From contig NZ_JARXRM010000028.1 of the NCBI RefSeq assembly GCF_029887875.1, forward strand, positions 136,611 through 200,610: DNA of 64,000 nucleotides. The letters run 5' to 3'. Shown here in pieces: positions 1 to 64,000 of the stretch; within the stretch, counting starts at the first letter, position 1; each line of letters starts with the position of its first letter. Source of the stretch: Luteimonas endophytica. Its GTDB lineage: Bacteria > Pseudomonadota > Gammaproteobacteria > Xanthomonadales > Xanthomonadaceae. Below the pieces are notes generated by a model. It did not search any database. It was not told where the DNA came from and saw nothing but the letters and a program-made list of their open reading frames with translations. The translations under genes and the position numbers were made by a program.

Positions 1-328
1 CCGCGTCGAACGGCTGCCCAAGCCGCTGCAGCAGCGCGTCGAGCGCCGCGGCCTGCGCCAGGTTGCGCGGGTAGCCGTCGAGGATGAAGCCGGCGCGGGT
101 GTCGTCGCGCGAGAAGCGCTCCTCCAGCATGCCCAGCAGGATCTGGTCGGAGACCAGGTCGCCGCGGGCCATCACTTCCTTCGCCTGCAGCCCCAGCGGT
201 GTGCCAGCCGCGACCTCGGCGCGCAGCAGGTCGCCGGTGGAAATGTGCGGCACCTTCAGCGCGTCCTTCAGCCGCGCCGCCTGCGTGCCCTTGCCCGACC
301 CGGGCGCACCTAGAAGAACCAGTCGCAT
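1..328 (-). CDS. adk: Adenylate kinase (3' end outside window)
   Basis: Interconverts AMP, ADP and ATP in the cytoplasm. The first 109 codons are present, read leftwards from an ATG at 328; the stop lies beyond position 1. The protein opens MRLVLLGAPGSGKGTQA, a P-loop at residues 7-15, followed by the AMP-site stretch STGDLLRAEV and the DGYPR motif, all standard for adenylate kinase. The LID domain is missing only because the window ends. The gene is divergent from the phosphofructokinase gene, with 133 bases between the starts. Identification is secure from motifs; nothing unusual is visible. Confidence 0.96.
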   Translation of the reverse strand, partial: MRLVLLGAPGSGKGTQAARLKDALKVPHISTGDLLRAEVAAGTPLGLQAKEVMARGDLVSDQILLGMLEERFSRDDTRAGFILDGYPRNLAQAAALDALLQRLGQPFDA

Positions 329-461
329 CGCTCGCTCCACACGGACGGAATCCGGACGGCGCCGGGGTGGCGTTACACTGCCACACGGGCGCCGACGCAG
401 GCGCCAGCTTACCGTATCCGCCGGCGATTTCCGGCCCTCCTTTCCTCCACGAGAGTCCGCC

Positions 462-1718
462 ATGCCATCCGGAACCCTGCTCTACGCCCAGTCGGGCGGC
501 GTCACCGCAGTCATCAATGCCACCGCGTCGGGCGTCATCGGCGAGGCGCGCGCGCGCAAGGTCAAGGTCCTCGCAGCCCGCAACGGCATCCTCGGCGCCC
601 TGCGCGAGGATCTCATCGACACCAGCAAGGAATCGGCCGCGGCGATCCGCGGCCTGGCCCATACCCCGGGTGGGGCATTCGGCTCGTGCCGCTACAAGCT
701 CAAGTCGCTGGACGCCGACCGCGCCCGCTACGAGCGCCTGCTCGAGGTGCTGCGCGCCCACGACGTGCGCTGGTTCCTCTACAACGGCGGCAACGATTCG
801 GCCGACACCGCGCTCAAGGTGTCGCGGCTGGCGGCCGAGTTCGGCTACCCGCTGACCTGCATCGGCGTGCCCAAGACCATCGACAACGACCTGGCGGTGA
901 CCGACTGCTGCCCCGGCTTCGGCTCGGCCGCCAAGTACACCGCCGTCTCGGTGCGGGAGGCCGCGCTGGACGTCGCGGCGATGGCCGACACCTCCACCAA
1001 GGTGTTCGTGTACGAGGCGATGGGCCGCCACGCCGGCTGGCTGGCGGCGGCCGCCGGACTCGCGGGCCAGGGACCGGACGACGCGCCGCACATCATCCTG
1101 TTCCCCGAGCGGGCCTACGACGAGCCGACCTTCCTCGCCCAGGTGGAGAAGGTGGTGGCGAAGGTGGGTTACTGCGTGGTCGTGGCCAGCGAGGGCATCC
1201 AGAGCGCCGACGGCCGCTTCGTCGCCGACGCCGGCGGCGGCAAGGATTCGTTCGGCCACACCCAGCTCGGCGGGGTCGCCTCGTACCTCGCCGGCAAGGT
1301 CAAGGACGAGCTCGGCTTCAAGGTGCACTGGACCCTGCCCGACTACCTGCAGCGCTCGGCGCGTCATATCGCCTCGCAGACCGACCTGCTGCAGGCGCAG
1401 GCGGTGGGCAAGGCCGCGGTGCAGTTCGCGCTGGCCGGGCGCAACGCCACCATGCCGGTGATCCGCCGCACTTCCGACAGGCCCTATCGCTGGAAGATCG
1501 AGAGCGCGCCGCTGGAAAAGGTGGCCAACCACGAGAAGAAGATGCCGGCCGGGTTCCTGCGCAAGGACGGTTTCGGCATCACCGCCACCGCGCGCCGCTA
1601 CCTCGAGCCGCTGATCCGCGGCGAGGCCTACCCGCCCTATGGGCGCGACGGCATTCCCGCGTACGTGACCCTGAAGAACGTCGCGATCAAGAGAAAGCTG
1701 CCCGGCTGGAACGGCTGA
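462..1718 (+). CDS. pfp: Pyrophosphate-type 6-phosphofructokinase
   Basis: Phosphorylates fructose 6-phosphate, very probably with pyrophosphate instead of ATP, so the step can run in both directions. The 418-residue product starts [13 protein letters not shown] at the ATG that follows a purine-rich stretch; longer in-frame starts read into arginine-rich nonsense. GGNDS at 109-113 has Asn-Asp where ATP-dependent enzymes have Gly-Asp-Gly. PKTIDND at 137-143 has the Lys that marks PPi users. MGRHAGW follows later. In-family knowledge: a Xanthomonas enzyme of this type has been described as PPi-dependent. The ATP/PPi assignment is an inference from these two sites. Confidence 0.93.
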
Positions 1719-1902
1719 CGGAAAGGGGTGCCGGGTAGCAGCCCAGCCGCCCGGCCGCGAGGATGCGAGGATGCGATGCGACCAGCGCCTCGCCGCTGGT
1801 CGCGCGCGCCCAGGCGCGGCCGGACGCGGTCGCGAACGGCCCCTCCGGACCGCCGCCATCGCATCTGGGATAATGCCCGGCCTCCGCAGACGAGCCGCCG
1901 CC

Positions 1903-3009
1903 ATGACCCGCAGGACCATCCTCAACGACAGCCACCGCTCGCTCGGCGCCCGGATGGTGGACTTCGGCGGCTGGGACATGCCGCTCAGCTACGGCTCGCA
2001 GATCGAGGAGCATCACCAGGTGCGCCGCGAGGCCGGAATGTTCGACGTCAGCCACATGACCGTGGTCGACCTGCGCGGCGCCCGCGCTCGCGAGTTCCTG
2101 CGCAGGCTGCTCGCCAACTCGGTCGACAAGCTGAAGAAGCCCGGCAAGGCGCTGTACAGCTGCATGCTCAACCCCGATGGCGGGGTGATCGACGACCTGA
2201 TCGTCTACTTCCTCGGCGACGGCTTCTTCCGCCTGGTGGTCAACGCCGCCACCCGCGACAAGGACCTGGCCTGGATCGCCCGGCACGCCGGCGAGTTCGG
2301 CGTCGAGGTGACCGAGCGCCCCGAGCTGGCGATGATCGCGGTGCAGGGGCCGCAGGCGCGGGCGCGGGTGATCGGCCTCCTGCACGCGGACGATCGCGCG
2401 GCGGCGGAGAAGCTGGGCCGCTTCGCCGCCATCGAGGCGCGGACCGCGTCCGGCGCCGCGGTGTTCGTGGCCCGCACCGGCTACACCGGCGAGGACGGCT
2501 TCGAGGTGGTGATCGCGGACGCGGATGCCGCGGCGTTCTGGCGCGCGCTGCTCGAGGCGGGCGTCGCGCCGGCCGGTCTGGGGGCGCGCGACACCCTGAG
2601 GCTGGAGGCGGGCATGGCGCTCTACGGCCAGGATATGGACGAGACCGTCAGCCCCTACGAAGCCGGCCTGGGCTGGACCGTAGCGCTCGACGAGGGCCGC
2701 GACTTCATCGGTCGACCGGCGCTCGAGCGGCAGCACGCAGAAGGGGCGCCGCGCCAGCTGATCGGCCTGGTCATGGACGAGCGCGGCGTGCTCCGCCATG
2801 GCCAACGGGTGCTGACCGGCAACGGCGAGGGCGAGATCCTCTCCGGCACCTTCTCGCCCACGCTCGGCAAGGCGATCGCGTTCGCGCGCGTGCCGGCCGG
2901 GGATCCCGGTGCCGTGCGCGTGGACATCCGCGGCCGCGAGGTTCCGTTGCGGACGGTGAAGTTTCCGTTCGTGCGCGAGGGCCAGGCGCAGCCAGGCGTA
3001 CTCGGCTAG
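1903..3009 (+). CDS. gcvT: Glycine cleavage system T protein (aminomethyltransferase)
   Basis: Transfers the one-carbon unit from aminomethyl-lipoyl GcvH to tetrahydrofolate and releases ammonia. The 368-residue protein is full length for the family. I chose the ATG giving [19 protein letters not shown] because homologues begin at this point and the in-frame extension is not protein-like. Typical blocks are [14 protein letters not shown], the DVSHM loop, and [11 protein letters not shown] in the C-terminal half. A GATAAT hexamer at 1869-1874 could be a -10 element. gcvH follows after 140 bases; gcvP is not in the window. Confidence 0.96.
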
Positions 3010-3070
3010 GCATGCCTGCGCGGCCGCCGCCTCGGTCGCCGACCGCACGCGACGCCGGCGATGCGCCGGG

Positions 3071-3101
3071 CTGACAACCCCGGCATCACCTTCGCTACAC
3101 T
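3071..3101 (+). promoter_or_regulatory. Candidate gcvH promoter
   Basis: A CTGACA hexamer at 3071-3076 and a TACACT hexamer at 3096-3101 resemble sigma-70 -35 and -10 elements, 49 bases ahead of the gcvH start. The 19-base spacer is long, so this is a weak call. Confidence 0.3.
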
Positions 3102-3149
3102 AGCGTCCGCTTCCCCGACATCGCGATCCCCGCAACCCCGGAGCCAGAC

Positions 3150-3545
3150 ATGAGCGAGATCCCAGGCGACCTGAAGTTCATGAAGTCCCACGAGTGGGCG
3201 CGCGTCGAGGACGACGGCAAGGTGACCGTGGGCATTTCCGACCACGCGCAGGGATTGCTCGGCGATCTGGTCTATGTCGATCTGCCGAACGTCGGCGACG
3301 CCGTGGAAGCCGGTAACGCCGCCGCGGTGGTCGAGTCGGTCAAGGCGGCCTCCGACGTGTACGCGCCGGTGTCCGGCACCATCGTCGCGGTGAACGGCGA
3401 CCTGGCCGACAAGCCGGAAACCATCAACGAGGACGCCTACGGCGAGGGTTGGATCTTCGTGATCCAGGCCGACGACAGCGACCAGCTCAACGAACTGCTC
3501 GACCCGGACGCCTACGCGTCCCTGCTCGAGGACGACGACCTCTGA
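3150..3545 (+). CDS. gcvH: Glycine cleavage system H protein
   Basis: Lipoyl carrier that shuttles the aminomethyl group between the P, T and L proteins. It has 131 residues, the usual size. The lipoylated lysine is K65 in ESVKAASD. The N-terminal stretch [20 protein letters not shown] and the C-terminal GEGWIF are typical of the family. The start [10 protein letters not shown] has good spacing from GGAG at 3140-3143. It lies downstream of gcvT in the same direction, but its own candidate promoter and the 140-base gap suggest at least partly independent transcription. Confidence 0.97.
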
Positions 3546-4299
3546 TCCCCGCGTTCCGTCCGGGCGACGGCAGGCCGTCCCCGGCCGGAGCCCGACTCGC
3601 GCCGCGGCCGCAGTAGCCGCTTCCCCGACGGAACCCCCTGCCCCGCGGGGCGTGCAGGCATCGACTGGCGTACGCCACCGCGTACCGGGCTCCCGAACCG
3701 ATGCGCCGCCGATGCGGTCGGGCGTTTCCGCCTGGCCTGACGGCTTCGGCGCCGGCCGTCCCGCTCCCGCCCGGCCGTGCATCGCCTCCGCGCGCCCGCG
3801 CGCCCCATCGATCCTCGTCACGCGAACCATGCACCCTGGCCGACCGGAGCGCGTCGATCGGTCCGGGCCCGTGTCTCGAGCTCGGTTGGCGAACCTCGAA
3901 CGCCGTCGCGTTGCTCGCGCCGACGTGCCTGGCACTGCCGCGGGAAACGTCCGCACGAGCGGAAAGGCGCGCTCGCGGACGGCGCGAAGTTCGCGCACTT
4001 TCGCGCAAACGGACTTGTGCGATGCGAAATCCGACCTCCGTTGCTCTGCCCATTTTCATCTGCCGGTCGGGCGGCGACGGACGCGCGCCGGTTCCGCGCG
4101 TTGCGCGCAGCGCCGTGCCACGTCCCTCGGCCGCGCATGCACGCTTCGCGGAAAAGTGCTTTAAAAAAGCGCTTTCCTGCGAGCGCGATGAAGGGGGCGA
4201 TGGCGCGGCCGCGAAGCCAGCGTTGTCGCCGGCCGCGGTTGCAGCGCCCCGACCGGCGATCCGCCCTGACCGGCGGCCGAGAATTATCGCGTCGGGGTG
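3546..4299 (+). other. Gene-free stretch after gcvH
   Basis: No reading frame here looks like protein: all six frames are rich in Arg, Ala and Pro with no motif. The only structures seen are a GC palindrome at 3641-3650, a short palindrome GCGCGAAGTTCGCGC around 3983-3997, and an AT-rich hairpin at 4153-4175. No tRNA-like clover leaf, tmRNA or RNase P core was recognised. Confidence 0.55.
4153..4175 (+). repeat. AT-rich inverted repeat
   Basis: AAAGTGCTTT and AAAGCGCTTT, separated by three A, can form a 10-bp hairpin with one G-T pair. It stands out in very GC-rich surroundings. There is no T-run after it on the plus strand, so a simple terminator is unlikely; function unknown. Confidence 0.5.
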
Positions 4300-4328
4300 T
4301 TGACAGTTGAAAAAACCGTGATTAGGTT
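4300..4328 (+). promoter_or_regulatory. Strong promoter ahead of structured leader and histone-like gene
   Basis: A perfect TTGACA at 4300-4305, a 17-base spacer with an A tract, and TAGGTT at 4323-4328 (first two and last bases conserved). GC-rich discriminator CGCCC follows. This is the best sigma-70 -35 box noticed in the gene-free region. Transcription would begin near 4335, about 340 bases before the start codon of the histone-like gene. Confidence 0.7.
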
Positions 4329-4334
4329 TCGCCC

Positions 4335-4508
4335 AAGCAGACGTTGCTGCAGGAACGAGTGATCCGAGTCAAGACGAAAAACGCACCAGACAACTCAGCC
4401 TTCCGCCCCGAACTTGCCAAAGGTGGAATCAGCCTTCGTCTCTCCTGCAAAAACGACATTCATTCCGACACCGCACCCGCGACGCATCGCGTCGCGGGTG
4501 CTTTCGTT
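4335..4508 (+). ncRNA. Candidate structured small RNA or 5' leader
   Basis: This stretch lies between the promoter at 4300-4328 and a perfect 13-bp hairpin (4473-4485 with 4489-4501) followed by TTTCGTT. Two internal pairings can be drawn by eye. TTCCGCC at 4401-4407 pairs with GGTGGAA at 4422-4428. GCAGGA near 4348 pairs with TCCTGC near 4443, with adjacent ACGA and TCGT also able to pair. No family was recognised and the T-run is short, so it may be a separate sRNA of about 170 bases or a regulatory leader of the downstream mRNA. Confidence 0.4.
4473..4505 (+). terminator. Hairpin, terminator- or attenuator-like
   Basis: GCACCCGCGACGC (4473-4485), loop ATC, then the exact complement at 4489-4501 and TTTCGTT. 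The stem is very stable but the U tract is interrupted, so readthrough into the histone-like gene is plausible. A second hairpin lies at 4592-4614. Confidence 0.5.
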
Positions 4509-4591
4509 CGACGCGGACCCTGTCCGCGGCCGCCGGCGGACTTCGCGCCGGCACCTCATCCGTCCCGATGCGCGGTGCGCGTCGGCGGTTG

Positions 4592-4614
4592 ATCGCGGGT
4601 CCGATACCCGCGAT
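4592..4614 (+). promoter_or_regulatory. Hairpin in leader of histone-like gene
   Basis: ATCGCGGGT at 4592-4600 and ACCCGCGAT at 4606-4614 form a perfect 9-bp stem with a five-base loop, 58 bases before the start codon. It is the last structure before the ribosome binding site and could affect translation or RNA stability; this is inference. Confidence 0.4.
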
Positions 4615-4672
4615 GCGTTTGCGTTCTGGGCACTAGAAGCAAAGCAAGTCCACTGACGAGGAGAGCCATCCC

Positions 4673-5131
4673 ATGGCCACTAAGAAAGCTGCAAAGAAAC
4701 GTCCCGCCAAGAAGGCGACCAAGAAGGTCGCCAAGGCGAAGAAGGCGAGCCGCAAGACCGCCAAGAAGGCAACCCGCAAGGTCGCCAAGCGCCCGGCGAC
4801 CAAGAAGGCAGCCAAGAAGAAGGTAGCCAAGAAGAAGACCGCCAAGAAGGCCGCGACCAAGAAGGTAGCCCGCAAGAAGACCGCCAAGAAGGCGGCCAAG
4901 AAGACTGCGAAGAAGGCCACCAAGAAGTCGGCCAAGAAGACCACCAAGAAGGCGGCCAAGAAGCGTCCGGCCAAGAAGGCGGCAACCAAGACCGCCACCA
5001 AGAAGCGCGCCAAGAAGGCGGCCAAGAAGAAGCCGGCCAAGAAGGCCGCGAAGAAGAAGGCCAAGCCTGCGCGGCGTGCCGGCAAGGCGGCTCCGGTCGT
5101 GATTCCGGCGGCGCCCGCTCCGCTGATGTAA
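4673..5131 (+). CDS. Lysine/alanine-rich histone H1-like DNA-binding protein
   Basis: Small, very basic protein of 152 residues made almost wholly of degenerate KKAAKK / TKKVAKK / KRPAKK repeats, like the C-terminal tails of eukaryotic H1 and the AlgP and histone-like proteins of proteobacteria. It presumably binds DNA or RNA non-specifically and helps nucleoid compaction; its exact role cannot be read from sequence. It has no folded domain. The final residues ([12 protein letters not shown]) are non-basic. The ATG is preceded by GAGGAG at good spacing. It has its own promoter and long structured leader and ends at a strong terminator, so it is a single-gene unit that is probably highly expressed. 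Confidence 0.85.
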
Positions 5132-5158
5132 GCAAGCCCCGATTGTTCGTAGGTCAGG

Positions 5159-5197
5159 ACTCCCTCTCCGCGTGCCCAGGCGGAGAGGGAGTTTTTT
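5159..5197 (+). terminator. Rho-independent terminator of histone-like gene
   Basis: A perfect 13-bp stem, ACTCCCTCTCCGC (5159-5171) with its complement at 5180-5192, an eight-base loop, and then an uninterrupted T run. It is among the clearest terminators in the window. Confidence 0.92.
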
Positions 5198-5249
5198 CAT
5201 GGGCGGCCGCGACGGGGGGTGCCGACGGCCGCTGGCACCGCCCGGGATC

Positions 5250-6641
5250 CTATTCGGGTTTCGCGCGCGAGACGGTGGCCGCGCCGCCGGCCCGGCCGGG
5301 CCGATCGCTCGCCGCGTACAGCGCTTCGACATCCAGATCCAGCCACTGGTCGGACTGCAACCCGATCGCGCTGTCGAGCACCGTGGGCAGCAGCCCCGAG
5401 GGCAGGCTGCTCTCGCTGTTCCAGAGGATCACCAGTCCGAGGTCGCGCTCGGGCAACAGCGCCATCACCCCGCGATAGCCCTGCACCGCGCCGCCGTGGA
5501 AGACCATGCGGTGGCCGGCGTAATCGTAGACCCGCCAGCCCAGACCATAGCCGGCCGCGTTGAGGCGCTGGCTGCGCCAGGACGCGGCGCGGCTGCGCAT
5601 CTCGCCGGGAGTTCCGACAATGGGGGCGTGCAGCGTGGCCAGCAGCGGGGCCGGCAGCACGTCCGGGCGGTGCCCACCCTGCGCGATCAGCCACTGCGCC
5701 ATGTCGGCGATGCTGGCATTGACGCCGGCGGCCGGAGAGACGCGGTAATAGGTCGGCTTGGGCATCAGCGAGCTCCATCCCTTGCCGGCGCGCACGTGCG
5801 GCTTCGCCCAGCGCGGACTGGCCTGGATCCCCTCAAGTCCGAGGCTGGCGTCGTTCATGCCCAGCGGCTTGAACAGGCGCCTGGACACCGCCTCGTTGTA
5901 GAACTGGCCCGAGGTGGCGAACACCACGTCCCCGACCAGGCTGAAGGCGACGTTCTGGTAGCTGTAGCAGTCGCCCGGCTCGCAGGTCATCGGCGCCTGG
6001 GCCAGCTTCTGCACCAGCGCGTTGTAGTCGGCGCCGCGCTCGATGTCGCGGTCGTAGGTGTGGCGGCCGAGTCCGACGCGGTGGCTGAGCACGTCCGCGA
6101 CGGTCACGCGACTGGCGGCCCCGGGATCGGACAACTGCAGCCCGGGCATGTAGTCGACCACCTTGCTGTCCCAGCGCAGCGCGCCTTCGGACACCAGCAC
6201 GCCGGCCAGGGTGCCGGCGAACGACTTGGACAGCGAAGCGAGCCGGAACACGGTATGGGCATCGACCGGTTCGGCGGCGCGCACGTCGGTGATGCCGTAG
6301 CCGCGCGCGCTGAGCACCCGCCCGTTGTGCACGATCGCCATCGCCAGTCCCGGCACCCGCTGGTCGGCGACCATCGCCTGCGCCATCGCCTCGAACCGGC
6401 GCACGTCGAAATCGGCGGCCAACGGCATCGTGGTGGCCGGCGGCGGCATCTGCCTGGGACGGCCGTCGGTCGGCGCCGGGAACGCGGTCATGGTTTCCGG
6501 ATGGGCGCCGGCCGGCCGTTTCTGGACCACGGTCGGCGTCTGCGCCGCGCTTCCCAACGCCACCGGCAGCAACAGCCCCACCAACCCCGCCTGCCAGGCC
6601 CGTCCCCAGTGCCGACGGCGCCGCTGCGCTTTGTCTTTCAT
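5250..6641 (-). CDS. Serine beta-lactamase-like hydrolase (class C / esterase family)
   Basis: Member of the penicillin-binding/beta-lactamase-like serine hydrolases; substrate unknown (peptide, ester or D-amino-acid amide). The 463-residue protein begins with a basic N-terminus and a hydrophobic segment ending near residue 33 (GSAAQ), so it is probably exported. The catalytic SxxK is S136-LS-K139, the YxN triad is Y228-Q-N230, and HGGAVQGY near the C-terminus replaces the KTG triad, as in esterase-type members. The chosen ATG at 6641 precedes the signal sequence; the upstream in-frame region runs into the divergent lemA. It stands alone on the minus strand, facing the histone-like gene end to end. 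An antibiotic-resistance role should not be assumed. Confidence 0.85.
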   Translation of the reverse strand: MKDKAQRRRRHWGRAWQAGLVGLLLPVALGSAAQTPTVVQKRPAGAHPETMTAFPAPTDGRPRQMPPPATTMPLAADFDVRRFEAMAQAMVADQRVPGLAMAIVHNGRVLSARGYGITDVRAAEPVDAHTVFRLASLSKSFAGTLAGVLVSEGALRWDSKVVDYMPGLQLSDPGAASRVTVADVLSHRVGLGRHTYDRDIERGADYNALVQKLAQAPMTCEPGDCYSYQNVAFSLVGDVVFATSGQFYNEAVSRRLFKPLGMNDASLGLEGIQASPRWAKPHVRAGKGWSSLMPKPTYYRVSPAAGVNASIADMAQWLIAQGGHRPDVLPAPLLATLHAPIVGTPGEMRSRAASWRSQRLNAAGYGLGWRVYDYAGHRMVFHGGAVQGYRGVMALLPERDLGLVILWNSESSLPSGLLPTVLDSAIGLQSDQWLDLDVEALYAASDRPGRAGGAATVSRAKPE

Positions 6642-6723
6642 CGGGTCTGCCCCCTGCGTATGCTTGACCTGCGGGCCGATCATAGCGCCTGAGTCCGGAT
6701 TTGCATGAACAAGGGGAGCTTCG

Positions 6724-7326
6724 ATGGGTAGCGCGCTGATCCTGCTGGTAATTCTCGGAATCCTGGTAGCCTTCGCACTGTGGGCGGTCGGCATCTACAA
6801 CGGCCTGGTCACGGCCCGCAACGCCTTCAAGAACGCCTTCGCCCAGATCGACGTGCAGCTGCAGCGGCGCTTCGACCTGATTCCCAACCTGGTGGAGACG
6901 GCCAAGGGCTATCTGTCCCACGAGCGCGGCACGCTCGAGGCGGTGACCGCGGCGCGCACGGCGGCGCAGGCCGGGCTGTCGGCGGCGAGTGCCAGCCCGG
7001 GTGACCCGGCGGCGATGGCCGAACTGGCCCAGACCCAGGGCGCCCTGAACGGTGCGCTGGGCCGGCTGATGGTGGTGGTCGAGGCCTATCCGGACCTCAA
7101 GGCCAACCAGAACATGATGCAGCTCACCGAGGAGCTGACCAGCACCGAGAACCGGGTCGCGTTCGCGCGCCAGGCCTACAACGACGCCGTGATGGCCTAC
7201 AACAACCGCCGCGAGGTGTTCCCCTCGAACATCGTCGCCGGCATGTTCAGCTTCGCCCCCGCCGCGCTGCTGGAGATCCCGGAGGACAAGGCCGAGGTGC
7301 GCGAGGCGCCGAAGGTCGAGTTCTGA
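6724..7326 (+). CDS. lemA: LemA family membrane protein
   Basis: Single-pass inner-membrane protein of 200 residues. A hydrophobic segment at residues 4-24 is followed by a long helical domain with the family signature QIDVQLQRRFDLIPNLVET. LemA proteins form coiled-coil bundles; their biochemical role is still unclear. The stop codon overlaps the proposed start of the M48 protease downstream, so the two are translationally coupled. LemA beside an HtpX/M48-type protease is a recurrent pairing, pointing to membrane protein quality control. Confidence 0.94.
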   Translation: MGSALILLVILGILVAFALWAVGIYNGLVTARNAFKNAFAQIDVQLQRRFDLIPNLVETAKGYLSHERGTLEAVTAARTAAQAGLSAASASPGDPAAMAELAQTQGALNGALGRLMVVVEAYPDLKANQNMMQLTEELTSTENRVAFARQAYNDAVMAYNNRREVFPSNIVAGMFSFAPAALLEIPEDKAEVREAPKVEF

Positions 7327-9209
7327 ACTTCTTCGAACGCCAGGCCCAGGCGCGCCGCAGCACCACCCGGCTGGTGCTGCTGTTCGCGCTTGCGGTGATC
7401 GGCATCGTGGTGACGGTGAACCTGGTGGTGCTGGCGTTCGCCGGGCCCCGGCCGGGGACGCTGCTGCTGGCCACCGCCGCCACCGTGGCGGTCATCGGCC
7501 TGGGCTCGCTCTACCGGATCTCCACGCTGGGCGCCGGCGGCGAGGCGGTGGCGATGCAGCTGGGCGGCGTCGCCGTCGCCGAGGACACCGTCGATCCGCA
7601 ACTGCGCAGGCTGCGCAACGTGGTGGAGGAGATGTCGATCGCATCGGGCGTGCCCGTGCCGAAGGTCTACGTGCTCGAACACGAAGCGGGCATCAATGCC
7701 TTCGCGGCCGGGTACTCGCCTTCCGACGCGGCTGTGGCGGTGACCCGCGGCGCGCTCGACCGCCTCAACCGCGACGAGCTGCAGGGTGTGGTGGCGCACG
7801 AGTTCAGCCACGTGCTCAACGGCGACATGCGCCTGAACATCCGCCTGATGGGGATCCTGTTCGGAATCCTGATGCTCGGGCTGATCGGCCGCAAGATCCT
7901 CATGCACAGCTACGGCATCCGCGGGCGCGGCGCGCTCGGGATCCTGGGCGCGGCGATCGTCGCGCTGGTCATCGGCTACGTCGGCGTGTTCTTCGGGCGC
8001 ATGATCAAGGCCGGGGTGAGCCGCTCGCGCGAGGTCCTGGCCGATGCCTCGGCGGTGCAGTTCACGCGCCAGTCCAGCGGCCTGGCCGGGGCCCTGAAGA
8101 AGATCGCCGGCTTGCGCGAGGGCTCGCAGCTGGAACAGCGCGGCGACGCCGAGGAGGTGAGCCACATGCTATTCGGCGACGGCGTCGGCCTGCGTGGGCT
8201 GTTCGCCACCCACCCGCCGATCCTGCAGCGAATCCAGGCGCTGGACCCCTCCTTCCGCCCCGAGCAGGTGCAGCGCCTGCGCGCGCAGTGGCTGGCGGCG
8301 CCGCCCAACGGGCTGGAGGAGGACGTACAACTGGGCCTGGCCGCGCGCGACCACGGCGCCCTGCCCGGCGCCACCGCCGAAATGGACCTGACCCCACCGA
8401 TGGTCTCGGCACAGGTGGCGCATCCGCGGGACGACGACTACCGGCGCGCGGATGCACTGGTGGCGGCGATGCCAGAAGCCCTGCGGGTGCTGGCGCGCGA
8501 GCGCGAGAACGTCATGCCGCTGCTGCTGGCGCTGCTGCTCGACGGCGACGGCGAGGTGCGCCGGCGCCAGCACCAGGAGATCTCGGCGCGGCTGGGCGCG
8601 CGCGCCGCCGACCGTGCCGCGCATCTGCGCCAGACCGGCCTGCAGGACTTGCACCCCATGCAGCGCCTGCCGCTGGCCTCCCTGGCCTTTCCGGTACTGC
8701 GGCTGCGGCCGCGCTCCGACCTCGATGCCTTCCTCGACACCGTGCATGCGGTGGTCCACGCCGACGACCAGGTCTCGCTGTTCGAGTACTGCCTGGGCAC
8801 GCTGCTCGAGACCCAGGTTCGCGAAACCCTGGATCCGGCGCGCCATGCGCGCACCGGCCGGGGCAAGCCGGGCAGCGTCAAGCAGGAATTCTCGACGCTG
8901 CTGGCGGTGGTCGCCCAGGCCGGCCATGCCGACCCGGCCGAAGCGAAACGCGCCTATCTGGCCGGGCTGCAGCGGGTCCTACCGCGCGATCACATGCCCT
9001 ACGAGCCGCCCGCGCACGGGGTGCGGGCGCTGGACGCGGTGTGGGAACCGCTCGACCGTCTGGCGCCCCTGGCCAAGCAGGTGATGGTGGAGGCGGTCAC
9101 CGCCGCGGCGATGCACGACGGCCGCGTCTCGGTGGCCGAGGCGGAGCTGCTGCGCACCATCTGCGGCGTGCTGCACTGCCCGCTGCCGCCGATGCTCGAC
9201 CGCGGCTGA
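7323..9209 (+). CDS. M48-family membrane zinc metalloprotease, probable CTG start
   Basis: HtpX/Ste24-like protease of 628 residues. Zinc ligands are in H159-EFS-H163 (HExxH), with the downstream SREVLADASAVQF helix supplying the third ligand region. Hydrophobic segments at about residues 18-40, 46-63, 172-190 and 205-228 flank the catalytic helix. A soluble C-terminal region of some 350 residues is typical of this longer subfamily. The start is odd: family members begin MNFFExQ..ARR, and here that sequence is encoded directly after a CTG at 7323 that overlaps the lemA stop (CTGA), with GAAGG seven bases upstream. The next standard start is GTG at 7374, which would remove 17 conserved residues and cut into the first membrane segment. 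Confidence 0.88.
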   Translation: MNFFERQAQARRSTTRLVLLFALAVIGIVVTVNLVVLAFAGPRPGTLLLATAATVAVIGLGSLYRISTLGAGGEAVAMQLGGVAVAEDTVDPQLRRLRNVVEEMSIASGVPVPKVYVLEHEAGINAFAAGYSPSDAAVAVTRGALDRLNRDELQGVVAHEFSHVLNGDMRLNIRLMGILFGILMLGLIGRKILMHSYGIRGRGALGILGAAIVALVIGYVGVFFGRMIKAGVSRSREVLADASAVQFTRQSSGLAGALKKIAGLREGSQLEQRGDAEEVSHMLFGDGVGLRGLFATHPPILQRIQALDPSFRPEQVQRLRAQWLAAPPNGLEEDVQLGLAARDHGALPGATAEMDLTPPMVSAQVAHPRDDDYRRADALVAAMPEALRVLARERENVMPLLLALLLDGDGEVRRRQHQEISARLGARAADRAAHLRQTGLQDLHPMQRLPLASLAFPVLRLRPRSDLDAFLDTVHAVVHADDQVSLFEYCLGTLLETQVRETLDPARHARTGRGKPGSVKQEFSTLLAVVAQAGHADPAEAKRAYLAGLQRVLPRDHMPYEPPAHGVRALDAVWEPLDRLAPLAKQVMVEAVTAAAMHDGRVSVAEAELLRTICGVLHCPLPPMLDRG

Positions 9210-9374
9210 GGCCACAGCCGCTCGAACGAACGGCCGGAAGACACCTGGGGCCATCGGGCGGGGGTGGAGCCGCGACAAAGCGAGTATCGGGGAGCGACTT
9301 GGCACGTATCCCCCGGCCCGCCCCGGCGCATCACCGGCTATCCCGCCCCCGGCCACCCGCGGCGATGATCCCGT

Positions 9375-9809
9375 TCAGGCCTGCGCGTCGACCTTCAGCA
9401 CCACCCCGTCGGTGTCGAGGATGCGCACCGGCACGCCGGCCGCCAGGTCCGGGCCCTCGACCACCCAGAAGGCGTCGCCGATCTTGACCCGGCCGCGGCC
9501 GGCGACGATCGGCTGCTCCAGCGGCACCACCCGGCCGACGTGCTGGGCTGCGCGCTTGTTGAGCGTCGGACGGTCGCTCTGGCGCGCGCGCTGGCGAAAC
9601 CACTTCCGGTAGACCTGGATCGAGACGAAGCTGAGCAGCACGAACGCGCCGATCTGCACCAGCAGCGGAATGCCCGACACGAACAGCACCGCCAGGAACA
9701 CCGCCACCGCGGCAAAGCCCATCCACAGCATGAACGCGCCCGGCGCCAGGGTCTCGGCCGCGAACAGCAGCAGCGCGATCGCCGCCCAGGCCACCACGTC
9801 CCAGCGCAC
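9375..9809 (-). CDS. NfeD-like membrane protein (short form)
   Basis: Protein of 144 residues: two or three hydrophobic segments in residues 5-65, then a C-terminal OB-fold (about 85-140, with GRGRVKIGDAFWVVEG) as in NfeD/YbbK proteins. These partner with SPFH proteins in the inner membrane and are thought to regulate or anchor them. The start is GTG, four bases after the stop of the SPFH gene, so the two form an operon read leftwards. That pairing is the standard qmcA-ybbK arrangement. Confidence 0.88.
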   Translation of the reverse strand: MRWDVVAWAAIALLLFAAETLAPGAFMLWMGFAAVAVFLAVLFVSGIPLLVQIGAFVLLSFVSIQVYRKWFRQRARQSDRPTLNKRAAQHVGRVVPLEQPIVAGRGRVKIGDAFWVVEGPDLAAGVPVRILDTDGVVLKVDAQA

Positions 9810-9812
9810 GGC

Positions 9813-10772
9813 TCAGCCCCCCTGGTGCGGCGCCAGCCGCGTCTGCGTGGCCGACTGCTGCTTGCCCAGCGCCTCCTTCGCCAGCTCGGCCACCCCGCCG
9901 ATGGTGCCGATCAGGCCGCTGGCCTCCATCGGCATCAGCACGAACTTCTGGTTGGGCGCCGTGGCGAGCTTCTCGAACGCCTCCACGTACTTCTGCGCGA
10001 TGAAATAATTGATCGCCTGCACGTCGCCCTGGGCGATCGCCTCGGACACCATGCCGGTGGCCTTGGCCTCCGCCTCGGCCAGGCGCTCGCGCGCCTCGGC
10101 CTCGCGGAACGCCGCCTCCTTCTCGCCCTCGGCTTCGAGGATCGCCGCCTGCTTCTCGCCCTCGGCGCGCAGGATCGCCGACTGGCGGTGCCCTTCCGCC
10201 TCCAGGATCACCGCCCGGCGTTCGCGCTCGGCCTTCATCTGCCTGGCCATCGAATCGATCAGATCGCGCGGCGGCTGGATATCGCGGATCTCGATGCGGG
10301 TGACCTTGATGCCCCAGGGGTTGGTGGCCTGGTCGACCACGTTGAGCAGCTGGGCGTTGATGGTCTCGCGGTTGCTCAGCGACTCGTCCAGGTCCATCGA
10401 GCCGATCACGGTGCGGATGTTGGTCTGCACCAGTGCGATGGTGGCGACCTCCAGGTTGGCGACCTCGTAGGCGGCCTTGGCGGCGTCCAGCACCTGGAAG
10501 AACACCACGCCGTCCACCTTCACCACGGCGTTGTCCTTGGTGATCACGTCCTGGCTGGGCACGTCCAGCACCTGCTCCATCATGTTGATCTTGCGGCCGA
10601 CGCCGTAGACCACCGGAATCAGGAAATGCAGCCCCGGCTCCATGGTGTGGATGTACCGGCCGAACCGTTCGACGGTCCACTCGTAGCCCTGCGGCACCAT
10701 CCGCACCGTCTTGAACAGCACGATGATGCCGGCGATCAGCAGTACCGCCGCCAGAAATCCCGATGCCCCCAT
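9813..10772 (-). CDS. qmcA: SPFH/stomatin-like protein (QmcA type)
   Basis: Inner-membrane scaffold of 319 residues. It has an N-terminal hydrophobic helix (4-21), a band-7/SPFH domain (about 25-185, with PQGYEWTVERFGRY and WGIKVTRIEIRDI), then a long Ala/Glu/Arg coiled coil with EAEGEKQAAILEAEGEKEAA repeats (about 195-260) that drives oligomerisation. The ATG at 10772 precedes the membrane helix; the in-frame region upstream is antisense to the sigma-factor gene and not protein-like. It is operonic with the NfeD gene. QmcA is known as an FtsH-associated type of membrane protein; that partnership is inferred here. Confidence 0.92.
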   Translation of the reverse strand: MGASGFLAAVLLIAGIIVLFKTVRMVPQGYEWTVERFGRYIHTMEPGLHFLIPVVYGVGRKINMMEQVLDVPSQDVITKDNAVVKVDGVVFFQVLDAAKAAYEVANLEVATIALVQTNIRTVIGSMDLDESLSNRETINAQLLNVVDQATNPWGIKVTRIEIRDIQPPRDLIDSMARQMKAERERRAVILEAEGHRQSAILRAEGEKQAAILEAEGEKEAAFREAEARERLAEAEAKATGMVSEAIAQGDVQAINYFIAQKYVEAFEKLATAPNQKFVLMPMEASGLIGTIGGVAELAKEALGKQQSATQTRLAPHQGG

Positions 10773-10894
10773 CGTCCTCTCCCCGTTCTCAGCGCGGCTC
10801 CCCCCGGCTGGCGCCAAGTATAGGACCTGTCGGCCCCGGGCAGGCGCGAACGCGGCTGCGACGCTTTCGCCCCCCGGCGCATCCAGAATGGGGA

Positions 10895-11551
10895 ATGGCC
10901 GCCGAATCCCCGCAACCCGCCCGTCCCGCCCCGGCTGCCGCCACCGGCGGCTGCGCCGCCGCGGTCGTCGCCGGGTCCGGGCCGCGCTCGAGCTTCGCGA
11001 TCGAAGTGCCGGCGGCACTGCTGGCGCGGGCACGATGCGGCGAGCACGCGGCGCTCGAGCAGATCTACCGCTGGTTCGAGCGGCCCGCATTCACCCTGGC
11101 GCTGCGGATCTGCGGCGACCGCGAGGAGGCTTTCGAAGTGCTGCAGGACACGATGCTGAAGATGATCGACCGGATCGGCGAGTTCCGCGGCAGCAGCCCC
11201 TTCTGGGGCTGGCTGCGGCAGATCGCGGTCAACGAGTCGTTGATGCGCCTGCGGCGCCATCGCCGCATCGGCGAGGCGCTCGACCTGGACGAGCACGAGC
11301 CGGCCGGCGACCAGCCGCCACCGTCGGCGGCCGCCGACGCGGCGCGGCTGCAGCGCGCGCTGGCGACCCTGCCCGCGGCCACCCGCAGCGTGCTGTGGCT
11401 GTACCACGCCGAGGGCTATACCCACGAGGAGATCGCCACGCTGATGGAACGCACGCCCAGCTTCTCCAAGTCGCAACTGGCGCGCGGCAGCCGGCGGCTG
11501 CGGGCGCTGCTCGATGCCCCGGCCATCACCGCGGAGGCCGTCCATGGATGA
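10895..11551 (+). CDS. ECF-type RNA polymerase sigma factor
   Basis: Group IV sigma factor of 218 residues. An Ala/Pro-rich N-terminus is followed by sigma region 2 (about 50-125: LEQIYRWFERPAFTLALRI, the -10 recognition helix FRGSSPFWGWLRQIAVNE) and region 4 (about 150-205: LPAATRSVLWLYHAEGYTHEEIA with a helix-turn-helix). The downstream gene starts inside it (ATGGATGA, 8 bases shared) and encodes a single-span protein, the usual place for an anti-sigma factor. The N-terminal 35 residues are uncertain, since the true start could be further in. The gene is divergent from qmcA with 122 bases between them. Confidence 0.9.
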   Translation: MAAESPQPARPAPAAATGGCAAAVVAGSGPRSSFAIEVPAALLARARCGEHAALEQIYRWFERPAFTLALRICGDREEAFEVLQDTMLKMIDRIGEFRGSSPFWGWLRQIAVNESLMRLRRHRRIGEALDLDEHEPAGDQPPPSAAADAARLQRALATLPAATRSVLWLYHAEGYTHEEIATLMERTPSFSKSQLARGSRRLRALLDAPAITAEAVHG

Positions 11552-12116
11552 GCGCCGCGACCGCGCCGAATCCGGCGGCTGGAGCGCCGTCTTCGCGGCC
11601 CTGCCCCAGGAGGCGCCGCCACCCGGGGGCTGGCACGCGCTCTCCGCCAGACTGGAGCGGCGTCGGCGCCCGCGTTGGCTGCCGTTGGCGGCGGTGGCCG
11701 CGATGCTGCTGGCGGTGGCGCTGCCGTGGCGGCTGCTGACGCCGGGCGATGCCAGCTCGCAACCGGCTCGAGCCGCGCAGGCCCGGCCCGCCGCGTCCAT
11801 GGTCGAATCCGTACCGGGCGACGCCCGGCTCGCGGCGTTGCAGGGCGAGTCCGCGCAGCTCGAATCGCTGCTGCCGCTGGTCCAGGACATGCGTATGTCC
11901 AGCGGTACCGCCGCGTTGCTGACCGGCGAACTGGAACGCCGCCTGGCGCTGCTCGATGCGGAACTGGCGCAGCCGAAACTTTCGCCGGACCGCGAGTTCC
12001 AGCTGTGGCAGGCGCGCGTGGACACGCTGCGCGCGTTGGCCGGATTCGAAGGCACGCGGCGCTGGATGGCGGCCAACGGCGACCACTACGACCCGGCGCT
12101 GGTACGCGTGTATTGA
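11544..12116 (+). CDS. Putative anti-sigma factor, single-span membrane protein
   Basis: Protein of 190 residues: a 45-residue cytoplasmic N-terminus, one hydrophobic segment (about 48-66, LPLAAVAAMLLAVALPWRLL), and an outside domain predicted to be largely helical and Ala/Leu-rich. It has no cysteines and no HxxxCxxC zinc motif, so it is not a ZAS-type anti-sigma. The call rests on topology and on the 8-base overlap with the sigma gene. The external domain could sense an envelope signal, possibly together with the PDZ protein that follows after 24 bases. Confidence 0.65.
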   Translation: MDERRDRAESGGWSAVFAALPQEAPPPGGWHALSARLERRRRPRWLPLAAVAAMLLAVALPWRLLTPGDASSQPARAAQARPAASMVESVPGDARLAALQGESAQLESLLPLVQDMRMSSGTAALLTGELERRLALLDAELAQPKLSPDREFQLWQARVDTLRALAGFEGTRRWMAANGDHYDPALVRVY

Positions 12117-12140
12117 CCCCCTCATGACCCCGGAGCCGAG

Positions 12141-13262
12141 ATGACCAGATTCCCGTTCAATCGTTGCGCCCTGGCCGTCGCCCTGGCGGTGTTCGCCGGT
12201 GCCGCCTGGGCCCAGGACGGCAGCGACCGCGACGCCCTTGCCGAGGCCCGCGCCGAGCTGGCCCGCGCCGCTGCGCGCGTGGCCGAACTGTCGGAAAACA
12301 GCGTGGCCGGCCAGGCCCGCATCGCCGAACTGCGCGAACGCCTGGCCGGGCGGCCGGTGCTCGGCGTGGTGCTGGCCGCCGATGCCGAGGCCGGCGTGCG
12401 CATCGCCGGCGTCACCCCTGGCAGCGCCGCCGACGAGGCCGGCCTGCGCAGCGGCGACCGCCTGGTCTCCGTCGACGGCACCCGCATTCTCGGCAGCAGC
12501 GGCGAGCTGCGCGCAGCCAACGCCCGCAAGCTGCTCGGCAGGCTGTCCGCCGAGACGCCGGTCCGGATCGGCTACCAGCGCGACGGCCGCGTCGTGAACG
12601 TGGCGGTGACGCCGCGGACCGAACGCACGGTCGCGGTGCTGCGCGGCACCGATATCGACATGGCCGAGGTCGTGCGGGCGGCGCAGGCGGGCGCTTCCGA
12701 GGGACTGGACCTGGCGGCCGCCGCGATGCGCGACATCCAGATGCCCGACATCGCCGCCGAAGTGCGCGCGGCGCTGGCGCAGTCCGGCCTCGACAGCGAC
12801 TGCGAGGGGGAGGCCTGCGCGCCGCCGATGCTGTTGTCCGCATTCCGCTGGCACGGCCTCAACCTGGCCGAGGTCGACCCGCAGCTGGGACGCTATTTCG
12901 GTGCCGAGCGCGGGGTCCTGGTGCTGTCCGCGGACGGGTTGGACGGACTGCAGCCGGGCGACGTGATCCAGCGTATCGACGGGCGCGAGGTCGGCACGCC
13001 GCGCGAGGCGATGGCGGCGCTGCGCGACCAGCCTGCCGATGCGCGGGTGGAGGTCGGCTACCTGCGCGATCGCAAGCCCGCCACGACCCGGATCACCGTG
13101 CCGGAACTGCGCGCGTTACGGATCCCGGTGCCGCCGGCACCGCCGCGCCCGCCCGCGCCCGGCGCCGCAGGGAATCCCCCGCCGGCGCCCGCGGCGCCGC
13201 CCGCGCCACCCGCGCCACCGCGGACGTCGGCGGGCATCGCGCCGACGACGACGTCGGCGTGA
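12141..13262 (+). CDS. Periplasmic protein with two PDZ domains
   Basis: Protein of 373 residues with a signal peptide (cleavage near AWA-QD, residue 24). An Ala/Glu-rich helical stretch (28-65) is followed by PDZ1 (about 68-155, GVVLAADAEAGVRIAGVTPG then GLRSGDRLVSVDG), a helical linker with two cysteines (SDCEGEAC), and PDZ2 (about 235-315, GLQPGDVIQRIDG). The tail of about 50 residues is Pro/Ala-rich. No protease domain is present, so it is a binding or adaptor protein and not a DegP/RseP homologue. Its place in the sigma/anti-sigma operon suggests a role in sensing misfolded envelope proteins; this is inference. Confidence 0.8.
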   Translation: MTRFPFNRCALAVALAVFAGAAWAQDGSDRDALAEARAELARAAARVAELSENSVAGQARIAELRERLAGRPVLGVVLAADAEAGVRIAGVTPGSAADEAGLRSGDRLVSVDGTRILGSSGELRAANARKLLGRLSAETPVRIGYQRDGRVVNVAVTPRTERTVAVLRGTDIDMAEVVRAAQAGASEGLDLAAAAMRDIQMPDIAAEVRAALAQSGLDSDCEGEACAPPMLLSAFRWHGLNLAEVDPQLGRYFGAERGVLVLSADGLDGLQPGDVIQRIDGREVGTPREAMAALRDQPADARVEVGYLRDRKPATTRITVPELRALRIPVPPAPPRPPAPGAAGNPPPAPAAPPAPPAPPRTSAGIAPTTTSA

Positions 13263-13273
13263 GCGCCGCGACG

Positions 13274-13510
13274 ATGCGGCCGACCGATACCCGCACCGGT
13301 CCAGCCCAGCCGCGACGTCGCCTGGCACACCGTCGCGGCGCCGCGGCCGCGCTATTGCTCGCGGCCGCGGTGGTCGCGGGCTACCTCGCGGCGACGCCCG
13401 GGGCATGCGGCCCACGGGCCGGTGGCCTGGTCATCCACGACGCCCGCGGCCAGCCGCGCCTGGCCATCGGCCTGACCGGGCGCTGCCTCGACGCCCCGCG
13501 CAAGCCCTGA
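13274..13510 (+). CDS. Small predicted membrane-anchored protein
   Basis: A 78-residue reading frame 11 bases after the PDZ gene. It has a basic N-terminus, one hydrophobic segment (LLLAAAVVAGYLAA, about residues 26-42), then a short external tail with two cysteines (ACGPRAGG and GRCLD). No family was recognised. It ends 22 bases before the convergent DUF6607 gene. Its position and strand fit a fourth gene of the sigma cassette, but the support is only context plus a sensible transmembrane profile. Confidence 0.5.
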   Translation: MRPTDTRTGPAQPRRRLAHRRGAAAALLLAAAVVAGYLAATPGACGPRAGGLVIHDARGQPRLAIGLTGRCLDAPRKP

Positions 13511-13532
13511 CCTCCGTCCGCCGTTCGTGTCG

Positions 13533-14507
13533 TCAGTCGCGTGCCTCGGGCGGCGCGGCTTCCACCCACTCAGCGAAGACCCGGCCGATTTCCGCATCGC
13601 TCACGGCGTCGCCGTCCTGCACGCGCTGCGCCTGCTCGAACAGCGGGATGATCATCGCCATGCCGTCGACCTCGGTCTTGAGGCGCAATCCCGGCGGTTG
13701 CGTAAGGTAGGTGTTCCAGCGCGCGCGTACCCGGGCCCAGTAGTCCTCCGTCGCCCGCCAGTAGTCGATGGCCGGGGTGAAGTCGACCCCGGCGTCGCTG
13801 CGGTAGTCGTTGAAACCGAACTCGCGGGCGATGGTGCGCACGGTGCTGCCGTCGGCGGCACGCACGACCTTGGTGTTGTCCTGCTCGTGGGTCCAGCCGC
13901 CCGGCACGATGGTGTGACGGTTCTCCACGTTCAGGGCGTTGTAATCCTCGCGCGTGGTGTACTCGCGCCGTGGCAGCGGCCGCCAGGTACGGTCCGAGGT
14001 CCAGGTGGCGACCCCGTAGCGGTGGTTCCAGCGGCCGGTCCCGCAGTAGCGTGGCGCGTCGCTGACCTCGTACACGCATTGGGTCCAGGCGCCGCGGGTG
14101 AGGTCCGGGGCGATATCGCGGACCTGCCAGGTCTGGTCGGCGCTGAACTCGAAGCGCCGCGGCGCCTCGTATTCCCAGTCCTGCCGCCAGTGCTTGGTGA
14201 CGTGGCCGCTCCCGGGATCGACCAGGATGTGCTGCAGCACGATCCGCTCCGGGCCGTCCTCGACCACGATCACGATCTCGCTGCCGCCGCTGCGCTTGGC
14301 CGGCGCGCGCTCGTAGCCGGGAGCCAGCAACACGGTCTCGTCGAAGCTGAAGTCGACGTCGTATTCGCCCTGCATGGCGAGGATGGCCTCACGGTCGCGC
14401 TGCGGATCGGGTGCCGGCGGCGAAGGTTCCGCGGCGGCGGTCGCGGCCGACAGCCACAGCAGCAAGGCGGCGACGGGCGAAAGGATTTCTAACTTGGCTG
14501 GCGTCAT
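13533..14507 (-). CDS. DUF6607 family exported protein, heme operon
   Basis: Protein of 324 residues with a signal peptide (cleavage near ATAAAE, residue 26). The mature part is rich in Trp and Tyr and lacks membrane segments, e.g. YWRATEDYWARVRARW and CVYEVSDAPRYCGTGRWNHRYG. I recognise it as DUF6607, a family without known function. It is the last gene of the heme operon: its ATG overlaps the stop of the preceding gene by four bases (ATGA). A role in periplasmic or outer-membrane heme handling is inferred from this conserved-looking position only. Confidence 0.72.
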   Translation of the reverse strand: MTPAKLEILSPVAALLLWLSAATAAAEPSPPAPDPQRDREAILAMQGEYDVDFSFDETVLLAPGYERAPAKRSGGSEIVIVVEDGPERIVLQHILVDPGSGHVTKHWRQDWEYEAPRRFEFSADQTWQVRDIAPDLTRGAWTQCVYEVSDAPRYCGTGRWNHRYGVATWTSDRTWRPLPRREYTTREDYNALNVENRHTIVPGGWTHEQDNTKVVRAADGSTVRTIAREFGFNDYRSDAGVDFTPAIDYWRATEDYWARVRARWNTYLTQPPGLRLKTEVDGMAMIIPLFEQAQRVQDGDAVSDAEIGRVFAEWVEAAPPEARD

Positions 14508-15154
14508 GAGGGGATCCTCGTTGCGGACTGGCGGTCGGGGGGCGGCGTGGCGCGGTGCCGTGCGGCACCGACGGCGGGCGGCGAGACGCGCGCGGCGCGC
14601 TCGCAGCAGCACTCATGGACCTGGGCGGCGTTGCCGGCGGCATGCTGGCGAGCGATCCGCTCGGCCATCGCCGCGCCCAGGTCGGAGACGGTGGCCAGGC
14701 TTGCCGACAGCAGCGCATGGCCGGCAAAGCCCGGCCCCGGATTGGAGACGTCCAGCCGCAGCACGCTGCACTGCCAGCGGGGGGTGCCGAGCCGCCCGGC
14801 CAGCCCGCGCCACAACCGGTCGGCGATGCCGGCCGCGGCCGGGGGCGCGGCGGCCGGCAATCGCGAAGCGAGCCGTTCCCAGGCCAGGAAATCGGAATCG
14901 GGAAGCAGGAACAGCCGCCAGCAGCATCCGCCGCCGCCGTCGTGGAAGTCGAGGCTGGCCTGCAGCCCGTCGCTGTCCATGACGCTGCGCGCCACGGCCC
15001 GGTGTGCCCGGCACCAGCCAGCCAGTTCGCCGCCCGGCTGGGCGGGATACAGGCAGGCCACGGTGCCCAGCGCGGCCAGCTCGCGGGGCCGCGGCAGCGC
15101 CCCGGACGGCTCCCACGCGGCGGGGACCCCACCGATCGAGCAGGCACGCGCCAT
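14504..15154 (-). CDS. Uncharacterised protein of heme operon
   Basis: Protein of 216 residues that I cannot assign to a family. It has no signal peptide or membrane segment and is rich in Ala, Arg and Trp. It has clustered cysteines (GGGGCCW near the middle and ECCCER near the C-terminus) and several His residues, which could bind heme or metal. The start ATG lies two bases after the stop of the TonB receptor, and its stop overlaps the next ATG, so it is tightly coupled in the operon. Two other frames over the same region give similar-length products, but only this one has the operon spacing and a plausible composition. Confidence 0.65.
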   Translation of the reverse strand: MARACSIGGVPAAWEPSGALPRPRELAALGTVACLYPAQPGGELAGWCRAHRAVARSVMDSDGLQASLDFHDGGGGCCWRLFLLPDSDFLAWERLASRLPAAAPPAAAGIADRLWRGLAGRLGTPRWQCSVLRLDVSNPGPGFAGHALLSASLATVSDLGAAMAERIARQHAAGNAAQVHECCCERAARVSPPAVGAARHRATPPPDRQSATRIPS

Positions 15155-15156
15155 GC

Positions 15157-17373
15157 TCAGAAGTCCACTGCCAGGCTGACAGCGACATTGCGGCCCGGCG
15201 CGGTGTAGCGATCGAGCGTGCCGCTGGTGGCGACCACCAGCGGCAAGTCCCCGGCGGCCCAGTACTTGCGATCGGTCGCGTTGGTCAACCCGAAGTTGAC
15301 CCGCGCGCCCGGCGCGAACGCCCAGTGCGCGTACAGGTCGAGCACGCCGTATCCCGCGGTGCGGTAGAGCTCGGGGTCGGACACGCGGCGCTTCCTGCCG
15401 GCAAAGCGGCCGGCCAGCTCGACGCCCCACGCGTCGGTGGCGTAGCCGAGGCCCAGCGTCGCGGTCAGGGGGTCCACCGAATCGAGCGGCACGTCCGCGG
15501 TGCGGTCGTCGCCGCGCGACCACGCTGCCGCGCCGCGCACCGACCACCCGGCCCAAGCCGGGGCCAGCGCGCCGAGCTCGACGCCAGCTTTCAGCTCCAC
15601 GCCGTAGATGCGCGCCTCGGCGACGTTCTGCGACTGGAACACCATCAACCCGCGGTCGTCGAAGCCGATGAAGCGGAACGACTCGATGAAGTCGTCGTAG
15701 CGGTTGTGGTAGCCGGTGAAGGCGGCATATGCGGCCTCACCGGCGAAGCGGATCCCGGCCTCCAGCCCGTCGCTGGTCTCCGGCTTCAGCGCCGGATTGG
15801 CGATCGCGGTGTAGCCGAACATGAGGTTGGTGAAGCCGATATTGACGTCGCTGTACGGCGGCGCACGGAAACCCCGGGCGTAGCCGCCGAACAACGACCA
15901 GTCGCCGCCGAACTTCCACACCGCACCGAGCTTGGGCAGCACCTCGGTCTCGGTGAGGCCGGCCACCTCGACCCCGGGGTTGTCCTCGGCGAAGATCGCG
16001 TCGACCTCCGGTTCCAGTTCGTAGCGATCGACCCGCAGCGCCGGCACCAGCCGGAACGCGCCGTCGGCGAAGGCGATCTCGTCCTGGAGGTACACGGCGG
16101 CCGTGGTGGTGCGGCTGACCGGGAAATCGCGGACCGGGAAGACATCGGGCAGCATCATGTTGGTGCTGGCGCCGGTGACCAGATCGGTGACCCTGCCGTC
16201 GCGCTTCTGCCGCGTGTCGGTGCGCGCAACGTCGATGCCCCAGGCCAGGTCGTGCCGGACCGCGCCGGTGGCGAAGCCCTTGACGAAGTTCGCCTGCAGG
16301 CCGTGCACGCGCTGGTCGAAGTTGAAGCTGCGCTCGCGCCGTTCCGGGGCGCCGGCCGCCGTGATCCGCTCCTCCAGGGTGTCCTGGGTGGTCTCGCTGT
16401 CCTGGCGGTAGATCTGCCAGTCCAGCGCGTCGGCGAACGCCGCGCCGGGCGCGTCCATCTCGTGCGCGAGCGTCACCCGTGCGCGGGTCTGGTGGTCGTC
16501 GGCCAGCACCAGCGTGTTGGTGGCGCCGGTCAGCGGCTGGAAACCGTGCTGGGTCAGCACCTGGGTGTCGGCGCGGTCCTCGTTGCCCTCCATCGTCAGC
16601 CGGAAGCGCTGGCCGGGGGAGGGCTCGAACACCAGCTTCGACAACAGGCTGCGGCCGTCGCGGTCCTGCGGGTTGGGGCGGGTGCGGGCGGCGCCGGCGC
16701 TGTCGTTGGTGCCCTGGTTCTCCGGTTCCCGGCCCTGACGATGGCCGACCACCACCAGCCCGGACCAGCGCTCGCCGCCGAAGGCCGCGGTGGCTGCTCC
16801 GAAGAGTCCGTCCCAATCGCTTTCGGCGCCGAGTTTGATACCGAAGTGGGCGTCCCTGCCCGGCTTCAGATAGTCCGAAGGGTCCTTGGTCACGAACGAG
16901 ACCACGCCGCCGAGCGCGTCGGAGCCGTAGAGCGCGCTGCCCGGCCCGCGCACCACCTCCACGCGCTTGAGCGTATCCGGATCGACGAAGTTGCGGTTGG
17001 CGTTGGAGAAGCTGCCGATCTCGAAGGCGTCGGGCACCGCGATACCGTCGGTGAGGATGCGAACGCGGTTGCCGCCCAGGCCGCGGATGCGGATGTCGCC
17101 GATCCCGAACCGGCCGAAGGACCGGGTCACGGTGATCCCCGGCTCATGGCGGAACAGGTCCTTGAGGTCGCGCACCAGCAGCTCGTCCATCCGCTCGCGC
17201 CCGATCACGTCGACCGTGTTCGGTACATCGACGATGGCGCGCTCGGTGCGGGTGGCGGTGACCACCACCCGGTCGAACTCGGTGGTTTCGGCTTCCGGCG
17301 CGGACGCGCCGGCGGCCAGGGCGGTACCGGGCAGCGCCAGGCACAGGGCAAGGAACAACGGGGTCGGACGCAT
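15157..17373 (-). CDS. TonB-dependent heme/hemoglobin receptor
   Basis: Outer-membrane uptake channel of 738 residues. It has a signal peptide (cleavage near ALAAG, residue 21), a plug domain (about 35-150: VVVTATRTER as TonB box region, then IRIRGLGGNRVRILTDG and VEVVRGPGSALYGSDALGG), and a 22-strand barrel ending in the canonical terminal Phe (VSLAVDF). GFRAPPYSDVNIGF followed by NPALKPETSD is the FRAP-like plus NPNL-like pair of heme receptors. Gene order (hemP before it) and the Fur box upstream support heme or hemoprotein as the substrate. The start at 17373 directly precedes the signal peptide. Confidence 0.88.
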   Translation of the reverse strand: MRPTPLFLALCLALPGTALAAGASAPEAETTEFDRVVVTATRTERAIVDVPNTVDVIGRERMDELLVRDLKDLFRHEPGITVTRSFGRFGIGDIRIRGLGGNRVRILTDGIAVPDAFEIGSFSNANRNFVDPDTLKRVEVVRGPGSALYGSDALGGVVSFVTKDPSDYLKPGRDAHFGIKLGAESDWDGLFGAATAAFGGERWSGLVVVGHRQGREPENQGTNDSAGAARTRPNPQDRDGRSLLSKLVFEPSPGQRFRLTMEGNEDRADTQVLTQHGFQPLTGATNTLVLADDHQTRARVTLAHEMDAPGAAFADALDWQIYRQDSETTQDTLEERITAAGAPERRERSFNFDQRVHGLQANFVKGFATGAVRHDLAWGIDVARTDTRQKRDGRVTDLVTGASTNMMLPDVFPVRDFPVSRTTTAAVYLQDEIAFADGAFRLVPALRVDRYELEPEVDAIFAEDNPGVEVAGLTETEVLPKLGAVWKFGGDWSLFGGYARGFRAPPYSDVNIGFTNLMFGYTAIANPALKPETSDGLEAGIRFAGEAAYAAFTGYHNRYDDFIESFRFIGFDDRGLMVFQSQNVAEARIYGVELKAGVELGALAPAWAGWSVRGAAAWSRGDDRTADVPLDSVDPLTATLGLGYATDAWGVELAGRFAGRKRRVSDPELYRTAGYGVLDLYAHWAFAPGARVNFGLTNATDRKYWAAGDLPLVVATSGTLDRYTAPGRNVAVSLAVDF

Positions 17374-17534
17374 GGCGTGCTCGCAGAAGGAGAAGCGGGC
17401 GGCGGCTGGCGTCCGGCGAGGCCGGGGCGGGCGAACCTGGAAAGAGCATCGGCGGCGCGGGATCGCGCCGAAAAACCGGCCTGGGCCCCGACGGGGCCGG
17501 GCGGGTCATCGGGACCGGATCGTCCGGTCGGGGG

Positions 17535-17750
17535 TCACTTGGTCAGGATCAGCTTGTCGTTGCGGGTATGGCGCAGGCGGTAGCACTCCCCGCCGTGCCG
17601 GATCGTCACCTCGCGGCGGCCCTGAAGCAGGCGCGCGCTGTCGAGCGCGTCATCGCGCGCGGGGCTGGCGGTGCGGGGGTCCGGCAGGCCGGCGCCGCTG
17701 TCGGCGGCACGCGGGGCGGAGGCGGTCTCGTGCGGAGGGCTGGCGAGCAT
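17535..17750 (-). CDS. hemP: Hemin uptake protein HemP
   Basis: Small protein of 71 residues. The conserved C-terminal 40 residues (LLQGRREVTIRHGGECYRLR then HTRNDKLILTK) match the HemP family, short proteins encoded ahead of heme receptors and needed for their iron-responsive expression in some species. The N-terminus is variable. The ATG at 17750 has GGGAGAA upstream. Transcription comes from the Fur-controlled promoter at 17777-17804, and the receptor gene follows after 161 bases with no terminator seen between them. Confidence 0.9.
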   Translation of the reverse strand: MLASPPHETASAPRAADSGAGLPDPRTASPARDDALDSARLLQGRREVTIRHGGECYRLRHTRNDKLILTK

Positions 17751-17776
17751 CGGCGTTCTCCCGGGAAGAGATGCTG

Positions 17777-17804
17777 ATGCTAATGATTCTCATTTGACTG
17801 TCAA
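17777..17804 (-). promoter_or_regulatory. Fur-controlled promoter of heme operon
   Basis: On the minus strand: TTGACA (17799-17804), 16-base spacer, TAGCAT (17777-17782). Between and over them lies a 19-base Fur-box-like sequence at 17779-17797, plus-strand GCTAATGATTCTCATTTGA, matching most positions of GATAATGATAATCATTATC. Iron-bound Fur would block this promoter directly. Confidence 0.82.
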
Positions 17805-17807
17805 GGG

Positions 17808-18779
17808 TCAGCGCACCGCGGCCTCCACCCGTTTCCAGCCGGCGTCGTCGACGCGCGCGTCCAGTTCCAGGGCCTCGAGGTTCTCGAGCAACTGCGCCAC
17901 CGCGGTGGCGCCGGTCAGCACCGAGGAGACATGCGGGTTGCGCAGGCACCAGGCGATCGCCAGCGGCGCCGGCGCCACCCCCAGTTCCGCGGCCAGGGCG
18001 GTGAACGCGCGGGCACGCTCGACGCGGCGTTCGCCGGCGTCGCCGAGGACCCAGCGCCGCAGCCACTGGTAGCCCTCCTGGCCCAGGCGCGAGTCGGCGG
18101 ACACGCCTTCGTTGTACTTGCCGGTGAGCAGCCCCGAAGCCAGCGGCGACCAGGTGGTGGTGCCCAGGCCGATCTCCCCGTACAGCGGCGCGTATTCGAG
18201 TTCCACCCGCTCGCGATGCAGCAGGTTGTATTGCGGCTGCTCCATGGTCGGCGGATGCAGCCGGTGCTTGCGCGCCAGGTCGGCGGCCTCGCGGATCAGC
18301 GCCGCGGGCCATTCGGACGTGCCCCAGTACAGCACCTTGCCCTGACGGATCAGGGTATCCATGGCCCACACCGTCTCCGCGATCGGGGTGTCGGGGTCCG
18401 GGCGATGGCAGAAATACAGGTCCAGGTAGTCCACGCGCAGGCGCTTGAGGGCCGCGTGGCAGGCATCGTGGACGTGTTTGCGCGAAAGCCCCTTCTGGGT
18501 GGGCAGCGGCTCGTCGGCGGCGCCGAAGAACACCTTGCTCGATACGCAGAAGCCGTCGCGCGGCAGCCGCAGGTCGGCGATCGCGTCGCCCATCACCCGC
18601 TCCGCCTCGCCGTTGGCATAGCCCTCGGCGTTGTCGAAGTAGTTGATCCCATGGTCCCAGGCCGCGGCGACCAGCTCGCGCGCCGCTCCGCGCCCCACCT
18701 GCTTGCCGAACGTCACCCAGGCGCCGAACGAGAGTGCGGACAGCTGCAGGCCGGAATGGCCCAGGCGGCGGTACTGCAT
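17808..18779 (-). CDS. Aldo/keto reductase (Kv-beta-like)
   Basis: NADPH-dependent oxidoreductase of 323 residues with a TIM-barrel fold. The catalytic tetrad is visible as Asp and Tyr in YFDNAEGYANGEAE, Lys in VSSKVFFG and His in YFCHRPDP; the cofactor helix is NPHVSSVLTGA. The sequence is closest in style to the potassium-channel beta-subunit/YghZ subgroup, which reduces aldehydes such as methylglyoxal; the true substrate is unknown. ATG with GAGGAG upstream. It lies just upstream of the heme operon on the same strand but is separated by that operon's own promoter. Confidence 0.9.
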   Translation of the reverse strand: MQYRRLGHSGLQLSALSFGAWVTFGKQVGRGAARELVAAAWDHGINYFDNAEGYANGEAERVMGDAIADLRLPRDGFCVSSKVFFGAADEPLPTQKGLSRKHVHDACHAALKRLRVDYLDLYFCHRPDPDTPIAETVWAMDTLIRQGKVLYWGTSEWPAALIREAADLARKHRLHPPTMEQPQYNLLHRERVELEYAPLYGEIGLGTTTWSPLASGLLTGKYNEGVSADSRLGQEGYQWLRRWVLGDAGERRVERARAFTALAAELGVAPAPLAIAWCLRNPHVSSVLTGATAVAQLLENLEALELDARVDDAGWKRVEAAVR

Positions 18780-18896
18780 GGCGGGCTCCTCAGGGGGCTG
18801 GCCCGACAGTCTAGGCCACCGCGACCAGGCGGCCGAGGGCCGTCGACCGGGCGCGGCCCGGGCCTGCGCGTACGAGGGCCCCGGTGCGGATTGCCG

Positions 18897-18902
18897 TACA
18901 AT
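18897..18902 (+). promoter_or_regulatory. -10 element ahead of Mn riboswitch
   Basis: TACAAT, 5 of 6 to consensus, placed so that transcription would start about a dozen bases before the riboswitch core. The -35 region is weak. Confidence 0.5.
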
Positions 18903-18912
18903 CGGCCTGCTT

Positions 18913-19020
18913 CCTTTCGGGGAGTAGCCCACCCGCCGTTGGCGGGGCCGCGCGTCAACACGCTTGGCAGTCGCCATGGCGCGCGGGACCTCGAGTCGGG
19001 CAAGACCGGAGGCAGACGTC
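18913..19020 (+). promoter_or_regulatory. yybP-ykoY (manganese) riboswitch
   Basis: The hallmark core elements occur in order: GGGGAGTAGCCC (18919-18930), CGTCAACA (18953-18960) and GGGCAAGACC (18998-19007). The intervening stretches can form helices. The downstream gene is a GDT1/TMEM165-family membrane protein, one of the classes most often controlled by this riboswitch. Known behaviour: Mn2+ binding raises expression. About 70 bases separate the core from the start codon, room for an expression platform. Confidence 0.88.
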
Positions 19021-19088
19021 GCGCATTCCCGGCCGGGCTGCGCTGGCGTTCGCCTGCCGTTCCCCGGCGCCCGGCTGCGGACCCCGAC

Positions 19089-19652
19089 TTGGACGCCCTG
19101 TTCGTCTCGACCCTCGCCGTCGCGGTCGCCGAGATCGGCGACAAGACCCAGCTGCTGGCGCTGCTGCTGGCGGCGCGCTACCGCCGGCCATGGCCGATCC
19201 TGGCCGGCATCCTGCTGGCGACGCTGCTCAATCACGCCTTGGCCGCATGGTTCGGCGCGGCGCTGTCGGAGTGGCTGCCGGCGGGGCTGCTGCGGGCGCT
19301 GGTGGCCGCGAGCTTCGTGGCGGTGGCGCTGTGGACGCTGCGTCCCGACCGGCTCGATGAAACCGATCGGCCGCGCGCGCAGGGCGGCGCATTCCTGACC
19401 ACCACGTTGGCGTTCTTCCTGGCCGAGATCGGCGACAAGACCCAGGTGGCGACGGTGCTGCTGGCGGCCAGGTTCGACGCCCTCGGGCCGGTGATCGCCG
19501 GCACCACGCTGGGCATGCTGCTGGCCAACCTGCCGGTGGTGCTGCTCGGCGCGCGCTTCGCCGACCGCCTGCCACTGCGCGCCGCACGGCTGGCGGCGGC
19601 GCTGCTGTTCCTGCTGCTCGCCGGCTGGGTGGCGCTGCGCGGAATCGGCTGA
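19089..19652 (+). CDS. GDT1/TMEM165-family cation exporter (Mn/Ca), TTG start
   Basis: Inner-membrane protein of 187 residues in two homologous halves, each with the signature EIGDKTQ (E15 and E113), and six predicted membrane helices. The family moves Mn2+ or Ca2+, with the paired acidic motifs forming the ion site. The start is TTG: family members begin MDALxVST right at this position, and in-frame ATG/GTG codons upstream lie within the riboswitch. A manganese riboswitch directly in front makes Mn2+ export the likely job. Confidence 0.9.
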   Translation: MDALFVSTLAVAVAEIGDKTQLLALLLAARYRRPWPILAGILLATLLNHALAAWFGAALSEWLPAGLLRALVAASFVAVALWTLRPDRLDETDRPRAQGGAFLTTTLAFFLAEIGDKTQVATVLLAARFDALGPVIAGTTLGMLLANLPVVLLGARFADRLPLRAARLAAALLFLLLAGWVALRGIG

Positions 19653-19692
19653 TCCTCGCCGCGCTATGCTGCGCTGCAGAGGGACCGAGACC

Positions 19693-20826
19693 ATGCGCGA
19701 GGCCGACAAGGGGGAAACCGGGATCGTCGCCAGCCTGCTGGCCCGGCCCGACGAGCTGATGCTGGAACTGGGCGCCGGCGGCGAGCTGCTGGTGGCGCGG
19801 GTGCGCGCGCTGCTGTGCGCGATCGTGCTGCTGTTGCCGCTGTTGGCCGCCGCCGGCGGCGCCAGCACCACGGAGGTGCTGATCGGCCTGGGCGCCGCCA
19901 TCTTCATCAACCTGATGGCCCAGGTCTGGCTGGCGCTGGCCCGGCCGCTGCGCCGCCACCGCTGGCTGCCGCACGTGACCAGCATCTACGACGTCACCGT
20001 GACCAGCTGCGTGCTCGCGCTGCTGGGCTGGTACGACCCGGTCGCCGGCATGAACAGCACGGTGGTGTGGTGCTTCTACGTGATCGCGATCGTCCTGACC
20101 GCGCTGCGCAACGACGGCCGCCTGACCCTGTACATCGGCGCGCTGGCGATGCTGCAGTACCTGGCCCTGGTCGCGGCCATCTTCCTGCTGGTGCCGCCCC
20201 GGCAGCTGGTGTCGATCGACTACGGCAGCGCCTCCATCGGCGGCCAGGCCGAACGCCTGGTGCTCTTGCTGATCGTCACCCTGGTCACCGCGACCATCGT
20301 CTACCGGATGCAGCGGCTGGTCGAGCTGTCCGGCCGCGACGGCCTGACCGGGCTGCCCAACCGCGCCTGGCTGCTGCAGAGCATGCCGCGTACGTTCGAG
20401 GAGGCGCGCGCCTCCGGCGCCTCGCTGACCCTGGCGATGCTGGACCTGGACGGGTTTCGGCGGATCAACGACGAGGCCGGCCACCGCGGCGGCGACCGCG
20501 CGATCCGCCAGGTCGCCGCGGAGCTGTCCGGAATGCTGGAGGAGAACGAGCACATCGCCCGCATCGGCGGCCAGGAGTTCGTGCTGCTGCTGCGCTGCCC
20601 GGTGGGCAGCGCCTGGGAGCGGCTGGACCGCCGCCGGCGGCTGCTGTGCGAGCGCCCGTTCCAGGCCGGCCGCGGCGGCGCTCCGCAGCGCCTGACCTTC
20701 AGCGCCGGCCTGGCGGCCTGGCCACAGGACGGCGCCGACGTCTCGGCGCTGCTCGGTGCCGCCGACCGCCGCCTGCAGCAGGCCAAGCGCGAGGGCCGCA
20801 ACCGGGTGGTGGCGCGGGACGCGTGA
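19693..20826 (+). CDS. GGDEF-domain membrane protein with degenerate GGQEF site
   Basis: Protein of about 377 residues. The N-terminal half has six hydrophobic segments (about residues 38-195), a membrane sensor of unknown ligand. It is joined to a GGDEF domain starting RDGLTGLPNRA (about 215) with LAMLDLDGFRRINDEAGH. The active-site motif is GGQEF, so the Asp/Glu expected at position three is Gln. That residue helps hold metal in diguanylate cyclases, so the enzyme may be inactive or act as a receptor; the Phe and Glu are intact. The start chosen (ATG at 19693) follows a purine-rich stretch; an ATG nine codons upstream is possible. Confidence 0.85.
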   Translation: MREADKGETGIVASLLARPDELMLELGAGGELLVARVRALLCAIVLLLPLLAAAGGASTTEVLIGLGAAIFINLMAQVWLALARPLRRHRWLPHVTSIYDVTVTSCVLALLGWYDPVAGMNSTVVWCFYVIAIVLTALRNDGRLTLYIGALAMLQYLALVAAIFLLVPPRQLVSIDYGSASIGGQAERLVLLLIVTLVTATIVYRMQRLVELSGRDGLTGLPNRAWLLQSMPRTFEEARASGASLTLAMLDLDGFRRINDEAGHRGGDRAIRQVAAELSGMLEENEHIARIGGQEFVLLLRCPVGSAWERLDRRRRLLCERPFQAGRGGAPQRLTFSAGLAAWPQDGADVSALLGAADRRLQQAKREGRNRVVARDA

Positions 20827-20901
20827 TCGCCGGCCGGTTGCCCCCCCGGCCCCCTCCCCTTACCCTGCGCCGACCGGAAAAATCACGCCTAGGGGCAACG
20901 G

Positions 20902-22197
20902 ATGGAAGGTTTGACGCGGGTCGGTTTCGGCCTGTTGGGACTCGCTGTGCTGCTGGGCATCACCTGGGTGTTCTCCGACAACCGGCGCCGGGTCGACTGG
21001 CGACTGGTGGGGATCGGGCTGGCGCTGCAGATCGCGATCGCCTGCCTGGTGCTGCTGACGCCCTGGGGCGCGCGGATCTTCGATGGTCTGTCGAGCGGTT
21101 TCGTGACCCTGCTCGGGTTCACCACCGAGGGCGCCCGGTTCATCTTCGGCGACTTCAGCGATCCGGAGAAGTTCGGCTTCGTGTTCGCGTTCCAGGTGCT
21201 GCCGACGATCATCTTCTTCGCCAGCTTCATGAGCGTGCTCTACCACCTCGGCCTGATGCAGAAGGTGGTGCAGGGCATGGCCTGGGTGATCACCAAGCTG
21301 ATGCGGGTGTCCGGCGCCGAGACGCTGTCGGTCTGCGCCAACGCCTTCATCGGCCAGACCGAGGCGCCGCTGGTGGTGCGGCCCTACATCGCCGGGATGA
21401 CGCCGTCCGAGCTGATGACCCTCATGGTCGGCGGAATGGCGACGATCGCCGGCGGGGTGCTCGGCGCCTACGTCCTGCTGCTCGGCGGCGGCGATCCGGT
21501 GCAGCAGGCGGTCTTCGCCAAGCACCTGATCACCGCCAGCATCATGGCGGCCCCCGCGACGATGGTGATCGCGAAGATCCTGGTACCGGAGACGCGCGAA
21601 CCGCTCACCCTGGGCAGCGTGCGCGTCGAGGTGGAGAAGACCACCGCGAACGTGATCGACGCCGCCGCCGCCGGCGCCGCCGACGGGCTCAAGCTGGCGC
21701 TGAACGTGGGCGCGATGCTGCTGGCCTTCATCGCCCTGATCGCGCTGATCAACTGGCCGCTGGTGTGGCTGGGCGAGGTCACCGGGCTGCAGGCGGCGCT
21801 GGGGCGTCCCACCGACCTGTCCGCGCTGCTGGGCTGGGTGCTGTCGCCGCTGGCGTGGCTGATCGGCGTGCCGTGGCAGGACGCGGCCACCGTGGGCGGC
21901 CTGATCGGCACCAAGGTCGTGCTCAACGAGTTCGTCGCCTACGTGCAGCTCGGCGAGATCCTGCGCGGCAGCGTCGAGGGCGTCTCGCTGACCCCGCAAG
22001 GTGCGCTGATCGCCACCTACGCGCTGTGCGGCTTCGCCAACTTCAGCTCGATCGCGATCCAGATCGGCGGCATCGGCGGGATCGCGCCCGAGCGCCGCGC
22101 CGACCTCGCCCGGTTCGGTCTGCGCGCGGTGCTCGGCGGCTCGATCGCGACCATGATGACGGCGACCATCGCCGGCGTCCTCACCCTGTTCGCCTGA
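20902..22197 (+). CDS. nupC: Concentrative nucleoside transporter (NupC/CNT family)
   Basis: Inner-membrane cation-coupled nucleoside symporter of 431 residues with about eight to ten hydrophobic segments. Family markers include LSVCANAFIGQTEAPLVVRP (the substrate-site hairpin), GGMATIAGGVLGAYV and NEFVAY near the C-terminus. The start ATG is preceded by GGGGCAACGG. A ribokinase-like gene follows after ten bases, which together suggest uptake of nucleosides and use of the sugar part. Confidence 0.93.
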   Translation: MEGLTRVGFGLLGLAVLLGITWVFSDNRRRVDWRLVGIGLALQIAIACLVLLTPWGARIFDGLSSGFVTLLGFTTEGARFIFGDFSDPEKFGFVFAFQVLPTIIFFASFMSVLYHLGLMQKVVQGMAWVITKLMRVSGAETLSVCANAFIGQTEAPLVVRPYIAGMTPSELMTLMVGGMATIAGGVLGAYVLLLGGGDPVQQAVFAKHLITASIMAAPATMVIAKILVPETREPLTLGSVRVEVEKTTANVIDAAAAGAADGLKLALNVGAMLLAFIALIALINWPLVWLGEVTGLQAALGRPTDLSALLGWVLSPLAWLIGVPWQDAATVGGLIGTKVVLNEFVAYVQLGEILRGSVEGVSLTPQGALIATYALCGFANFSSIAIQIGGIGGIAPERRADLARFGLRAVLGGSIATMMTATIAGVLTLFA

Positions 22198-22207
22198 GGC
22201 TGCCGCC

Positions 22208-23152
22208 ATGCCCCGCGTCCTCGTCGCCGGTTCCTTCAACGTCGATCACGTCTGGACCGCCGCACGGCTGCCGCGGCCCGGCGAGACCCTGGCCGGCCGC
22301 TACGCCACCGGCCCCGGCGGCAAGGGCTTCAACCAGGCGGTGGCGGCGCGGCGCGCCGGCGCCGACACCAGTTTCCTCTGCGCGCTCGGCGCCGACGCCG
22401 GCGGCGAGCTGGCGCGCGCGCTGGCGCGCACCGACGGCATCGATCTGCGCGAGGCGCCGAGCGCCGCGCCTACCGGCACCGCCGGCATCTACCTGGACGA
22501 GGCCGGCAACAACAGCATCGTCATCGGCGCCGGCGCCAACGCCCACCTGAGCGCAGAGTTCGTGACGGCGCAGGCGGACGCGTTCGCCGATGCGGCGGTG
22601 GTGCTGGTGCAGCTGGAATCGCCGGCGCCGGCGATCCTGGCGGCGCTGCGGCGCGCGCGCGCCGCCGGCTCGCTGGCGATGCTCAACCCGGCCCCGGCGA
22701 ACGCCGAGGTCGGCGCCGAGCTGCTGGCGAGCAGCGACATCGTCACTCCCAACGAAACAGAGTTCGCCGGGCTGCTGGAACGGCGCGTCGGCCGCGCCCC
22801 GCCCGATGCCGGAGCGGGCACCCTGCCGGATGCGCAGCTGCACGCACTGTGCCGCGAGTTGCTTCCGCACGGCACCGTGGTGCTCACCCTCGGCGGCGCC
22901 GGTTGCTTCGTCTCCCATGCCGAGGACCGGCGCCGCGGAGACGAGGCCGCGTGCTACAGGGCCGCCGCTGCGCCCGCCCGTGTGGTCGATACCACCGGCG
23001 CCGGCGATGCCTTCAACGGCGCGCTGGCGGCGTCGCTGGCGCTGCGGCCGGAGGCGCCGTTCACAACGCACGTCGGCTTCGCCACCCGCTACGCGGGGGC
23101 CTCCACCGAGCGCGAGGGGGCGGCGGCGGCGATGCCCCACCTCGCTCCCTGA
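22208..23152 (+). CDS. rbsK: Ribokinase-like PfkB-family sugar kinase
   Basis: ATP-dependent sugar kinase of 314 residues. N-terminal PfkB signature GPGGKGFNQAVAARRAGA (about 34-51), substrate loop, and C-terminal signature DTTGAGDAFNGALA (about 260-273) with the catalytic Asp. The overall pattern is that of ribokinase, but PfkB members acting on nucleosides or deoxyribose look alike, and the adjoining nucleoside transporter leaves both options open. It is clearly in an operon with nupC. Confidence 0.86.
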   Translation: MPRVLVAGSFNVDHVWTAARLPRPGETLAGRYATGPGGKGFNQAVAARRAGADTSFLCALGADAGGELARALARTDGIDLREAPSAAPTGTAGIYLDEAGNNSIVIGAGANAHLSAEFVTAQADAFADAAVVLVQLESPAPAILAALRRARAAGSLAMLNPAPANAEVGAELLASSDIVTPNETEFAGLLERRVGRAPPDAGAGTLPDAQLHALCRELLPHGTVVLTLGGAGCFVSHAEDRRRGDEAACYRAAAAPARVVDTTGAGDAFNGALAASLALRPEAPFTTHVGFATRYAGASTEREGAAAAMPHLAP

Positions 23153-23212
23153 TCCTGGCGCGCGGCGCACGCCGCTTGTGCCGTCGCGGTCCCGATCGGC
23201 GACAATGCCACC

Positions 23213-24223
23213 ATGCAGATCGGCCGCCACCGCATCGACCCGCCCGTGATCCTCGCGCCGATGGCGGGGGTCACCGACAAGCCGTTCAGGCAACTGTGCA
23301 AGCGGCTGGGCGCCGGGCTGGCGGTGTCGGAAATGACCACCTCCGATCCGCGGCTGTGGCACACCCGCAAGTCGCGCCACCGCATGGACCACGCCGGCGA
23401 GCCCGACCCGGTCAGCGTGCAGATCGCCGGCACGGTACCGGCGGCGATGGCCGAGGCCGCCCGCCACAACGTCGGCCACGGCGCGCAGATCGTCGACATC
23501 AACATGGGCTGCCCGGCGAAGAAGGTCTGCAATGCATGGGCCGGCTCGGCGCTGATGCAGGACGAGGCGCTGGTCGCGCGCATCCTCGAGGCGGTGGTCG
23601 CCGCGGTGGAGGTGCCGGTGACGCTGAAGATCCGCACCGGCTGGTGCGCGCAGCGCCGCAACGCGCCCGAGATCGCCCGCATCGCCGAGGCCAGCGGCAT
23701 CGCCGCACTGGCGATCCACGGCCGCACCCGCGACCAGCAGTACCGCGGCGAGGCCGAGTACGACACCATCGCCGCGATCAAGGCGCGGATATCGATCCCG
23801 GTGATCGCCAATGGCGACATCGACTCGCCGCACAAGGCCGCGGAGGTGTTGCGCCTGACCGGCGCCGATGCGGTGATGGTCGGCCGCTCGGCGCAGGGCC
23901 GCCCCTGGATCTTCCGCGAGATCGCGCACTTCCTGGCGACCGGAGCGCCGCTGCCGCCGCCGTCGCTGGTCGAGGTGCGCGAGGTGCTGCTCGGCCACCT
24001 GCGGGCGCTGCACGCGTTCTACGGCGAGCCGGCCGGGGTGCGCATCGCCCGCAAGCACCTGGGCTGGTACGCGAAGGACCGGCCGGAACACTCGAACGAA
24101 CAACGCGCCGCCTTCCGCGCCGCGGTCGTTCGTGCCGAGACCGCCGGGGCGCAGATCGCCCTGACCGGGGACTACTTCGACGCGCTGGTCTCCGGCCGGA
24201 CGCGGCTGCCGGTCGCGGCCTGA
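23213..24223 (+). CDS. dusB: tRNA-dihydrouridine synthase B
   Basis: FMN-dependent enzyme of 336 residues that reduces uridine in the tRNA D-loop. N-terminal ILAPMAGVTDKPFR binds FMN; INMGCPAKKVCN contains the catalytic C100; HGRTRDQQYRGEAEYD and GDIDSPHKA are DusB-specific in style. A GACAAT hexamer at 23201-23206 could be a -10. In many gammaproteobacteria fis follows dusB; here the next gene is on the other strand and the two 3' ends overlap by 52 bases. Confidence 0.94.
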   Translation: MQIGRHRIDPPVILAPMAGVTDKPFRQLCKRLGAGLAVSEMTTSDPRLWHTRKSRHRMDHAGEPDPVSVQIAGTVPAAMAEAARHNVGHGAQIVDINMGCPAKKVCNAWAGSALMQDEALVARILEAVVAAVEVPVTLKIRTGWCAQRRNAPEIARIAEASGIAALAIHGRTRDQQYRGEAEYDTIAAIKARISIPVIANGDIDSPHKAAEVLRLTGADAVMVGRSAQGRPWIFREIAHFLATGAPLPPPSLVEVREVLLGHLRALHAFYGEPAGVRIARKHLGWYAKDRPEHSNEQRAAFRAAVVRAETAGAQIALTGDYFDALVSGRTRLPVAA

Positions 24224-25266
24224 ATCGGCACCTCGTTGCCCGGCACCGGTCCGTCCGCCAGCCGCGGTTCGTTCCAGATCCGGGTCCACATCCGCGCCAA
24301 CTGGTCGCGCCGCGGCGTGGCCCATTCCAGCTGCCGGGGCGGGACCCCGCGCCAGCCGCCGGCATCGCGCCGGGCGACCTCGAAATTGAAGCTGTAGTCG
24401 GGTTCTGCGCCCATGCGCAGGTCGCTCAGCACCAGGCCGTCGTCGCGGACCGCGGCCTTCATGAAACCGTGGTTGAACCAGGCCAGCCGGCGCACGGACG
24501 GCAGGTCCGCGACCTCGGCCAGCGCCTGCGTTGCGGAAGCGTGGCGCCGGAAGCGCATCGGGCCGCGGTCGGCCACCAGCGAGCGCTCGCCCTCGACGAA
24601 GCCGTCCGGGGTCATCGCCACCACCCGCCACAGCAGCGTGTTGAGCGGCATCGGCACCGAGAACCGCGGCGCGTCCGCCAGTCCCATCGCCGCCAGCGCC
24701 CTTGTGGCTTCCCGCTCCACCATCCCCTTGGCCAGCAGCGACCAGCCCAGGTAGGCCGAACTCAACGCCAGCCCGAGCACCAGCGCGCGCTGCGCGAGCG
24801 GGCGCGCGCCGGCGAAAACGGCCACCAGTACGCCGAGCAACAGCCACAGGGTGTACATCGGGTCGATGATGAACACGCTCGACCACATCACCGGGGGCAG
24901 CGGCAGCGGCCACAGCAGCTGGGTGCCGTACACGGTGAAGGCATCCAGCAGCGGGTGGGTGAGCAGCGCGAGCTGGATCGCCCAGAACCAGCGCGCCGGC
25001 GCCTCCGCGACGCGGCCACCGCGCCTTCGGCACGCGGCCCAGATCGCCCAGGCCACCAACGGCAGCACCAGCAGCGAATGGCTGAGCCCGCGATGCAGGG
25101 TCATCAGCGCGACCGGGTCGTCGGTCAGCAGCATGATCGGCAGCGAGTCCAGATCCGGCAGGGTGCCGAGCGCGGCGCCGGCGATCAGCGCGGGGCGGCG
25201 GTGGCGCTGCGGGACCACCGCCGCGGCGACGGAGGCGCCGAGCAGTATCTGGGTGAGGGAATCCAT
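24172..25266 (-). CDS. Membrane-bound metal-dependent hydrolase (YdjM/DUF457 family)
   Basis: Membrane protein of 364 residues. The N-terminal half carries the family pattern MDSLTQILLGASVAAAV, LGTLPDLDSLP and HRGLSHSLL, where Asp and His residues are candidate metal ligands between several membrane helices. The C-terminal part (from about 185) is a soluble domain of unknown function. The family is annotated as a predicted metal-dependent hydrolase but its substrate is not known. It is last in a three-gene minus-strand operon with two lipid-related genes, and its 3' end overlaps dusB on the opposite strand. Confidence 0.85.
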   Translation of the reverse strand: MDSLTQILLGASVAAAVVPQRHRRPALIAGAALGTLPDLDSLPIMLLTDDPVALMTLHRGLSHSLLVLPLVAWAIWAACRRRGGRVAEAPARWFWAIQLALLTHPLLDAFTVYGTQLLWPLPLPPVMWSSVFIIDPMYTLWLLLGVLVAVFAGARPLAQRALVLGLALSSAYLGWSLLAKGMVEREATRALAAMGLADAPRFSVPMPLNTLLWRVVAMTPDGFVEGERSLVADRGPMRFRRHASATQALAEVADLPSVRRLAWFNHGFMKAAVRDDGLVLSDLRMGAEPDYSFNFEVARRDAGGWRGVPPRQLEWATPRRDQLARMWTRIWNEPRLADGPVPGNEVPIQAATGSRVRPETSASK

Positions 25267-25303
25267 GCCGCGATGCTAGCAGGCGGCCGCGTCCCGCCCG
25301 GCG

Positions 25304-26119
25304 CTAAGCCGCACGCGGCAGCCGGGCATCGGCGGCCGCCAGCCGCAGGCGCGGCGGCAGTTCGGCCAGCACCTCGCCACGATGAGAGAGCAGGCGCAGG
25401 CAACCGTCGGTCTCTTCCACCAGGGCGGTCCGGCTCTCCACCCAATCGCCGTCGTTGGCATAGACCAGGCCGTCGCGCTGCAGCAGCGCCGCGCGATGAA
25501 TGTGCCCGCAGACGATTCCGTCCAGGCCGCGCCGGCGCACATCGGCCAGCCCCGCCTCCACGAAGCGCTCGATGTAGCGCTCGGCGGCACCGCTGCGGCG
25601 CTTGAGGAATTCCGCCAGCGACCAGTAGCGCCATCCCAGCCGCCGGCGGACGCGATTGAGCGCCTGGTTGCCGGTAAGGATGCGGTAGTACAGCCAGTCG
25701 CCGAATTTCTCCTGCAGCCCGCCGAAGTGGGTGATCGCATCGTAGTCGTCGCCGTGGGTGACCAGCAGCCGGCGGCCATCGGCGGTGACGTGGATGGCGC
25801 GCCGGCGCAGTTGCATCGCCGGCAGCGCCAGCCCGCAGAAGCGGCGCACGGCGCGATCGTGGTTGCCCGGCACGTAGATCAGTTCCGCACCGGCGCGATG
25901 CTGCGCGTGCAGCGCCTCGATCACCCGCTGCTGCGCCACGCCCCAGTGCGCGCGCCGCTGCGCCATCCACCACAGGTCGAAGACGTCGCCGACCAGATAC
26001 AGCCGCCGGCAGCGCACGCCTGCCAGGAACTCCGCCAGCTCCGCGGCATGGCAGTGCTTGGAGCCCAGATGGAGGTCGGAAACGAATACCGCCCGCCGCA
26101 CCGGCGCCGTCGCGCTCAT
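25304..26119 (-). CDS. Metallophosphoesterase of the UDP-2,3-diacylglucosamine pyrophosphatase family
   Basis: Calcineurin-like phosphoesterase of 271 residues with all metal motifs: FVSDLHLGSKH, GDVFDLWW, GNHD, HGDDYD and GHIHRA. GDVFDLWW and the general layout follow the LpxH2/YbbF group, which acts on lipid-A precursors or similar nucleotide lipids. Because the gene is coupled to an acyltransferase (start ATG overlaps that gene's stop in ATGA), a lipid substrate is likely. Whether it replaces the usual LpxH cannot be told from this window. Confidence 0.85.
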   Translation of the reverse strand: MSATAPVRRAVFVSDLHLGSKHCHAAELAEFLAGVRCRRLYLVGDVFDLWWMAQRRAHWGVAQQRVIEALHAQHRAGAELIYVPGNHDRAVRRFCGLALPAMQLRRRAIHVTADGRRLLVTHGDDYDAITHFGGLQEKFGDWLYYRILTGNQALNRVRRRLGWRYWSLAEFLKRRSGAAERYIERFVEAGLADVRRRGLDGIVCGHIHRAALLQRDGLVYANDGDWVESRTALVEETDGCLRLLSHRGEVLAELPPRLRLAAADARLPRAA

Positions 26120-27837
26120 GCCGCCGCCTCCTGCCGCTCCGCGCACGCGACCGCGCGCTCCCCCAGGTAGCGCTGCCGTTTTCTCGGCAGCAACCGCCGC
26201 ACGTCGACCTCGATCAGGCCGTCGATCGAATCGCTGAAGTCCGGATCGATCCCGAACGCCAGGAACCGCGCCCCCCCGGCTTCGCACAGCTCGGTGTACT
26301 GCTTGTACAGCGTCGGTACCGTGCTACCGAGCGCGGCCAGGTTCTGTTTGAGCGTCCGAAAGGCGGTGTCCGCGTCCAGTTCGCCGAAGCACGGCGGCGC
26401 GGCGAAATAGCGGAACGGCCGCAGCGACGCCGCCAGCGGCTCGTCGCTGCCGTAGTAGCGCTGGTAGTAGGCCACCAGCTGCTCGCGCGCGGCCAGGGGC
26501 AGCGCCGCGCTGATCGACACCGCGCCGTACAGATAGCGCACCTGCGGCCAGCGCCGCAGGTAGGCGCCGATCCCCTGCCACAGATGATCGAGACTACGGC
26601 CGCCCCAGTAGTCCGGCACCACGAAGCTGCGCCCCAGCTCCAGGCCCTCGGCCAGCCTCGGCACCGCGTCGTCGGCATAGCGGAACAGCGAGGCGCTGTA
26701 GAGGCCGCGCAGTCCGTGCCGGGCCAGCAAGGGCGCGACGCGGACCACGCGGTAGGCGCCGGCAATCCGCGAGCGCGCCGGATCCCACACCAGGATGTGC
26801 TCGTAGTGGGCGTCGAAGCGATCGAGGTCGCGGCTGCGACCGGTGCCCTCGCCGACCTGGCGGAAGGTCAACTCACGCAGCCGGCCGATCTCCAGCAACA
26901 GCAGCGACCTCGCGCTCCCCTGCAGCAGCCGGATCTGCATCCCATCGACGGTCGTGCCCAGCAGCTCCGTCGCCGCGAGCGCGCGCCGCAACCGCAGCGG
27001 GTCGAGCGCCGCGGCGAGCGCCTGCGGCGCGGCCCGCGCACGCCGCTCGCGGCCCAGCGCGTACAGCGCGGCACGGATCGGGCGCAGCGCCGAGGCCGCA
27101 TCGCCCTCGCCGACCTGCAGCGGCTGGCCGATGCACAGCTGCAGCGGACGCGACCGGCGTGCGAACATCTCGCGCGCCAGCAGCGCGGTGGCGGCGGGCT
27201 TGTACAGTGCCGAGGCGCCGTAGAACAGGGCCGAGTTGCGCGCCACGATGCGCACCGGCAGGACCGGCGCCGCCGCGGCCCGCGCGTAGCGCACCACGCC
27301 GTGGCGCCAGCGCCCGTCGCGCACCCCGCGCCACCCCAGCCGCGACACCTCGCCGGCCGGAAACACGATCACGCAGTGGCCCGCGGCCAGCGCGCGGCCG
27401 ACCGCGCGCAGGCCGGCGGCGTCGGCGGGTCCGCCCAGGGTCCGCACCGGCAGCAGCAGCTCGCGCAGCGGTTCGATCGCCATCAGCAGGTCGTTGGCGA
27501 GGATACGCACATCGTGTCGCACCCGCCCCACGCAATCGAGCAGCGCGAGCGCGTCGAGCGCCCCGGAAGGGTGGTTGGCGACCACCAGCAGCCCCCCCGC
27601 GCGAGGAATCCGCGCCAGCGCGTCGTCGGCCACGTGGTACCGCGCCTGCAGGAAACGCAACGCCGCCGCGACGAAGTCGAGGCCGCGCACGTGCCGGTGG
27701 CCGCCGAGGAAGGCATCGATGTCCTCCAGCCGCGACCAGCGCCCCAGCGTGCGCAACAGCGGCCGCACCAGACGCACGCGGCGCCCGCGGAACCAGTGCG
27801 GGAAGCGTTGCTGCAGGCGCTGTTCGAGCTGGAGCAT
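26116..27837 (-). CDS. Bifunctional acyltransferase, OlsF-like fusion
   Basis: Protein of 573 residues made of two acyltransferase parts. The N-terminal part (about 60-260) is a PlsC-type O-acyltransferase with NHPSGALDAL (NHxxxxD) and FPAGEVSR. The C-terminal part (about 310-560) is the hemolysin/OlsB-like GNAT-type N-acyltransferase with FDAHYEHILVWD and GAYRVV. This order matches the OlsF type, which makes ornithine lipids in some bacteria. That product is an inference; other lyso-lipid acylations are possible. The ATG at 27837 opens MLQLEQRLQQRFPHW; the longer frame upstream is Arg-rich. First gene of the operon. Confidence 0.78.
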   Translation of the reverse strand: MLQLEQRLQQRFPHWFRGRRVRLVRPLLRTLGRWSRLEDIDAFLGGHRHVRGLDFVAAALRFLQARYHVADDALARIPRAGGLLVVANHPSGALDALALLDCVGRVRHDVRILANDLLMAIEPLRELLLPVRTLGGPADAAGLRAVGRALAAGHCVIVFPAGEVSRLGWRGVRDGRWRHGVVRYARAAAAPVLPVRIVARNSALFYGASALYKPAATALLAREMFARRSRPLQLCIGQPLQVGEGDAASALRPIRAALYALGRERRARAAPQALAAALDPLRLRRALAATELLGTTVDGMQIRLLQGSARSLLLLEIGRLRELTFRQVGEGTGRSRDLDRFDAHYEHILVWDPARSRIAGAYRVVRVAPLLARHGLRGLYSASLFRYADDAVPRLAEGLELGRSFVVPDYWGGRSLDHLWQGIGAYLRRWPQVRYLYGAVSISAALPLAAREQLVAYYQRYYGSDEPLAASLRPFRYFAAPPCFGELDADTAFRTLKQNLAALGSTVPTLYKQYTELCEAGGARFLAFGIDPDFSDSIDGLIEVDVRRLLPRKRQRYLGERAVACAERQEAAA

Positions 27838-28061
27838 GACGCGCTGTGAGTTGCCCTGACGGCCGCCAGCCTGCGCCGGGCCCGCGACGCTCCGGTTGCG
27901 GCAATGCTGCGCCGCCGTGACACGGCTTTCCGCCGCGCACGGCGAAACCCCGGGATCGCCCGCCCCGGCCGCCGCCCGCGCCGCTGCTCCCGCTTCCCGA
28001 GATCCCCGCCGGCCGCGGCCGGAGGACGCCACGCGCGCTCGCGCGCGCGCCGGCGAGGCGG

Positions 28062-28067
28062 TATCAT
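28062..28067 (+). promoter_or_regulatory. metK: -10 element of metK
   Basis: TATCAT, 40 bases before the metK start, in an otherwise very GC-rich divergent intergenic region with (CG)n tracts. No recognisable -35 and no SAM riboswitch structure was seen in the short leader. Confidence 0.45.
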
Positions 28068-28106
28068 GCCGGCCATCCTTTCATCCGAATACAGGGATAC
28101 AAGTCG

Positions 28107-29327
28107 ATGTCCAGCTATCTCTTCACTTCAGAGTCGGTCTCGGAAGGCCACCCCGACAAGGTCGCCGACCAGATTTCCGACGCCGTGCTGGACGCGATGC
28201 TCGCCCAGGACAAGCGCGCCCGGGTGGCCTGCGAGACGATGGTCAAGACCGGCGTGGCGATCGTCGCCGGCGAGGTCACCACCACCGCCTGGGTCGATCT
28301 CGAGGCGCTGGTACGCAAGGTCATCACCGGTATCGGCTACGACAGCTCGCAGGTCGGCTTCGACGGCGAGACCTGCGGCGTGCTCAACCTGATCGGCAAG
28401 CAGTCCACCCATATCGCCCAGGGCGTGGACCGCAAGAAGCCCGAGGAACAGGGCGCCGGCGACCAGGGGCTGATGTTCGGCTACGCCTGCAACGAGGCGC
28501 CGGAGTACATGCCGGCGCCGATCTACTACGCCCATCGCCTGGTCGAGCAGCAGGCCAAGGTGCGCAAGAAGAAGAACTCGCCGCTGCCGTGGCTGCGCCC
28601 CGACGCCAAGAGCCAGGTGACCCTGCGCTACGACAGCGACAACCGCATCGTCGGACTGGACGCGGTGGTGCTGTCGACCCAGCACGATCCCGGCATCCGC
28701 CAGAAAGATCTGATCGAGGCCGTGCGCGAGCACGTGCTCAAGCCGGTGCTGCCGAAGAAGTGGATGGACGCGCTGCCGAAGCGGAAGCTGCACATCAACC
28801 CGACCGGCCTGTTCGAGATCGGCGGACCGGTCGGCGACTGCGGTCTGACCGGCCGCAAGATCATCGTCGACACCTACGGCGGCATGGCCCGTCACGGCGG
28901 CGGCGCGTTCTCGGGCAAGGACCCGTCCAAGGTCGACCGCTCGGCCGCGTATGCCGCGCGCTACGTCGCCAAGAACGTGGTCGCCGCGGGCCTGGCCGAC
29001 AAGTGCGAAGTGCAGGTCAGCTACGCGATCGGCGTCGCCGAGCCGACCTCGATCTCGGTGACCACGTTCGGCACCGGCCACATCAGCGACGAGAAGATCG
29101 AGAAGCTGATCCGTGCGCATTTCGACCTGCGCCCGTACGGCATCGTCAAGATGCTCGACCTCATCCACCCGGTCTATCAGGCGACGGCGGCGTACGGCCA
29201 CTTCGGCCGCAAACCGAAGGAGGTGGGTTACCTCGACGGCGCCGGCAAGCAGCAGACCGCGACCGCGTTCTCCTGGGAGAAGACCGACCGCGCCGAAGAG
29301 CTGCGCAAGGCCGCCGGGATCAGGTAA
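28107..29327 (+). CDS. metK: S-adenosylmethionine synthase
   Basis: Makes SAM from methionine and ATP in the cytoplasm. Full length at 406 residues. Motifs: SEGHPDK (12-18, ATP and Mg site), [12 protein letters not shown], the P-loop-like [22 protein letters not shown] written here in two parts GGGAFSGKD and [13 protein letters not shown], and the C-terminal [10 protein letters not shown]. It is the first of the SAM-cycle genes in this stretch (metK, ahcY, metF). It converges on the LysM-protein gene with 16 bases between stops. Confidence 0.98.
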
Positions 29328-29343
29328 GCGGGCCGCACCGGAC

Positions 29344-31062
29344 TTACGGGGTCCGCACCTCGGCGTCGATTCGATCCCACCCGTTACGCACGTCGCCGTC
29401 GGCCATCTGCGAAACCTGGGCGAGCCGATCCGCGAACCCGTACGGGTCACCGCCCAGGTTGCGGGCCATCGCCACGGCGAAATCGAATGTCGTCGCGGGC
29501 GGCTGGCCATCGCTGCCGCCAACCAGCAGGTTCAGCGGGCTGCTCGGATGCAACACTTCGCCAGCGCTGCGGGTCTGCGACATCAGCGCCTGCAGCTGGC
29601 CCTCGCTGAAAACGATCTCGGTCTTGTCGCCGGCCTCGACCGGGCCAGCCCCATCCGGGTTGCCGGTCAGCGCAAGGTTGAGATTGGAGGCGATCATGTC
29701 CTCCTCGGCACCCTCGTTCGCCCCCAGGAAGCGGTCGAACCAGCCGTACTCCGGCCGGTCGCCGTCGATGGTGAACTGGTAGGAGCGCTCGGTGACCACT
29801 TCGTCGCCCGCAGCGTCGAAGCGCTGGGTGACCTGAAGCGGCACGTTGCCCGAATACTGCAGTTCCGTGGTCAGCGCGTAGGAGCCGTCGGGATAGGTGG
29901 TCTGGACCACGCTGCCCAGGTTCTGCGGGCCACCGAAGGAAGCGCTCACCGGGCCCAGATCGGCGCGCAGCTGGGTCTGCGAGGAGTAGTCGACCCGCTC
30001 GATGGTAGCCACGTTGTCGACACCCGGGGTCTCGTGCGCGACCTGGCCGGTGGCGCTGAAGTGCGCATACGCGGCCTGCCCGCCGGGCGTGGAGATGTCG
30101 AACTCGGCGGTGCGCAGGGTGGCGCCCGACAGATTGTCCTGGCGTCCGACCATCACCGACAGGTCGCCGGCACGCACACCAACGCCGTTGAAGGCCTCGA
30201 TCGCCTCGGTCGGGCCCATGGTCACGGTCACCGTGTGCTGGTCGGTGCGGGCGACGCTGTAACTGACCCCGGCCGAATTCTCGATCGCGGTCTCAGTTCC
30301 GATGTAGCGGAAGGAACCGGCCAGCTCGGTCTCGGCGAATGCCTCGCCGTTCAGCGTCACGCTGCCGCCGACCGGAATCGTGGTCGGGTCGAACGGGTTG
30401 ACGCCCATCGCCTCGGTCACCGGCCGGTTCTCGCCCGGCAGGGTGACCTTGTACTCGGCAGTGAACCCGCTGCCCGCGCTGGCTTCGGCTTCGAACCCGC
30501 CACTGCGGCGGCCGGCTTCGACCTCGGTACTGAACGACGTGCTTGCGCGGGTCGAGGCCGTGAACGAGGTGGTGCCGTCGCTGCTGCTCGTGCCCAGGGT
30601 GACGTCGGTCTGGCGGCTGGCTTCGACCCGCACCGGGGAATTCTCGGTCTGCCTTGGCGGTGCCAGCGTCTGGCTCTGGCTGAGGGTGATCTCACCGCCG
30701 TCGGGGTTCCAGGTCACGCTGCCGCCCAGCTCGCCCTCCACCTCGACGCCGACCTCCCAGTCGAGCGAGGGGTGGTCGGCCTCGCCGGTGATGGGGTCTT
30801 CGCCCACGCTCATCGGCGGCGCGGGGATGGTGACTTCCTCTCCGGTGTAGATGACGCTGCCGGTCTCCCGGGCATTCTGCTGTCGGATCTGCGAGGCTTC
30901 CTGGAAGATCTGCGGGTTCGCCTCGCGGATCGCCTGCGGAGTGACGCCGTAGCGCTCGGCGAGCGACGTCAGGCTCTCGCCTGCGGCAAAGCGGTGGACC
31001 TGGGAGAGATCCTGGGGCGGGCCAGCGGTGGAACCGCCGCCGTCGATCGCGGTCACGGCCAT
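29344..31062 (-). CDS. LysM-domain protein of unknown function
   Basis: Protein of 572 residues with no signal peptide or membrane segment. A single LysM motif near the N-terminus (about 22-55, VHRFAAGESLTSLAERYGV) is followed by some 450 residues rich in Ser, Thr, Gly, Glu and Val that look like repeated beta strands, e.g. SFTASTRASTSFSTEVEAGR. The last 90 residues are more helical. I recognise no other domain, and no secretion tag such as XVIPCD is visible. It sits between metK and ahcY on the opposite strand and is not part of their pathway. A surface or injected protein is possible but unsupported. Confidence 0.75.
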   Translation of the reverse strand: MAVTAIDGGGSTAGPPQDLSQVHRFAAGESLTSLAERYGVTPQAIREANPQIFQEASQIRQQNARETGSVIYTGEEVTIPAPPMSVGEDPITGEADHPSLDWEVGVEVEGELGGSVTWNPDGGEITLSQSQTLAPPRQTENSPVRVEASRQTDVTLGTSSSDGTTSFTASTRASTSFSTEVEAGRRSGGFEAEASAGSGFTAEYKVTLPGENRPVTEAMGVNPFDPTTIPVGGSVTLNGEAFAETELAGSFRYIGTETAIENSAGVSYSVARTDQHTVTVTMGPTEAIEAFNGVGVRAGDLSVMVGRQDNLSGATLRTAEFDISTPGGQAAYAHFSATGQVAHETPGVDNVATIERVDYSSQTQLRADLGPVSASFGGPQNLGSVVQTTYPDGSYALTTELQYSGNVPLQVTQRFDAAGDEVVTERSYQFTIDGDRPEYGWFDRFLGANEGAEEDMIASNLNLALTGNPDGAGPVEAGDKTEIVFSEGQLQALMSQTRSAGEVLHPSSPLNLLVGGSDGQPPATTFDFAVAMARNLGGDPYGFADRLAQVSQMADGDVRNGWDRIDAEVRTP

Positions 31063-31255
31063 GACGAACCTCGGTTCGTGGATTCGGAAGGACCCAGTGT
31101 GGCGCCGGGCGTCGGCGCACGGAACCTGGGGTTGCCCCCAGCCGGGGCGCGTGTGCGCGCCCGCCGTTCAGCGCCGGCGTCGCAAACGGCGTTGGCGCCC
31201 GGCCCAGCCCGGGCGGACACGGCGACCCGGCCATCTTTCCATCCGCAAGAGGCGA

Positions 31256-31261
31256 TATAAT
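31256..31261 (+). promoter_or_regulatory. ahcY: -10 element of ahcY
   Basis: A perfect TATAAT ten bases before the SAH riboswitch. Transcription would begin at about 31268, so the aptamer is the very 5' end of the mRNA. The -35 is poorly matched. Confidence 0.75.
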
Positions 31262-31270
31262 CGCCGGGTC

Positions 31271-31358
31271 CGCCGAGGGGCGCTGCGACCGGCCGCCTGC
31301 CTATTCATGCAGGCGAAGCACGGCCAGGCTCGGCGGGTTCCACGCATCAACGGCGCCC
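31271..31358 (+). promoter_or_regulatory. S-adenosylhomocysteine (SAH) riboswitch
   Basis: All parts of the known SAH aptamer can be placed. P1 is CGCCGAG (31271-31277) with CTCGGCG (31329-31335). The conserved core reads GGGGCGCTGCGAC. The P2 hairpin is GCCTGC (31295-31300) with GCAGGC (31309-31314). The conserved GCCAGGCTCGG strand follows. The pseudoknot pairs GGGCGC (31278-31283) with GCGCCC (31353-31358). It lies 57 bases ahead of ahcY, its classical target. Known effect: SAH binding turns expression on. Confidence 0.95.
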
Positions 31359-31415
31359 GGTTGCCTTCATCCGGCCCCGCGTTCCGCGCGGGCGCCACGA
31401 ACCGGAGCAGAACCC

Positions 31416-32870
<1,455 letters not shown>

Positions 32871-32899
32871 GCGCGGCTGCCGGACAGGCCGGATACACT

Positions 32900-32931
32900 G
32901 AAACGGGCGCCGCGAGGCGCCCGTTTCATTT
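32900..32931 (+). terminator. Terminator after ahcY
   Basis: GAAACGGGCGCC (32900-32911), loop GCGA, perfect complement (32916-32927), then ATTT. The 12-bp stem with a tetraloop is strong. It also lies at the 3' side of the convergent diguanylate cyclase gene and may serve both. Confidence 0.8.
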
Positions 32932-32962
32932 CAGGCGCATCGGCGCGGCTGGCCGCGACGGC

Positions 32963-34090
32963 TCAAGCGGCGGGCGCGCACTCGGTGCGGTTGCGGCCGC
33001 CGACCTTGGCGCGGTAGAGCGCCGCGTCCGCCTCCCGGTACAGCGCGTCGGCATCCGCATGCCGCCGCACATCGAAGCCGCAGCAGCCGATACTCGCGGT
33101 GACCGTCCGCTGCACGCCGTCGAACTCGAGCGGCACCCGCTCCAGCGCCTCGCGGAAGCCTTCGGCGCGGGCGCGCGCCGTGGCGCGGTCGACCGGCAGC
33201 ACCACGCCGAACTCCTCGCCGCCGAGCCGCGCGCACAGTTCGCCCTCGCCGGGAAACGCCTCGCGCAGCCGGCCCGCGAACCGCAGCAGGCAGGCGTCGC
33301 CGGCGAGGTGGCCGAAGCTGTCGTTGATCCGCTTGAAATGATCGATGTCGAGGATCAGCAGCGACAGCGACTGGCCGCCCCCTGCCGCCTCCATCGCGCG
33401 TTCGAGGGATTCGGAGAACTCGCGCCGGTTGGGCAGCCCGGTCAGGCCGTCGACGCGGCTCTGGGTGGCGAACACGTCGCGCTGCTGGCGCAGCTCTTCC
33501 TCCAGTTCCAGCCGCTCCCAGTACTCGCGGTGGCTGCGCCCCATCACCAGCAACATGTAGGCCATGTAGACCAGCCAGGTGGCGCCGACGCCGAAGGCCA
33601 CCTCCCCCCAGAGCACCACCAGGGTGGGCGCCATCACGGCTGCGATCGCGATCGCGGCGGGCAGCCGGCGCATGCACAGGGTATGTGCGATCGCCATGCC
33701 GAACGCTCCCGAGAACAGCAGCGTGATCAGCGGCGCGGGCGCCGGCAGCGTCGTCTGGCTCCATGCGCTGAACGAGCCCCACGCCACCGCGGTCGCCAGG
33801 ATCACGCCCCAGATCCTGCGCAGGTAGCGACGCGCCTCCGCTTCGCCCGGTGCGGCGGGCACCGGTAGCAGCACCCGCGCCACCGCCAGCAACACGAGCG
33901 TCCCGACCACCAGCAGCCCGGACCACCGGTACGGTGGTGCGAAGCCGGTCACGCCGAATGCGAGCGCTGCGGCAATGCCGTAGAACCCGCCGCCGAGCCT
34001 GGCGCGCTGCCGGGTCTCGGCCACCTCCTGGACGAGCAGGTTGCGGGCGCGCAGTCGGCTGCGTTCCTGGGCGACGGGACGTTCGGGCAT
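32963..34090 (-). CDS. Membrane diguanylate cyclase (GGEEF)
   Basis: Makes the second messenger c-di-GMP from two GTP. The protein has about 375 residues: six hydrophobic segments (roughly 30-190) as an MASE-like membrane sensor, a short coiled linker (ELEEELRQQ), then a GGDEF domain with SRVDGLTGLPNRREF, ILDIDHFKRINDSFGH and an intact GGEEF. No RxxD inhibitory site precedes the motif, so feedback inhibition is not expected. The start is uncertain: ATG at 34090 is preferred on composition; an ATG at 34162 would add 24 residues and overlap the metF promoter region. Neither has a clear Shine-Dalgarno sequence. Confidence 0.9.
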   Translation of the reverse strand: MPERPVAQERSRLRARNLLVQEVAETRQRARLGGGFYGIAAALAFGVTGFAPPYRWSGLLVVGTLVLLAVARVLLPVPAAPGEAEARRYLRRIWGVILATAVAWGSFSAWSQTTLPAPAPLITLLFSGAFGMAIAHTLCMRRLPAAIAIAAVMAPTLVVLWGEVAFGVGATWLVYMAYMLLVMGRSHREYWERLELEEELRQQRDVFATQSRVDGLTGLPNRREFSESLERAMEAAGGGQSLSLLILDIDHFKRINDSFGHLAGDACLLRFAGRLREAFPGEGELCARLGGEEFGVVLPVDRATARARAEGFREALERVPLEFDGVQRTVTASIGCCGFDVRRHADADALYREADAALYRAKVGGRNRTECAPAA

Positions 34091-34160
34091 CCATGCAGGG
34101 TAAGCGGAACCGGCCGCCGGCGGCACTTGCCGCGCCGCGGGGCACCCGCGATTCACTTCC

Positions 34161-34176
34161 ATCGCGATAAAGCGAT
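34161..34176 (+). promoter_or_regulatory. Inverted repeat ahead of metF
   Basis: ATCGCGATAAAGCGAT: arms ATCGC and GCGAT around six bases, 33 bases before the metF start. It could be an operator for a methionine regulator or merely a promoter part; no match to a specific regulator could be made by eye. Confidence 0.25.
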
Positions 34177-34208
34177 ACCATTCACGGGAGCCCGCCCCGC
34201 CTGCCGCG

Positions 34209-35048
34209 ATGACCCCGATCTCCTTCGAGTTCTACCCGCCCAAGAACGAGGACCAGCGCACGCAGCTGGATCGCAGCGCACGCAAGCTCAGCGAATACCG
34301 ACCCGAATACGTCTCCTGCACCTTCGGCGCCGGCGGCTCGACCCTCAGCTACACGCCCGAAACCGTGCGCCGGCTTCACCAGGTGCACGGCCTCGAAGCG
34401 GCACCCCACCTGTCCTGCGTGGGCGGCACCCGCGCCGAGATCCGCGAACTGCTGCAGCACTACCGCGCGATCGGCTGCCGCCGCATCGTCGCCCTCCGCG
34501 GCGACCTGCCCTCCGGCATGGGCCACCCCGGCGAGCTGCGCTACGCCTCGGACCTGGTGGCCTTCATCCGCGCCGAGTTCGGCGACGCCTTCCGGATCGA
34601 GGTGGCCTGCTACCCGGAGACCCACCCCCAGGCCGACGACGCGCTCGCCGACCTGCGCCACTTCAAGGCCAAGGTGGAGGCCGGGGCCGACGCCGCCATC
34701 ACCCAGTACTTCTACAACGCCGACGCCTATTTCCACTTCGTCGATGCGGCGCGGAAGGCCGGCATCGGGATTCCGATCGTGCCGGGGGTCATGCCGATCG
34801 CCAACTTCACCCAGCTGCGCCGTTTCTCGGAAGCCTGCGGCGCGGAGATTCCGCGCTGGATCGGCAGGCGCATGCAGGCCTACGGCGACGACGCCGAGTC
34901 GGTGCGCTCTTTCGGTGCCGACGTGGTGGCCGGGCTGTGCGAGCGGCTGATCGCCGGCGGCGCGCCCGGCCTGCACATCTACACCCTCAACCTGGCGCGG
35001 CCGACGCAGACGCTGCTCGATCGGCTGGGCGAGCGCAGACCAGCCTGA
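34209..35048 (+). CDS. metF: 5,10-methylenetetrahydrofolate reductase
   Basis: FAD enzyme of 279 residues that reduces methylene-THF to methyl-THF for methionine synthesis. Signature pieces: ISFEFYPPKNE, VSCTFGAGGSTL, HLSCVGGTRAE, ALRGDLPSG, GADAAITQYFYNADAY and PGVMPIANFTQL. Length and start agree with the family. It works with ahcY and metK in the same stretch of the chromosome, although each has its own promoter region. Confidence 0.97.
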   Translation: MTPISFEFYPPKNEDQRTQLDRSARKLSEYRPEYVSCTFGAGGSTLSYTPETVRRLHQVHGLEAAPHLSCVGGTRAEIRELLQHYRAIGCRRIVALRGDLPSGMGHPGELRYASDLVAFIRAEFGDAFRIEVACYPETHPQADDALADLRHFKAKVEAGADAAITQYFYNADAYFHFVDAARKAGIGIPIVPGVMPIANFTQLRRFSEACGAEIPRWIGRRMQAYGDDAESVRSFGADVVAGLCERLIAGGAPGLHIYTLNLARPTQTLLDRLGERRPA

Positions 35049-35102
35049 ACGGGCGCCGCCGTTCCACTTCCCGGTGCCGGCCGCCGGCGCTACGCTGGGG
35101 CG

Positions 35103-35690
35103 ATGCCCCGCAGCCCGATCATCGGTGCCCAGATCGCCGTCCTGGTTTCGGCGCTGTTCGTGTTCGCCGCGGAACCGGCCGCGGCGCAGATCAACCGCTG
35201 CACCACTGCGGATGGGGGCACGGTCTACACCGACCGCAAGTGCAGCGATCTCGGGGCGGTGGAACGGCTGCCGCGCGACGGCAGCGGTGGCCAGGCCCGC
35301 GGCTACCGTGGCGGCTGCGCCCGCAACCTCCACGACCTGATCCACGAGATGACCGTGGCCATCGACAGCCGCGACGTCAACCGCCTGGCCGGCGTGTACC
35401 ACTGGCCGGGCATGTCGCACCGCGCCGGCTACGGCACCATGGACCGGCTGGACCGCATCGTGCAGCAGCCTCTGGTCGATATCGTGGCGCTGCGCCCGGC
35501 CACGCCGGTGGTGGTGGTGGAGCGGGCCGGCATCAGCGCACGGGTGACCGCGGATTCGAGCGTGCGGGTGGCGGGCGACCGCCGCCCGGTGGCGCTGCGC
35601 GTGGAACAGACCGCGGGCGACAGCGCGGCGCCGGTGCGGACCATCTTCGGCCTGCGACGGCACATGGACTGCTGGTGGGTCAGCCTCTGA
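35103..35690 (+). CDS. Exported DUF4124-domain protein
   Basis: Protein of 195 residues with a signal peptide (cleavage near AAAQI, residue 29). A DUF4124 motif directly after it reads INRCTTADGGTVYTDRKCSD, a small disulfide-bonded domain common in gammaproteobacterial periplasmic proteins. The remaining 130 residues contain CARNLHDLIHEMTVAIDSRD and a beta-rich C-terminus ending CWWVSL; no further family is recognised. It lies 54 bases after metF in the same direction but has no obvious pathway link. Confidence 0.8.
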   Translation: MPRSPIIGAQIAVLVSALFVFAAEPAAAQINRCTTADGGTVYTDRKCSDLGAVERLPRDGSGGQARGYRGGCARNLHDLIHEMTVAIDSRDVNRLAGVYHWPGMSHRAGYGTMDRLDRIVQQPLVDIVALRPATPVVVVERAGISARVTADSSVRVAGDRRPVALRVEQTAGDSAAPVRTIFGLRRHMDCWWVSL

Positions 35691-35935
35691 AGGCAGCAGC
35701 GGGGCGTTCGACGCGCCTTCCCCTCCGCGCTGCCGTGAAGGCGTCATCACATCGTTGAATCTCCCAACGGCGTGCGTCACAGCGGTTCAGGCGTCATTTC
35801 ACAGAAGCGCACGGACACCATGGTGAGCGACGCGGCGCGGGCGTAGCGTCGCTGCAGGGCTCGCGTTTCCCCCGCAATTTCGCGATCCCGCCGCCGGTGC
35901 GCGCGGTGCGCCCCGGTCCCCAACCGGAGAGAGTC

Positions 35936-37186
35936 ATGTCCCAACGCCAGCTTTCAGCGGCCCTCGCGCTTGCGCTTGCCGCCTGCCTCGGCACCGATGC
36001 CAGCGCCGCCGAGCCCCCCACCCTGTTCTCGCCACTGCCCGAAAGCGTCGCGGCCACGGCCGGTTCGGACCGGGTGCTGACCGCGATCCGGGCCGATCGG
36101 GCCGTGGTCGCCAGCCGCCTGGTGGCGGCCAACGCCGCGCAGGTCGCCGAGTCCACCGAGTTGCTGCTGCTCGAGCTGGAGCCCGGCCTGACCGTGCGCG
36201 GCGAGCGACAGATCGCCTACCGCAACCCCGACGGGACCATCGTCTGGTCGGGCCTGCTCGACGCCGACGAGACCCGCGCGCGGCTGCGGCTGTTCGGCGA
36301 TGCGGAAGTGGCCGATGCGCCCGAGGCCTCGGTGCTGATCGTGCGCAACGGCGATCGCCTCACCGGCACGGTGCGCGCCGGCGCCCGCCTTTACAGGATC
36401 AGCCCGCTCGCAGGCGGCGGCCACGTCGTCGCCCGCGTCGACGAAGCGCTGATGCCGGCGGACCATCCCGCAGGTTACCGGCCCCGGCCCGCATCGGCGA
36501 TCGAACTCGATCCGGCCATGCTCGCCGACAAGGCCAACACCGTGATCCGGGTCGGCGTACTGGTGGCCAACTCCGCGGCCAGCGCCATCGGCGACGTCAC
36601 CGGATTCGCCAACCTGGCGGTGGCCGAGAGCAACCAGGGTTTCGCCAACAGCGGCGTACAGGTCACCCTGCAGCTGGCCGGGGTCTACACCACGGCCTAC
36701 AACAGCGCCGGGTTCAGCAACGACCTGTACCGCTTCGCCGCCAACGGCGACGGCCAGCTCGACGGCTGGCACGCCACCCGCAACAGCATCGCCGCCGACG
36801 TCAACGTGCTGGTGATCAACAACAGCTCCTCCTGCGGCATCGGCTACATGAACTCGAACGCCAACAGCGCCTTCAGCGTGGTGCATTACAGCTGCGCGAC
36901 CGGCTATTACAGCTTCGGCCACGAGATCGGCCACAATTTCGGCGCCCACCACAATCCCGAGGCGCCGGCCAACAACACCACCTACGCCTACGGGCACGGG
37001 TACCTGCATCCTGGATCGGCGTGGCGCACGATCATGGCCTACAACTGTTCGTCGGGGTGCAGCCGCATCAACTACTGGTCCAACCCGAACCGCACCTACG
37101 GGGGCGCGGCCATGGGCACCACTGCCCGGCACGACAACGCACGACTGCTCAACGGCCGTCGCGGCACCGTGGCCGGTTTCCGCTGA
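35936..37186 (+). CDS. Secreted zinc metalloprotease (reprolysin-like, M12B type)
   Basis: Exported protease of 416 residues. It has a signal peptide (cleavage near ASAAE, residue 25), an N-terminal prodomain-like part to about 195, then a catalytic domain. The zinc site is HEIGHNFGAHH (from residue 329, HExxHxxGxxH) and the Met-turn is IMAYN (M367), the metzincin arrangement. Cysteine pairs flank the active site (SSCGIGY, YSCATGY, NCSSGC), suggesting disulfides. The chosen ATG directly precedes the signal peptide; AGAGA upstream is a fair ribosome site. A hairpin terminator follows at 37228. Confidence 0.9.
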   Translation: MSQRQLSAALALALAACLGTDASAAEPPTLFSPLPESVAATAGSDRVLTAIRADRAVVASRLVAANAAQVAESTELLLLELEPGLTVRGERQIAYRNPDGTIVWSGLLDADETRARLRLFGDAEVADAPEASVLIVRNGDRLTGTVRAGARLYRISPLAGGGHVVARVDEALMPADHPAGYRPRPASAIELDPAMLADKANTVIRVGVLVANSAASAIGDVTGFANLAVAESNQGFANSGVQVTLQLAGVYTTAYNSAGFSNDLYRFAANGDGQLDGWHATRNSIAADVNVLVINNSSSCGIGYMNSNANSAFSVVHYSCATGYYSFGHEIGHNFGAHHNPEAPANNTTYAYGHGYLHPGSAWRTIMAYNCSSGCSRINYWSNPNRTYGGAAMGTTARHDNARLLNGRRGTVAGFR

Positions 37187-37227
37187 GTCCCGCCCGGCCA
37201 CGGTGCCGGGCCTCCCTCGCCGCCCCA

Positions 37228-37256
37228 GGCGGCCCGCGCGGTGCGGGCCGCCGTTC
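37228..37256 (+). terminator. Hairpin after metalloprotease gene
   Basis: GGCGGCCCGC (37228-37237) and GCGGGCCGCC (37243-37252), a perfect 10-bp stem with a five-base loop, followed by GTTCT. The T run is poor, so termination efficiency is uncertain. Confidence 0.5.
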
Positions 37257-37290
37257 TGGCAGAATGCGCCGTCCCCAACGAGGCGGCCCC

Positions 37291-38202
37291 ATGCAGTACC
37301 CGGAATGGATCTGGCACAACGGCGCCATCAAGCCCTGGGCCGAGGCCACCACCCACGTCATGGCCCACGCCTTGCACTACGGCTCGTCCGTGTTCGAGGG
37401 CATCCGCAGCTATCGCACCCCGCAGGGTCCGGCGATCTTCCGCCTCTCCGACCACAACCGCCGGCTGTTCGCCTCGGCGAAGATCCACGAGATCGATATC
37501 CCCCATACGCTGGAGCAACTCAACGCCGCGTGTCGCGAGGTGCTCGTGCGTAACTCACTCGGCGCGGCCTATCTGCGCCCGGTGGCGTTTCGGGGCCTCG
37601 GCGGCTTCGGCCTGTCGGCGGAGACGCCGGTGGACGTGGCCGTGGCGGCCTGGACCTGGGGCACCTACCTGGGCGAAGGCGTGCTGGAGACCGGCATCGA
37701 TGCCTGCGTGTCCAGCTGGCAGCGCTTCGCTCCCAACACCATTCCGGCGGGCGCCAAGGCCGGCGGCAACTATCTGTCCGGACAACTGATCGCGCGCGAG
37801 GCGCGGCGGCTCGGGTTCGGCGAGGGCATCGCCCTGGCCTCCACCGGACTGCTGAGCGAGGGCGCTGGGGAAAACCTGTTCCTGGTGTTCGATGGCGTGC
37901 TGCACACGCCGCCCTCCAGCGCCGCACTGCTCGACGGGATCACCCGCCACAGCCTGATCGCCCTGGCGCGCGAGGAGGGTCTGGAAGTGGTCGAACGCGA
38001 CCTGCCGCGCGAGTACCTGTATCTGTGCGACGAGCTGTTCATGTGCGGCACCGCCGCCGAGATCACCCCGATCCGTTCGGTCGACGGCCGCCAGGTCGGC
38101 AGCGGCCGCCCCGGCCCGGTGACCCAGCGGCTGCAGGCGCTGTTCTTCGGTCTGTTCGACGGCACCACACCCGACCGCCACGGCTGGCTCGAGCACGTGT
38201 AG
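37291..38202 (+). CDS. ilvE: Branched-chain amino acid aminotransferase
   Basis: PLP enzyme of 303 residues that catalyses the last step of valine, leucine and isoleucine synthesis. The PLP lysine is K156 in AGAKAGGNYLS, and SEGAGENLF and GTAAEITPIRSVDG follow, all in the same order as in E. coli IlvE. The start MQYPEWIWHNGAI fits the family. Single gene; a CAGAAT hexamer near 37260 may be its -10. Confidence 0.96.
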   Translation: MQYPEWIWHNGAIKPWAEATTHVMAHALHYGSSVFEGIRSYRTPQGPAIFRLSDHNRRLFASAKIHEIDIPHTLEQLNAACREVLVRNSLGAAYLRPVAFRGLGGFGLSAETPVDVAVAAWTWGTYLGEGVLETGIDACVSSWQRFAPNTIPAGAKAGGNYLSGQLIAREARRLGFGEGIALASTGLLSEGAGENLFLVFDGVLHTPPSSAALLDGITRHSLIALAREEGLEVVERDLPREYLYLCDELFMCGTAAEITPIRSVDGRQVGSGRPGPVTQRLQALFFGLFDGTTPDRHGWLEHV

Positions 38203-38364
38203 CCGCGGGCCAACCGGGCACCGCGCAACACGACCGCGGCACCCCGCCGCCGCGGTCGAGATCCGTAGGAGCGTGCCATGCCCGCGAAGGCCGGCGCGAC
38301 CGGCCGCGCCCGGGATCACCGCCAACCCAACCGGAGGCGCCCGCTCGTTCGACGTTCCGAGGCT

Positions 38365-38955
38365 TCACCTGTCGACCGCGACCCGCCGGAAGGTCAGGTT
38401 GATCCGAGGCCCCAGCGGACGCGCGGTGGCCGGCAGCGCGTGCCGGTAGTGGCGCTGGGTGTCGCCGCGCATCAGCAGCAGGCTGCCGTGCGGCAGTTCC
38501 ACCGCCAGGCGTTCGCCGCCCTCGCGATGCTTGAGCAGGAAGCGCCGGGCGGCGCCCAGGCTGACCGAGGCGATGCAGGGTCGCGGGCCGAGTTCCGGCT
38601 CGTCGTCCGAGTGCCAGCCCATCCGATCGCTGCCATCGCGATAGAGATTGGCCAGCACGCTGTTGAAATCGACGCCGACTTCATCCCGCAGCCGCGCGCG
38701 CAGCGGCAACAGGGCCCTCGGCCAGGGATGCGGTTCGAAGCGCGCGCCAGAATACCGGTAGCCGGCGCCCGGGTCGCCGATCCAGCAGCTGCGTCGGGGA
38801 CTGTCCACCTCGCGGCCGAACATGCGGATGCGGTGCGTCCGCCACTCGACGCCGGCCAACAGCCTCGCGAACAGCGCGTCGGCCCGCGCCGGGCCGAGCC
38901 AGGCGGAATCGAAGGCCAGGTCGGCGCCTGGCAGTGCGATCGGGGTCAGGGGCAA
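38365..38955 (-). CDS. alkB: AlkB-family 2-oxoglutarate dioxygenase, TTG start
   Basis: Repairs N-alkylated bases in DNA/RNA by oxidative demethylation. The protein has 196 residues. Iron ligands H115 and D117 sit in WHSDDEPELG, and the 2-oxoglutarate-binding RINLTFR ends the domain. The size and the SCWIGDPGAGYRYSG region resemble the eukaryotic-like AlkB group (ALKBH2/3 style) found in many proteobacteria. No ATG or GTG gives a sensible N-terminus. TTG at 38955 has GGAG a few bases upstream and starts just before the conserved region. Single gene, divergent from the ETF-quinone oxidoreductase. Confidence 0.88.
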   Translation of the reverse strand: MPLTPIALPGADLAFDSAWLGPARADALFARLLAGVEWRTHRIRMFGREVDSPRRSCWIGDPGAGYRYSGARFEPHPWPRALLPLRARLRDEVGVDFNSVLANLYRDGSDRMGWHSDDEPELGPRPCIASVSLGAARRFLLKHREGGERLAVELPHGSLLLMRGDTQRHYRHALPATARPLGPRINLTFRRVAVDR

Positions 38956-39157
38956 AGGTCGTCTCCGGCTCGCGCAGGGCCTCCGCGGTGCACGGCGGAA
39001 CGCGGGCCGGGCCAGCGGTACGCCAGTGCCGGCCGCCGGTCCCCGCGGCGAGCGGCCGCTGTTCCGGTTGTTCACCGCCGCCGCCACGGGCACGGCGCAG
39101 GCTGTTGTTGGTGACAGTGTCGCACCCCTGCGCGGACTGCGCGCGTCGCCGCGCGAT

Positions 39158-39187
39158 TTGCCGGGCCCGCGGCAAACCCGCGACAAT
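39158..39187 (+). promoter_or_regulatory. Candidate promoter of ETF-quinone oxidoreductase
   Basis: TTGCCG at 39158-39163 and GACAAT at 39182-39187 with an 18-base spacer, 26 bases before the start codon. Similar GACAAT/GATAAT boxes precede other housekeeping genes here. Confidence 0.4.
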
Positions 39188-39213
39188 CGCCCGATGCCAT
39201 CCGGGAAGCCAGC

Positions 39214-40845
39214 ATGAACCAGCCAGCCGAAGCCGAAGCGCGCGACGTGATGGAGTACGACGTGGTGACCGTGGGCGCGGGGCCCGCAGGGCTGTCGTTC
39301 GCGATCCGCCTCAAGCAGCTGAACCCGGACATCTCGGTCTGCGTGATCGAGAAATCGAGCACCATCGGGGCGCACATCCTGTCGGGAGCGGTGATCGAGC
39401 CCGGCCCGCTCGACGCGCTGCTGCCCGGCTGGCGCGACAATCCGCCGCCGGTGTGCGTGCCGGCCGCGGAGGACGAGTTCTGGCTGCTGTCTAAGGATGG
39501 CGGCCGGAAGGCGCCGATCGTCCCGCCCGGCATGCGCAACCACGGCAATTTCATCGTCTCGCTCGGTGCGATGTGCGCGTGGCTGGCGCCGCAGGCCGAG
39601 GCGCTGGGTGTCGAGGTCTTTCCGGGGTTCGCCGCCGCCGAAACCCTGCACGACGACGATGGCGCCGTCATCGGGGTGCGCATCGGCGACATGGGCATTG
39701 CGAAGGACGGCGCGCGCAAGCCCGGCTACACCGCGGGCATCGATATCCGCGCGAAAGTGACGGTGCTGGCGGAAGGCGCCCGCGGCCACCTCACCAAGCG
39801 CCTGGTGAAGCGCTTCTCGCTGGACGCGGACAGCGACCCGCAGGCCTATTCGATCGGCATCAAGGAACTCTGGCAGCTGCCGGCCGGGCGCGGCAGCCCG
39901 GGGAAGATCGTGCACACGCTCGGCTGGCCGGCCGACAACCGCACCTACGGCGGCAGCTTCATCTACCACCTGGAGAACGACCAGGTGGCGATCGGCTACG
40001 TCAGCGGCCTGGACTATGCCGACCCCAACTACGCGCCCTACGAGGCGTTCCAGCAGTGGAAGCACCACCCGACGGTCAAGCCGCTGCTGGACGGCGGCAA
40101 TATCCTCTCGGCCGGCGCTCGCGCCATCGTCACCGGCGGCTGGCAGTCGCTGCCGAAGGTGGAAATGCCCGGCGCGCTGCTGATCGGCGACACCGCCGGC
40201 CTGCTCAACGTGCCCAAGATCAAGGGCACCCACCAGGCGATTCGCAGCGGCATGCTCGCCGCCGAGCACCTGGCGGCCGGAGAGCTGAAGCCGGCCGGGT
40301 TCGACGCGAAACTGCGCGCCTCCGAGGCGATGAAGGAACTGCGCAAGGTCCGCAACATCAAGCCCGGTTTCAAGAAGGGCCTGTGGTTCGGCCTCGCCAA
40401 CGGCGCCTGGGAGACCGCCACCGCCGGGCTGTCGCCGTGGACGCTGAAGGTGAGCGCGGACTGGTGCGCGCTCGACAAGCTCGGGGAACACGAGCAGCCG
40501 GAGCGCGACTACGTCCGGCGCGACCTGCCGCCGCGCGACCGCCTGGCCGGGGTGTATTTCGCCGCGACCGAGCACGACGAGGACCAGCCGGTCCACCTGA
40601 TCGTGCACGACACCGAGGTCTGCGTGGCCCGTTGCGCGGAGGAGTACGGCAACCCCTGCACCCGGTTCTGCCCGGCCGCGGTCTACGAGATCGTCGAGGA
40701 CGCCGCCGCCGAGCACGGCAGGCGCCTGCAGATCAACGCCGCCAACTGCGTGCACTGCAAGACCTGCGACATCAAGGACCCGTACGAGATCATCACCTGG
40801 GTCGCGCCGGAGGGCGGCTCGGGGCCGAATTACCAGAATCTCTAA
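39214..40845 (+). CDS. Electron transfer flavoprotein-ubiquinone oxidoreductase
   Basis: Passes electrons from reduced ETF to ubiquinone at the inner membrane. The protein has 543 residues. FAD site GAGPAG (21-26); a central region with GGSFIYHLENDQVAIGYVSG; and a C-terminal ferredoxin-like domain with CTRFCP and NCVHCKTCDIKDP supplying the 4Fe-4S ligands. The start MNQPAEAEARDV is supported by the conserved FAD motif position. Its partners etfB and etfA lie about 4 kb downstream on the same strand. Confidence 0.96.
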   Translation: MNQPAEAEARDVMEYDVVTVGAGPAGLSFAIRLKQLNPDISVCVIEKSSTIGAHILSGAVIEPGPLDALLPGWRDNPPPVCVPAAEDEFWLLSKDGGRKAPIVPPGMRNHGNFIVSLGAMCAWLAPQAEALGVEVFPGFAAAETLHDDDGAVIGVRIGDMGIAKDGARKPGYTAGIDIRAKVTVLAEGARGHLTKRLVKRFSLDADSDPQAYSIGIKELWQLPAGRGSPGKIVHTLGWPADNRTYGGSFIYHLENDQVAIGYVSGLDYADPNYAPYEAFQQWKHHPTVKPLLDGGNILSAGARAIVTGGWQSLPKVEMPGALLIGDTAGLLNVPKIKGTHQAIRSGMLAAEHLAAGELKPAGFDAKLRASEAMKELRKVRNIKPGFKKGLWFGLANGAWETATAGLSPWTLKVSADWCALDKLGEHEQPERDYVRRDLPPRDRLAGVYFAATEHDEDQPVHLIVHDTEVCVARCAEEYGNPCTRFCPAAVYEIVEDAAAEHGRRLQINAANCVHCKTCDIKDPYEIITWVAPEGGSGPNYQNL

Positions 40846-40881
40846 CGGCCCACCGCATTTCCGGCCGGCCGCTCACGGTCG

Positions 40882-42219
40882 CTATCCGCCGGTGACCGAA
40901 CGGCCGCGCCCGATTCCGTAATAGGCGATGCCGGCCTGCTCCAGCTCGTCGGGGTCGTAGACGTTGCGTCCATCGAAGACCACCGCATCGCCGAGCGTCC
41001 TGAATGCGGCCAGGTCGGGGCTGCGGAACTGCCGCCACTCGGTCACCACGGCCAGCGCGTCGGCGCCGCGCAAGGCTTCCTCCATCGAGTCGCAAAGCAC
41101 GAGGTCCACGCGTTCTCCGTAGATTCGCCGCGCCTCATCCATCGCCTCGGGATCATAGGCCCGGACCCGCGCGCCCGCCGCCCAAAGCTGTTCCATCAGC
41201 CGCCGGCTGGATGCGGCACGCATATCGTCCGTGTCGGGCTTGAAGGCCAGCCCCCAGATCGCCACGGTCCGGTCGGACAATTGCCCGTCGAAGTGTCGAT
41301 GGATGAGCTCGAACAGGTGCGCCTTCTGGCGTTCGTTGACCTCTTCCACCGCGTCCAGTAGTTGCGGGCGGTAGCCGTGTTGTTGCGCGGTGCGAGCGAG
41401 GGCCTGCACGTCCTTGGGGAAACATGACCCGCCGTACCCGACCCCGGGGTAGATGAATTGCCACCCGATTCGGGGGTCCGAACCGATGCCACGGCGGACC
41501 ATCTCGATGTCCGCGCCGACGCGCTCGGCGATGTTGGAGATTTCATTCATGAAGCTGATCTTGGTCGCCAACATGGCGTTCGCCGCATATTTGGTCAGCT
41601 CCGCTGAGCGCACGTCCATCACCACGAAGCGGTCGTGATTGCGGACGAACGGCGCATAGAGGCGCTTGAGCTTATCCACGGCAGCATCCGCGGTCGCACC
41701 GATGACGATCCGGTCGGGATGCATGCAGTCGTTGACCGCATCTCCTTCCTTCAGGAATTCTGGATTCGACACGACTTCGAAGTCGATCTCGACCTTACGC
41801 TGCGAAAGCTCGCCGGCGATGGCGCCCCTCACCAACTGCGCGGTGCCCACCGGCACAGTGGATTTGTTGACCACGATCGCGGACGTTCGGAGGTTGGCGC
41901 CGATGGTCTTCGCCACCCTCAGCACGTACTGCAGGTCGGCACTGCCGTCCTCGTCCGGCGGAGTGCCCACGGCGATGAAAACGATCTCAGCACCTGCAAT
42001 CGCTGCCGCGGCGTCGGTGGTGAAGTGCAGCCGGCCATCGCTGCCGTTCCTGACGACCATCGAGTCCAGCCCGGGCTCGTAGATCGGCAGGCGCCCCTGC
42101 CTCAACCCCTCGATCTTGGCCTCGTCCACGTCCACGCAGGTCACGTCATGTCCGATCTCGGACAGGCAGGTGCCGGTCACCAGGCCCACATAGCCTGTCC
42201 CGAAGATGCTCACTTTCAT
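40882..42219 (-). CDS. ugd: UDP-glucose 6-dehydrogenase
   Basis: Oxidises UDP-glucose to UDP-glucuronic acid with two NAD+, feeding surface polysaccharides. The protein has 445 residues: NAD site [10 protein letters not shown] (7-16), the [13 protein letters not shown] substrate loop, and catalytic C266 in [13 protein letters not shown] start at the Rossmann fold. It stands alone, 4.5 kb before the polysaccharide locus. UDP-GlcA could supply a uronic acid for that locus, but xanthan-type or other polymers are equally possible. Convergent with the ETF-quinone oxidoreductase gene. Confidence 0.96.
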
Positions 42220-42348
42220 CGATCTGGTTTCCGACTGCGGTCAGGGGGATAGTCTATCTGGACCTCGGCCGGGGCCGGCGCCCGTACCGCCTCGAAGGCG
42301 CTTCTCGCAGTGCACCGTGGGCGCGGACAAACGTGCCGCCAGGCAGCG

Positions 42349-42981
42349 CTAGCGGGAGGCGACGGGGACGCCGGTGCTGGCGCGCAACTCGTCCTCGGCG
42401 ACATCCGGCGCCAGTTCCACCAGCTTCAGCCCCTCGGGGGTCACGTCGAGCACGCCCAGGTCGGTGATGATCCGGTCCACCACGCCGACACCGGTCAGCG
42501 GCAGGCTGCATTCGGGCAGGATCTTGTGGCTGCCGTCCTTCGCCACGTGCTCCATCAGCACCACCACGCGCTTGACGCCGGCGACCAGGTCCATCGCCCC
42601 GCCCATGCCCTTGACCATCTTGCCCGGCACCATCCAGTTGGCCAGATCGCCCTTGTCGGTGACCTGCATCGCGCCGAGGATCGCTAGGTCGACGTGTCCG
42701 CCGCGGATCATCGCGAAGGAGTCGTGGCTGCCGAAATAGCTCGCCCCGCTGCGCGCGGTGACGGTCTGCTTGCCGGCGTTGATCAGGTCGGCGTCGACCT
42801 CTTCCTCGGTCGGGAACGGGCCGATCCCGAGTAGGCCGTTCTCGGACTGCAGCCACACGTCCACCCCGTCCGGGAGGTGGTTGGCCACCAGCGTCGGCAG
42901 GCCGATGCCGAGGTTGACGTAGGCGCCGTCGGTCAGCTCCTGCGCGGCGCGGCGGGCCATCTGGTCGCGGTTCCAGGGCAT
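42349..42981 (-). CDS. scoB: 3-oxoacid CoA-transferase subunit B
   Basis: Beta subunit (210 residues) of succinyl-CoA:3-ketoacid CoA transferase, which activates acetoacetate. The catalytic Glu lies in [10 protein letters not shown]; also GIGLPTLV near the start and [13 protein letters not shown] prefer the ATG at 42981 ([11 protein letters not shown]), which has GGAG upstream; an ATG five codons earlier is possible. It follows scoA on the minus strand with about 140 bases between, so they form an operon. The C-terminal [17 protein letters not shown] region is complete. Confidence 0.95.
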
Positions 42982-43124
42982 TGGTCGGTTCTCCATCCTG
43001 TTCGGGGGTTGTCGCCTTTGTCGCGGCGGCGCGGCGGTCGATCCGCTCCAGGCGGCCATCCATGCCGGTGGCTGGCGTTTCAGCGGATGCCGGCAGGCGT
43101 CGCCGCCTGGTCCGGCGTCCGGCC

Positions 43125-43856
43125 TCAGGCCTCGCGCACGATCCGCTGCTCGATGCGCTTTTCCGGCGTCGGGTTGTGGACGATGCGGTCGACGTAGATG
43201 CCGGGCAGGTGCACGTGGTCCGGGTCCAGCGCGCCGGTCTCCACCACCTCCTCCACCTCGGCCACGCAGACCCGGCCGGCGGTGGCGCAGGCGGGGTTGA
43301 AGTTGCGCGCGGTCTTGCGGAACACCAGGTTGCCGGCGCGGTCGGCCTTCCACGCCTTGACCAGCGCCAGGTCGGCGGTGAGCGCGGTTTCCATCACGTA
43401 GTGGTGCTCGCCGAACTGCCGGGTCTCCTTGCCCTCGGCCACCACCGTGCCGTAGCCGGTCCGGGTGAAGAAGGCGGGGATGCCCGCGCCGCCGGCGCGC
43501 AGCCGTTCGGCCAGGGTGCCCTGCGGATTGAACTCGAGCTCGAGTTCGCCGGCCAGGAACTGGCGTTCGAATTCCTTGTTCTCGCCGACGTAGGAGGACA
43601 CCATCTTGCGGATCTGCCGGGTCTCCAGCAGCAGGCCGAGGCCGAAGCCGTCGACGCCGGCATTGTTGGAGATCACCGTCAGCTCCTTGGCGCCGGAATC
43701 GCGCAGCGCGGCGATCAGGGCTTCCGGAATCCCGCACAGGCCGAACCCGCCGACTGCCAGGGTCTGGCCATCGGCGACCAGGCCATCCAGCGCGGCAGCC
43801 GCATCGGGGTAGAGCTTGTTCCGGGCATCGGTAGACGGGGCAACGGCCTCGGCCAT
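43125..43856 (-). CDS. scoA: 3-oxoacid CoA-transferase subunit A
   Basis: Alpha subunit (243 residues) of the CoA transferase. The CoA-transferase family I signature [17 protein letters not shown] and the later [18 protein letters not shown]-like [10 protein letters not shown] and [15 protein letters not shown] blocks are present. The ATG at 43856 gives [16 protein letters not shown], slightly longer at the N-terminus than most. Upstream lies the divergent ATP-grasp gene, leaving a 96-base shared promoter region. Confidence 0.95.
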
Positions 43857-43952
43857 CGGGCGGCTCCTCGGGCGGAAAGCGCACAGTCTACCGCCTGGTG
43901 CCGGCGCCGCCGACCGTACCTTCGGACAGGGGCGCGCCGGTAGACTTGCCGG

Positions 43953-44864
43953 ATGCCCCGGATCGCCCTCGCCACAGCCGTCGCCACGACCGGCCACGAC
44001 CCCGACATGCCGCTGCTGCTGGAGGCGTGCGCCCGGGCGGGGCTCGACGCGCAGGCCCTGGCCTGGGACGACCCCAGCGTCGGCTGGTCCCGCTTCGACC
44101 TGGTGCTGCTGCGTTCGACCTGGGATTACGCGCTGCGGCGCGCAGAATTCCTCGACTGGTGCGGACGGGTGGCCGCGTGCACCCGCCTGCTCAACCCTGC
44201 GCCGATCCTGGAGTGGAATACCGACAAGCACTACCTGGCCGACCTGGCGGCGGATGGACTGCCGGTCATTCCCTGCACCTTCGTGGAACCGGATGCCGAG
44301 CCGATACCGGCGCTGCAGGCATTTCTGGAGGGCGGCGGCCACGACGACGGATTCGTCGTCAAGCCGGCGGTCGGCGCCGGCGCGCGCGATGCGCAGCGCC
44401 ACACCGCGCAGCAGGAAGTGGCGGCGGCCGGCCACCTCGCGCGCCTGCTCGACGCGGGGCGCAGCGTGCTGCTGCAGCCGTACCTGGCCGAGGTGGACCG
44501 CCACGGCGAAACCGCCCTGGTGTATCTGGGCGGCACGTTCAGCCACGCCGCCCGCAAGGCGGCGCTGCTCGGCCAGGGCTGCGACGCCGACGGCGCGCCG
44601 CTGGCGCCGGAGACGATCACGCCCGCCGAGGCCTCGCCGGCGCAGCGCCAGCTGGCCGACACGGCGCTGGACGCTCTCCGGCGCCGGTTCGCGCTCGAAG
44701 CGCCCCTGCCCTATGCCCGCGTCGACCTGATCGCCGCCGCCGACGGCACCCCCCGGCTGCTCGAGCTCGAACTCACCGAGCCCTCGCTGTTCCTGCCGCA
44801 GGCGCCGGGCGCGGCCGCGCGCCTGGTGGCCGCCCTGGTCGCCAGGCTGGAAACCGGCCTGTGA
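43953..44864 (+). CDS. ATP-grasp domain protein, possible carboxylate-amine ligase
   Basis: Protein of 303 residues with the layout of ATP-grasp ligases. The N-terminal part has LLRSTWDY (about 52-59), a signature of an uncharacterised glutathione-synthetase-like group. The ATP-binding part has [35 protein letters not shown] split here as [14 protein letters not shown] and TALVYLGG, and the metal-site [13 protein letters not shown] near the C-terminus. These enzymes join a carboxylate to an amine or thiol through an acyl phosphate. The substrates are unknown and the neighbours (scoA, etfB) give no hint. Confidence 0.82.
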
Positions 44865-44896
44865 AGGCGGATTCGCGCCCGCCCCTGCCGAACCGG

Positions 44897-44902
44897 TAAA
44901 AT
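44897..44902 (+). promoter_or_regulatory. etfB: -10 element of etfB
   Basis: TAAAAT, 61 bases before the etfB start and 33 after the ATP-grasp stop. The -35 match is weak. Confidence 0.4.
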
Positions 44903-44962
44903 CCAGGGGTTCTGCACCCAGGCTGGCCGCTGGCCGCCGCATCCAAAGGAACCCCCGCAACG

Positions 44963-45709
44963 ATGAAGATCCTCGTCGGCTACAAGCGCGTGGTGGACTA
45001 CAACGTCCGCATCCAGGTCAAGCCGGACGGCTCCGGCGTGGTCACCGACGGCGTGAAGCTCTCGCCGAACCCGTTCGACGATATCGCCCTGGAGGAGGCG
45101 CTGCGGCTGCGCGACCAGGGCGTGGCGAGCGAGGTGGTGGTCGCCACCATCGCCCCGGCCGACGCCCAGGCGCACCTGCGCAACGGCCTGGCGATGGGCG
45201 CCAACCGCGCCGTGCACGTGGTCGCCGACCAGCCGGTGCAGCCGCTCACCGCCGCCCGCACCTTTCTCAAGCTGATCGAGAAGGAGCAGCCGGACCTGGT
45301 GATCCTCGGCAAGCAGGCGATCGACGACGACGCCAGCCAGACCGGCCAGATGCTGGCCACGCTGTGGGGCCGCCCGCAGGCCACGTTCGCCTCGAAGCTC
45401 GAGATCGCCGACGGCAAGGCCACGGTGACCCGCGAGGTCGACGCCGGGCTGGAGACGCTCGAGGTCGATCTGCCCGCGGTGGTGACCACCGACCTGCGCC
45501 TGAACGAGCCGCGCTTCATCAAGCTGCCGGACATCATGAAGGCCAAGAGCAAGCCGCTGGAGACGATTCCGTTCGCCGACCTCGGCGTCGAGTCCGGCGA
45601 TTTCCTCGAAACCACCGCCCATGCCGCGCCGCCGAAGCGCAGCAAGGGCGTGATGGTGAAGGACGCGGCCGAGCTGGTCGCGATGCTGAAGGAAAAGGGG
45701 CTGCTGTAG
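44963..45709 (+). CDS. etfB: Electron transfer flavoprotein beta subunit
   Basis: Small ETF subunit (248 residues), the AMP-binding part of the heterodimer that collects electrons from acyl-CoA and other dehydrogenases. Markers: [17 protein letters not shown] at the start, [34 protein letters not shown] and the recognition-loop region [15 protein letters not shown]. etfA follows after 97 bases that contain a palindromic repeat. In Xanthomonas these genes mark the left border of the lipopolysaccharide locus. Confidence 0.97.
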
Positions 45710-45716
45710 CCTGCTT

Positions 45717-45760
45717 CCGGCCCCCTCTCCCGCGGGAGAGGCCAGGGGCGAGGGCGCGAA
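45717..45760 (+). repeat. Palindromic intergenic repeat between etfB and etfA
   Basis: Contains the perfect 18-base palindrome CCTCTCCCGCGGGAGAGG (45724-45741) followed by CCAGGGGCGAGGG. The sequence type is familiar as a common intergenic repeat (REP-like) of xanthomonads and relatives. It could stabilise or attenuate the mRNA between the two subunits. Confidence 0.6.
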
Positions 45761-45806
45761 GCACCACGCTGACGCGACCCGCCCGAACCGTTCACGGAGA
45801 TACCGA

Positions 45807-46745
45807 ATGTCCAACGTCCTCATCGTCGCCGAACACCTCGACGGCCGGCTCAACGGCTCGACCGCCAAGTGCGTGGCGGCCGCGCAGGCGCTTTCGCCCG
45901 ACGCCATCGACGTCGTCGTGCTCGCGGCCGATCCCGCCGCCGTGGCCACCGAGGCGGCCAAGCTCGCCGGCGTGCGCAAGGTGCTCACCGTTGCCGACCA
46001 GGCCAATGCCCATCCGCTCGCCCAGGTGCTCGGGCCGCAGGTGGCGAAACTCGCCGGGGACTACAGCCACGTGTTCGGCCCCTCCACCACCTTCGGCAAG
46101 GACCTGATGCCGGTGGTGGCGGCCCTGCTCGGCACCGCCCAGGTGTCCGATGTGATGACGGTCGAGTCCAGCCACGAGTTCACCCGCCCCATCTACGCCG
46201 GCAACGCGATCATCACGGTGAAGGCCCCGACCGACCGCCCGGTGGTGGCGACCGTGCGCACCGCCTCCTGGCGCGAGGCAGCGCGCGACGGCAGCGCCAG
46301 CATCGAAGCCGCAGACGTCGATGCGGAGCTGCCCACACACACCCGCTTCGTCGAGCTGGCGGCCGGCAGTTCCGACCGCCCCGACCTGCAGAGCGCCAAG
46401 CGCGTGGTTTCCGGGGGCCGCGGGGTCGGCTCGGAGGAGAACTTCAAGATCATCTTCGACTTCGCCGACAAGCTCGGCGCGGCGGTCGGCGCCTCCCGCG
46501 CCGCGGTCGATGCCGGCTACGTGCCCAACGAGCTGCAGGTAGGACAGACCGGCAAGATCATCGCTCCCGAGCTGTACATCGCCATCGGCATCTCCGGGGC
46601 GATCCAGCACCTGACAGGGATCAAGGACGCCGGCACCATCGTCGCGATCAACAAGGATCCGGATTCGGCGATCTTCGAGATCGCGGATATCGGGCTGGTG
46701 GGGGACCTGTTTAAGGTACTCCCCGAGCTCGAAGCGGCACTTTGA
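45807..46745 (+). CDS. etfA: Electron transfer flavoprotein alpha subunit
   Basis: FAD-binding ETF subunit, 312 residues. The C-terminal FAD domain is plain: [55 protein letters not shown] and [21 protein letters not shown]. It is the last G+C-rich housekeeping gene before the polysaccharide locus; wecB starts 52 bases after its stop with a visible fall in G+C. Confidence 0.97.
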
Positions 46746-46797
46746 CCTCGGGAAGCGACTCGTCCGCATCGACGACCTCCGACCTCGTGGCAACCAT

Positions 46798-47931
46798 ATG
46801 ATCCCAAAAAAGGTTATGGTCGTTTTCGGCACCAGACCGGAAGCAATCAAGATGGCCCCGGTGGTAGCGGTACTCCGCGCTATCTCGGGTATTGATACAT
46901 TGGTCGCAGTAACTGCGCAGCATCGGGAGATGCTCGATCAGGTGTTAACGCTTTTCGAGATCGCACCCAACATCGATCTCGACGTAATGCGTCACGGCCA
47001 GACGCTGCCCCAGGTTTTCGGCCGTATCCTCGAAGGTATGTCGAGTGCACTCGCGGAACACCGTCCCGATCTGGTTTTAGTTCACGGCGATACCAGCACT
47101 ACTCTGGCCGCCGCACTCGCCGCACTCTATTCCAAAATCCCTGTAGGACACGTTGAAGCGGGTCTACGGACTGGAGACATCCATTCACCTTGGCCGGAAG
47201 AGGCCAACCGTCGGCTCACCGCTCCTCTGGCAGAACTGCATTTCGCGCCTACCGAGCGGGCCGCGCGCAATTTGCTGGCCGAGGGCATCGACGAATCGCA
47301 AATTCACATAACGGGCAATACAGTCATCGACGCTCTACTCGACGTGGTCGCTCGGCTTGAGGAGCGGCCAGATTTAGCGACGCGGCTGGCCTGTCAGTTT
47401 CCGTTTATCAATCCTGACAAGCGGCTCATCCTGGTGACCGGCCATCGCCGCGAGAGCTTTGGGCACGGTTTCGAGCAGATCTGCCTTGCATTGACCGACA
47501 TCGCTGCCCGAGAGGATGTGCAAGTGCTTTATCCGGTACATTTGAATCCGAACGTGCGCGAACCGGCAAACCGTATCCTCTCGCGTCATCCCAGGGTAAG
47601 GCTCATCGAGCCACAGGATTACCTTCCCTTCGTCTATCTAATGTCTCGTGCTCACGTGATCCTTACCGACTCGGGAGGCGTTCAGGAAGAAGCGCCGTCA
47701 TTGGGCAAACCGGTACTGGTAATGCGAGAGACTACAGAACGACCGGAGGCGGTGGATGCGGGTACCGTGCGCCTGGTCGGCACCTCCCGTGAGCGCATCG
47801 TATCCGAAACCGTGCGACTGCTCGATGACATTCCGAGGTACCAGTCGATGGCTCAAGCGCACAACCCCTACGGTGATGGGGAAGCCGCTCGTCGCATCGG
47901 CCAAGTGGTCGCGGGATTTCTCCTAAGCTAA
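46798..47931 (+). CDS. wecB: UDP-N-acetylglucosamine 2-epimerase (non-hydrolysing)
   Basis: Interconverts UDP-GlcNAc and UDP-ManNAc. The protein has 377 residues: [15 protein letters not shown] at the N-terminus, [26 protein letters not shown], the Glu/His active-site region [11 protein letters not shown], and [20 protein letters not shown]+C is lower than in etfA (one 60-base line, 47281-47340, is 50 % by my count) and codons ending in A/T are common, suggesting acquisition by transfer. With WecC, encoded in the opposing operon, it would give UDP-ManNAcA. Confidence 0.95.
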
Positions 47932-48099
47932 ACGAATCGGTATCCACACCCATAATATGAACTCTGCTTGTTGTTATCGGAGTCGGCACATCTCGCCGAA
48001 GACACAAGTTGGATTCAGGAAACACTAGAAGGGAGATGCTTCGGCAACTCCGCGCATGAACCGGCGGCATAAGGCTGCCGGTCACAATTGGACGCTGAC

Positions 48100-48714
48100 A
48101 TGCAACCAGCCGGTAATTTCTACGATAAGTACCACACCAAGAACCCACTTGCGCGTTGGCTCATGACGGGATTTCTGGATTCATTCGACACGCTGCTCCA
48201 GCGCGTCGGGGGATGCGCGACTGCTCTGGAAGCCGGGTGTGGAGAAGGCGAACTTACTATTCGGGCCGCCCAATGCACTGGCGCTCGCATCCGTGCGTTC
48301 GACATCTCCCCCAATGTCGTAGCAGAGGCGGAAAGGCGTATTGCGGCAGCGGAGTTGTCCAATCGTGTTGACCTTCGCACGGACAGTATCTATGAACTCG
48401 TGCCTGAGCGGGACAGTGCGGATTTGGTGATTTGCTGTGAAGTCCTCGAACACTTGGACGAACCGAACGTCGCGATCGACAAGCTTGCTTCTGTATGCGG
48501 CCAATACCTGATCGCGAGCGTGCCGCGCGAGCCACTATGGAGGATCCTGAACATGGCGCGCGGTAAGTACTGGCGAGACTTCGGAAACACGCCTGGTCAC
48601 TACCAGCACTGGTCGAGCGGAGCCTTCGTTGCCCTCCTTGAACGTCGCTTTGAAATTGTAGAACTACGCCGACCTCTCCCCTGGACGATGGCGCTTTGCC
48701 GCCCCAGACGTTAA
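48100..48714 (+). CDS. SAM-dependent methyltransferase (class I, UbiG-like)
   Basis: Protein of 204 residues. Motif I LEAGCGEGELTIRA, acidic loop RAFDISPNVVAEAERR, post-I DLVICCEVLEHLDEP: a standard class I methyltransferase. The substrate is unknown; a polyprenyl-linked sugar or glycan is suggested by context. ATG at 48100 preferred; a TTG four codons upstream is possible. The stop overlaps the next start by one base (TAATG). A 168-base gap with AT-rich sequence separates it from wecB and may carry a promoter. Confidence 0.8.
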   Translation: MQPAGNFYDKYHTKNPLARWLMTGFLDSFDTLLQRVGGCATALEAGCGEGELTIRAAQCTGARIRAFDISPNVVAEAERRIAAAELSNRVDLRTDSIYELVPERDSADLVICCEVLEHLDEPNVAIDKLASVCGQYLIASVPREPLWRILNMARGKYWRDFGNTPGHYQHWSSGAFVALLERRFEIVELRRPLPWTMALCRPRR

Positions 48715-49640
48715 TGCCCCTTAAGAAGCTCGCGAGAATCGCCGGTTGGATCCTGAGTTTGGCGTGTTTGGTCTTCTTCATACGTCATGTCGCGCAGGTA
48801 GGCTTGGCTGTACCGGATCGCTCCGCGAGCGCAACCGCGGGCTTCCTGATTGGCAGTATGATCACCTACGCCCTCGCGGTATTCGTACTGGCGTTGGCTT
48901 GGCTGCGCATGTTGCGCGTGGATGCCGGGCGTGCGGAACCTCTGGCGCTCATGGCAAGCTACCTAGTGGGGCAATTCGCGAAGTATCTTCCAGGCAACAT
49001 CTTTCAATATGCAGCGCGGCACGGCATGGGGGCTGCCGCTGGCGCAAGCCACCAAGGCCTCGTCGGAGCCGCATTCGCCGAGATCTACCTGCTTCTTTGT
49101 TGCGGGGGAGCACTAGCGATCGCCACGGGGACAGTGGCGTTGGCGGACGCGGTTCCTGCGTGGCCGTCGCTTCCCAAGTGGCTCGGTGCGTTTCCGTTGA
49201 TTGCTGCTTTTGCCGTCTCGCTACCCGGCCGGCTCGCACCCAGATTGCGTTGGCTTCCTCGTATGCCCACTGCAACGGTCGCTGCAGTCTGTGCCTGCTA
49301 CCTGACCTTTTTTCTCATGTTCGGCGTCCTTTATGTATTCTCCTTGACATGGGTCACTGGGTCACCGCCCGACCTCGTAGCTGTAGTCGGCTCGGCTGCA
49401 GCTGCTTGGGTCGTCGGCTTCATCATTCCCGGACCGCCTGCTGGTGCGGGGGTCAGGGAAGCTGCGCTGACAATTGGTGCCGGCCATAGTCCCCAGGAGG
49501 CAGCTGTCGCTGCGTCCATCGTACTATTTCGACTTATCACCCTTGGCGGGGATTTCGTCGCGTTTATCGCCGGCAGTTTGATCGGCTCACGCTATCGCGT
49601 CTCAAGGCCAGACAACAAGAGAGAGGATGCCGGCAGATGA
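48714..49640 (+). CDS. UPF0104/AglD-type integral membrane protein, possible flippase
   Basis: Protein of 308 residues with about eight hydrophobic segments. It belongs in style to the lysylphosphatidylglycerol-synthetase transmembrane / AglD / UPF0104 group: LVGQFAKYLPGNIFQYAARH and the C-terminal PGPPAGAGVREAALT are the conserved blocks. Members are membrane-embedded and some are implicated in lipid flipping. The start at 48714 overlaps the methyltransferase stop and its own stop overlaps the GT2 start (ATGA), so three genes are strictly coupled. Confidence 0.78.
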   Translation: MPLKKLARIAGWILSLACLVFFIRHVAQVGLAVPDRSASATAGFLIGSMITYALAVFVLALAWLRMLRVDAGRAEPLALMASYLVGQFAKYLPGNIFQYAARHGMGAAAGASHQGLVGAAFAEIYLLLCCGGALAIATGTVALADAVPAWPSLPKWLGAFPLIAAFAVSLPGRLAPRLRWLPRMPTATVAAVCACYLTFFLMFGVLYVFSLTWVTGSPPDLVAVVGSAAAAWVVGFIIPGPPAGAGVREAALTIGAGHSPQEAAVAASIVLFRLITLGGDFVAFIAGSLIGSRYRVSRPDNKREDAGR

Positions 49641-50584
49641 AGCTTATTATCCAGATCCCATGCTGGAATGAAGCCGAGACGCTCGCTACAAGCCTGCGAG
49701 CACTCCCACGTGAGGTAAAAGGCTTCAAGAAGGTCGAGTGGCTGATCGTTGACGACGGGTCGACGGACAGCACCGTCGATGTGGCGCGTGCTTGCGGAGT
49801 GGATCATGTTGTGCGTCACCCGGTAAATCGCGGTTTGGCAGTCGCTTTCATGAGCGGGCTGGATGCATGTCTTCGCTTGGATGCAGATCTTATAGTCAAT
49901 ACCGACGCCGACAATCAATATGATGCCCGTGACATCCCCAAGCTGACTCAACCGGTGCTCGATGGAACTGCAGACATGGTAATCGGTGAACGTCCGATCG
50001 ACCAGACGGACCATTTCTCTTGGCTCAAGAAGAAACTGCAACGTCTTGGAAGCTGGGCCGTGAGGATCGCCAGCAGGACCGAGGTGACGGACGCACCGAG
50101 TGGCTTTCGAGCCATTTCTAGAGATACGGCCATGCGATTGAGTGTTTTCTCCAGTTACACCTACACTCTTGAGACGATCATACAAGCCGGGCACAGCAAC
50201 CTCCGCGTACTCTCCGTGCCTGTACGCACCAATGGCGATCTGCGCCCCTCGCGACTCGTAAAGAGTATCTCCAGCTATGTCTCCCGGTCTCTTGTCACCA
50301 TCCTTCGCGTATTTGCGATCTATCGCCCGCTGGCGTTGTTCATGTGGCCGGGTGGAATACTCATAGGGCTAGGGCTGGTTGCTGGAATCCGCTTTTTATA
50401 CTTTTTTCTGACAGCCGATGGGGCCGGCCATATTCAGTCCGTTGTATTCGCATCCATGTGCCTGGTCCTTGGCACTTTGTTGGTGATGCTTGGCTTTCTC
50501 GCGGAACTCATCGCTACAAATCGCAAGCTTCTTGAAAAGATCCACTACAAGCTGCGCACTATAGAGCAGGAAGGTCGTAACTAG
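49637..50584 (+). CDS. GT2 glycosyltransferase, polyprenyl-phosphate sugar synthase type
   Basis: Protein of 315 residues. The GT2 domain has IPCWNEAETL, LIVDDGSTDST and NTDADNQYD (the metal-binding DxD-like site), then PSGFRAISRDTA. Two membrane helices follow near the C-terminus (about 235-258 and 267-290). This plan is that of dolichol/undecaprenyl-phosphate mannose or glucose synthases (DPM1, ArnC, GtrB). It probably loads a sugar onto undecaprenyl phosphate on the cytoplasmic face. Coupled to the membrane proteins before and after it (16 bases to the next gene). Confidence 0.85.
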   Translation: MKLIIQIPCWNEAETLATSLRALPREVKGFKKVEWLIVDDGSTDSTVDVARACGVDHVVRHPVNRGLAVAFMSGLDACLRLDADLIVNTDADNQYDARDIPKLTQPVLDGTADMVIGERPIDQTDHFSWLKKKLQRLGSWAVRIASRTEVTDAPSGFRAISRDTAMRLSVFSSYTYTLETIIQAGHSNLRVLSVPVRTNGDLRPSRLVKSISSYVSRSLVTILRVFAIYRPLALFMWPGGILIGLGLVAGIRFLYFFLTADGAGHIQSVVFASMCLVLGTLLVMLGFLAELIATNRKLLEKIHYKLRTIEQEGRN

Positions 50585-50600
50585 CGGTGCAAGGAAGCGA

Positions 50601-52037
50601 ATGATGACACGACCTCCTCCAGACTTGCTCCGTACTTCGTCTGTTATAGCCGGCATCGGCCTGCTGTCGTTTCTGATCGTAGTCACCTTCTTCCCCGGGG
50701 TGATGACCAAAGACAGCGAGGCGGCGCTCGATCAGGCGCGGAGCCTTGAACTGACCGACTGGCATCCTCCGATCATGGCGCTGATCTGGCGCTACTTGGA
50801 CGCCATCATTAGAGGCCCCCTACTTATGCTCGTCAGTCAGGCGCTGCTATATGCGTGGGCAGTAACGAAGCTATGCAGGGAGGGGTTTCCTCGAATCAAC
50901 CGACTCGCTCCTGCTTGGGTGACAGTTCTCGCATTTGGTTTGTTCCCGCCAGCGATGGCTCTGATCGGCATGATTTGGAAGGATGTTTGGATGTCCGGGC
51001 TCCTATTGCTGGGGCTTGGATATCTATATGGGATAACCACCGTGACAACGTCGGCCGAACGACTACGCGCGTTCGCATCTCTGGTAGTTTGCTGTTTGCT
51101 TGCTACCGCATTTCGCCACAACGCTGTATCTGCGACTGCCGGCCTGCTCGCTGGGGGTTGCTATTTCCTGCTACCCACCAGAGATGGCTATCTGAAACTG
51201 CTACTTTCATGCCTTGGTGGTTTAGTAATCGCGTTTGCTTTGTGGTTGGCGAACGGCATTCTTGTTCGCTCGGTCGCATCTCCTACGCACCCAACGACAT
51301 CGATCCTCTTGCATGATATTGCAGGCATAATCACAAACTCATCGGATCCACAGGATGAAGCCGCTTACTTCCTAACCTCGCACTCGAAAGTCAGCTCCCG
51401 GCCGCATGCGCAGTTTATGCGGCAACTTGAACGCAGCTACCGTCCGAGTGACGCCAATGGCGTACTGAGAAGCTCGCGACGTACCAACGTCCCATTCGAT
51501 ATTGTCGTTTACGATCGGGATCATGACGCAGCAGCAGTCAGGTCAGCATGGGGGGATCTGCTAGCAAGAAATTTGAGGGCTTACCTAGCTCATCGTTTGG
51601 ACACTTTCCTCTGTCTTCTGCAACTATGCGATATCGAAGCCTGGGCCAACCATAGCTATGTCCTCAATCCGAGTTATCTCGGTACGGAATCCAGTAGCGC
51701 GGCTCAGGCAAAGCTTCGGCATATCTTTCTCGAGCGACGGCTTGTGCGTCTATACTCGCCCGCGTGGTGGCTCGCAGTTTCTCTGGTGGTCGGCGCGGGA
51801 TCGCTAGTACTTGGTCGCGGCCGCGGCAAGGTCCCATTTTTTATGGGCTTGAGCGGCTTGGGCTTATCCGTCGCCTTGTTCTTCACCGCTCCTATCGAAA
51901 GCTATCGCTATATGCACTGGGTGATCCTGCTGGGCTGGACTTGCGTGTTCGTGATGATGGAGAGAGTGTTGTCGCGAATGGCCCACCGTGCCGAGACTGC
52001 ACGGAATAGTGCCTACGACGAACGCGCGAGCGTCTAG
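50601..52037 (+). CDS. Large integral membrane protein, GT-C / DUF6020-like
   Basis: Protein of 478 residues with about ten hydrophobic segments. Near the N-terminus it has the pattern MTKDSEAALDQARSLELTDW then HPPI, like the acidic-residue loop of GT-C glycosyltransferases and of DUF6020 proteins. A soluble loop lies at about 240-370. The C-terminal helices include FTAPIESYRYMHWVILLGW. It most probably transfers the sugar from the polyprenyl carrier on the outer face of the membrane. The family assignment is by pattern only. Codon use is AT-rich relative to the chromosome. Confidence 0.65.
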   Translation: MMTRPPPDLLRTSSVIAGIGLLSFLIVVTFFPGVMTKDSEAALDQARSLELTDWHPPIMALIWRYLDAIIRGPLLMLVSQALLYAWAVTKLCREGFPRINRLAPAWVTVLAFGLFPPAMALIGMIWKDVWMSGLLLLGLGYLYGITTVTTSAERLRAFASLVVCCLLATAFRHNAVSATAGLLAGGCYFLLPTRDGYLKLLLSCLGGLVIAFALWLANGILVRSVASPTHPTTSILLHDIAGIITNSSDPQDEAAYFLTSHSKVSSRPHAQFMRQLERSYRPSDANGVLRSSRRTNVPFDIVVYDRDHDAAAVRSAWGDLLARNLRAYLAHRLDTFLCLLQLCDIEAWANHSYVLNPSYLGTESSSAAQAKLRHIFLERRLVRLYSPAWWLAVSLVVGAGSLVLGRGRGKVPFFMGLSGLGLSVALFFTAPIESYRYMHWVILLGWTCVFVMMERVLSRMAHRAETARNSAYDERASV

Positions 52038-52224
52038 CCCCCGCATGGTCCATCTTGCCTGACAACCGACAAGCCGTGGCGAGTCCTCGTGTCGCGACTG
52101 CTCATTGGTGAGGCTGGATGCGCGCCAATTTGGCGAATAGACCAGTATCCGTGCATTCCCCCGGCACCCACCTTGTCCCACACTTAGCCACGTGGCCGTT
52201 GATGAGATCTTTTTTGGATTACCT

Positions 52225-54606
52225 ATGTTCAAGCCGCTGATTTTTCTGCTTCTGCTCTGTTTGGCGATCGTACTCGCTCTGCCAAGTCTTTCTCCTTCCC
52301 ATAGCGACACCAGAGCCCAACCGGGAGGGCAATCGCACTCCCAGCGCGACGAAATCATAGCCAACGCTTCGGATGCTATTCGCGCCTACGACTCGGAGGA
52401 TTTGCAGAGCTTCCACGGACACTATTCGTCGCTCAGATACCTAGCCATGCCCAGCCCCGGGATCGCGATGCCCGCTTTCGAGCGTTTGTCCGCAGATCTG
52501 AAAGATTTCTTCTATGTTGAATTCAATGTTCCCTCCCAGACGCCCGAGAAAATTTTGCTTGATGTCGTGGTCGACGGAGATCTTGTCGGGCACGTTCGAG
52601 GCGGCAACGACATTCAAATCTCATTCGTGAATTCGTGGAAATGGGCGAACATTACGGCCCCGCGTCGTCGACCCGAGCAAGGGCTGGCGTCGCTTCGTGT
52701 TGCGCGCGCGCGGGGGCACCTTCGACTCTGCCTGAATCAGCGATGTGTCACTAGCGATGAGGCGGGCAACTTTCCCAAGGAAATTGCCTTACATTCGCGC
52801 ACCCCAGAAGCTCATCTTTTTAACCTCCAGATGATCGATTCCTCAGGGCGGCGCGATTGGATGGAGAGCAACGGCAGCCTCACGAGAGAAGCACCCGCCC
52901 CGCGCAGAGTCCTCGCTTGGGAACGGATGTCGAAAACGATCTACCATACGGCGCTCAATCTCTATGCGGGCTTTATCCTGTGTGCTCAGGAGCGATCCAC
53001 AACTCCTGATGACTGCGCCACCATCAGAAAACGTGCACCGGCAGTTGCCGGCGCCATGGCGCTGCAGCTTGCGCAGTGGCCGAACTGGCGGACCTACGAC
53101 GCCACGGCGCCGGCTGGGTCGCTTCCTTTGAATACGGGGTTCTCCGCATGGGACAAGGGGAACTGGGCGAACGGGTATCTTCCCTATGCCGTGATGCTTC
53201 TAGCGCACTTGGCCGATGGCGCGAATTGGGGCGAGACTTCCGAAGCTGTACTTCCGGCGTACCGGATACTGGGTGAGCAGTACCTGCGCAACGAACTCTT
53301 TCATGAGCGCGCGGGGCACTGGATCAAACGCTCGAACAACCACGGCGGGATCATTCTCGGCAACGGCTATGCAGCTCAGCTACTCGCCAACCAGTGCAGG
53401 GAGGACGAACTTGCGGCGGACCTGCGAGCGTCATTCCGCAAGGTCGCCGAGGGCTCGTTCCTCAACGGAGTGTACGCGGAGTCCTTCACTTATCTGCAGG
53501 TCTTTGTCCTGGAGTCGTTCCCGGCGGTCTTCACTCGGCAGCAGTGCTTCGGCGAAACGTTCCCGGCGGCTTTCTCCCAACTGTACGGAGATGTATCACT
53601 TTCCGAAATCGCCGCCGCCTCGCATTTTCTCACCACACCCGATGGTGGAGCTCTGGTGCCGTTCGGCGATTGCTGTGGCACCTCGGTGTGGCGCAAGGAT
53701 TCACTGGAAGTGCTGAGCCGGGCATATCCGGCGCTGCACGATTCCGTCGAGAAGGGCCTCTACGGAATGGAGGGAAATCCGGCGTTCGTATTTCTCAGCA
53801 GCGACGGTGCCGCAACCGAAGTCGGCTCCGATTCGCATCCCGACGCCGGCACCCACCTCTCCTCTGGATCAGCACTGGAGTGCTTCCATTCCGGGCTGGG
53901 AATCGCCGCCGGAAGAGTTGATACTGGAATGGGCTTGCTGCAATCCGCCATCTCCTCCACTCGTTTGCATTTCACACACAACAAGGACTGGGACCTGGGT
54001 TCGGTCTATCTGGCACTTGATGGCGACGTGATCATTGGCGAACGGCTCGACGGAGACCCAGGCAGGCACCGCCAGGCCACGCGCCACAGCACCGCCTGGA
54101 TCGAACGCGTTGTCGACCAGTATCCAGGCTGCTTTTCGGATTCCACTGAAGACTGTCCTTCCAGAACGATCAACGGCGAGATACAGAACCAAGCCGGTAC
54201 GGAAGGAACGTGTAGCGCGCGGGCCCGCCTGAACAGCGGGTCGAACAGCTTCAGGGAGTGGAAGCTGCAAACCAGTCCCGAAGGAATCGCGCGTGTACGC
54301 ATCGCGGACTTCATCGACACCCGCAACGATGGGCAGGTGCTTTTTGCCCATTTCGAGCTGCCGGGCGACGTCTCCCGCGTCGAAGACGGGCAAACACTGC
54401 GCATCGTTCGCGATCGTTGGCAGGCCGACATCCAGATCAACGGATACCAGATAGCACGAATGCAGCCCAAGCAGACGGAATACGGAACCTATACCTCGCT
54501 GGACCTTTCCTCACCGGAGCTGCCGCCCGCTGCTGATCCCACGGCTGCAGGCACGGTCACGATCACGATCCGTCCACGAGGAGAAGGAAGAGCGCGGCAA
54601 CAGTAG
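52225..54606 (+). CDS. Heparinase II/III-like polysaccharide lyase or epimerase, exported
   Basis: Protein of 793 residues. The N-terminus MFKPLIFLLLLCLAIVLALP is a signal peptide or anchor. An N-terminal beta domain is followed by an all-helical region (about 240-500) with KRSNNHGGIILGNGYAAQLL and NGVYAESFTYLQVFVLESF, resembling the Asn/His and Tyr active-site helices of heparinase II/III and alginate lyases. A large beta-sandwich completes it. Such enzymes cleave uronic-acid glycans by beta-elimination. A GTG at 52192 would add 11 residues; the ATG fits the signal better. It ends 16 bases from the opposing operon. Confidence 0.65.
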   Translation: MFKPLIFLLLLCLAIVLALPSLSPSHSDTRAQPGGQSHSQRDEIIANASDAIRAYDSEDLQSFHGHYSSLRYLAMPSPGIAMPAFERLSADLKDFFYVEFNVPSQTPEKILLDVVVDGDLVGHVRGGNDIQISFVNSWKWANITAPRRRPEQGLASLRVARARGHLRLCLNQRCVTSDEAGNFPKEIALHSRTPEAHLFNLQMIDSSGRRDWMESNGSLTREAPAPRRVLAWERMSKTIYHTALNLYAGFILCAQERSTTPDDCATIRKRAPAVAGAMALQLAQWPNWRTYDATAPAGSLPLNTGFSAWDKGNWANGYLPYAVMLLAHLADGANWGETSEAVLPAYRILGEQYLRNELFHERAGHWIKRSNNHGGIILGNGYAAQLLANQCREDELAADLRASFRKVAEGSFLNGVYAESFTYLQVFVLESFPAVFTRQQCFGETFPAAFSQLYGDVSLSEIAAASHFLTTPDGGALVPFGDCCGTSVWRKDSLEVLSRAYPALHDSVEKGLYGMEGNPAFVFLSSDGAATEVGSDSHPDAGTHLSSGSALECFHSGLGIAAGRVDTGMGLLQSAISSTRLHFTHNKDWDLGSVYLALDGDVIIGERLDGDPGRHRQATRHSTAWIERVVDQYPGCFSDSTEDCPSRTINGEIQNQAGTEGTCSARARLNSGSNSFREWKLQTSPEGIARVRIADFIDTRNDGQVLFAHFELPGDVSRVEDGQTLRIVRDRWQADIQINGYQIARMQPKQTEYGTYTSLDLSSPELPPAADPTAAGTVTITIRPRGEGRARQQ

Positions 54607-54622
54607 CAGTGCTGGGCTTCGC

Positions 54623-57600
54623 TCATCGGACATGAGCTGGCTCTCCCCCGCGCTGCTGTCCAGCGTCCAGCAACCCGAGCAGTTCATTCGCGATCCTGTC
54701 GAAGCCATAGCGACCTACGACAATCGCCCGATTCTCGCGGGCCACGGCATCGCGCTCCGCGAGGCTCATTCCAATGAAACCCAGCACCCGATCGCATGCT
54801 TGCGCAACATCCTCCACCACCCACTCGCCGGCGTAGACGCGCTCGGCTCCTGGCCAAGGCCAGACCACGGGGAAGCACCCGCTGAGCACGCCATCGGCAA
54901 GAGCATAGTGGAACGATTCCGACTCGCTGCATGAAAGCACCACGTCGATGCCCTTGTACCAGCGAGCAACGTCGTTCCCCCAGGGCGCGAACCCGACCCG
55001 GTCCCGCAGCCGCGGGTCGCTGTCGATACGGGCATACTGTCGGTGGTAGAACTCCAGCTCGTCGCGTCGACCCGGTGCCTGCATGAACTCGAGCGTCTCC
55101 GGGCGATGGCCTTTCAGTTCGAGTCGCGCATCCACGCCCCGCTCGACCAGCGCCGCGAGCAGATCCAATGCCCTGTCGAAGCGCTTGAGCGTCGGCACAA
55201 TGCCGACCATCCCGAGCACCACTCTTTCTTCGTTGAGCAGCCTGCCCTCCAGTGTGTACTCCTGGTCGAGGACATAGTTGGGAATCACATGAGTCTTTTC
55301 CTCAGGCCAGCCCCAGAGCTCGAGGGCCCTCTCGCGGATCGTGTCCGAAACGAAGACGAACGCATCCACTGCCTTTGCGTCGATCTCGGCGCCAAACCTC
55401 CTGGCGCGTTCCCGCACCTCTTGCGCATGCACGCGAACCACCAGTCGTTTGCCCTCGGGCAGGTGCTTCGACGCCCATGCTGCGTTCGCCAGCCCCCATT
55501 CGCAAAACAGGACATCCGCGCGGCCGGCGAGCACCGCACTCGTCGTTTCGTCCCTACTTCTCCCCCAATCCCATCTGTCGCATAGAATGCGATGGCCAGC
55601 TGCCTTCGAACGCGAGACGAAGGCGTCGATAAACTTCATGTCATGGCCCGCAATGACGGTGGTACGACCATCAAGGCACTCGGGGTCCGGAAGAAGTCGC
55701 GGCCCGACCCGCTCCACCACGGCATCGAAGCCGTGCTTCGTCGAGATGCGTCTGGATAGATCGATCGGGGGTTCGCACCATCGCGGCGCCCGCACGATCT
55801 GCATGAACCCGTCGTAGCCGCTTATGAAGAACGGGTAGTCTTCCCCGAGTGTGACGCGGTTGATGTCGCTCGGGTGGCAGATACACCGCGCGCCCAGCGA
55901 AGCCATCTCGACGAGCTTGGTGGAGAGTTCGATCGTCAGCTCTTCGAATCTCGCGGGGCGGTAGCACCAGACGAAGTCCATCCGGGACATCAACTCCATC
56001 GACGCCAGCCGGTTGAAGTCGGTGTAGTGGCGCACCCCAAGCCTTTGGATACGGTCGAGCACCTCTCCACGCAGGTGCTCATAGCCCGGCTCGGGGCCGT
56101 TGCTGATCTTGTTGGCGACGATGTGCAGTTCTATCTGCAGCCCCTCGGCGATGGCACGCTCCGACCAATCGAGCAGCTCGATCACCCCCCAGCGGGAATT
56201 CACCTTCCCGGCATAGCCTATCCGGACCACGCCATCATCCGGCGACGGCCGAAGAGATACCGGGGGCATGTCGACGGGCACGACTGGAGGCAGTTCCACC
56301 GAACGGTATTCGCCCGCGATGCTCCGCAGGACCCCTTCTATTTCCGGCGTCTGCACCAGTACCGCCTCGGCGTGCGCCAGGCAGCTGCGCACCATGGCGA
56401 CCTGCGCCTCGCTCGAGATGCGTTCGCCCGCAAGCACAGAGTAGAAATCGGTGAGGTACACCGCTGCCCGGCCATCGAACTGTCGATCCGCCAGCAGAGC
56501 ATCGGCCGCCTCCAGGCCTCTCACGACCACGCGCCTGGTTCCCGGCACGAGAGCATCGACCTCGCGAACCACCTTGATCGCATCCTGCATACTGAACTGG
56601 ACCATGCCGGCGAACACCGAGGGATCGAGCACAATTAGGTTCTCGGGGTTGCGCACGTTCGACAGGACGACCGGCTGGGTCACCGGGACCTTGGACACCA
56701 GAATGCAAGGGCCTCTCGAGCAGAGGATGGAAGCCATGGTGGACAGCCAGACCGAGGATCCATCCACGATGTTGAGATTGATGTCGGCGTACAGGATCGA
56801 AGCTGCGTCGTCCGCCCTCGCTTGGCTCGATATCCATTGCAGGAGCGTCGATGAAAGATCGTCGGGCAACCTGGCTGGCATCTCACTCGTCGCGCCGCCG
56901 GCCACGGCGGGGTTGAGCCGCCTGGCGATTCCGCGCCTGGCAAGACGAAGCAACCTGACCGGCAGCCTGAACGCTCCATCCAGAGACGTCATTGCCCGGA
57001 TCAACGCCAGTCCCAGCTGGAAGGCGGTGCTTTCCTCCAACTCTTTGTTGCGAATCTCGTGGCTCGTCATCGCGTGACGCAGATGGCGTATCTGCCTGCC
57101 GCGTTGCTCGACTTCCTGGTGCAGCGTCTCGATCTTCTCGGCGTGGAAGGTTTCCAGGTCGCGCCGCATCTGCGCTTCCCTGCCGGACGCCAGTTCCTCC
57201 ACCCGGGCGAGCGCCTGTTCAAGGCGCCCGACCGCGATCGTTCCGGCGCGCTCTCGCTGATCCTCGCGAGATGCCTGCTCCTGCAGCGCGGAGGACAACG
57301 TCTTGCCCGCTTCGTTGAACGCGGACGTCAAGGCGGAGATCTTTTCGTCCACGGCAGCCAGTGCCGCAGCGTCCGCCACCGGAACGGCCGCCTTGCTTGG
57401 CGACCCCGGCTGCGGATCGGAGAGCTTGCGCTCGAGCTCGACCACCCGGGCTTCGGCCGCGCGCTGGAACCTGCGAGCACGCCGCAGCAGCACGTGATAC
57501 CGGTACTCCTGGATCACTTCCCGCGACATGAGGCGTTCGAAACGCTCGTCTGTTTTGCACGCCTCGATAGGGCGGAAAAGATGCGTCGGGGTGGCGTTGA

Positions 57601-58243
57601 ACGTCTCCCAATACCCGTAGCCATGCTGAAGCATCCACCGAGAGAGACGGCGGAAGCTCGCTTCGTCTTGGGACTCCACATAGACCAGCGGACGATCTCG
57701 CGCTATCAGGTTCGCGGCACCTTCCAGCACGTCCAGTTCCATTCCCTCGACGTCGATCTTGATCATCGCGACAGGCGCGTCGAACTCGATCTCGTCCAGC
57801 GGCAGGACCTCGATATCGCCCTCTCCGATCGCGAGCGCCTGCGCACCGAGGTTGTCTGGCCGGTCCTGGGATATACGCGCCACCCCGCGGGACCGCCCCA
57901 ACCCGCAAGCACGTACATCTACCAAGCGTCCCAGCAGGTTCAACGTGGCTGCCTCGACGATCGCCTCCGCCAACCCCGATTGCGGCTCGAATGCAACGAC
58001 CCTCGCGCCCCCGATCGCCGCAAGATAGATCGCGTGGTTCCCGATGTTGGCGCCGACATCCAGGACCAAGTCGCCAGGCGCGATCCTGGCCGCCATGTCC
58101 TGGAGCATCTCCTCCTCGTACGGCTTTCCGGACTCGTGTATGAGCTTCTGCAGATAGTCGGTCTCCGCATCCGGAAGGACGAGGAGATAACTCCCGCATC
58201 CGTCGGTGGTACCGACCCGGCGAGCCCGCTCGAATGCCGTCAT
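54623..58243 (-). CDS. FkbM methyltransferase / coiled coil / double glycosyltransferase fusion
   Basis: Giant protein of 1206 residues. Residues 55-230 are an FkbM-type methyltransferase (DLVLDVGANIGNHAIYLAA at 58-76, then MIKIDVEGMELDVLEGA at 160-176). Residues 255-410 are a long charged, coiled-coil-like region (ERKLSD, LEQALARVEELASGREAQMR, LHQEVEQRGRQIRHLRH). Residues 470-840 resemble a GT-B enzyme (VVRIGYAGKVNSRWGVIEL at 672-690; ELTIELSTKLVEMASLGA at 768-785). Residues 860-1195 form a second GT-B/GT4 unit (VVLGMVGIVPTLKRFDRALD at 1008; SESESFHYALADGVLSG at 1106). The start overlaps the wecC stop in ATGA. It could both build and methyl-cap the chain. Confidence 0.85.
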   Translation of the reverse strand: MTAFERARRVGTTDGCGSYLLVLPDAETDYLQKLIHESGKPYEEEMLQDMAARIAPGDLVLDVGANIGNHAIYLAAIGGARVVAFEPQSGLAEAIVEAATLNLLGRLVDVRACGLGRSRGVARISQDRPDNLGAQALAIGEGDIEVLPLDEIEFDAPVAMIKIDVEGMELDVLEGAANLIARDRPLVYVESQDEASFRRLSRWMLQHGYGYWETFNATPTHLFRPIEACKTDERFERLMSREVIQEYRYHVLLRRARRFQRAAEARVVELERKLSDPQPGSPSKAAVPVADAAALAAVDEKISALTSAFNEAGKTLSSALQEQASREDQRERAGTIAVGRLEQALARVEELASGREAQMRRDLETFHAEKIETLHQEVEQRGRQIRHLRHAMTSHEIRNKELEESTAFQLGLALIRAMTSLDGAFRLPVRLLRLARRGIARRLNPAVAGGATSEMPARLPDDLSSTLLQWISSQARADDAASILYADINLNIVDGSSVWLSTMASILCSRGPCILVSKVPVTQPVVLSNVRNPENLIVLDPSVFAGMVQFSMQDAIKVVREVDALVPGTRRVVVRGLEAADALLADRQFDGRAAVYLTDFYSVLAGERISSEAQVAMVRSCLAHAEAVLVQTPEIEGVLRSIAGEYRSVELPPVVPVDMPPVSLRPSPDDGVVRIGYAGKVNSRWGVIELLDWSERAIAEGLQIELHIVANKISNGPEPGYEHLRGEVLDRIQRLGVRHYTDFNRLASMELMSRMDFVWCYRPARFEELTIELSTKLVEMASLGARCICHPSDINRVTLGEDYPFFISGYDGFMQIVRAPRWCEPPIDLSRRISTKHGFDAVVERVGPRLLPDPECLDGRTTVIAGHDMKFIDAFVSRSKAAGHRILCDRWDWGRSRDETTSAVLAGRADVLFCEWGLANAAWASKHLPEGKRLVVRVHAQEVRERARRFGAEIDAKAVDAFVFVSDTIRERALELWGWPEEKTHVIPNYVLDQEYTLEGRLLNEERVVLGMVGIVPTLKRFDRALDLLAALVERGVDARLELKGHRPETLEFMQAPGRRDELEFYHRQYARIDSDPRLRDRVGFAPWGNDVARWYKGIDVVLSCSESESFHYALADGVLSGCFPVVWPWPGAERVYAGEWVVEDVAQACDRVLGFIGMSLAERDAVARENRAIVVGRYGFDRIANELLGLLDAGQQRGGEPAHVR

Positions 58244-59496
58244 CGTCCCTTCCCTCCAAGTATTCCGGTGAAGTCAAGCACTTCGCTTCCATCAAACAGA
58301 CCGGCTTCCTTGAAGGCATCGTGCGCCACCAAGATCACGTTCAGGTCGGCGCTCTCGAGCGCATGGCGCAAACCCACCAGTTCGACACCCTGCAGTTCAC
58401 TGGCGCCCGTCTCGATATGCGGCTCGACCACGAATACCTCGGAGTTCAGCGCGCCGGCCAGTTCAGAGACCACCTCGATGGCCGGACTCTCGCGAAGATC
58501 GTCGATGTTGGGTTTGAAGGCGAGCCCGTAACACGCCACGCGCATCTGCCCAGGCTCCCTCCCGGACGCGACCGAGAGACCGGCCAGTTCATCCAAGATG
58601 CGTTGAACCACCCAGTGCGGCTTTCCGTCGTTTACCTCCCGCGCCGTCCGGATCAACCGCGCTTGGCGCGGGCTTTTCGACACGATGAACCATGGATCGA
58701 CGGCGATGCAGTGCCCACCCACCCCGCAGCCTGGCCGAAGAATCTCGACACGCGGGTGGCGGTTGGCCAGCCGTATCAGCTCCCACACGTCGATCCCGAG
58801 GTCGTCGCAGATGATGGACAATTCGTTCGCGAACGCGATGTTGACGTCGCGATATGCGTTCTCGGTGAGCTTGCACATCTCCGCAGTCCGTGCGCTGGTC
58901 GTGACGAGCTCGCCTTCGACGAAGGTCCGGTAGAGCTCCTTTGCCCGTTCGGAACAGGTGGGAGTCAGCCCGCCAATCACGCGATCGTTCTCCACCAATT
59001 CGCGCACTACGTGTCCTGGCAAGACGCGTTCCGGGCAGTAGGCGACGTGTACGTCTGTTTCGCCCCCATTTTCTACGGGGAACCTCAGGTCCGGACGTTC
59101 CGTCGCCATCCACTCGACCAAACGCTCTGTGGCGCCAACGGGGGATGTCGATTCCAGAATCACGACGTTACCCCTGGCGAGTACCTTTGCAACCGAGCGC
59201 GCGGCCGCTTCCACATAGGCAAGGTCGGGCTCGTTCCCATCCTTGAACGGAGTCGGCACGGCGATCAGGAAGGCGTCCGCCGGCTCCGGGGCGAGCGCCG
59301 CGCGAAGAAAGCCGCGCTGAACGCTGGTCGAAACCAGTGCATCGAGTTCCGGCTCGACGATATGGATCCGGCCGTCATTGACGGTGCGCACCACCACCGA
59401 ATTGGTGTCTACCCCAAGCACCTCGACCCCGCGCGACGCGAACATGGTCGCGGTCGGCAAGCCAATGTAGCCCAGGCCGATCACGGAAATCTTCAT
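58240..59496 (-). CDS. wecC: UDP-N-acetyl-D-mannosamine dehydrogenase
   Basis: Oxidises UDP-ManNAc to UDP-ManNAcA using NAD+. The protein has 418 residues: NAD site VIGLGYIGLPTATMFA, VAYCPERVLPGH typical of the WecC group, and catalytic C263 in CGVGGHCIAVDPWF. The start ATG at 59496 has GGAG upstream and overlaps the stop of the preceding glycosyltransferase (ATGA). Its substrate is made by WecB, encoded 10 kb away in the opposing operon. UDP-GlcNAc dehydrogenases are close relatives, so the exact sugar depends on that pairing. Confidence 0.9.
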   Translation of the reverse strand: MKISVIGLGYIGLPTATMFASRGVEVLGVDTNSVVVRTVNDGRIHIVEPELDALVSTSVQRGFLRAALAPEPADAFLIAVPTPFKDGNEPDLAYVEAAARSVAKVLARGNVVILESTSPVGATERLVEWMATERPDLRFPVENGGETDVHVAYCPERVLPGHVVRELVENDRVIGGLTPTCSERAKELYRTFVEGELVTTSARTAEMCKLTENAYRDVNIAFANELSIICDDLGIDVWELIRLANRHPRVEILRPGCGVGGHCIAVDPWFIVSKSPRQARLIRTAREVNDGKPHWVVQRILDELAGLSVASGREPGQMRVACYGLAFKPNIDDLRESPAIEVVSELAGALNSEVFVVEPHIETGASELQGVELVGLRHALESADLNVILVAHDAFKEAGLFDGSEVLDFTGILGGKGR

Positions 59497-61187
59497 GCTT
59501 TGCTCCAGTTGGAAGGACATACATCAGCGCGGGTCGAAGGATATTCCGCGGCCATGAAGGCGGGCATCGAAGCTCCGCTCCCACCTTGCGCATACGAGAA
59601 CGCATCGATGGAAACATATGCATCCGTGGCATGCCCACCCTGTTCGGCAAGACCGATGGATTGCAGGGTACTGTTGCCCGGCCATACCCTGGCCCTGGCG
59701 AGGGATCTGCGCAGCGGTATCGGCCCGCAATGGGTGTACTCGGCTTCGGTACCCTGCTGCTCCAGTGCCGCTCCGTCCCAGTGATAGTACGCCCCCTTCC
59801 CGACCGCGTTCCCGGCGTACGAGCCGGCCGCCAGACAAAGGTCGAGGAGATAATGTGGACCGTACCAGTCCATTGGAGACCAGTAACCTAGTAGCGTATC
59901 GCCACCGAGCAGCTCGCTCAGCGGAGCCGAAAGCTGGTCTGCGGTGAGGCGACGGACACCTCGGCAGGGCTCCACCCCATCGGCAACCCAGGCGACGGCT
60001 TCTCCGCACACGCCACGCTGCGACTCCAAGAAGGCGGCCAGGCGTGCCATCTCGCCCGCGTCAGCAACTCTCGCCACCATGGCGACCTCCGGCTGGCGCA
60101 GTTCGTCGCGCCCTGCGATGCGACCGATCAGCATCGCCAGCCTGGCACTCCACGAGTGCCTGCCCACCGCGGCCCGCACACCCAGCGCACGCGTGAGTCG
60201 GCGCGACATGGACGCAGGTTCACTGTACTCGCGCCGCGCCTTCTCGGCGATTCGCTCGCGCCGACTGAACTGTTCTACCAGCCCCGGGAAAAACTCGCCG
60301 AGGGCGCGGCAAGGGTTGCTGTACACCGTGGTGCCGCAGGCCAGCATCTCCACGGCCCGCCTGGCGAACATGGTGGGCGAGTCAGTTACCGTGTTTATCG
60401 ACAGTCCGATCGAGTAGCGGCGGTAGATATCTCCGATGCGCGCGTAGTCCACTGCCGGATAAAGTGCGTCTGCGAATCTGTCTGGATAATCTCCGATCTC
60501 CGGTGGTCCAGGTCTGCGATAGACATGAAAAGGGCCGGCATCCATGAGTCCCTCGGCAAGCTCGCTGAATTCGGCGCACCGTCGGGGAAAATTGCCATAC
60601 CACGCCCCAGCGAAGAAGGAAGCGCGCTCCCTAGGACTCGAGGAGAGCGGGTTGTGCAGCCGGGGCTGGACCGGGAAAGTCATGACCCCCAGGCGGTCGT
60701 GTCGCAGTTCGCGTCGATAGCGCGAAATCGAGCCGGCGTCCGTTGTGAACACCCAGTCGAACAACTTCGCCGTCGCCAGAAAATCGTCGAGATGGACCGG
60801 GTCTTCCTTGGCCCAGAAGACCGTTGGGATACCTGCATGGCGGCAGAATCGCACGAGCCTGGTGACGACTTCGCCGCCTCCGGTCACCAGTCCCCGCCAC
60901 TGCCCGGCGCATCCGGACCAGCAGGACTCCACGAAAAGCAGCTGCGGCCGTGTCTTCTGGACCTGCAGCCGCCAGATCTTCGGGGAAAGGAACGTCGCCT
61001 CGCATTCTGGTGCGAGACCCAGGCCTGTGAACTCGTCGCAGACGACTGCGACCCGGAGGTCGGTTGCCGGCCGCAAGTGCCTAGGATCGACCGGGCTCAT
61101 CCGGGAGGCGCTGATTGCGTCGCCGACGCGGACGATACGCCGGGCAATGGCGGCCGCAGCCCGGGTTGTCAACCCAGGTTCAACCAT
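59493..61187 (-). CDS. CgeB-like GT-B glycosyltransferase with C-terminal extension
   Basis: Protein of 564 residues. The N-terminal 370 residues follow the CgeB/Glyco_trans_1_2 plan: LRVAVVCDEFTGLGL, LLFVESCWSGCAGQW, IPTVFWAKEDPVHLDDFLAT, FDWVFTTDAGSISRYRREL, RYSIGLSINTVTDSPTMFARR and EMLACGTTVYSNPCRALGEF. The last 190 residues resemble the tail of such enzymes that acts on rhamnan-like chains (LLGYWSPMDWYGPHYLLDL). Acceptor and donor unknown. The ATG at 61187 is preferred over a GTG eight codons upstream. Overlaps wecC by four bases. Confidence 0.75.
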   Translation of the reverse strand: MVEPGLTTRAAAAIARRIVRVGDAISASRMSPVDPRHLRPATDLRVAVVCDEFTGLGLAPECEATFLSPKIWRLQVQKTRPQLLFVESCWSGCAGQWRGLVTGGGEVVTRLVRFCRHAGIPTVFWAKEDPVHLDDFLATAKLFDWVFTTDAGSISRYRRELRHDRLGVMTFPVQPRLHNPLSSSPRERASFFAGAWYGNFPRRCAEFSELAEGLMDAGPFHVYRRPGPPEIGDYPDRFADALYPAVDYARIGDIYRRYSIGLSINTVTDSPTMFARRAVEMLACGTTVYSNPCRALGEFFPGLVEQFSRRERIAEKARREYSEPASMSRRLTRALGVRAAVGRHSWSARLAMLIGRIAGRDELRQPEVAMVARVADAGEMARLAAFLESQRGVCGEAVAWVADGVEPCRGVRRLTADQLSAPLSELLGGDTLLGYWSPMDWYGPHYLLDLCLAAGSYAGNAVGKGAYYHWDGAALEQQGTEAEYTHCGPIPLRRSLARARVWPGNSTLQSIGLAEQGGHATDAYVSIDAFSYAQGGSGASMPAFMAAEYPSTRADVCPSNWSKA

Positions 61188-61237
61188 GAGAGCTTTCCCG
61201 GCCCTCTCCACCAGCTGCCGAATGTGCCCCCTGCACC

Positions 61238-61993
61238 CTAAGGTTCCTGTTTGATCAGCGTTCGATAGGTCGAGATCACCTCGTCGACCTCCCCCAGTTG
61301 GACCAGCCGCCCCTTCTCCAACAGGATCGCTTTATTGCAGACGCTGCGCAGCAGCTGCGCGTTGTGCGAAGCCAACATTACGATCTGAGCGCTATCCACC
61401 CGTGAACGCATGCGTTCCTTTGCCTTCTCTACGAAAGCAGCGTCGCCTGTACCGATCCATTCATCCATGATGAGGATCTGGTGTTCGCTGGCGGTGGCGA
61501 TCGAGAAGCCCAGCCGCATTTTCTGCCCCGAGGAGAGAGTACGCAATCTGTCGTTGGCCTTTTCCTCGAGCTCGCCGAACGCAAGTACATCATCGACCAG
61601 TCCCACCGCCTCTGCGGGCTTTCGGCCCATGGCGATCGCCCGCAATATGATGTTCTCGACCAGAGTCGCCTCGGGGCTGAAACCAAGCGATAGATTCAGC
61701 AGCGCCTGCCGCGTTCCGGCCACGCTCAGCGTTCCGCGCGACGGCGGATAGGCGCCCACCAGAACCTTCAGCAGAGTTGACTTTCCGGCCCCGTTCCGAC
61801 CGATCACTCCGACCCTGTCACCGGGCAAGAGTTCGAAGCTGACATCGTCCAGCGTGGTGCGAAGCTCCCGCTTCGGCGGAAGGAACGCGGCCTTGAGGAA
61901 CAGGCTCAGCGAGGCGCGAGTACTGCGCTGGTCCTGGGTGTAGACCGGCAAGTCGAGGCCTATGCGGTCGGCCCGGATATGGACGTCTTTCAT
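61238..61993 (-). CDS. wzt: ABC transporter ATPase for polysaccharide export (short Wzt)
   Basis: ATP-binding subunit of 251 residues for export of a lipid-linked polysaccharide. Walker A GRNGAGKST, signature LSSGQKMRLGFSIA, Walker B ILIMDEWIGTGD and H-loop ASHN are intact. FLPPKRELRTTLDDVSFEL before Walker A is typical of Wzt/TagH/KpsT proteins. The product ends about 250 residues in and so lacks the C-terminal carbohydrate-binding domain that long Wzt proteins use to recognise capped chains. The start overlaps the wzm stop (ATGA). Confidence 0.93.
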   Translation of the reverse strand: MKDVHIRADRIGLDLPVYTQDQRSTRASLSLFLKAAFLPPKRELRTTLDDVSFELLPGDRVGVIGRNGAGKSTLLKVLVGAYPPSRGTLSVAGTRQALLNLSLGFSPEATLVENIILRAIAMGRKPAEAVGLVDDVLAFGELEEKANDRLRTLSSGQKMRLGFSIATASEHQILIMDEWIGTGDAAFVEKAKERMRSRVDSAQIVMLASHNAQLLRSVCNKAILLEKGRLVQLGEVDEVISTYRTLIKQEP

Positions 61994-62784
61994 ACCCACA
62001 CCGGCACGAAGCGTGCGTACCGCCGATAGACCAGCGCGGCCGCGAGCCAGCCGATGACCAGCAACCCGATGACGTAGGCGATGGTGAACGGCTCCAGGGA
62101 CTCTCCCAGAATGGGAGCACGAACCAACTCGACGAAATGAAAGAGCGGATTCGCCCGCGCCACCGATCCCCGAAACGTTCCCGCAGGCACTTGTTCGGCG
62201 GTCCAGATGATGGGGGTGAACAGAAATCCGAACATCATGATACTGCCGATGAACTCGTACACGTCGGTCAGCCGTGCGCCGATGATGGCCACGATCGCGG
62301 CCATCCACCCCACGTTGAGCAAGAGCAGCAGCATCGAAGGCAACAGCGTCACCAAGCCAAGCGGTTCGAACGTCGGGCTGATCCACAGGGCCAGCGCAAC
62401 GACCGGAATCGTGAATACCAGATAGAAGCCGGCTTTCGCCATCACCCTGAGCATGTAGTCCGTCAGCCTGACTCTGCCATCGAGGATGAAGGCCGCGTGG
62501 TGGGCGCAGGTAGTGGTGGATTCGTTGAGGGACACCGTCACGAAACGGAAGAGCACATAGCCGATTGCCATGTGGGGGATGAACGATGCAATGTCGTACC
62601 CTTGCAGACGGGCGAAGAATCCGCCCACCACGAAGGCGTAGAGAAACGGGGGCAGGAACACCCAGAACAGTCCGAGGCGGGAACGGCGGTACTTGGTGAC
62701 CAGCTCCAGCCAGGTTGAGTAGATCCAGAACTCCGGCCGGCGCAGGCTCTCGGCGTAATCTCCCAGCAGGGACCTACCCTTCAT
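61990..62784 (-). CDS. wzm: ABC transporter permease for polysaccharide export
   Basis: ABC-2-type permease of 264 residues with six hydrophobic segments (for example LGLFWVFLPPFLYAFVVGGF and LLPSMLLLLLNVGWMAAIVA). The N-terminal amphipathic stretch EFWIYSTWLELVTKYRRSRLG is the gate-helix region of Wzm/KpsM proteins. It works with Wzt. Its ATG overlaps the metB stop (ATGA), showing that the export genes are co-translated with a methionine-biosynthesis gene. Confidence 0.93.
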   Translation of the reverse strand: MKGRSLLGDYAESLRRPEFWIYSTWLELVTKYRRSRLGLFWVFLPPFLYAFVVGGFFARLQGYDIASFIPHMAIGYVLFRFVTVSLNESTTTCAHHAAFILDGRVRLTDYMLRVMAKAGFYLVFTIPVVALALWISPTFEPLGLVTLLPSMLLLLLNVGWMAAIVAIIGARLTDVYEFIGSIMMFGFLFTPIIWTAEQVPAGTFRGSVARANPLFHFVELVRAPILGESLEPFTIAYVIGLLVIGWLAAALVYRRYARFVPVWV

Positions 62785-63965
62785 CCAAGAGCCCCGACGA
62801 GATCGGCCTGCAGGTCCTCGATCTCCTCCACCCCCACGCTCAATCGCACCAGGTTCGCATCGATCCCGAGCTGCGCGCGGCGCTGCTCCGGCACCGAGGC
62901 GTGCGTCATCACCGCCGGGTGGTTGACCAGGCTCTCCACCCCGCCGAGCGACTCGGCCAGGGTGAACAGCTCGGTCCGCTCGCAGAAACGCTGCGCCGCC
63001 TCGTATCCGCCCTTCAGCCAGATCGAGACCATCCCGCCGAATCCATCCATCTGCCGCTTCGCGAGTTCGTGCTGCGGATGCGAGGCGAGACCTGGATAGG
63101 CCACCTTTTCGACCACCGGGTGGCCCTCCAGCCACTCGGCCAGCGCCTGCGCGTTGTCGCAGTGCGCACGCATCCGCAAGTGCAGGGTCTTGAGCCCACG
63201 CAGGGCCAGGAAGCTGTCGAACGGGCCCTGCACGGCACCGATCGAGTTCTGCAGAAAGGCCAGCTGCTCGGCCAGTTCGGCGTCGTCGCCCACCACGGCC
63301 ATGCCGCCGACCATGTCGGAATGGCCGTTGAGGTATTTGGTGGCCGAATGCACCACGATGTGCGCGCCCAGCGCCAGCGGGCGCTGCAGGATCGGCGAGC
63401 AGAAGGTGTTGTCGACTACCACGATCAGGCCGCGCTTGCGGGCGAGTTCCGCGATCGGCGCGATGTCGACCAGCTTGAGCAGCGGGTTGGTGGGGGTCTC
63501 GATCCAGACCATGCGGGTCTGGGGGCGGATCGCGGCCTCGAACGCCGCCGCGTCGCTCAGGTCCACCCAGCTGAAGTCCAGCCCGGCCGAACGCCGCCGT
63601 ACCCGCTCGAACAGCCGGTAGGTACCGCCGTAGACATCGTCCATGGCGATCACGTGGCTGCCGGAATCCAGCAGTTCCAGCACCGTCGAGGTCGCCGCCA
63701 TGCCGGAGGCGAAGGCATAGCCGCGGCTGCCGCCTTCCAGGCCGGCCACGCAGCGCTCATAGGCGAAGCGGGTGGGATTGTGGCTGCGCGAGTACTCGAA
63801 CCCCTGGTGCTCGCCCGGGCTGCGCTGGGCGTAGGTGGAGGTCGCGTAGATCGGCGGCATCACCGCGCCGGTGCTGGGGTCGGGCGACTGGCCGGCGTGG
63901 ATGGCCAGGGTGCCGAGCCCCCGGGGTTCCGGCCCGGCGTCGGCCGCGCGGCGGTCGTCCGTCAT
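62781..63965 (-). CDS. metB: Cystathionine gamma-synthase / gamma-lyase
   Basis: PLP enzyme of 394 residues of transsulfuration. PLP lysine K210 lies in HSATKYLNGHSD, with YSRSHNPTRFAYE and the phosphate loop FASGMAATST also present. Synthase and lyase activities are not separable by eye; annotations in Xanthomonas use metB for this gene at the right border of the lipopolysaccharide locus. It is the first gene of the minus-strand operon leading into wzm. G+C is back to chromosomal level. Confidence 0.93.
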   Translation of the reverse strand: MTDDRRAADAGPEPRGLGTLAIHAGQSPDPSTGAVMPPIYATSTYAQRSPGEHQGFEYSRSHNPTRFAYERCVAGLEGGSRGYAFASGMAATSTVLELLDSGSHVIAMDDVYGGTYRLFERVRRRSAGLDFSWVDLSDAAAFEAAIRPQTRMVWIETPTNPLLKLVDIAPIAELARKRGLIVVVDNTFCSPILQRPLALGAHIVVHSATKYLNGHSDMVGGMAVVGDDAELAEQLAFLQNSIGAVQGPFDSFLALRGLKTLHLRMRAHCDNAQALAEWLEGHPVVEKVAYPGLASHPQHELAKRQMDGFGGMVSIWLKGGYEAAQRFCERTELFTLAESLGGVESLVNHPAVMTHASVPEQRRAQLGIDANLVRLSVGVEEIEDLQADLVGALG

Positions 63966-64000
63966 TCGGGGAAATCCTATGAAAACAGGGCGCGGATTCT

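What the first reader, a model, noticed from the sequence alone, without database searches (positions are those of the whole stretch)
54623..58243. FkbM methyltransferase fused through a coiled coil to two glycosyltransferases: candidate self-terminating chain builder
Seen: FkbM motifs at residues 58-176, a charged heptad-rich stretch at about 255-410, and two GT-B-like units at about 470-840 and 860-1195 in one 1206-residue frame, in the same operon as wzm and wzt. Known: in ABC-exported O-antigens (O9a type) WbdD caps the chain by methylation and its coiled coil measures chain length, while a separate enzyme polymerises. Inference: here polymerisation and methyl capping may be joined in one protein, with the coiled coil as spacer. 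A complication is that the adjacent Wzt is short and lacks the domain that normally reads the cap.
Basis: partly seen in the sequence, partly recalled or inferred. Interest (0 to 1): 0.72.

Follow-up and report, generated by a model that had tools for sequence, protein, structure and literature searches.

The report
Sugar-chain builder with built-in methyl cap
One bacterial protein appears to build a surface sugar chain with two enzyme units and to finish it with a methyl group added by a third unit held away on a long helical arm; such all-in-one proteins are known, but this one uses another kind of methyl enzyme and works beside an exporter with no part for reading the cap.

Summary
The gene is on the minus strand: FkbM methyltransferase (residues 1-230), two long helices (231-275, 290-404) with a break between, a basic amphipathic helix (405-445), and two GT-B glycosyltransferases (478-853, 859-1199). 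It ends a tightly packed wzm-wzt-GT-wecC gene run in a locus flanked by etfA and a metB-like gene.

One protein that polymerises and caps is already proven (K. pneumoniae O7 ORF6, O12 WbbB), and WsaE joins a methyltransferase to two GTs, so this is a new variant, not a new kind.

For a ruler: in 8 homologues the FkbM and GT modules keep their lengths while the rod varies from 98 to 174 residues; among 116 GT-core relatives 14 of 15 methyltransferase heads carry a rod, against 5 of 101 other heads.

In 63 related loci, capper-rod-GT fusions (FkbM, class I methyltransferase or pyruvyltransferase) were found in 10 of 29 with a short Wzt and 0 of 32 with an extended one; standalone capper-rod proteins (mostly sulfotransferase-like) in 11 of 32 extended and 0 of 29 short. 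This rests on few evolutionary events. Export is probably not cap-gated here.

The parts
54623..58243 (-). whole gene, 1206 aa: FkbM methyltransferase + helical rod + amphipathic helix + two GT-B units
   Evidence: ORF; Pfam and NCBIfam; two models
57554..58243 (-). FkbM methyltransferase head, residues 1-230 (Pfam match 62-209)
   Evidence: PF05050 E 4.5e-16, TIGR01444, best solved structure 2py6 by sequence and by fold
57419..57553 (-). first helix of the rod, residues 231-275 (60% mean identity among 8 homologues)
57032..57376 (-). second, continuous helix of the rod, residues 290-404; variable in sequence and length among homologues
   Evidence: length and identity; weak heptad signal
56909..57031 (-). 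conserved basic amphipathic helix, residues 405-445 (40-41 residues in all 8 homologues), likely membrane contact
   Evidence: hydrophobic moment up to 0.49, net charge up to +7 in an 18-residue window
55685..56812 (-). first GT-B unit, residues 478-853; no Pfam match, no canonical EX7E (E772-x6-E779)
   Evidence: fold match to SenB and WaaG; motif read from the alignment
54647..55669 (-). second GT-B unit, residues 859-1199, GT4-like
   Evidence: PF13439, fold match to BshA
58240..59520 (-). wecC-like UDP-N-acetyl-D-mannosamine dehydrogenase, overlaps the start of the FkbM gene by 4 bases
   Evidence: NF008286 659.8 bits, cut-off 459
59493..61211 (-). separate glycosyltransferase (called GTx here), Glyco_trans_1_2; fused to capper heads in relatives
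   Evidence: fusions
61238..61993 (-). wzt, 251 aa, no C-terminal extension
61990..62784 (-). wzm, 264 aa
   Evidence: ABC2_membrane; overlaps wzt by 4 bases
62781..63965 (-). metB-like PLP enzyme, one flank of the LPS locus, overlaps wzm by 4 bases
   Evidence: PF01053, NF005871 above its cut-off
46798..47931 (+). wecB-like UDP-GlcNAc 2-epimerase on the other arm of the locus
   Evidence: PF02350
45807..46745 (+). etfA, the other flank of the locus
   Evidence: PF00766 and PF01012

Best explanation
A one-protein polymerase and terminator for an O-polysaccharide that probably contains ManNAcA. The amphipathic helix holds the protein at the membrane; the two GT-B units extend the lipid-linked chain there (the separate GTx may add a further linkage or start the chain). 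The FkbM unit sits at the far end of a helical rod and methylates the non-reducing end once the chain is long enough to reach it, which stops growth; the rod length sets the usual chain length. The short Wzt exports the chain without checking for the cap. Shown by computation: domain order, intact FkbM motifs, helical rod, short Wzt, wecB/wecC. Inferred: the substrate of the methyltransferase, termination, the ruler role, and cap-independent export.
For: Same layout as the proven O7 ORF6 (methyltransferase-kinase, coiled coil, two C-terminal GTs) (PMC11231755). Fixed module lengths (FkbM 228-231, amphipathic helix 40-41, GT core 714-718) against a rod of 98-174 residues (25% mean identity, 35% gaps) in 8 homologues. 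Rod tied to methyltransferase heads: 14 of 15 against 5 of 101 (4 of 120 proteins skipped). Heads of unrelated capping chemistry stand in front of rods in related loci: FkbM, class I methyltransferase, pyruvyltransferase fused to GTs, sulfotransferase-like standalone. ManNAcA: wecC in the gene run and wecB in the locus; in 13 loci of named genomes the GT core has both within 10 kb in 8 and wecC alone in 1. Cap-independent export: Wzt has no extension; the nearest Wzt kin split, L058 with a fused methyltransferase and L059, L060, L061 with none found.
Against: No chemistry is known for this organism. In the terminated Klebsiella systems described in PMC11231755 the Wzt carries a cap-binding module; here it does not. 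In O1, with a transporter that lacks that module, the terminal pyruvate does not set chain length. WsaE methylates independently of chain length in vitro. The window's rod is broken at 276-289 and its heptad signal is weak. Kin L067 has a diverged FkbM-like head without the usual motifs, so such heads can decay. The first GT unit lacks a canonical EX7E.
Confidence: 0.5

Rival explanations
1. End methylation that only varies the structure: the FkbM unit caps part of the chains, but length is set by the balance of polymerase and exporter, as in K. pneumoniae O1/O2a.
For: Short Wzt of the type that NCBIfam's galactan exporter model matches best (174.7 bits, below its cut-off of 400); the O1 precedent of a cap that the exporter ignores; closely related short-Wzt loci with no capper found.
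Against: It gives no reason for a long rod that goes with methyltransferase heads and that alone changes in length.
Confidence: 0.25
2. Internal modification: the FkbM unit methylates every repeat (or one sugar precursor), and the rod is only a tether.
For: FkbM enzymes are known to methylate many sugars (recalled). Some GT-core relatives carry other N-terminal domains with no rod.
Against: A tether for per-repeat methylation need not be a rod of 100 residues or more; pyruvyltransferase and sulfotransferase heads at the same place look more like end caps.
Confidence: 0.17
3. The head no longer acts, or serves only as a structural part of a membrane-bound polymerase complex.
For: Diverged heads exist in kin: L067, and by weak profile match L079 and L083.
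Against: In the window and its 7 full-length homologues the FkbM domain is as conserved as the GTs (57% mean identity against 55% and 60%), and the motif residues are invariant in 42 sequences.
Confidence: 0.08

Closest known systems
K. pneumoniae O7 ORF6 (PMC11231755: abstract, passages and part 1 of the discussion seen)
   Same: N-terminal methyltransferase, coiled coil, two C-terminal GT modules in one protein, in a wzm/wzt cluster; terminator shown in vitro there.
   Different: O7 needs a kinase and caps with methyl phosphate; its methyltransferase resembles CgnL, not described as FkbM; its GTs are GT2 modules, here GT-B; it has an extra CBM-like fold in the terminator. The paper says that terminated systems have a CBM on Wzt; here there is none.
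K. pneumoniae O12 WbbB (same paper, passages)
   Same: One polypeptide polymerises and terminates, with a coiled-coil ruler between.
   Different: Caps with beta-Kdo by a GT99 unit, not by methylation; its transporter reads the cap.
G. stearothermophilus WsaE (PMC2943079, passages)
   Same: N-terminal methyltransferase and two GT domains in one protein, in a cluster with wzm and wzt.
E. coli O9a WbdD/WbdA (PMC11231755 passages)
   Same: Cap enzyme separated from the polymerase by a coiled coil near a membrane helix.
   Different: Cap enzyme and polymerase are separate proteins; WbdD has a kinase; Wzt has a cap-reading module.
K. pneumoniae O1/O2a exporter (PMC11231755 passage)
   Same: Exporter without a cap-reading module; O1 chains may still carry a terminal group.
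   Different: There the cap is not needed for length and no coiled-coil capper is described in the passage.

Membership tests
Coiled-coil chain terminators of ABC-exported O-polysaccharides (WbdD, WbbB, O7 ORF6) | Capping enzyme at the distal end of an extended coiled coil | tested here: inconclusive
   FkbM then helices 231-275 and 290-404; heptad signal weak in this protein, clear in five of six homologues tested
Coiled-coil chain terminators of ABC-exported O-polysaccharides (WbdD, WbbB, O7 ORF6) | Polymerase modules on the other side of the coil, in the same protein or recruited | tested here: met
   Two GT-B units at 478-853 and 859-1199
Coiled-coil chain terminators of ABC-exported O-polysaccharides (WbdD, WbbB, O7 ORF6) | Encoded with wzm and wzt | tested here: met
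Coiled-coil chain terminators of ABC-exported O-polysaccharides (WbdD, WbbB, O7 ORF6) | Cap-reading module on Wzt | tested here: not met
   Wzt has 0 residues beyond the aligned domain; Wzt_C PF14524 absent from the genome and the extension type of related Wzt absent too, with matches in 2 control genomes that had supplied rows
Coiled-coil chain terminators of ABC-exported O-polysaccharides (WbdD, WbbB, O7 ORF6) | Terminates chains; coil length sets chain length | not testable with these tools
   needs enzyme assays and glycan analysis
FkbM methyltransferases | Match above curated cut-off and kept SAM motifs | tested here: met
   PF05050 59.9 bits (cut-off 22.7), TIGR01444 79.5 (37.7); invariant columns
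GT-B / GT4 glycosyltransferases, second unit | Pfam match and fold | tested here: met
GT-B / GT4 glycosyltransferases, first unit | GT-B fold; Pfam match; EX7E motif | tested here: inconclusive
   Fold like SenB and WaaG; no Pfam match; E-x6-E instead of EX7E by eye
WsaE-type proteins | Sequence homology to WsaE | not tested
Group 2 capsule systems (KpsC/KpsS) | Capsule_synth PF05159 in the genome | tested here: not met
   with matches in 2 of 14 control genomes

The most novel reading that the evidence does not exclude
In these loci there are two ways to make sure that only finished chains reach the surface. Cap chemistry (methyl by two enzyme families, pyruvyl, perhaps sulfate) is exchanged freely on the same rod.
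Probability: 0.25. Interest if true: 0.75.

Novelty: new variant of a known kind. Interest (0 to 1): 0.55.

Why it matters
How bacteria set the length of surface sugar chains is settled in a few enteric systems where the exporter reads a cap. Here a capper-rod-polymerase fusion works beside an exporter with no reader, and natural relatives offer matched sets: different rod lengths, the same GTs with and without the head, and different cap chemistries. That makes the question whether the rod alone can set length, without an export check, directly testable. It also points to sulfotransferase-rod and pyruvyltransferase-rod-GT proteins as candidate terminators; I found no paper on them in my searches, but the most relevant survey (Mann et al. 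2019) is not held.

Tried and rejected
Capsule reading: the GT core also occurs beside wecB/wecC and short Wzt/KpsT-like proteins in several genomes, but this genome has no KpsC/KpsS domain and the locus has LPS-locus flanks, so capsule was set aside.

PF14524 as the test for the cap reader: rejected as a sole test, because none of 5 extended Wzt of this family matched it either. The extension was instead defined by length and by its own profile A5 (29 of the 32 extended Wzt, leaving out L071, L102 and L114). That profile matches no known Wzt domain in the PDB, only an amidase at E 1.2e-5, so it is not shown to be a carbohydrate-binding module. L102's extension looks different to me from the others and L071's ends early.

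My first coiled-coil score did not separate rods from GT cores (about half of 120 GT cores reached 0.50) and was dropped. The second rule (runs of 45 or more residues) still fires in 19 of 120 GT cores, so single rods found by it are weak evidence; in L068 most of the rod runs are shorter than 45.

Searches for the GT core in 369 genomes of the class and 398 of the phylum found only the window's own at E <= 1e-60. In 150 relatives, 49 (own included) matched some part of the protein, none but the own over its whole length. Fisher's p for the fusion/Wzt table (2.8e-06) ignores kinship; on the Wzt tree (quick method, 20 of 60 inner branches starred) the Wzt types need only 3-4 changes, and starred branches force only 1-2, so I do not rest on that p. 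The same caution holds for the p. The solved-structure search with the 803-aa neighbour found nothing.

Full report

Surroundings. The minus-strand run is metB-like, wzm, wzt, GTx, wecC, FkbM-GT-GT. By the ORF ends, neighbours overlap by 4, 4, 28 and 4 bases, with one gap of 26 bases between wzt and the listed start of GTx. Wzt is 251 aa. A wecB-like gene stands on the other arm next to etfA. PMC2238763 (passages) says that sequenced xanthomonads have a variable LPS locus between metB and etfA, with wzm and wzt first on the metB side; the window has that layout. No KpsC/KpsS-type domain is in the genome.

Homologues. A database search listed 120 of 215 matches. Seven besides the window have the full layout with one FkbM head (P0002-P0008). 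Aligned with the window, their FkbM parts are 228-231 residues, the amphipathic part 40-41, the GT core 714-718, and the rod 98-174; mean pairwise identity is 57% in FkbM, 55% and 60% in the GTs, 60% in the first helix, and 25% with 35% gaps in the rest of the rod. The other listed relatives share the GT core with other N-terminal parts: none, beta-type domains, extra GTs, or a methyltransferase of another family. Taking the 116 of 120 whose core was placed and whose head has at least 60 residues, 14 of 15 with a methyltransferase head have a rod of 45 or more residues and 5 of 101 without one do. The exception is P0037, which has two methyltransferase domains. The rod rule has false positives (19 of 120 GT cores), about what the 5 of 101 would give; relatedness makes the p value (4e-13) too small.

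Sugar. In 13 loci of named genomes that encode the GT core, wecB and wecC both lie within 10 kb in 8, wecC alone in 1, neither in 4. I infer UDP-ManNAcA as one donor. A background rate for wecB/wecC was not measured.

Related loci. In 345 genomes of the family, 72 (the window's own included) have a Wzt match at E <= 1e-55. I examined 61 of the 72 (the window, L054, L055 and the 58; left out were 2 near contig ends and the 9 lowest scoring), plus L056 and L057, which came from the GT-core search and so were chosen differently: 63 loci, each with about 18 kb downstream of wzt where the contig allowed. The Wzt C-terminal extension is under 50 residues in 29, 110 or more in 32, and a Lys/Ala-rich tail in 2. 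Capper head plus rod plus GT in one protein: 10 of 29 short loci, namely the window, L054, L068 (FkbM), L055, L056, L058, L064, L065 (class I methyltransferase), L062, L098 (pyruvyltransferase PF04230); 0 of 32 extended. Without L056 and L057 it is 9 of 27. Capper plus rod without a GT: 11 of 32 extended, 0 of 29 short: ten sulfotransferase-like (Pfam Sulfotransfer_3 above its cut-off in L070, L072, L084, L088, L091, L092, below it in L074, L082, L085; L073 by my own profile only) and L089 (Methyltransf_24). 19 short and 21 extended loci had no capper-rod that my four head profiles or Pfam found; among the extended, 17 further proteins from 14 loci scanned with Pfam showed no methyltransferase, pyruvyltransferase or sulfotransferase head joined to a GT, but not every protein was scanned. 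L086 has a rod protein whose head Pfam does not know.

Natural contrasts. L054 has wzt 58% and wzm 52% identical to the window's, then wecC, then FkbM (43%), rod, GTx and another GT in one 1605-aa protein. L059, L061, L063 and L104 have GTx plus a GT (1191-1263 aa) and L060 a 2104-aa multi-GT protein, all without a methyltransferase by Pfam. On the Wzt tree the window groups with L058, L059, L060, L061 (starred); L058 has a fused methyltransferase, the other three have no capper found. Within the short Wzt the fused state needs 7 changes. So closely related exporters serve loci with and without a capper, which speaks against a cap-gated exporter.

Cap reader. The window genome has no PF14524, but that model misses this family's extension (0 of 5). 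A profile of 29 extensions finds nothing in the window's genome, G067 or G088 and matches in G1152 and G1067, which supplied rows to it. The profile hits no Wzt structure in the PDB, so calling it a cap reader is inference.

Known systems. PMC11231755 (abstract, passages, part 1 of the discussion) shows O7 ORF6 with methyltransferase, kinase, coiled coil and two GTs as terminator and polymerase, O12 WbbB as a Kdo version, says that the terminated examples have a cap-binding module on Wzt, and that the O1/O2a exporter lacks one and exports chains with and without pyruvate. [quoted passage not shown] Full-text searches for FkbM with coiled coil, Wzt or chain termination listed no paper on such a protein; they cover open-licence PMC papers only, and the survey of Mann et al. 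2019 is not held.

Verdict. A new variant of a known kind: FkbM as capper, GT-B polymerase, no reader on the exporter. It works like the O7 and O12 proteins; it fails one feature of the terminated systems (a cap reader on Wzt), so I do not file it with cap-gated export. The exchange of fused and standalone cappers with short and extended Wzt is the most interesting observation, and rests on few independent events.

Noticed in passing
L070:2653-5241, L072:4177-5970, L084:2668-4617, L088:4162-5922, L091:4000-6042, L092:9994-11877: Sulfotransferase-like domain followed by a long rod in standalone proteins beside an extended Wzt: candidate sulfate chain terminators. Not found in the papers searched.
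   Followed up: partly
L062:6548-12541, L098:6842-11191: Pyruvyltransferase (PF04230) + rod + glycosyltransferases in one protein beside a short Wzt.
   Followed up: partly
L067:10251-13016, L079:12028-14676, L083:3646-6288: Heads that look like decayed FkbM (L067) or, by weak profile match only, decayed class I methyltransferase (L079, L083), still followed by a helical stretch.
   Followed up: partly
window:52192-54606 (+): 804-residue protein convergent with the FkbM gene; no Pfam family at E 0.001, nothing in the solved-structure search.
   Followed up: partly
window:50601-52037 (+): 478-residue protein, apparently membrane-bound by its sequence, with no meaningful Pfam match.
   Followed up: no
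window:48088-48714 (+): Small standalone class I methyltransferase in the same locus; another possible source of methylation.
   Followed up: no
L072:2170-2664 and other C-terminal ends of extended Wzt: About 110-residue domain with GW and RxDV...GF motifs on Wzt; matches an amidase structure weakly and no known Wzt domain.
   Followed up: partly
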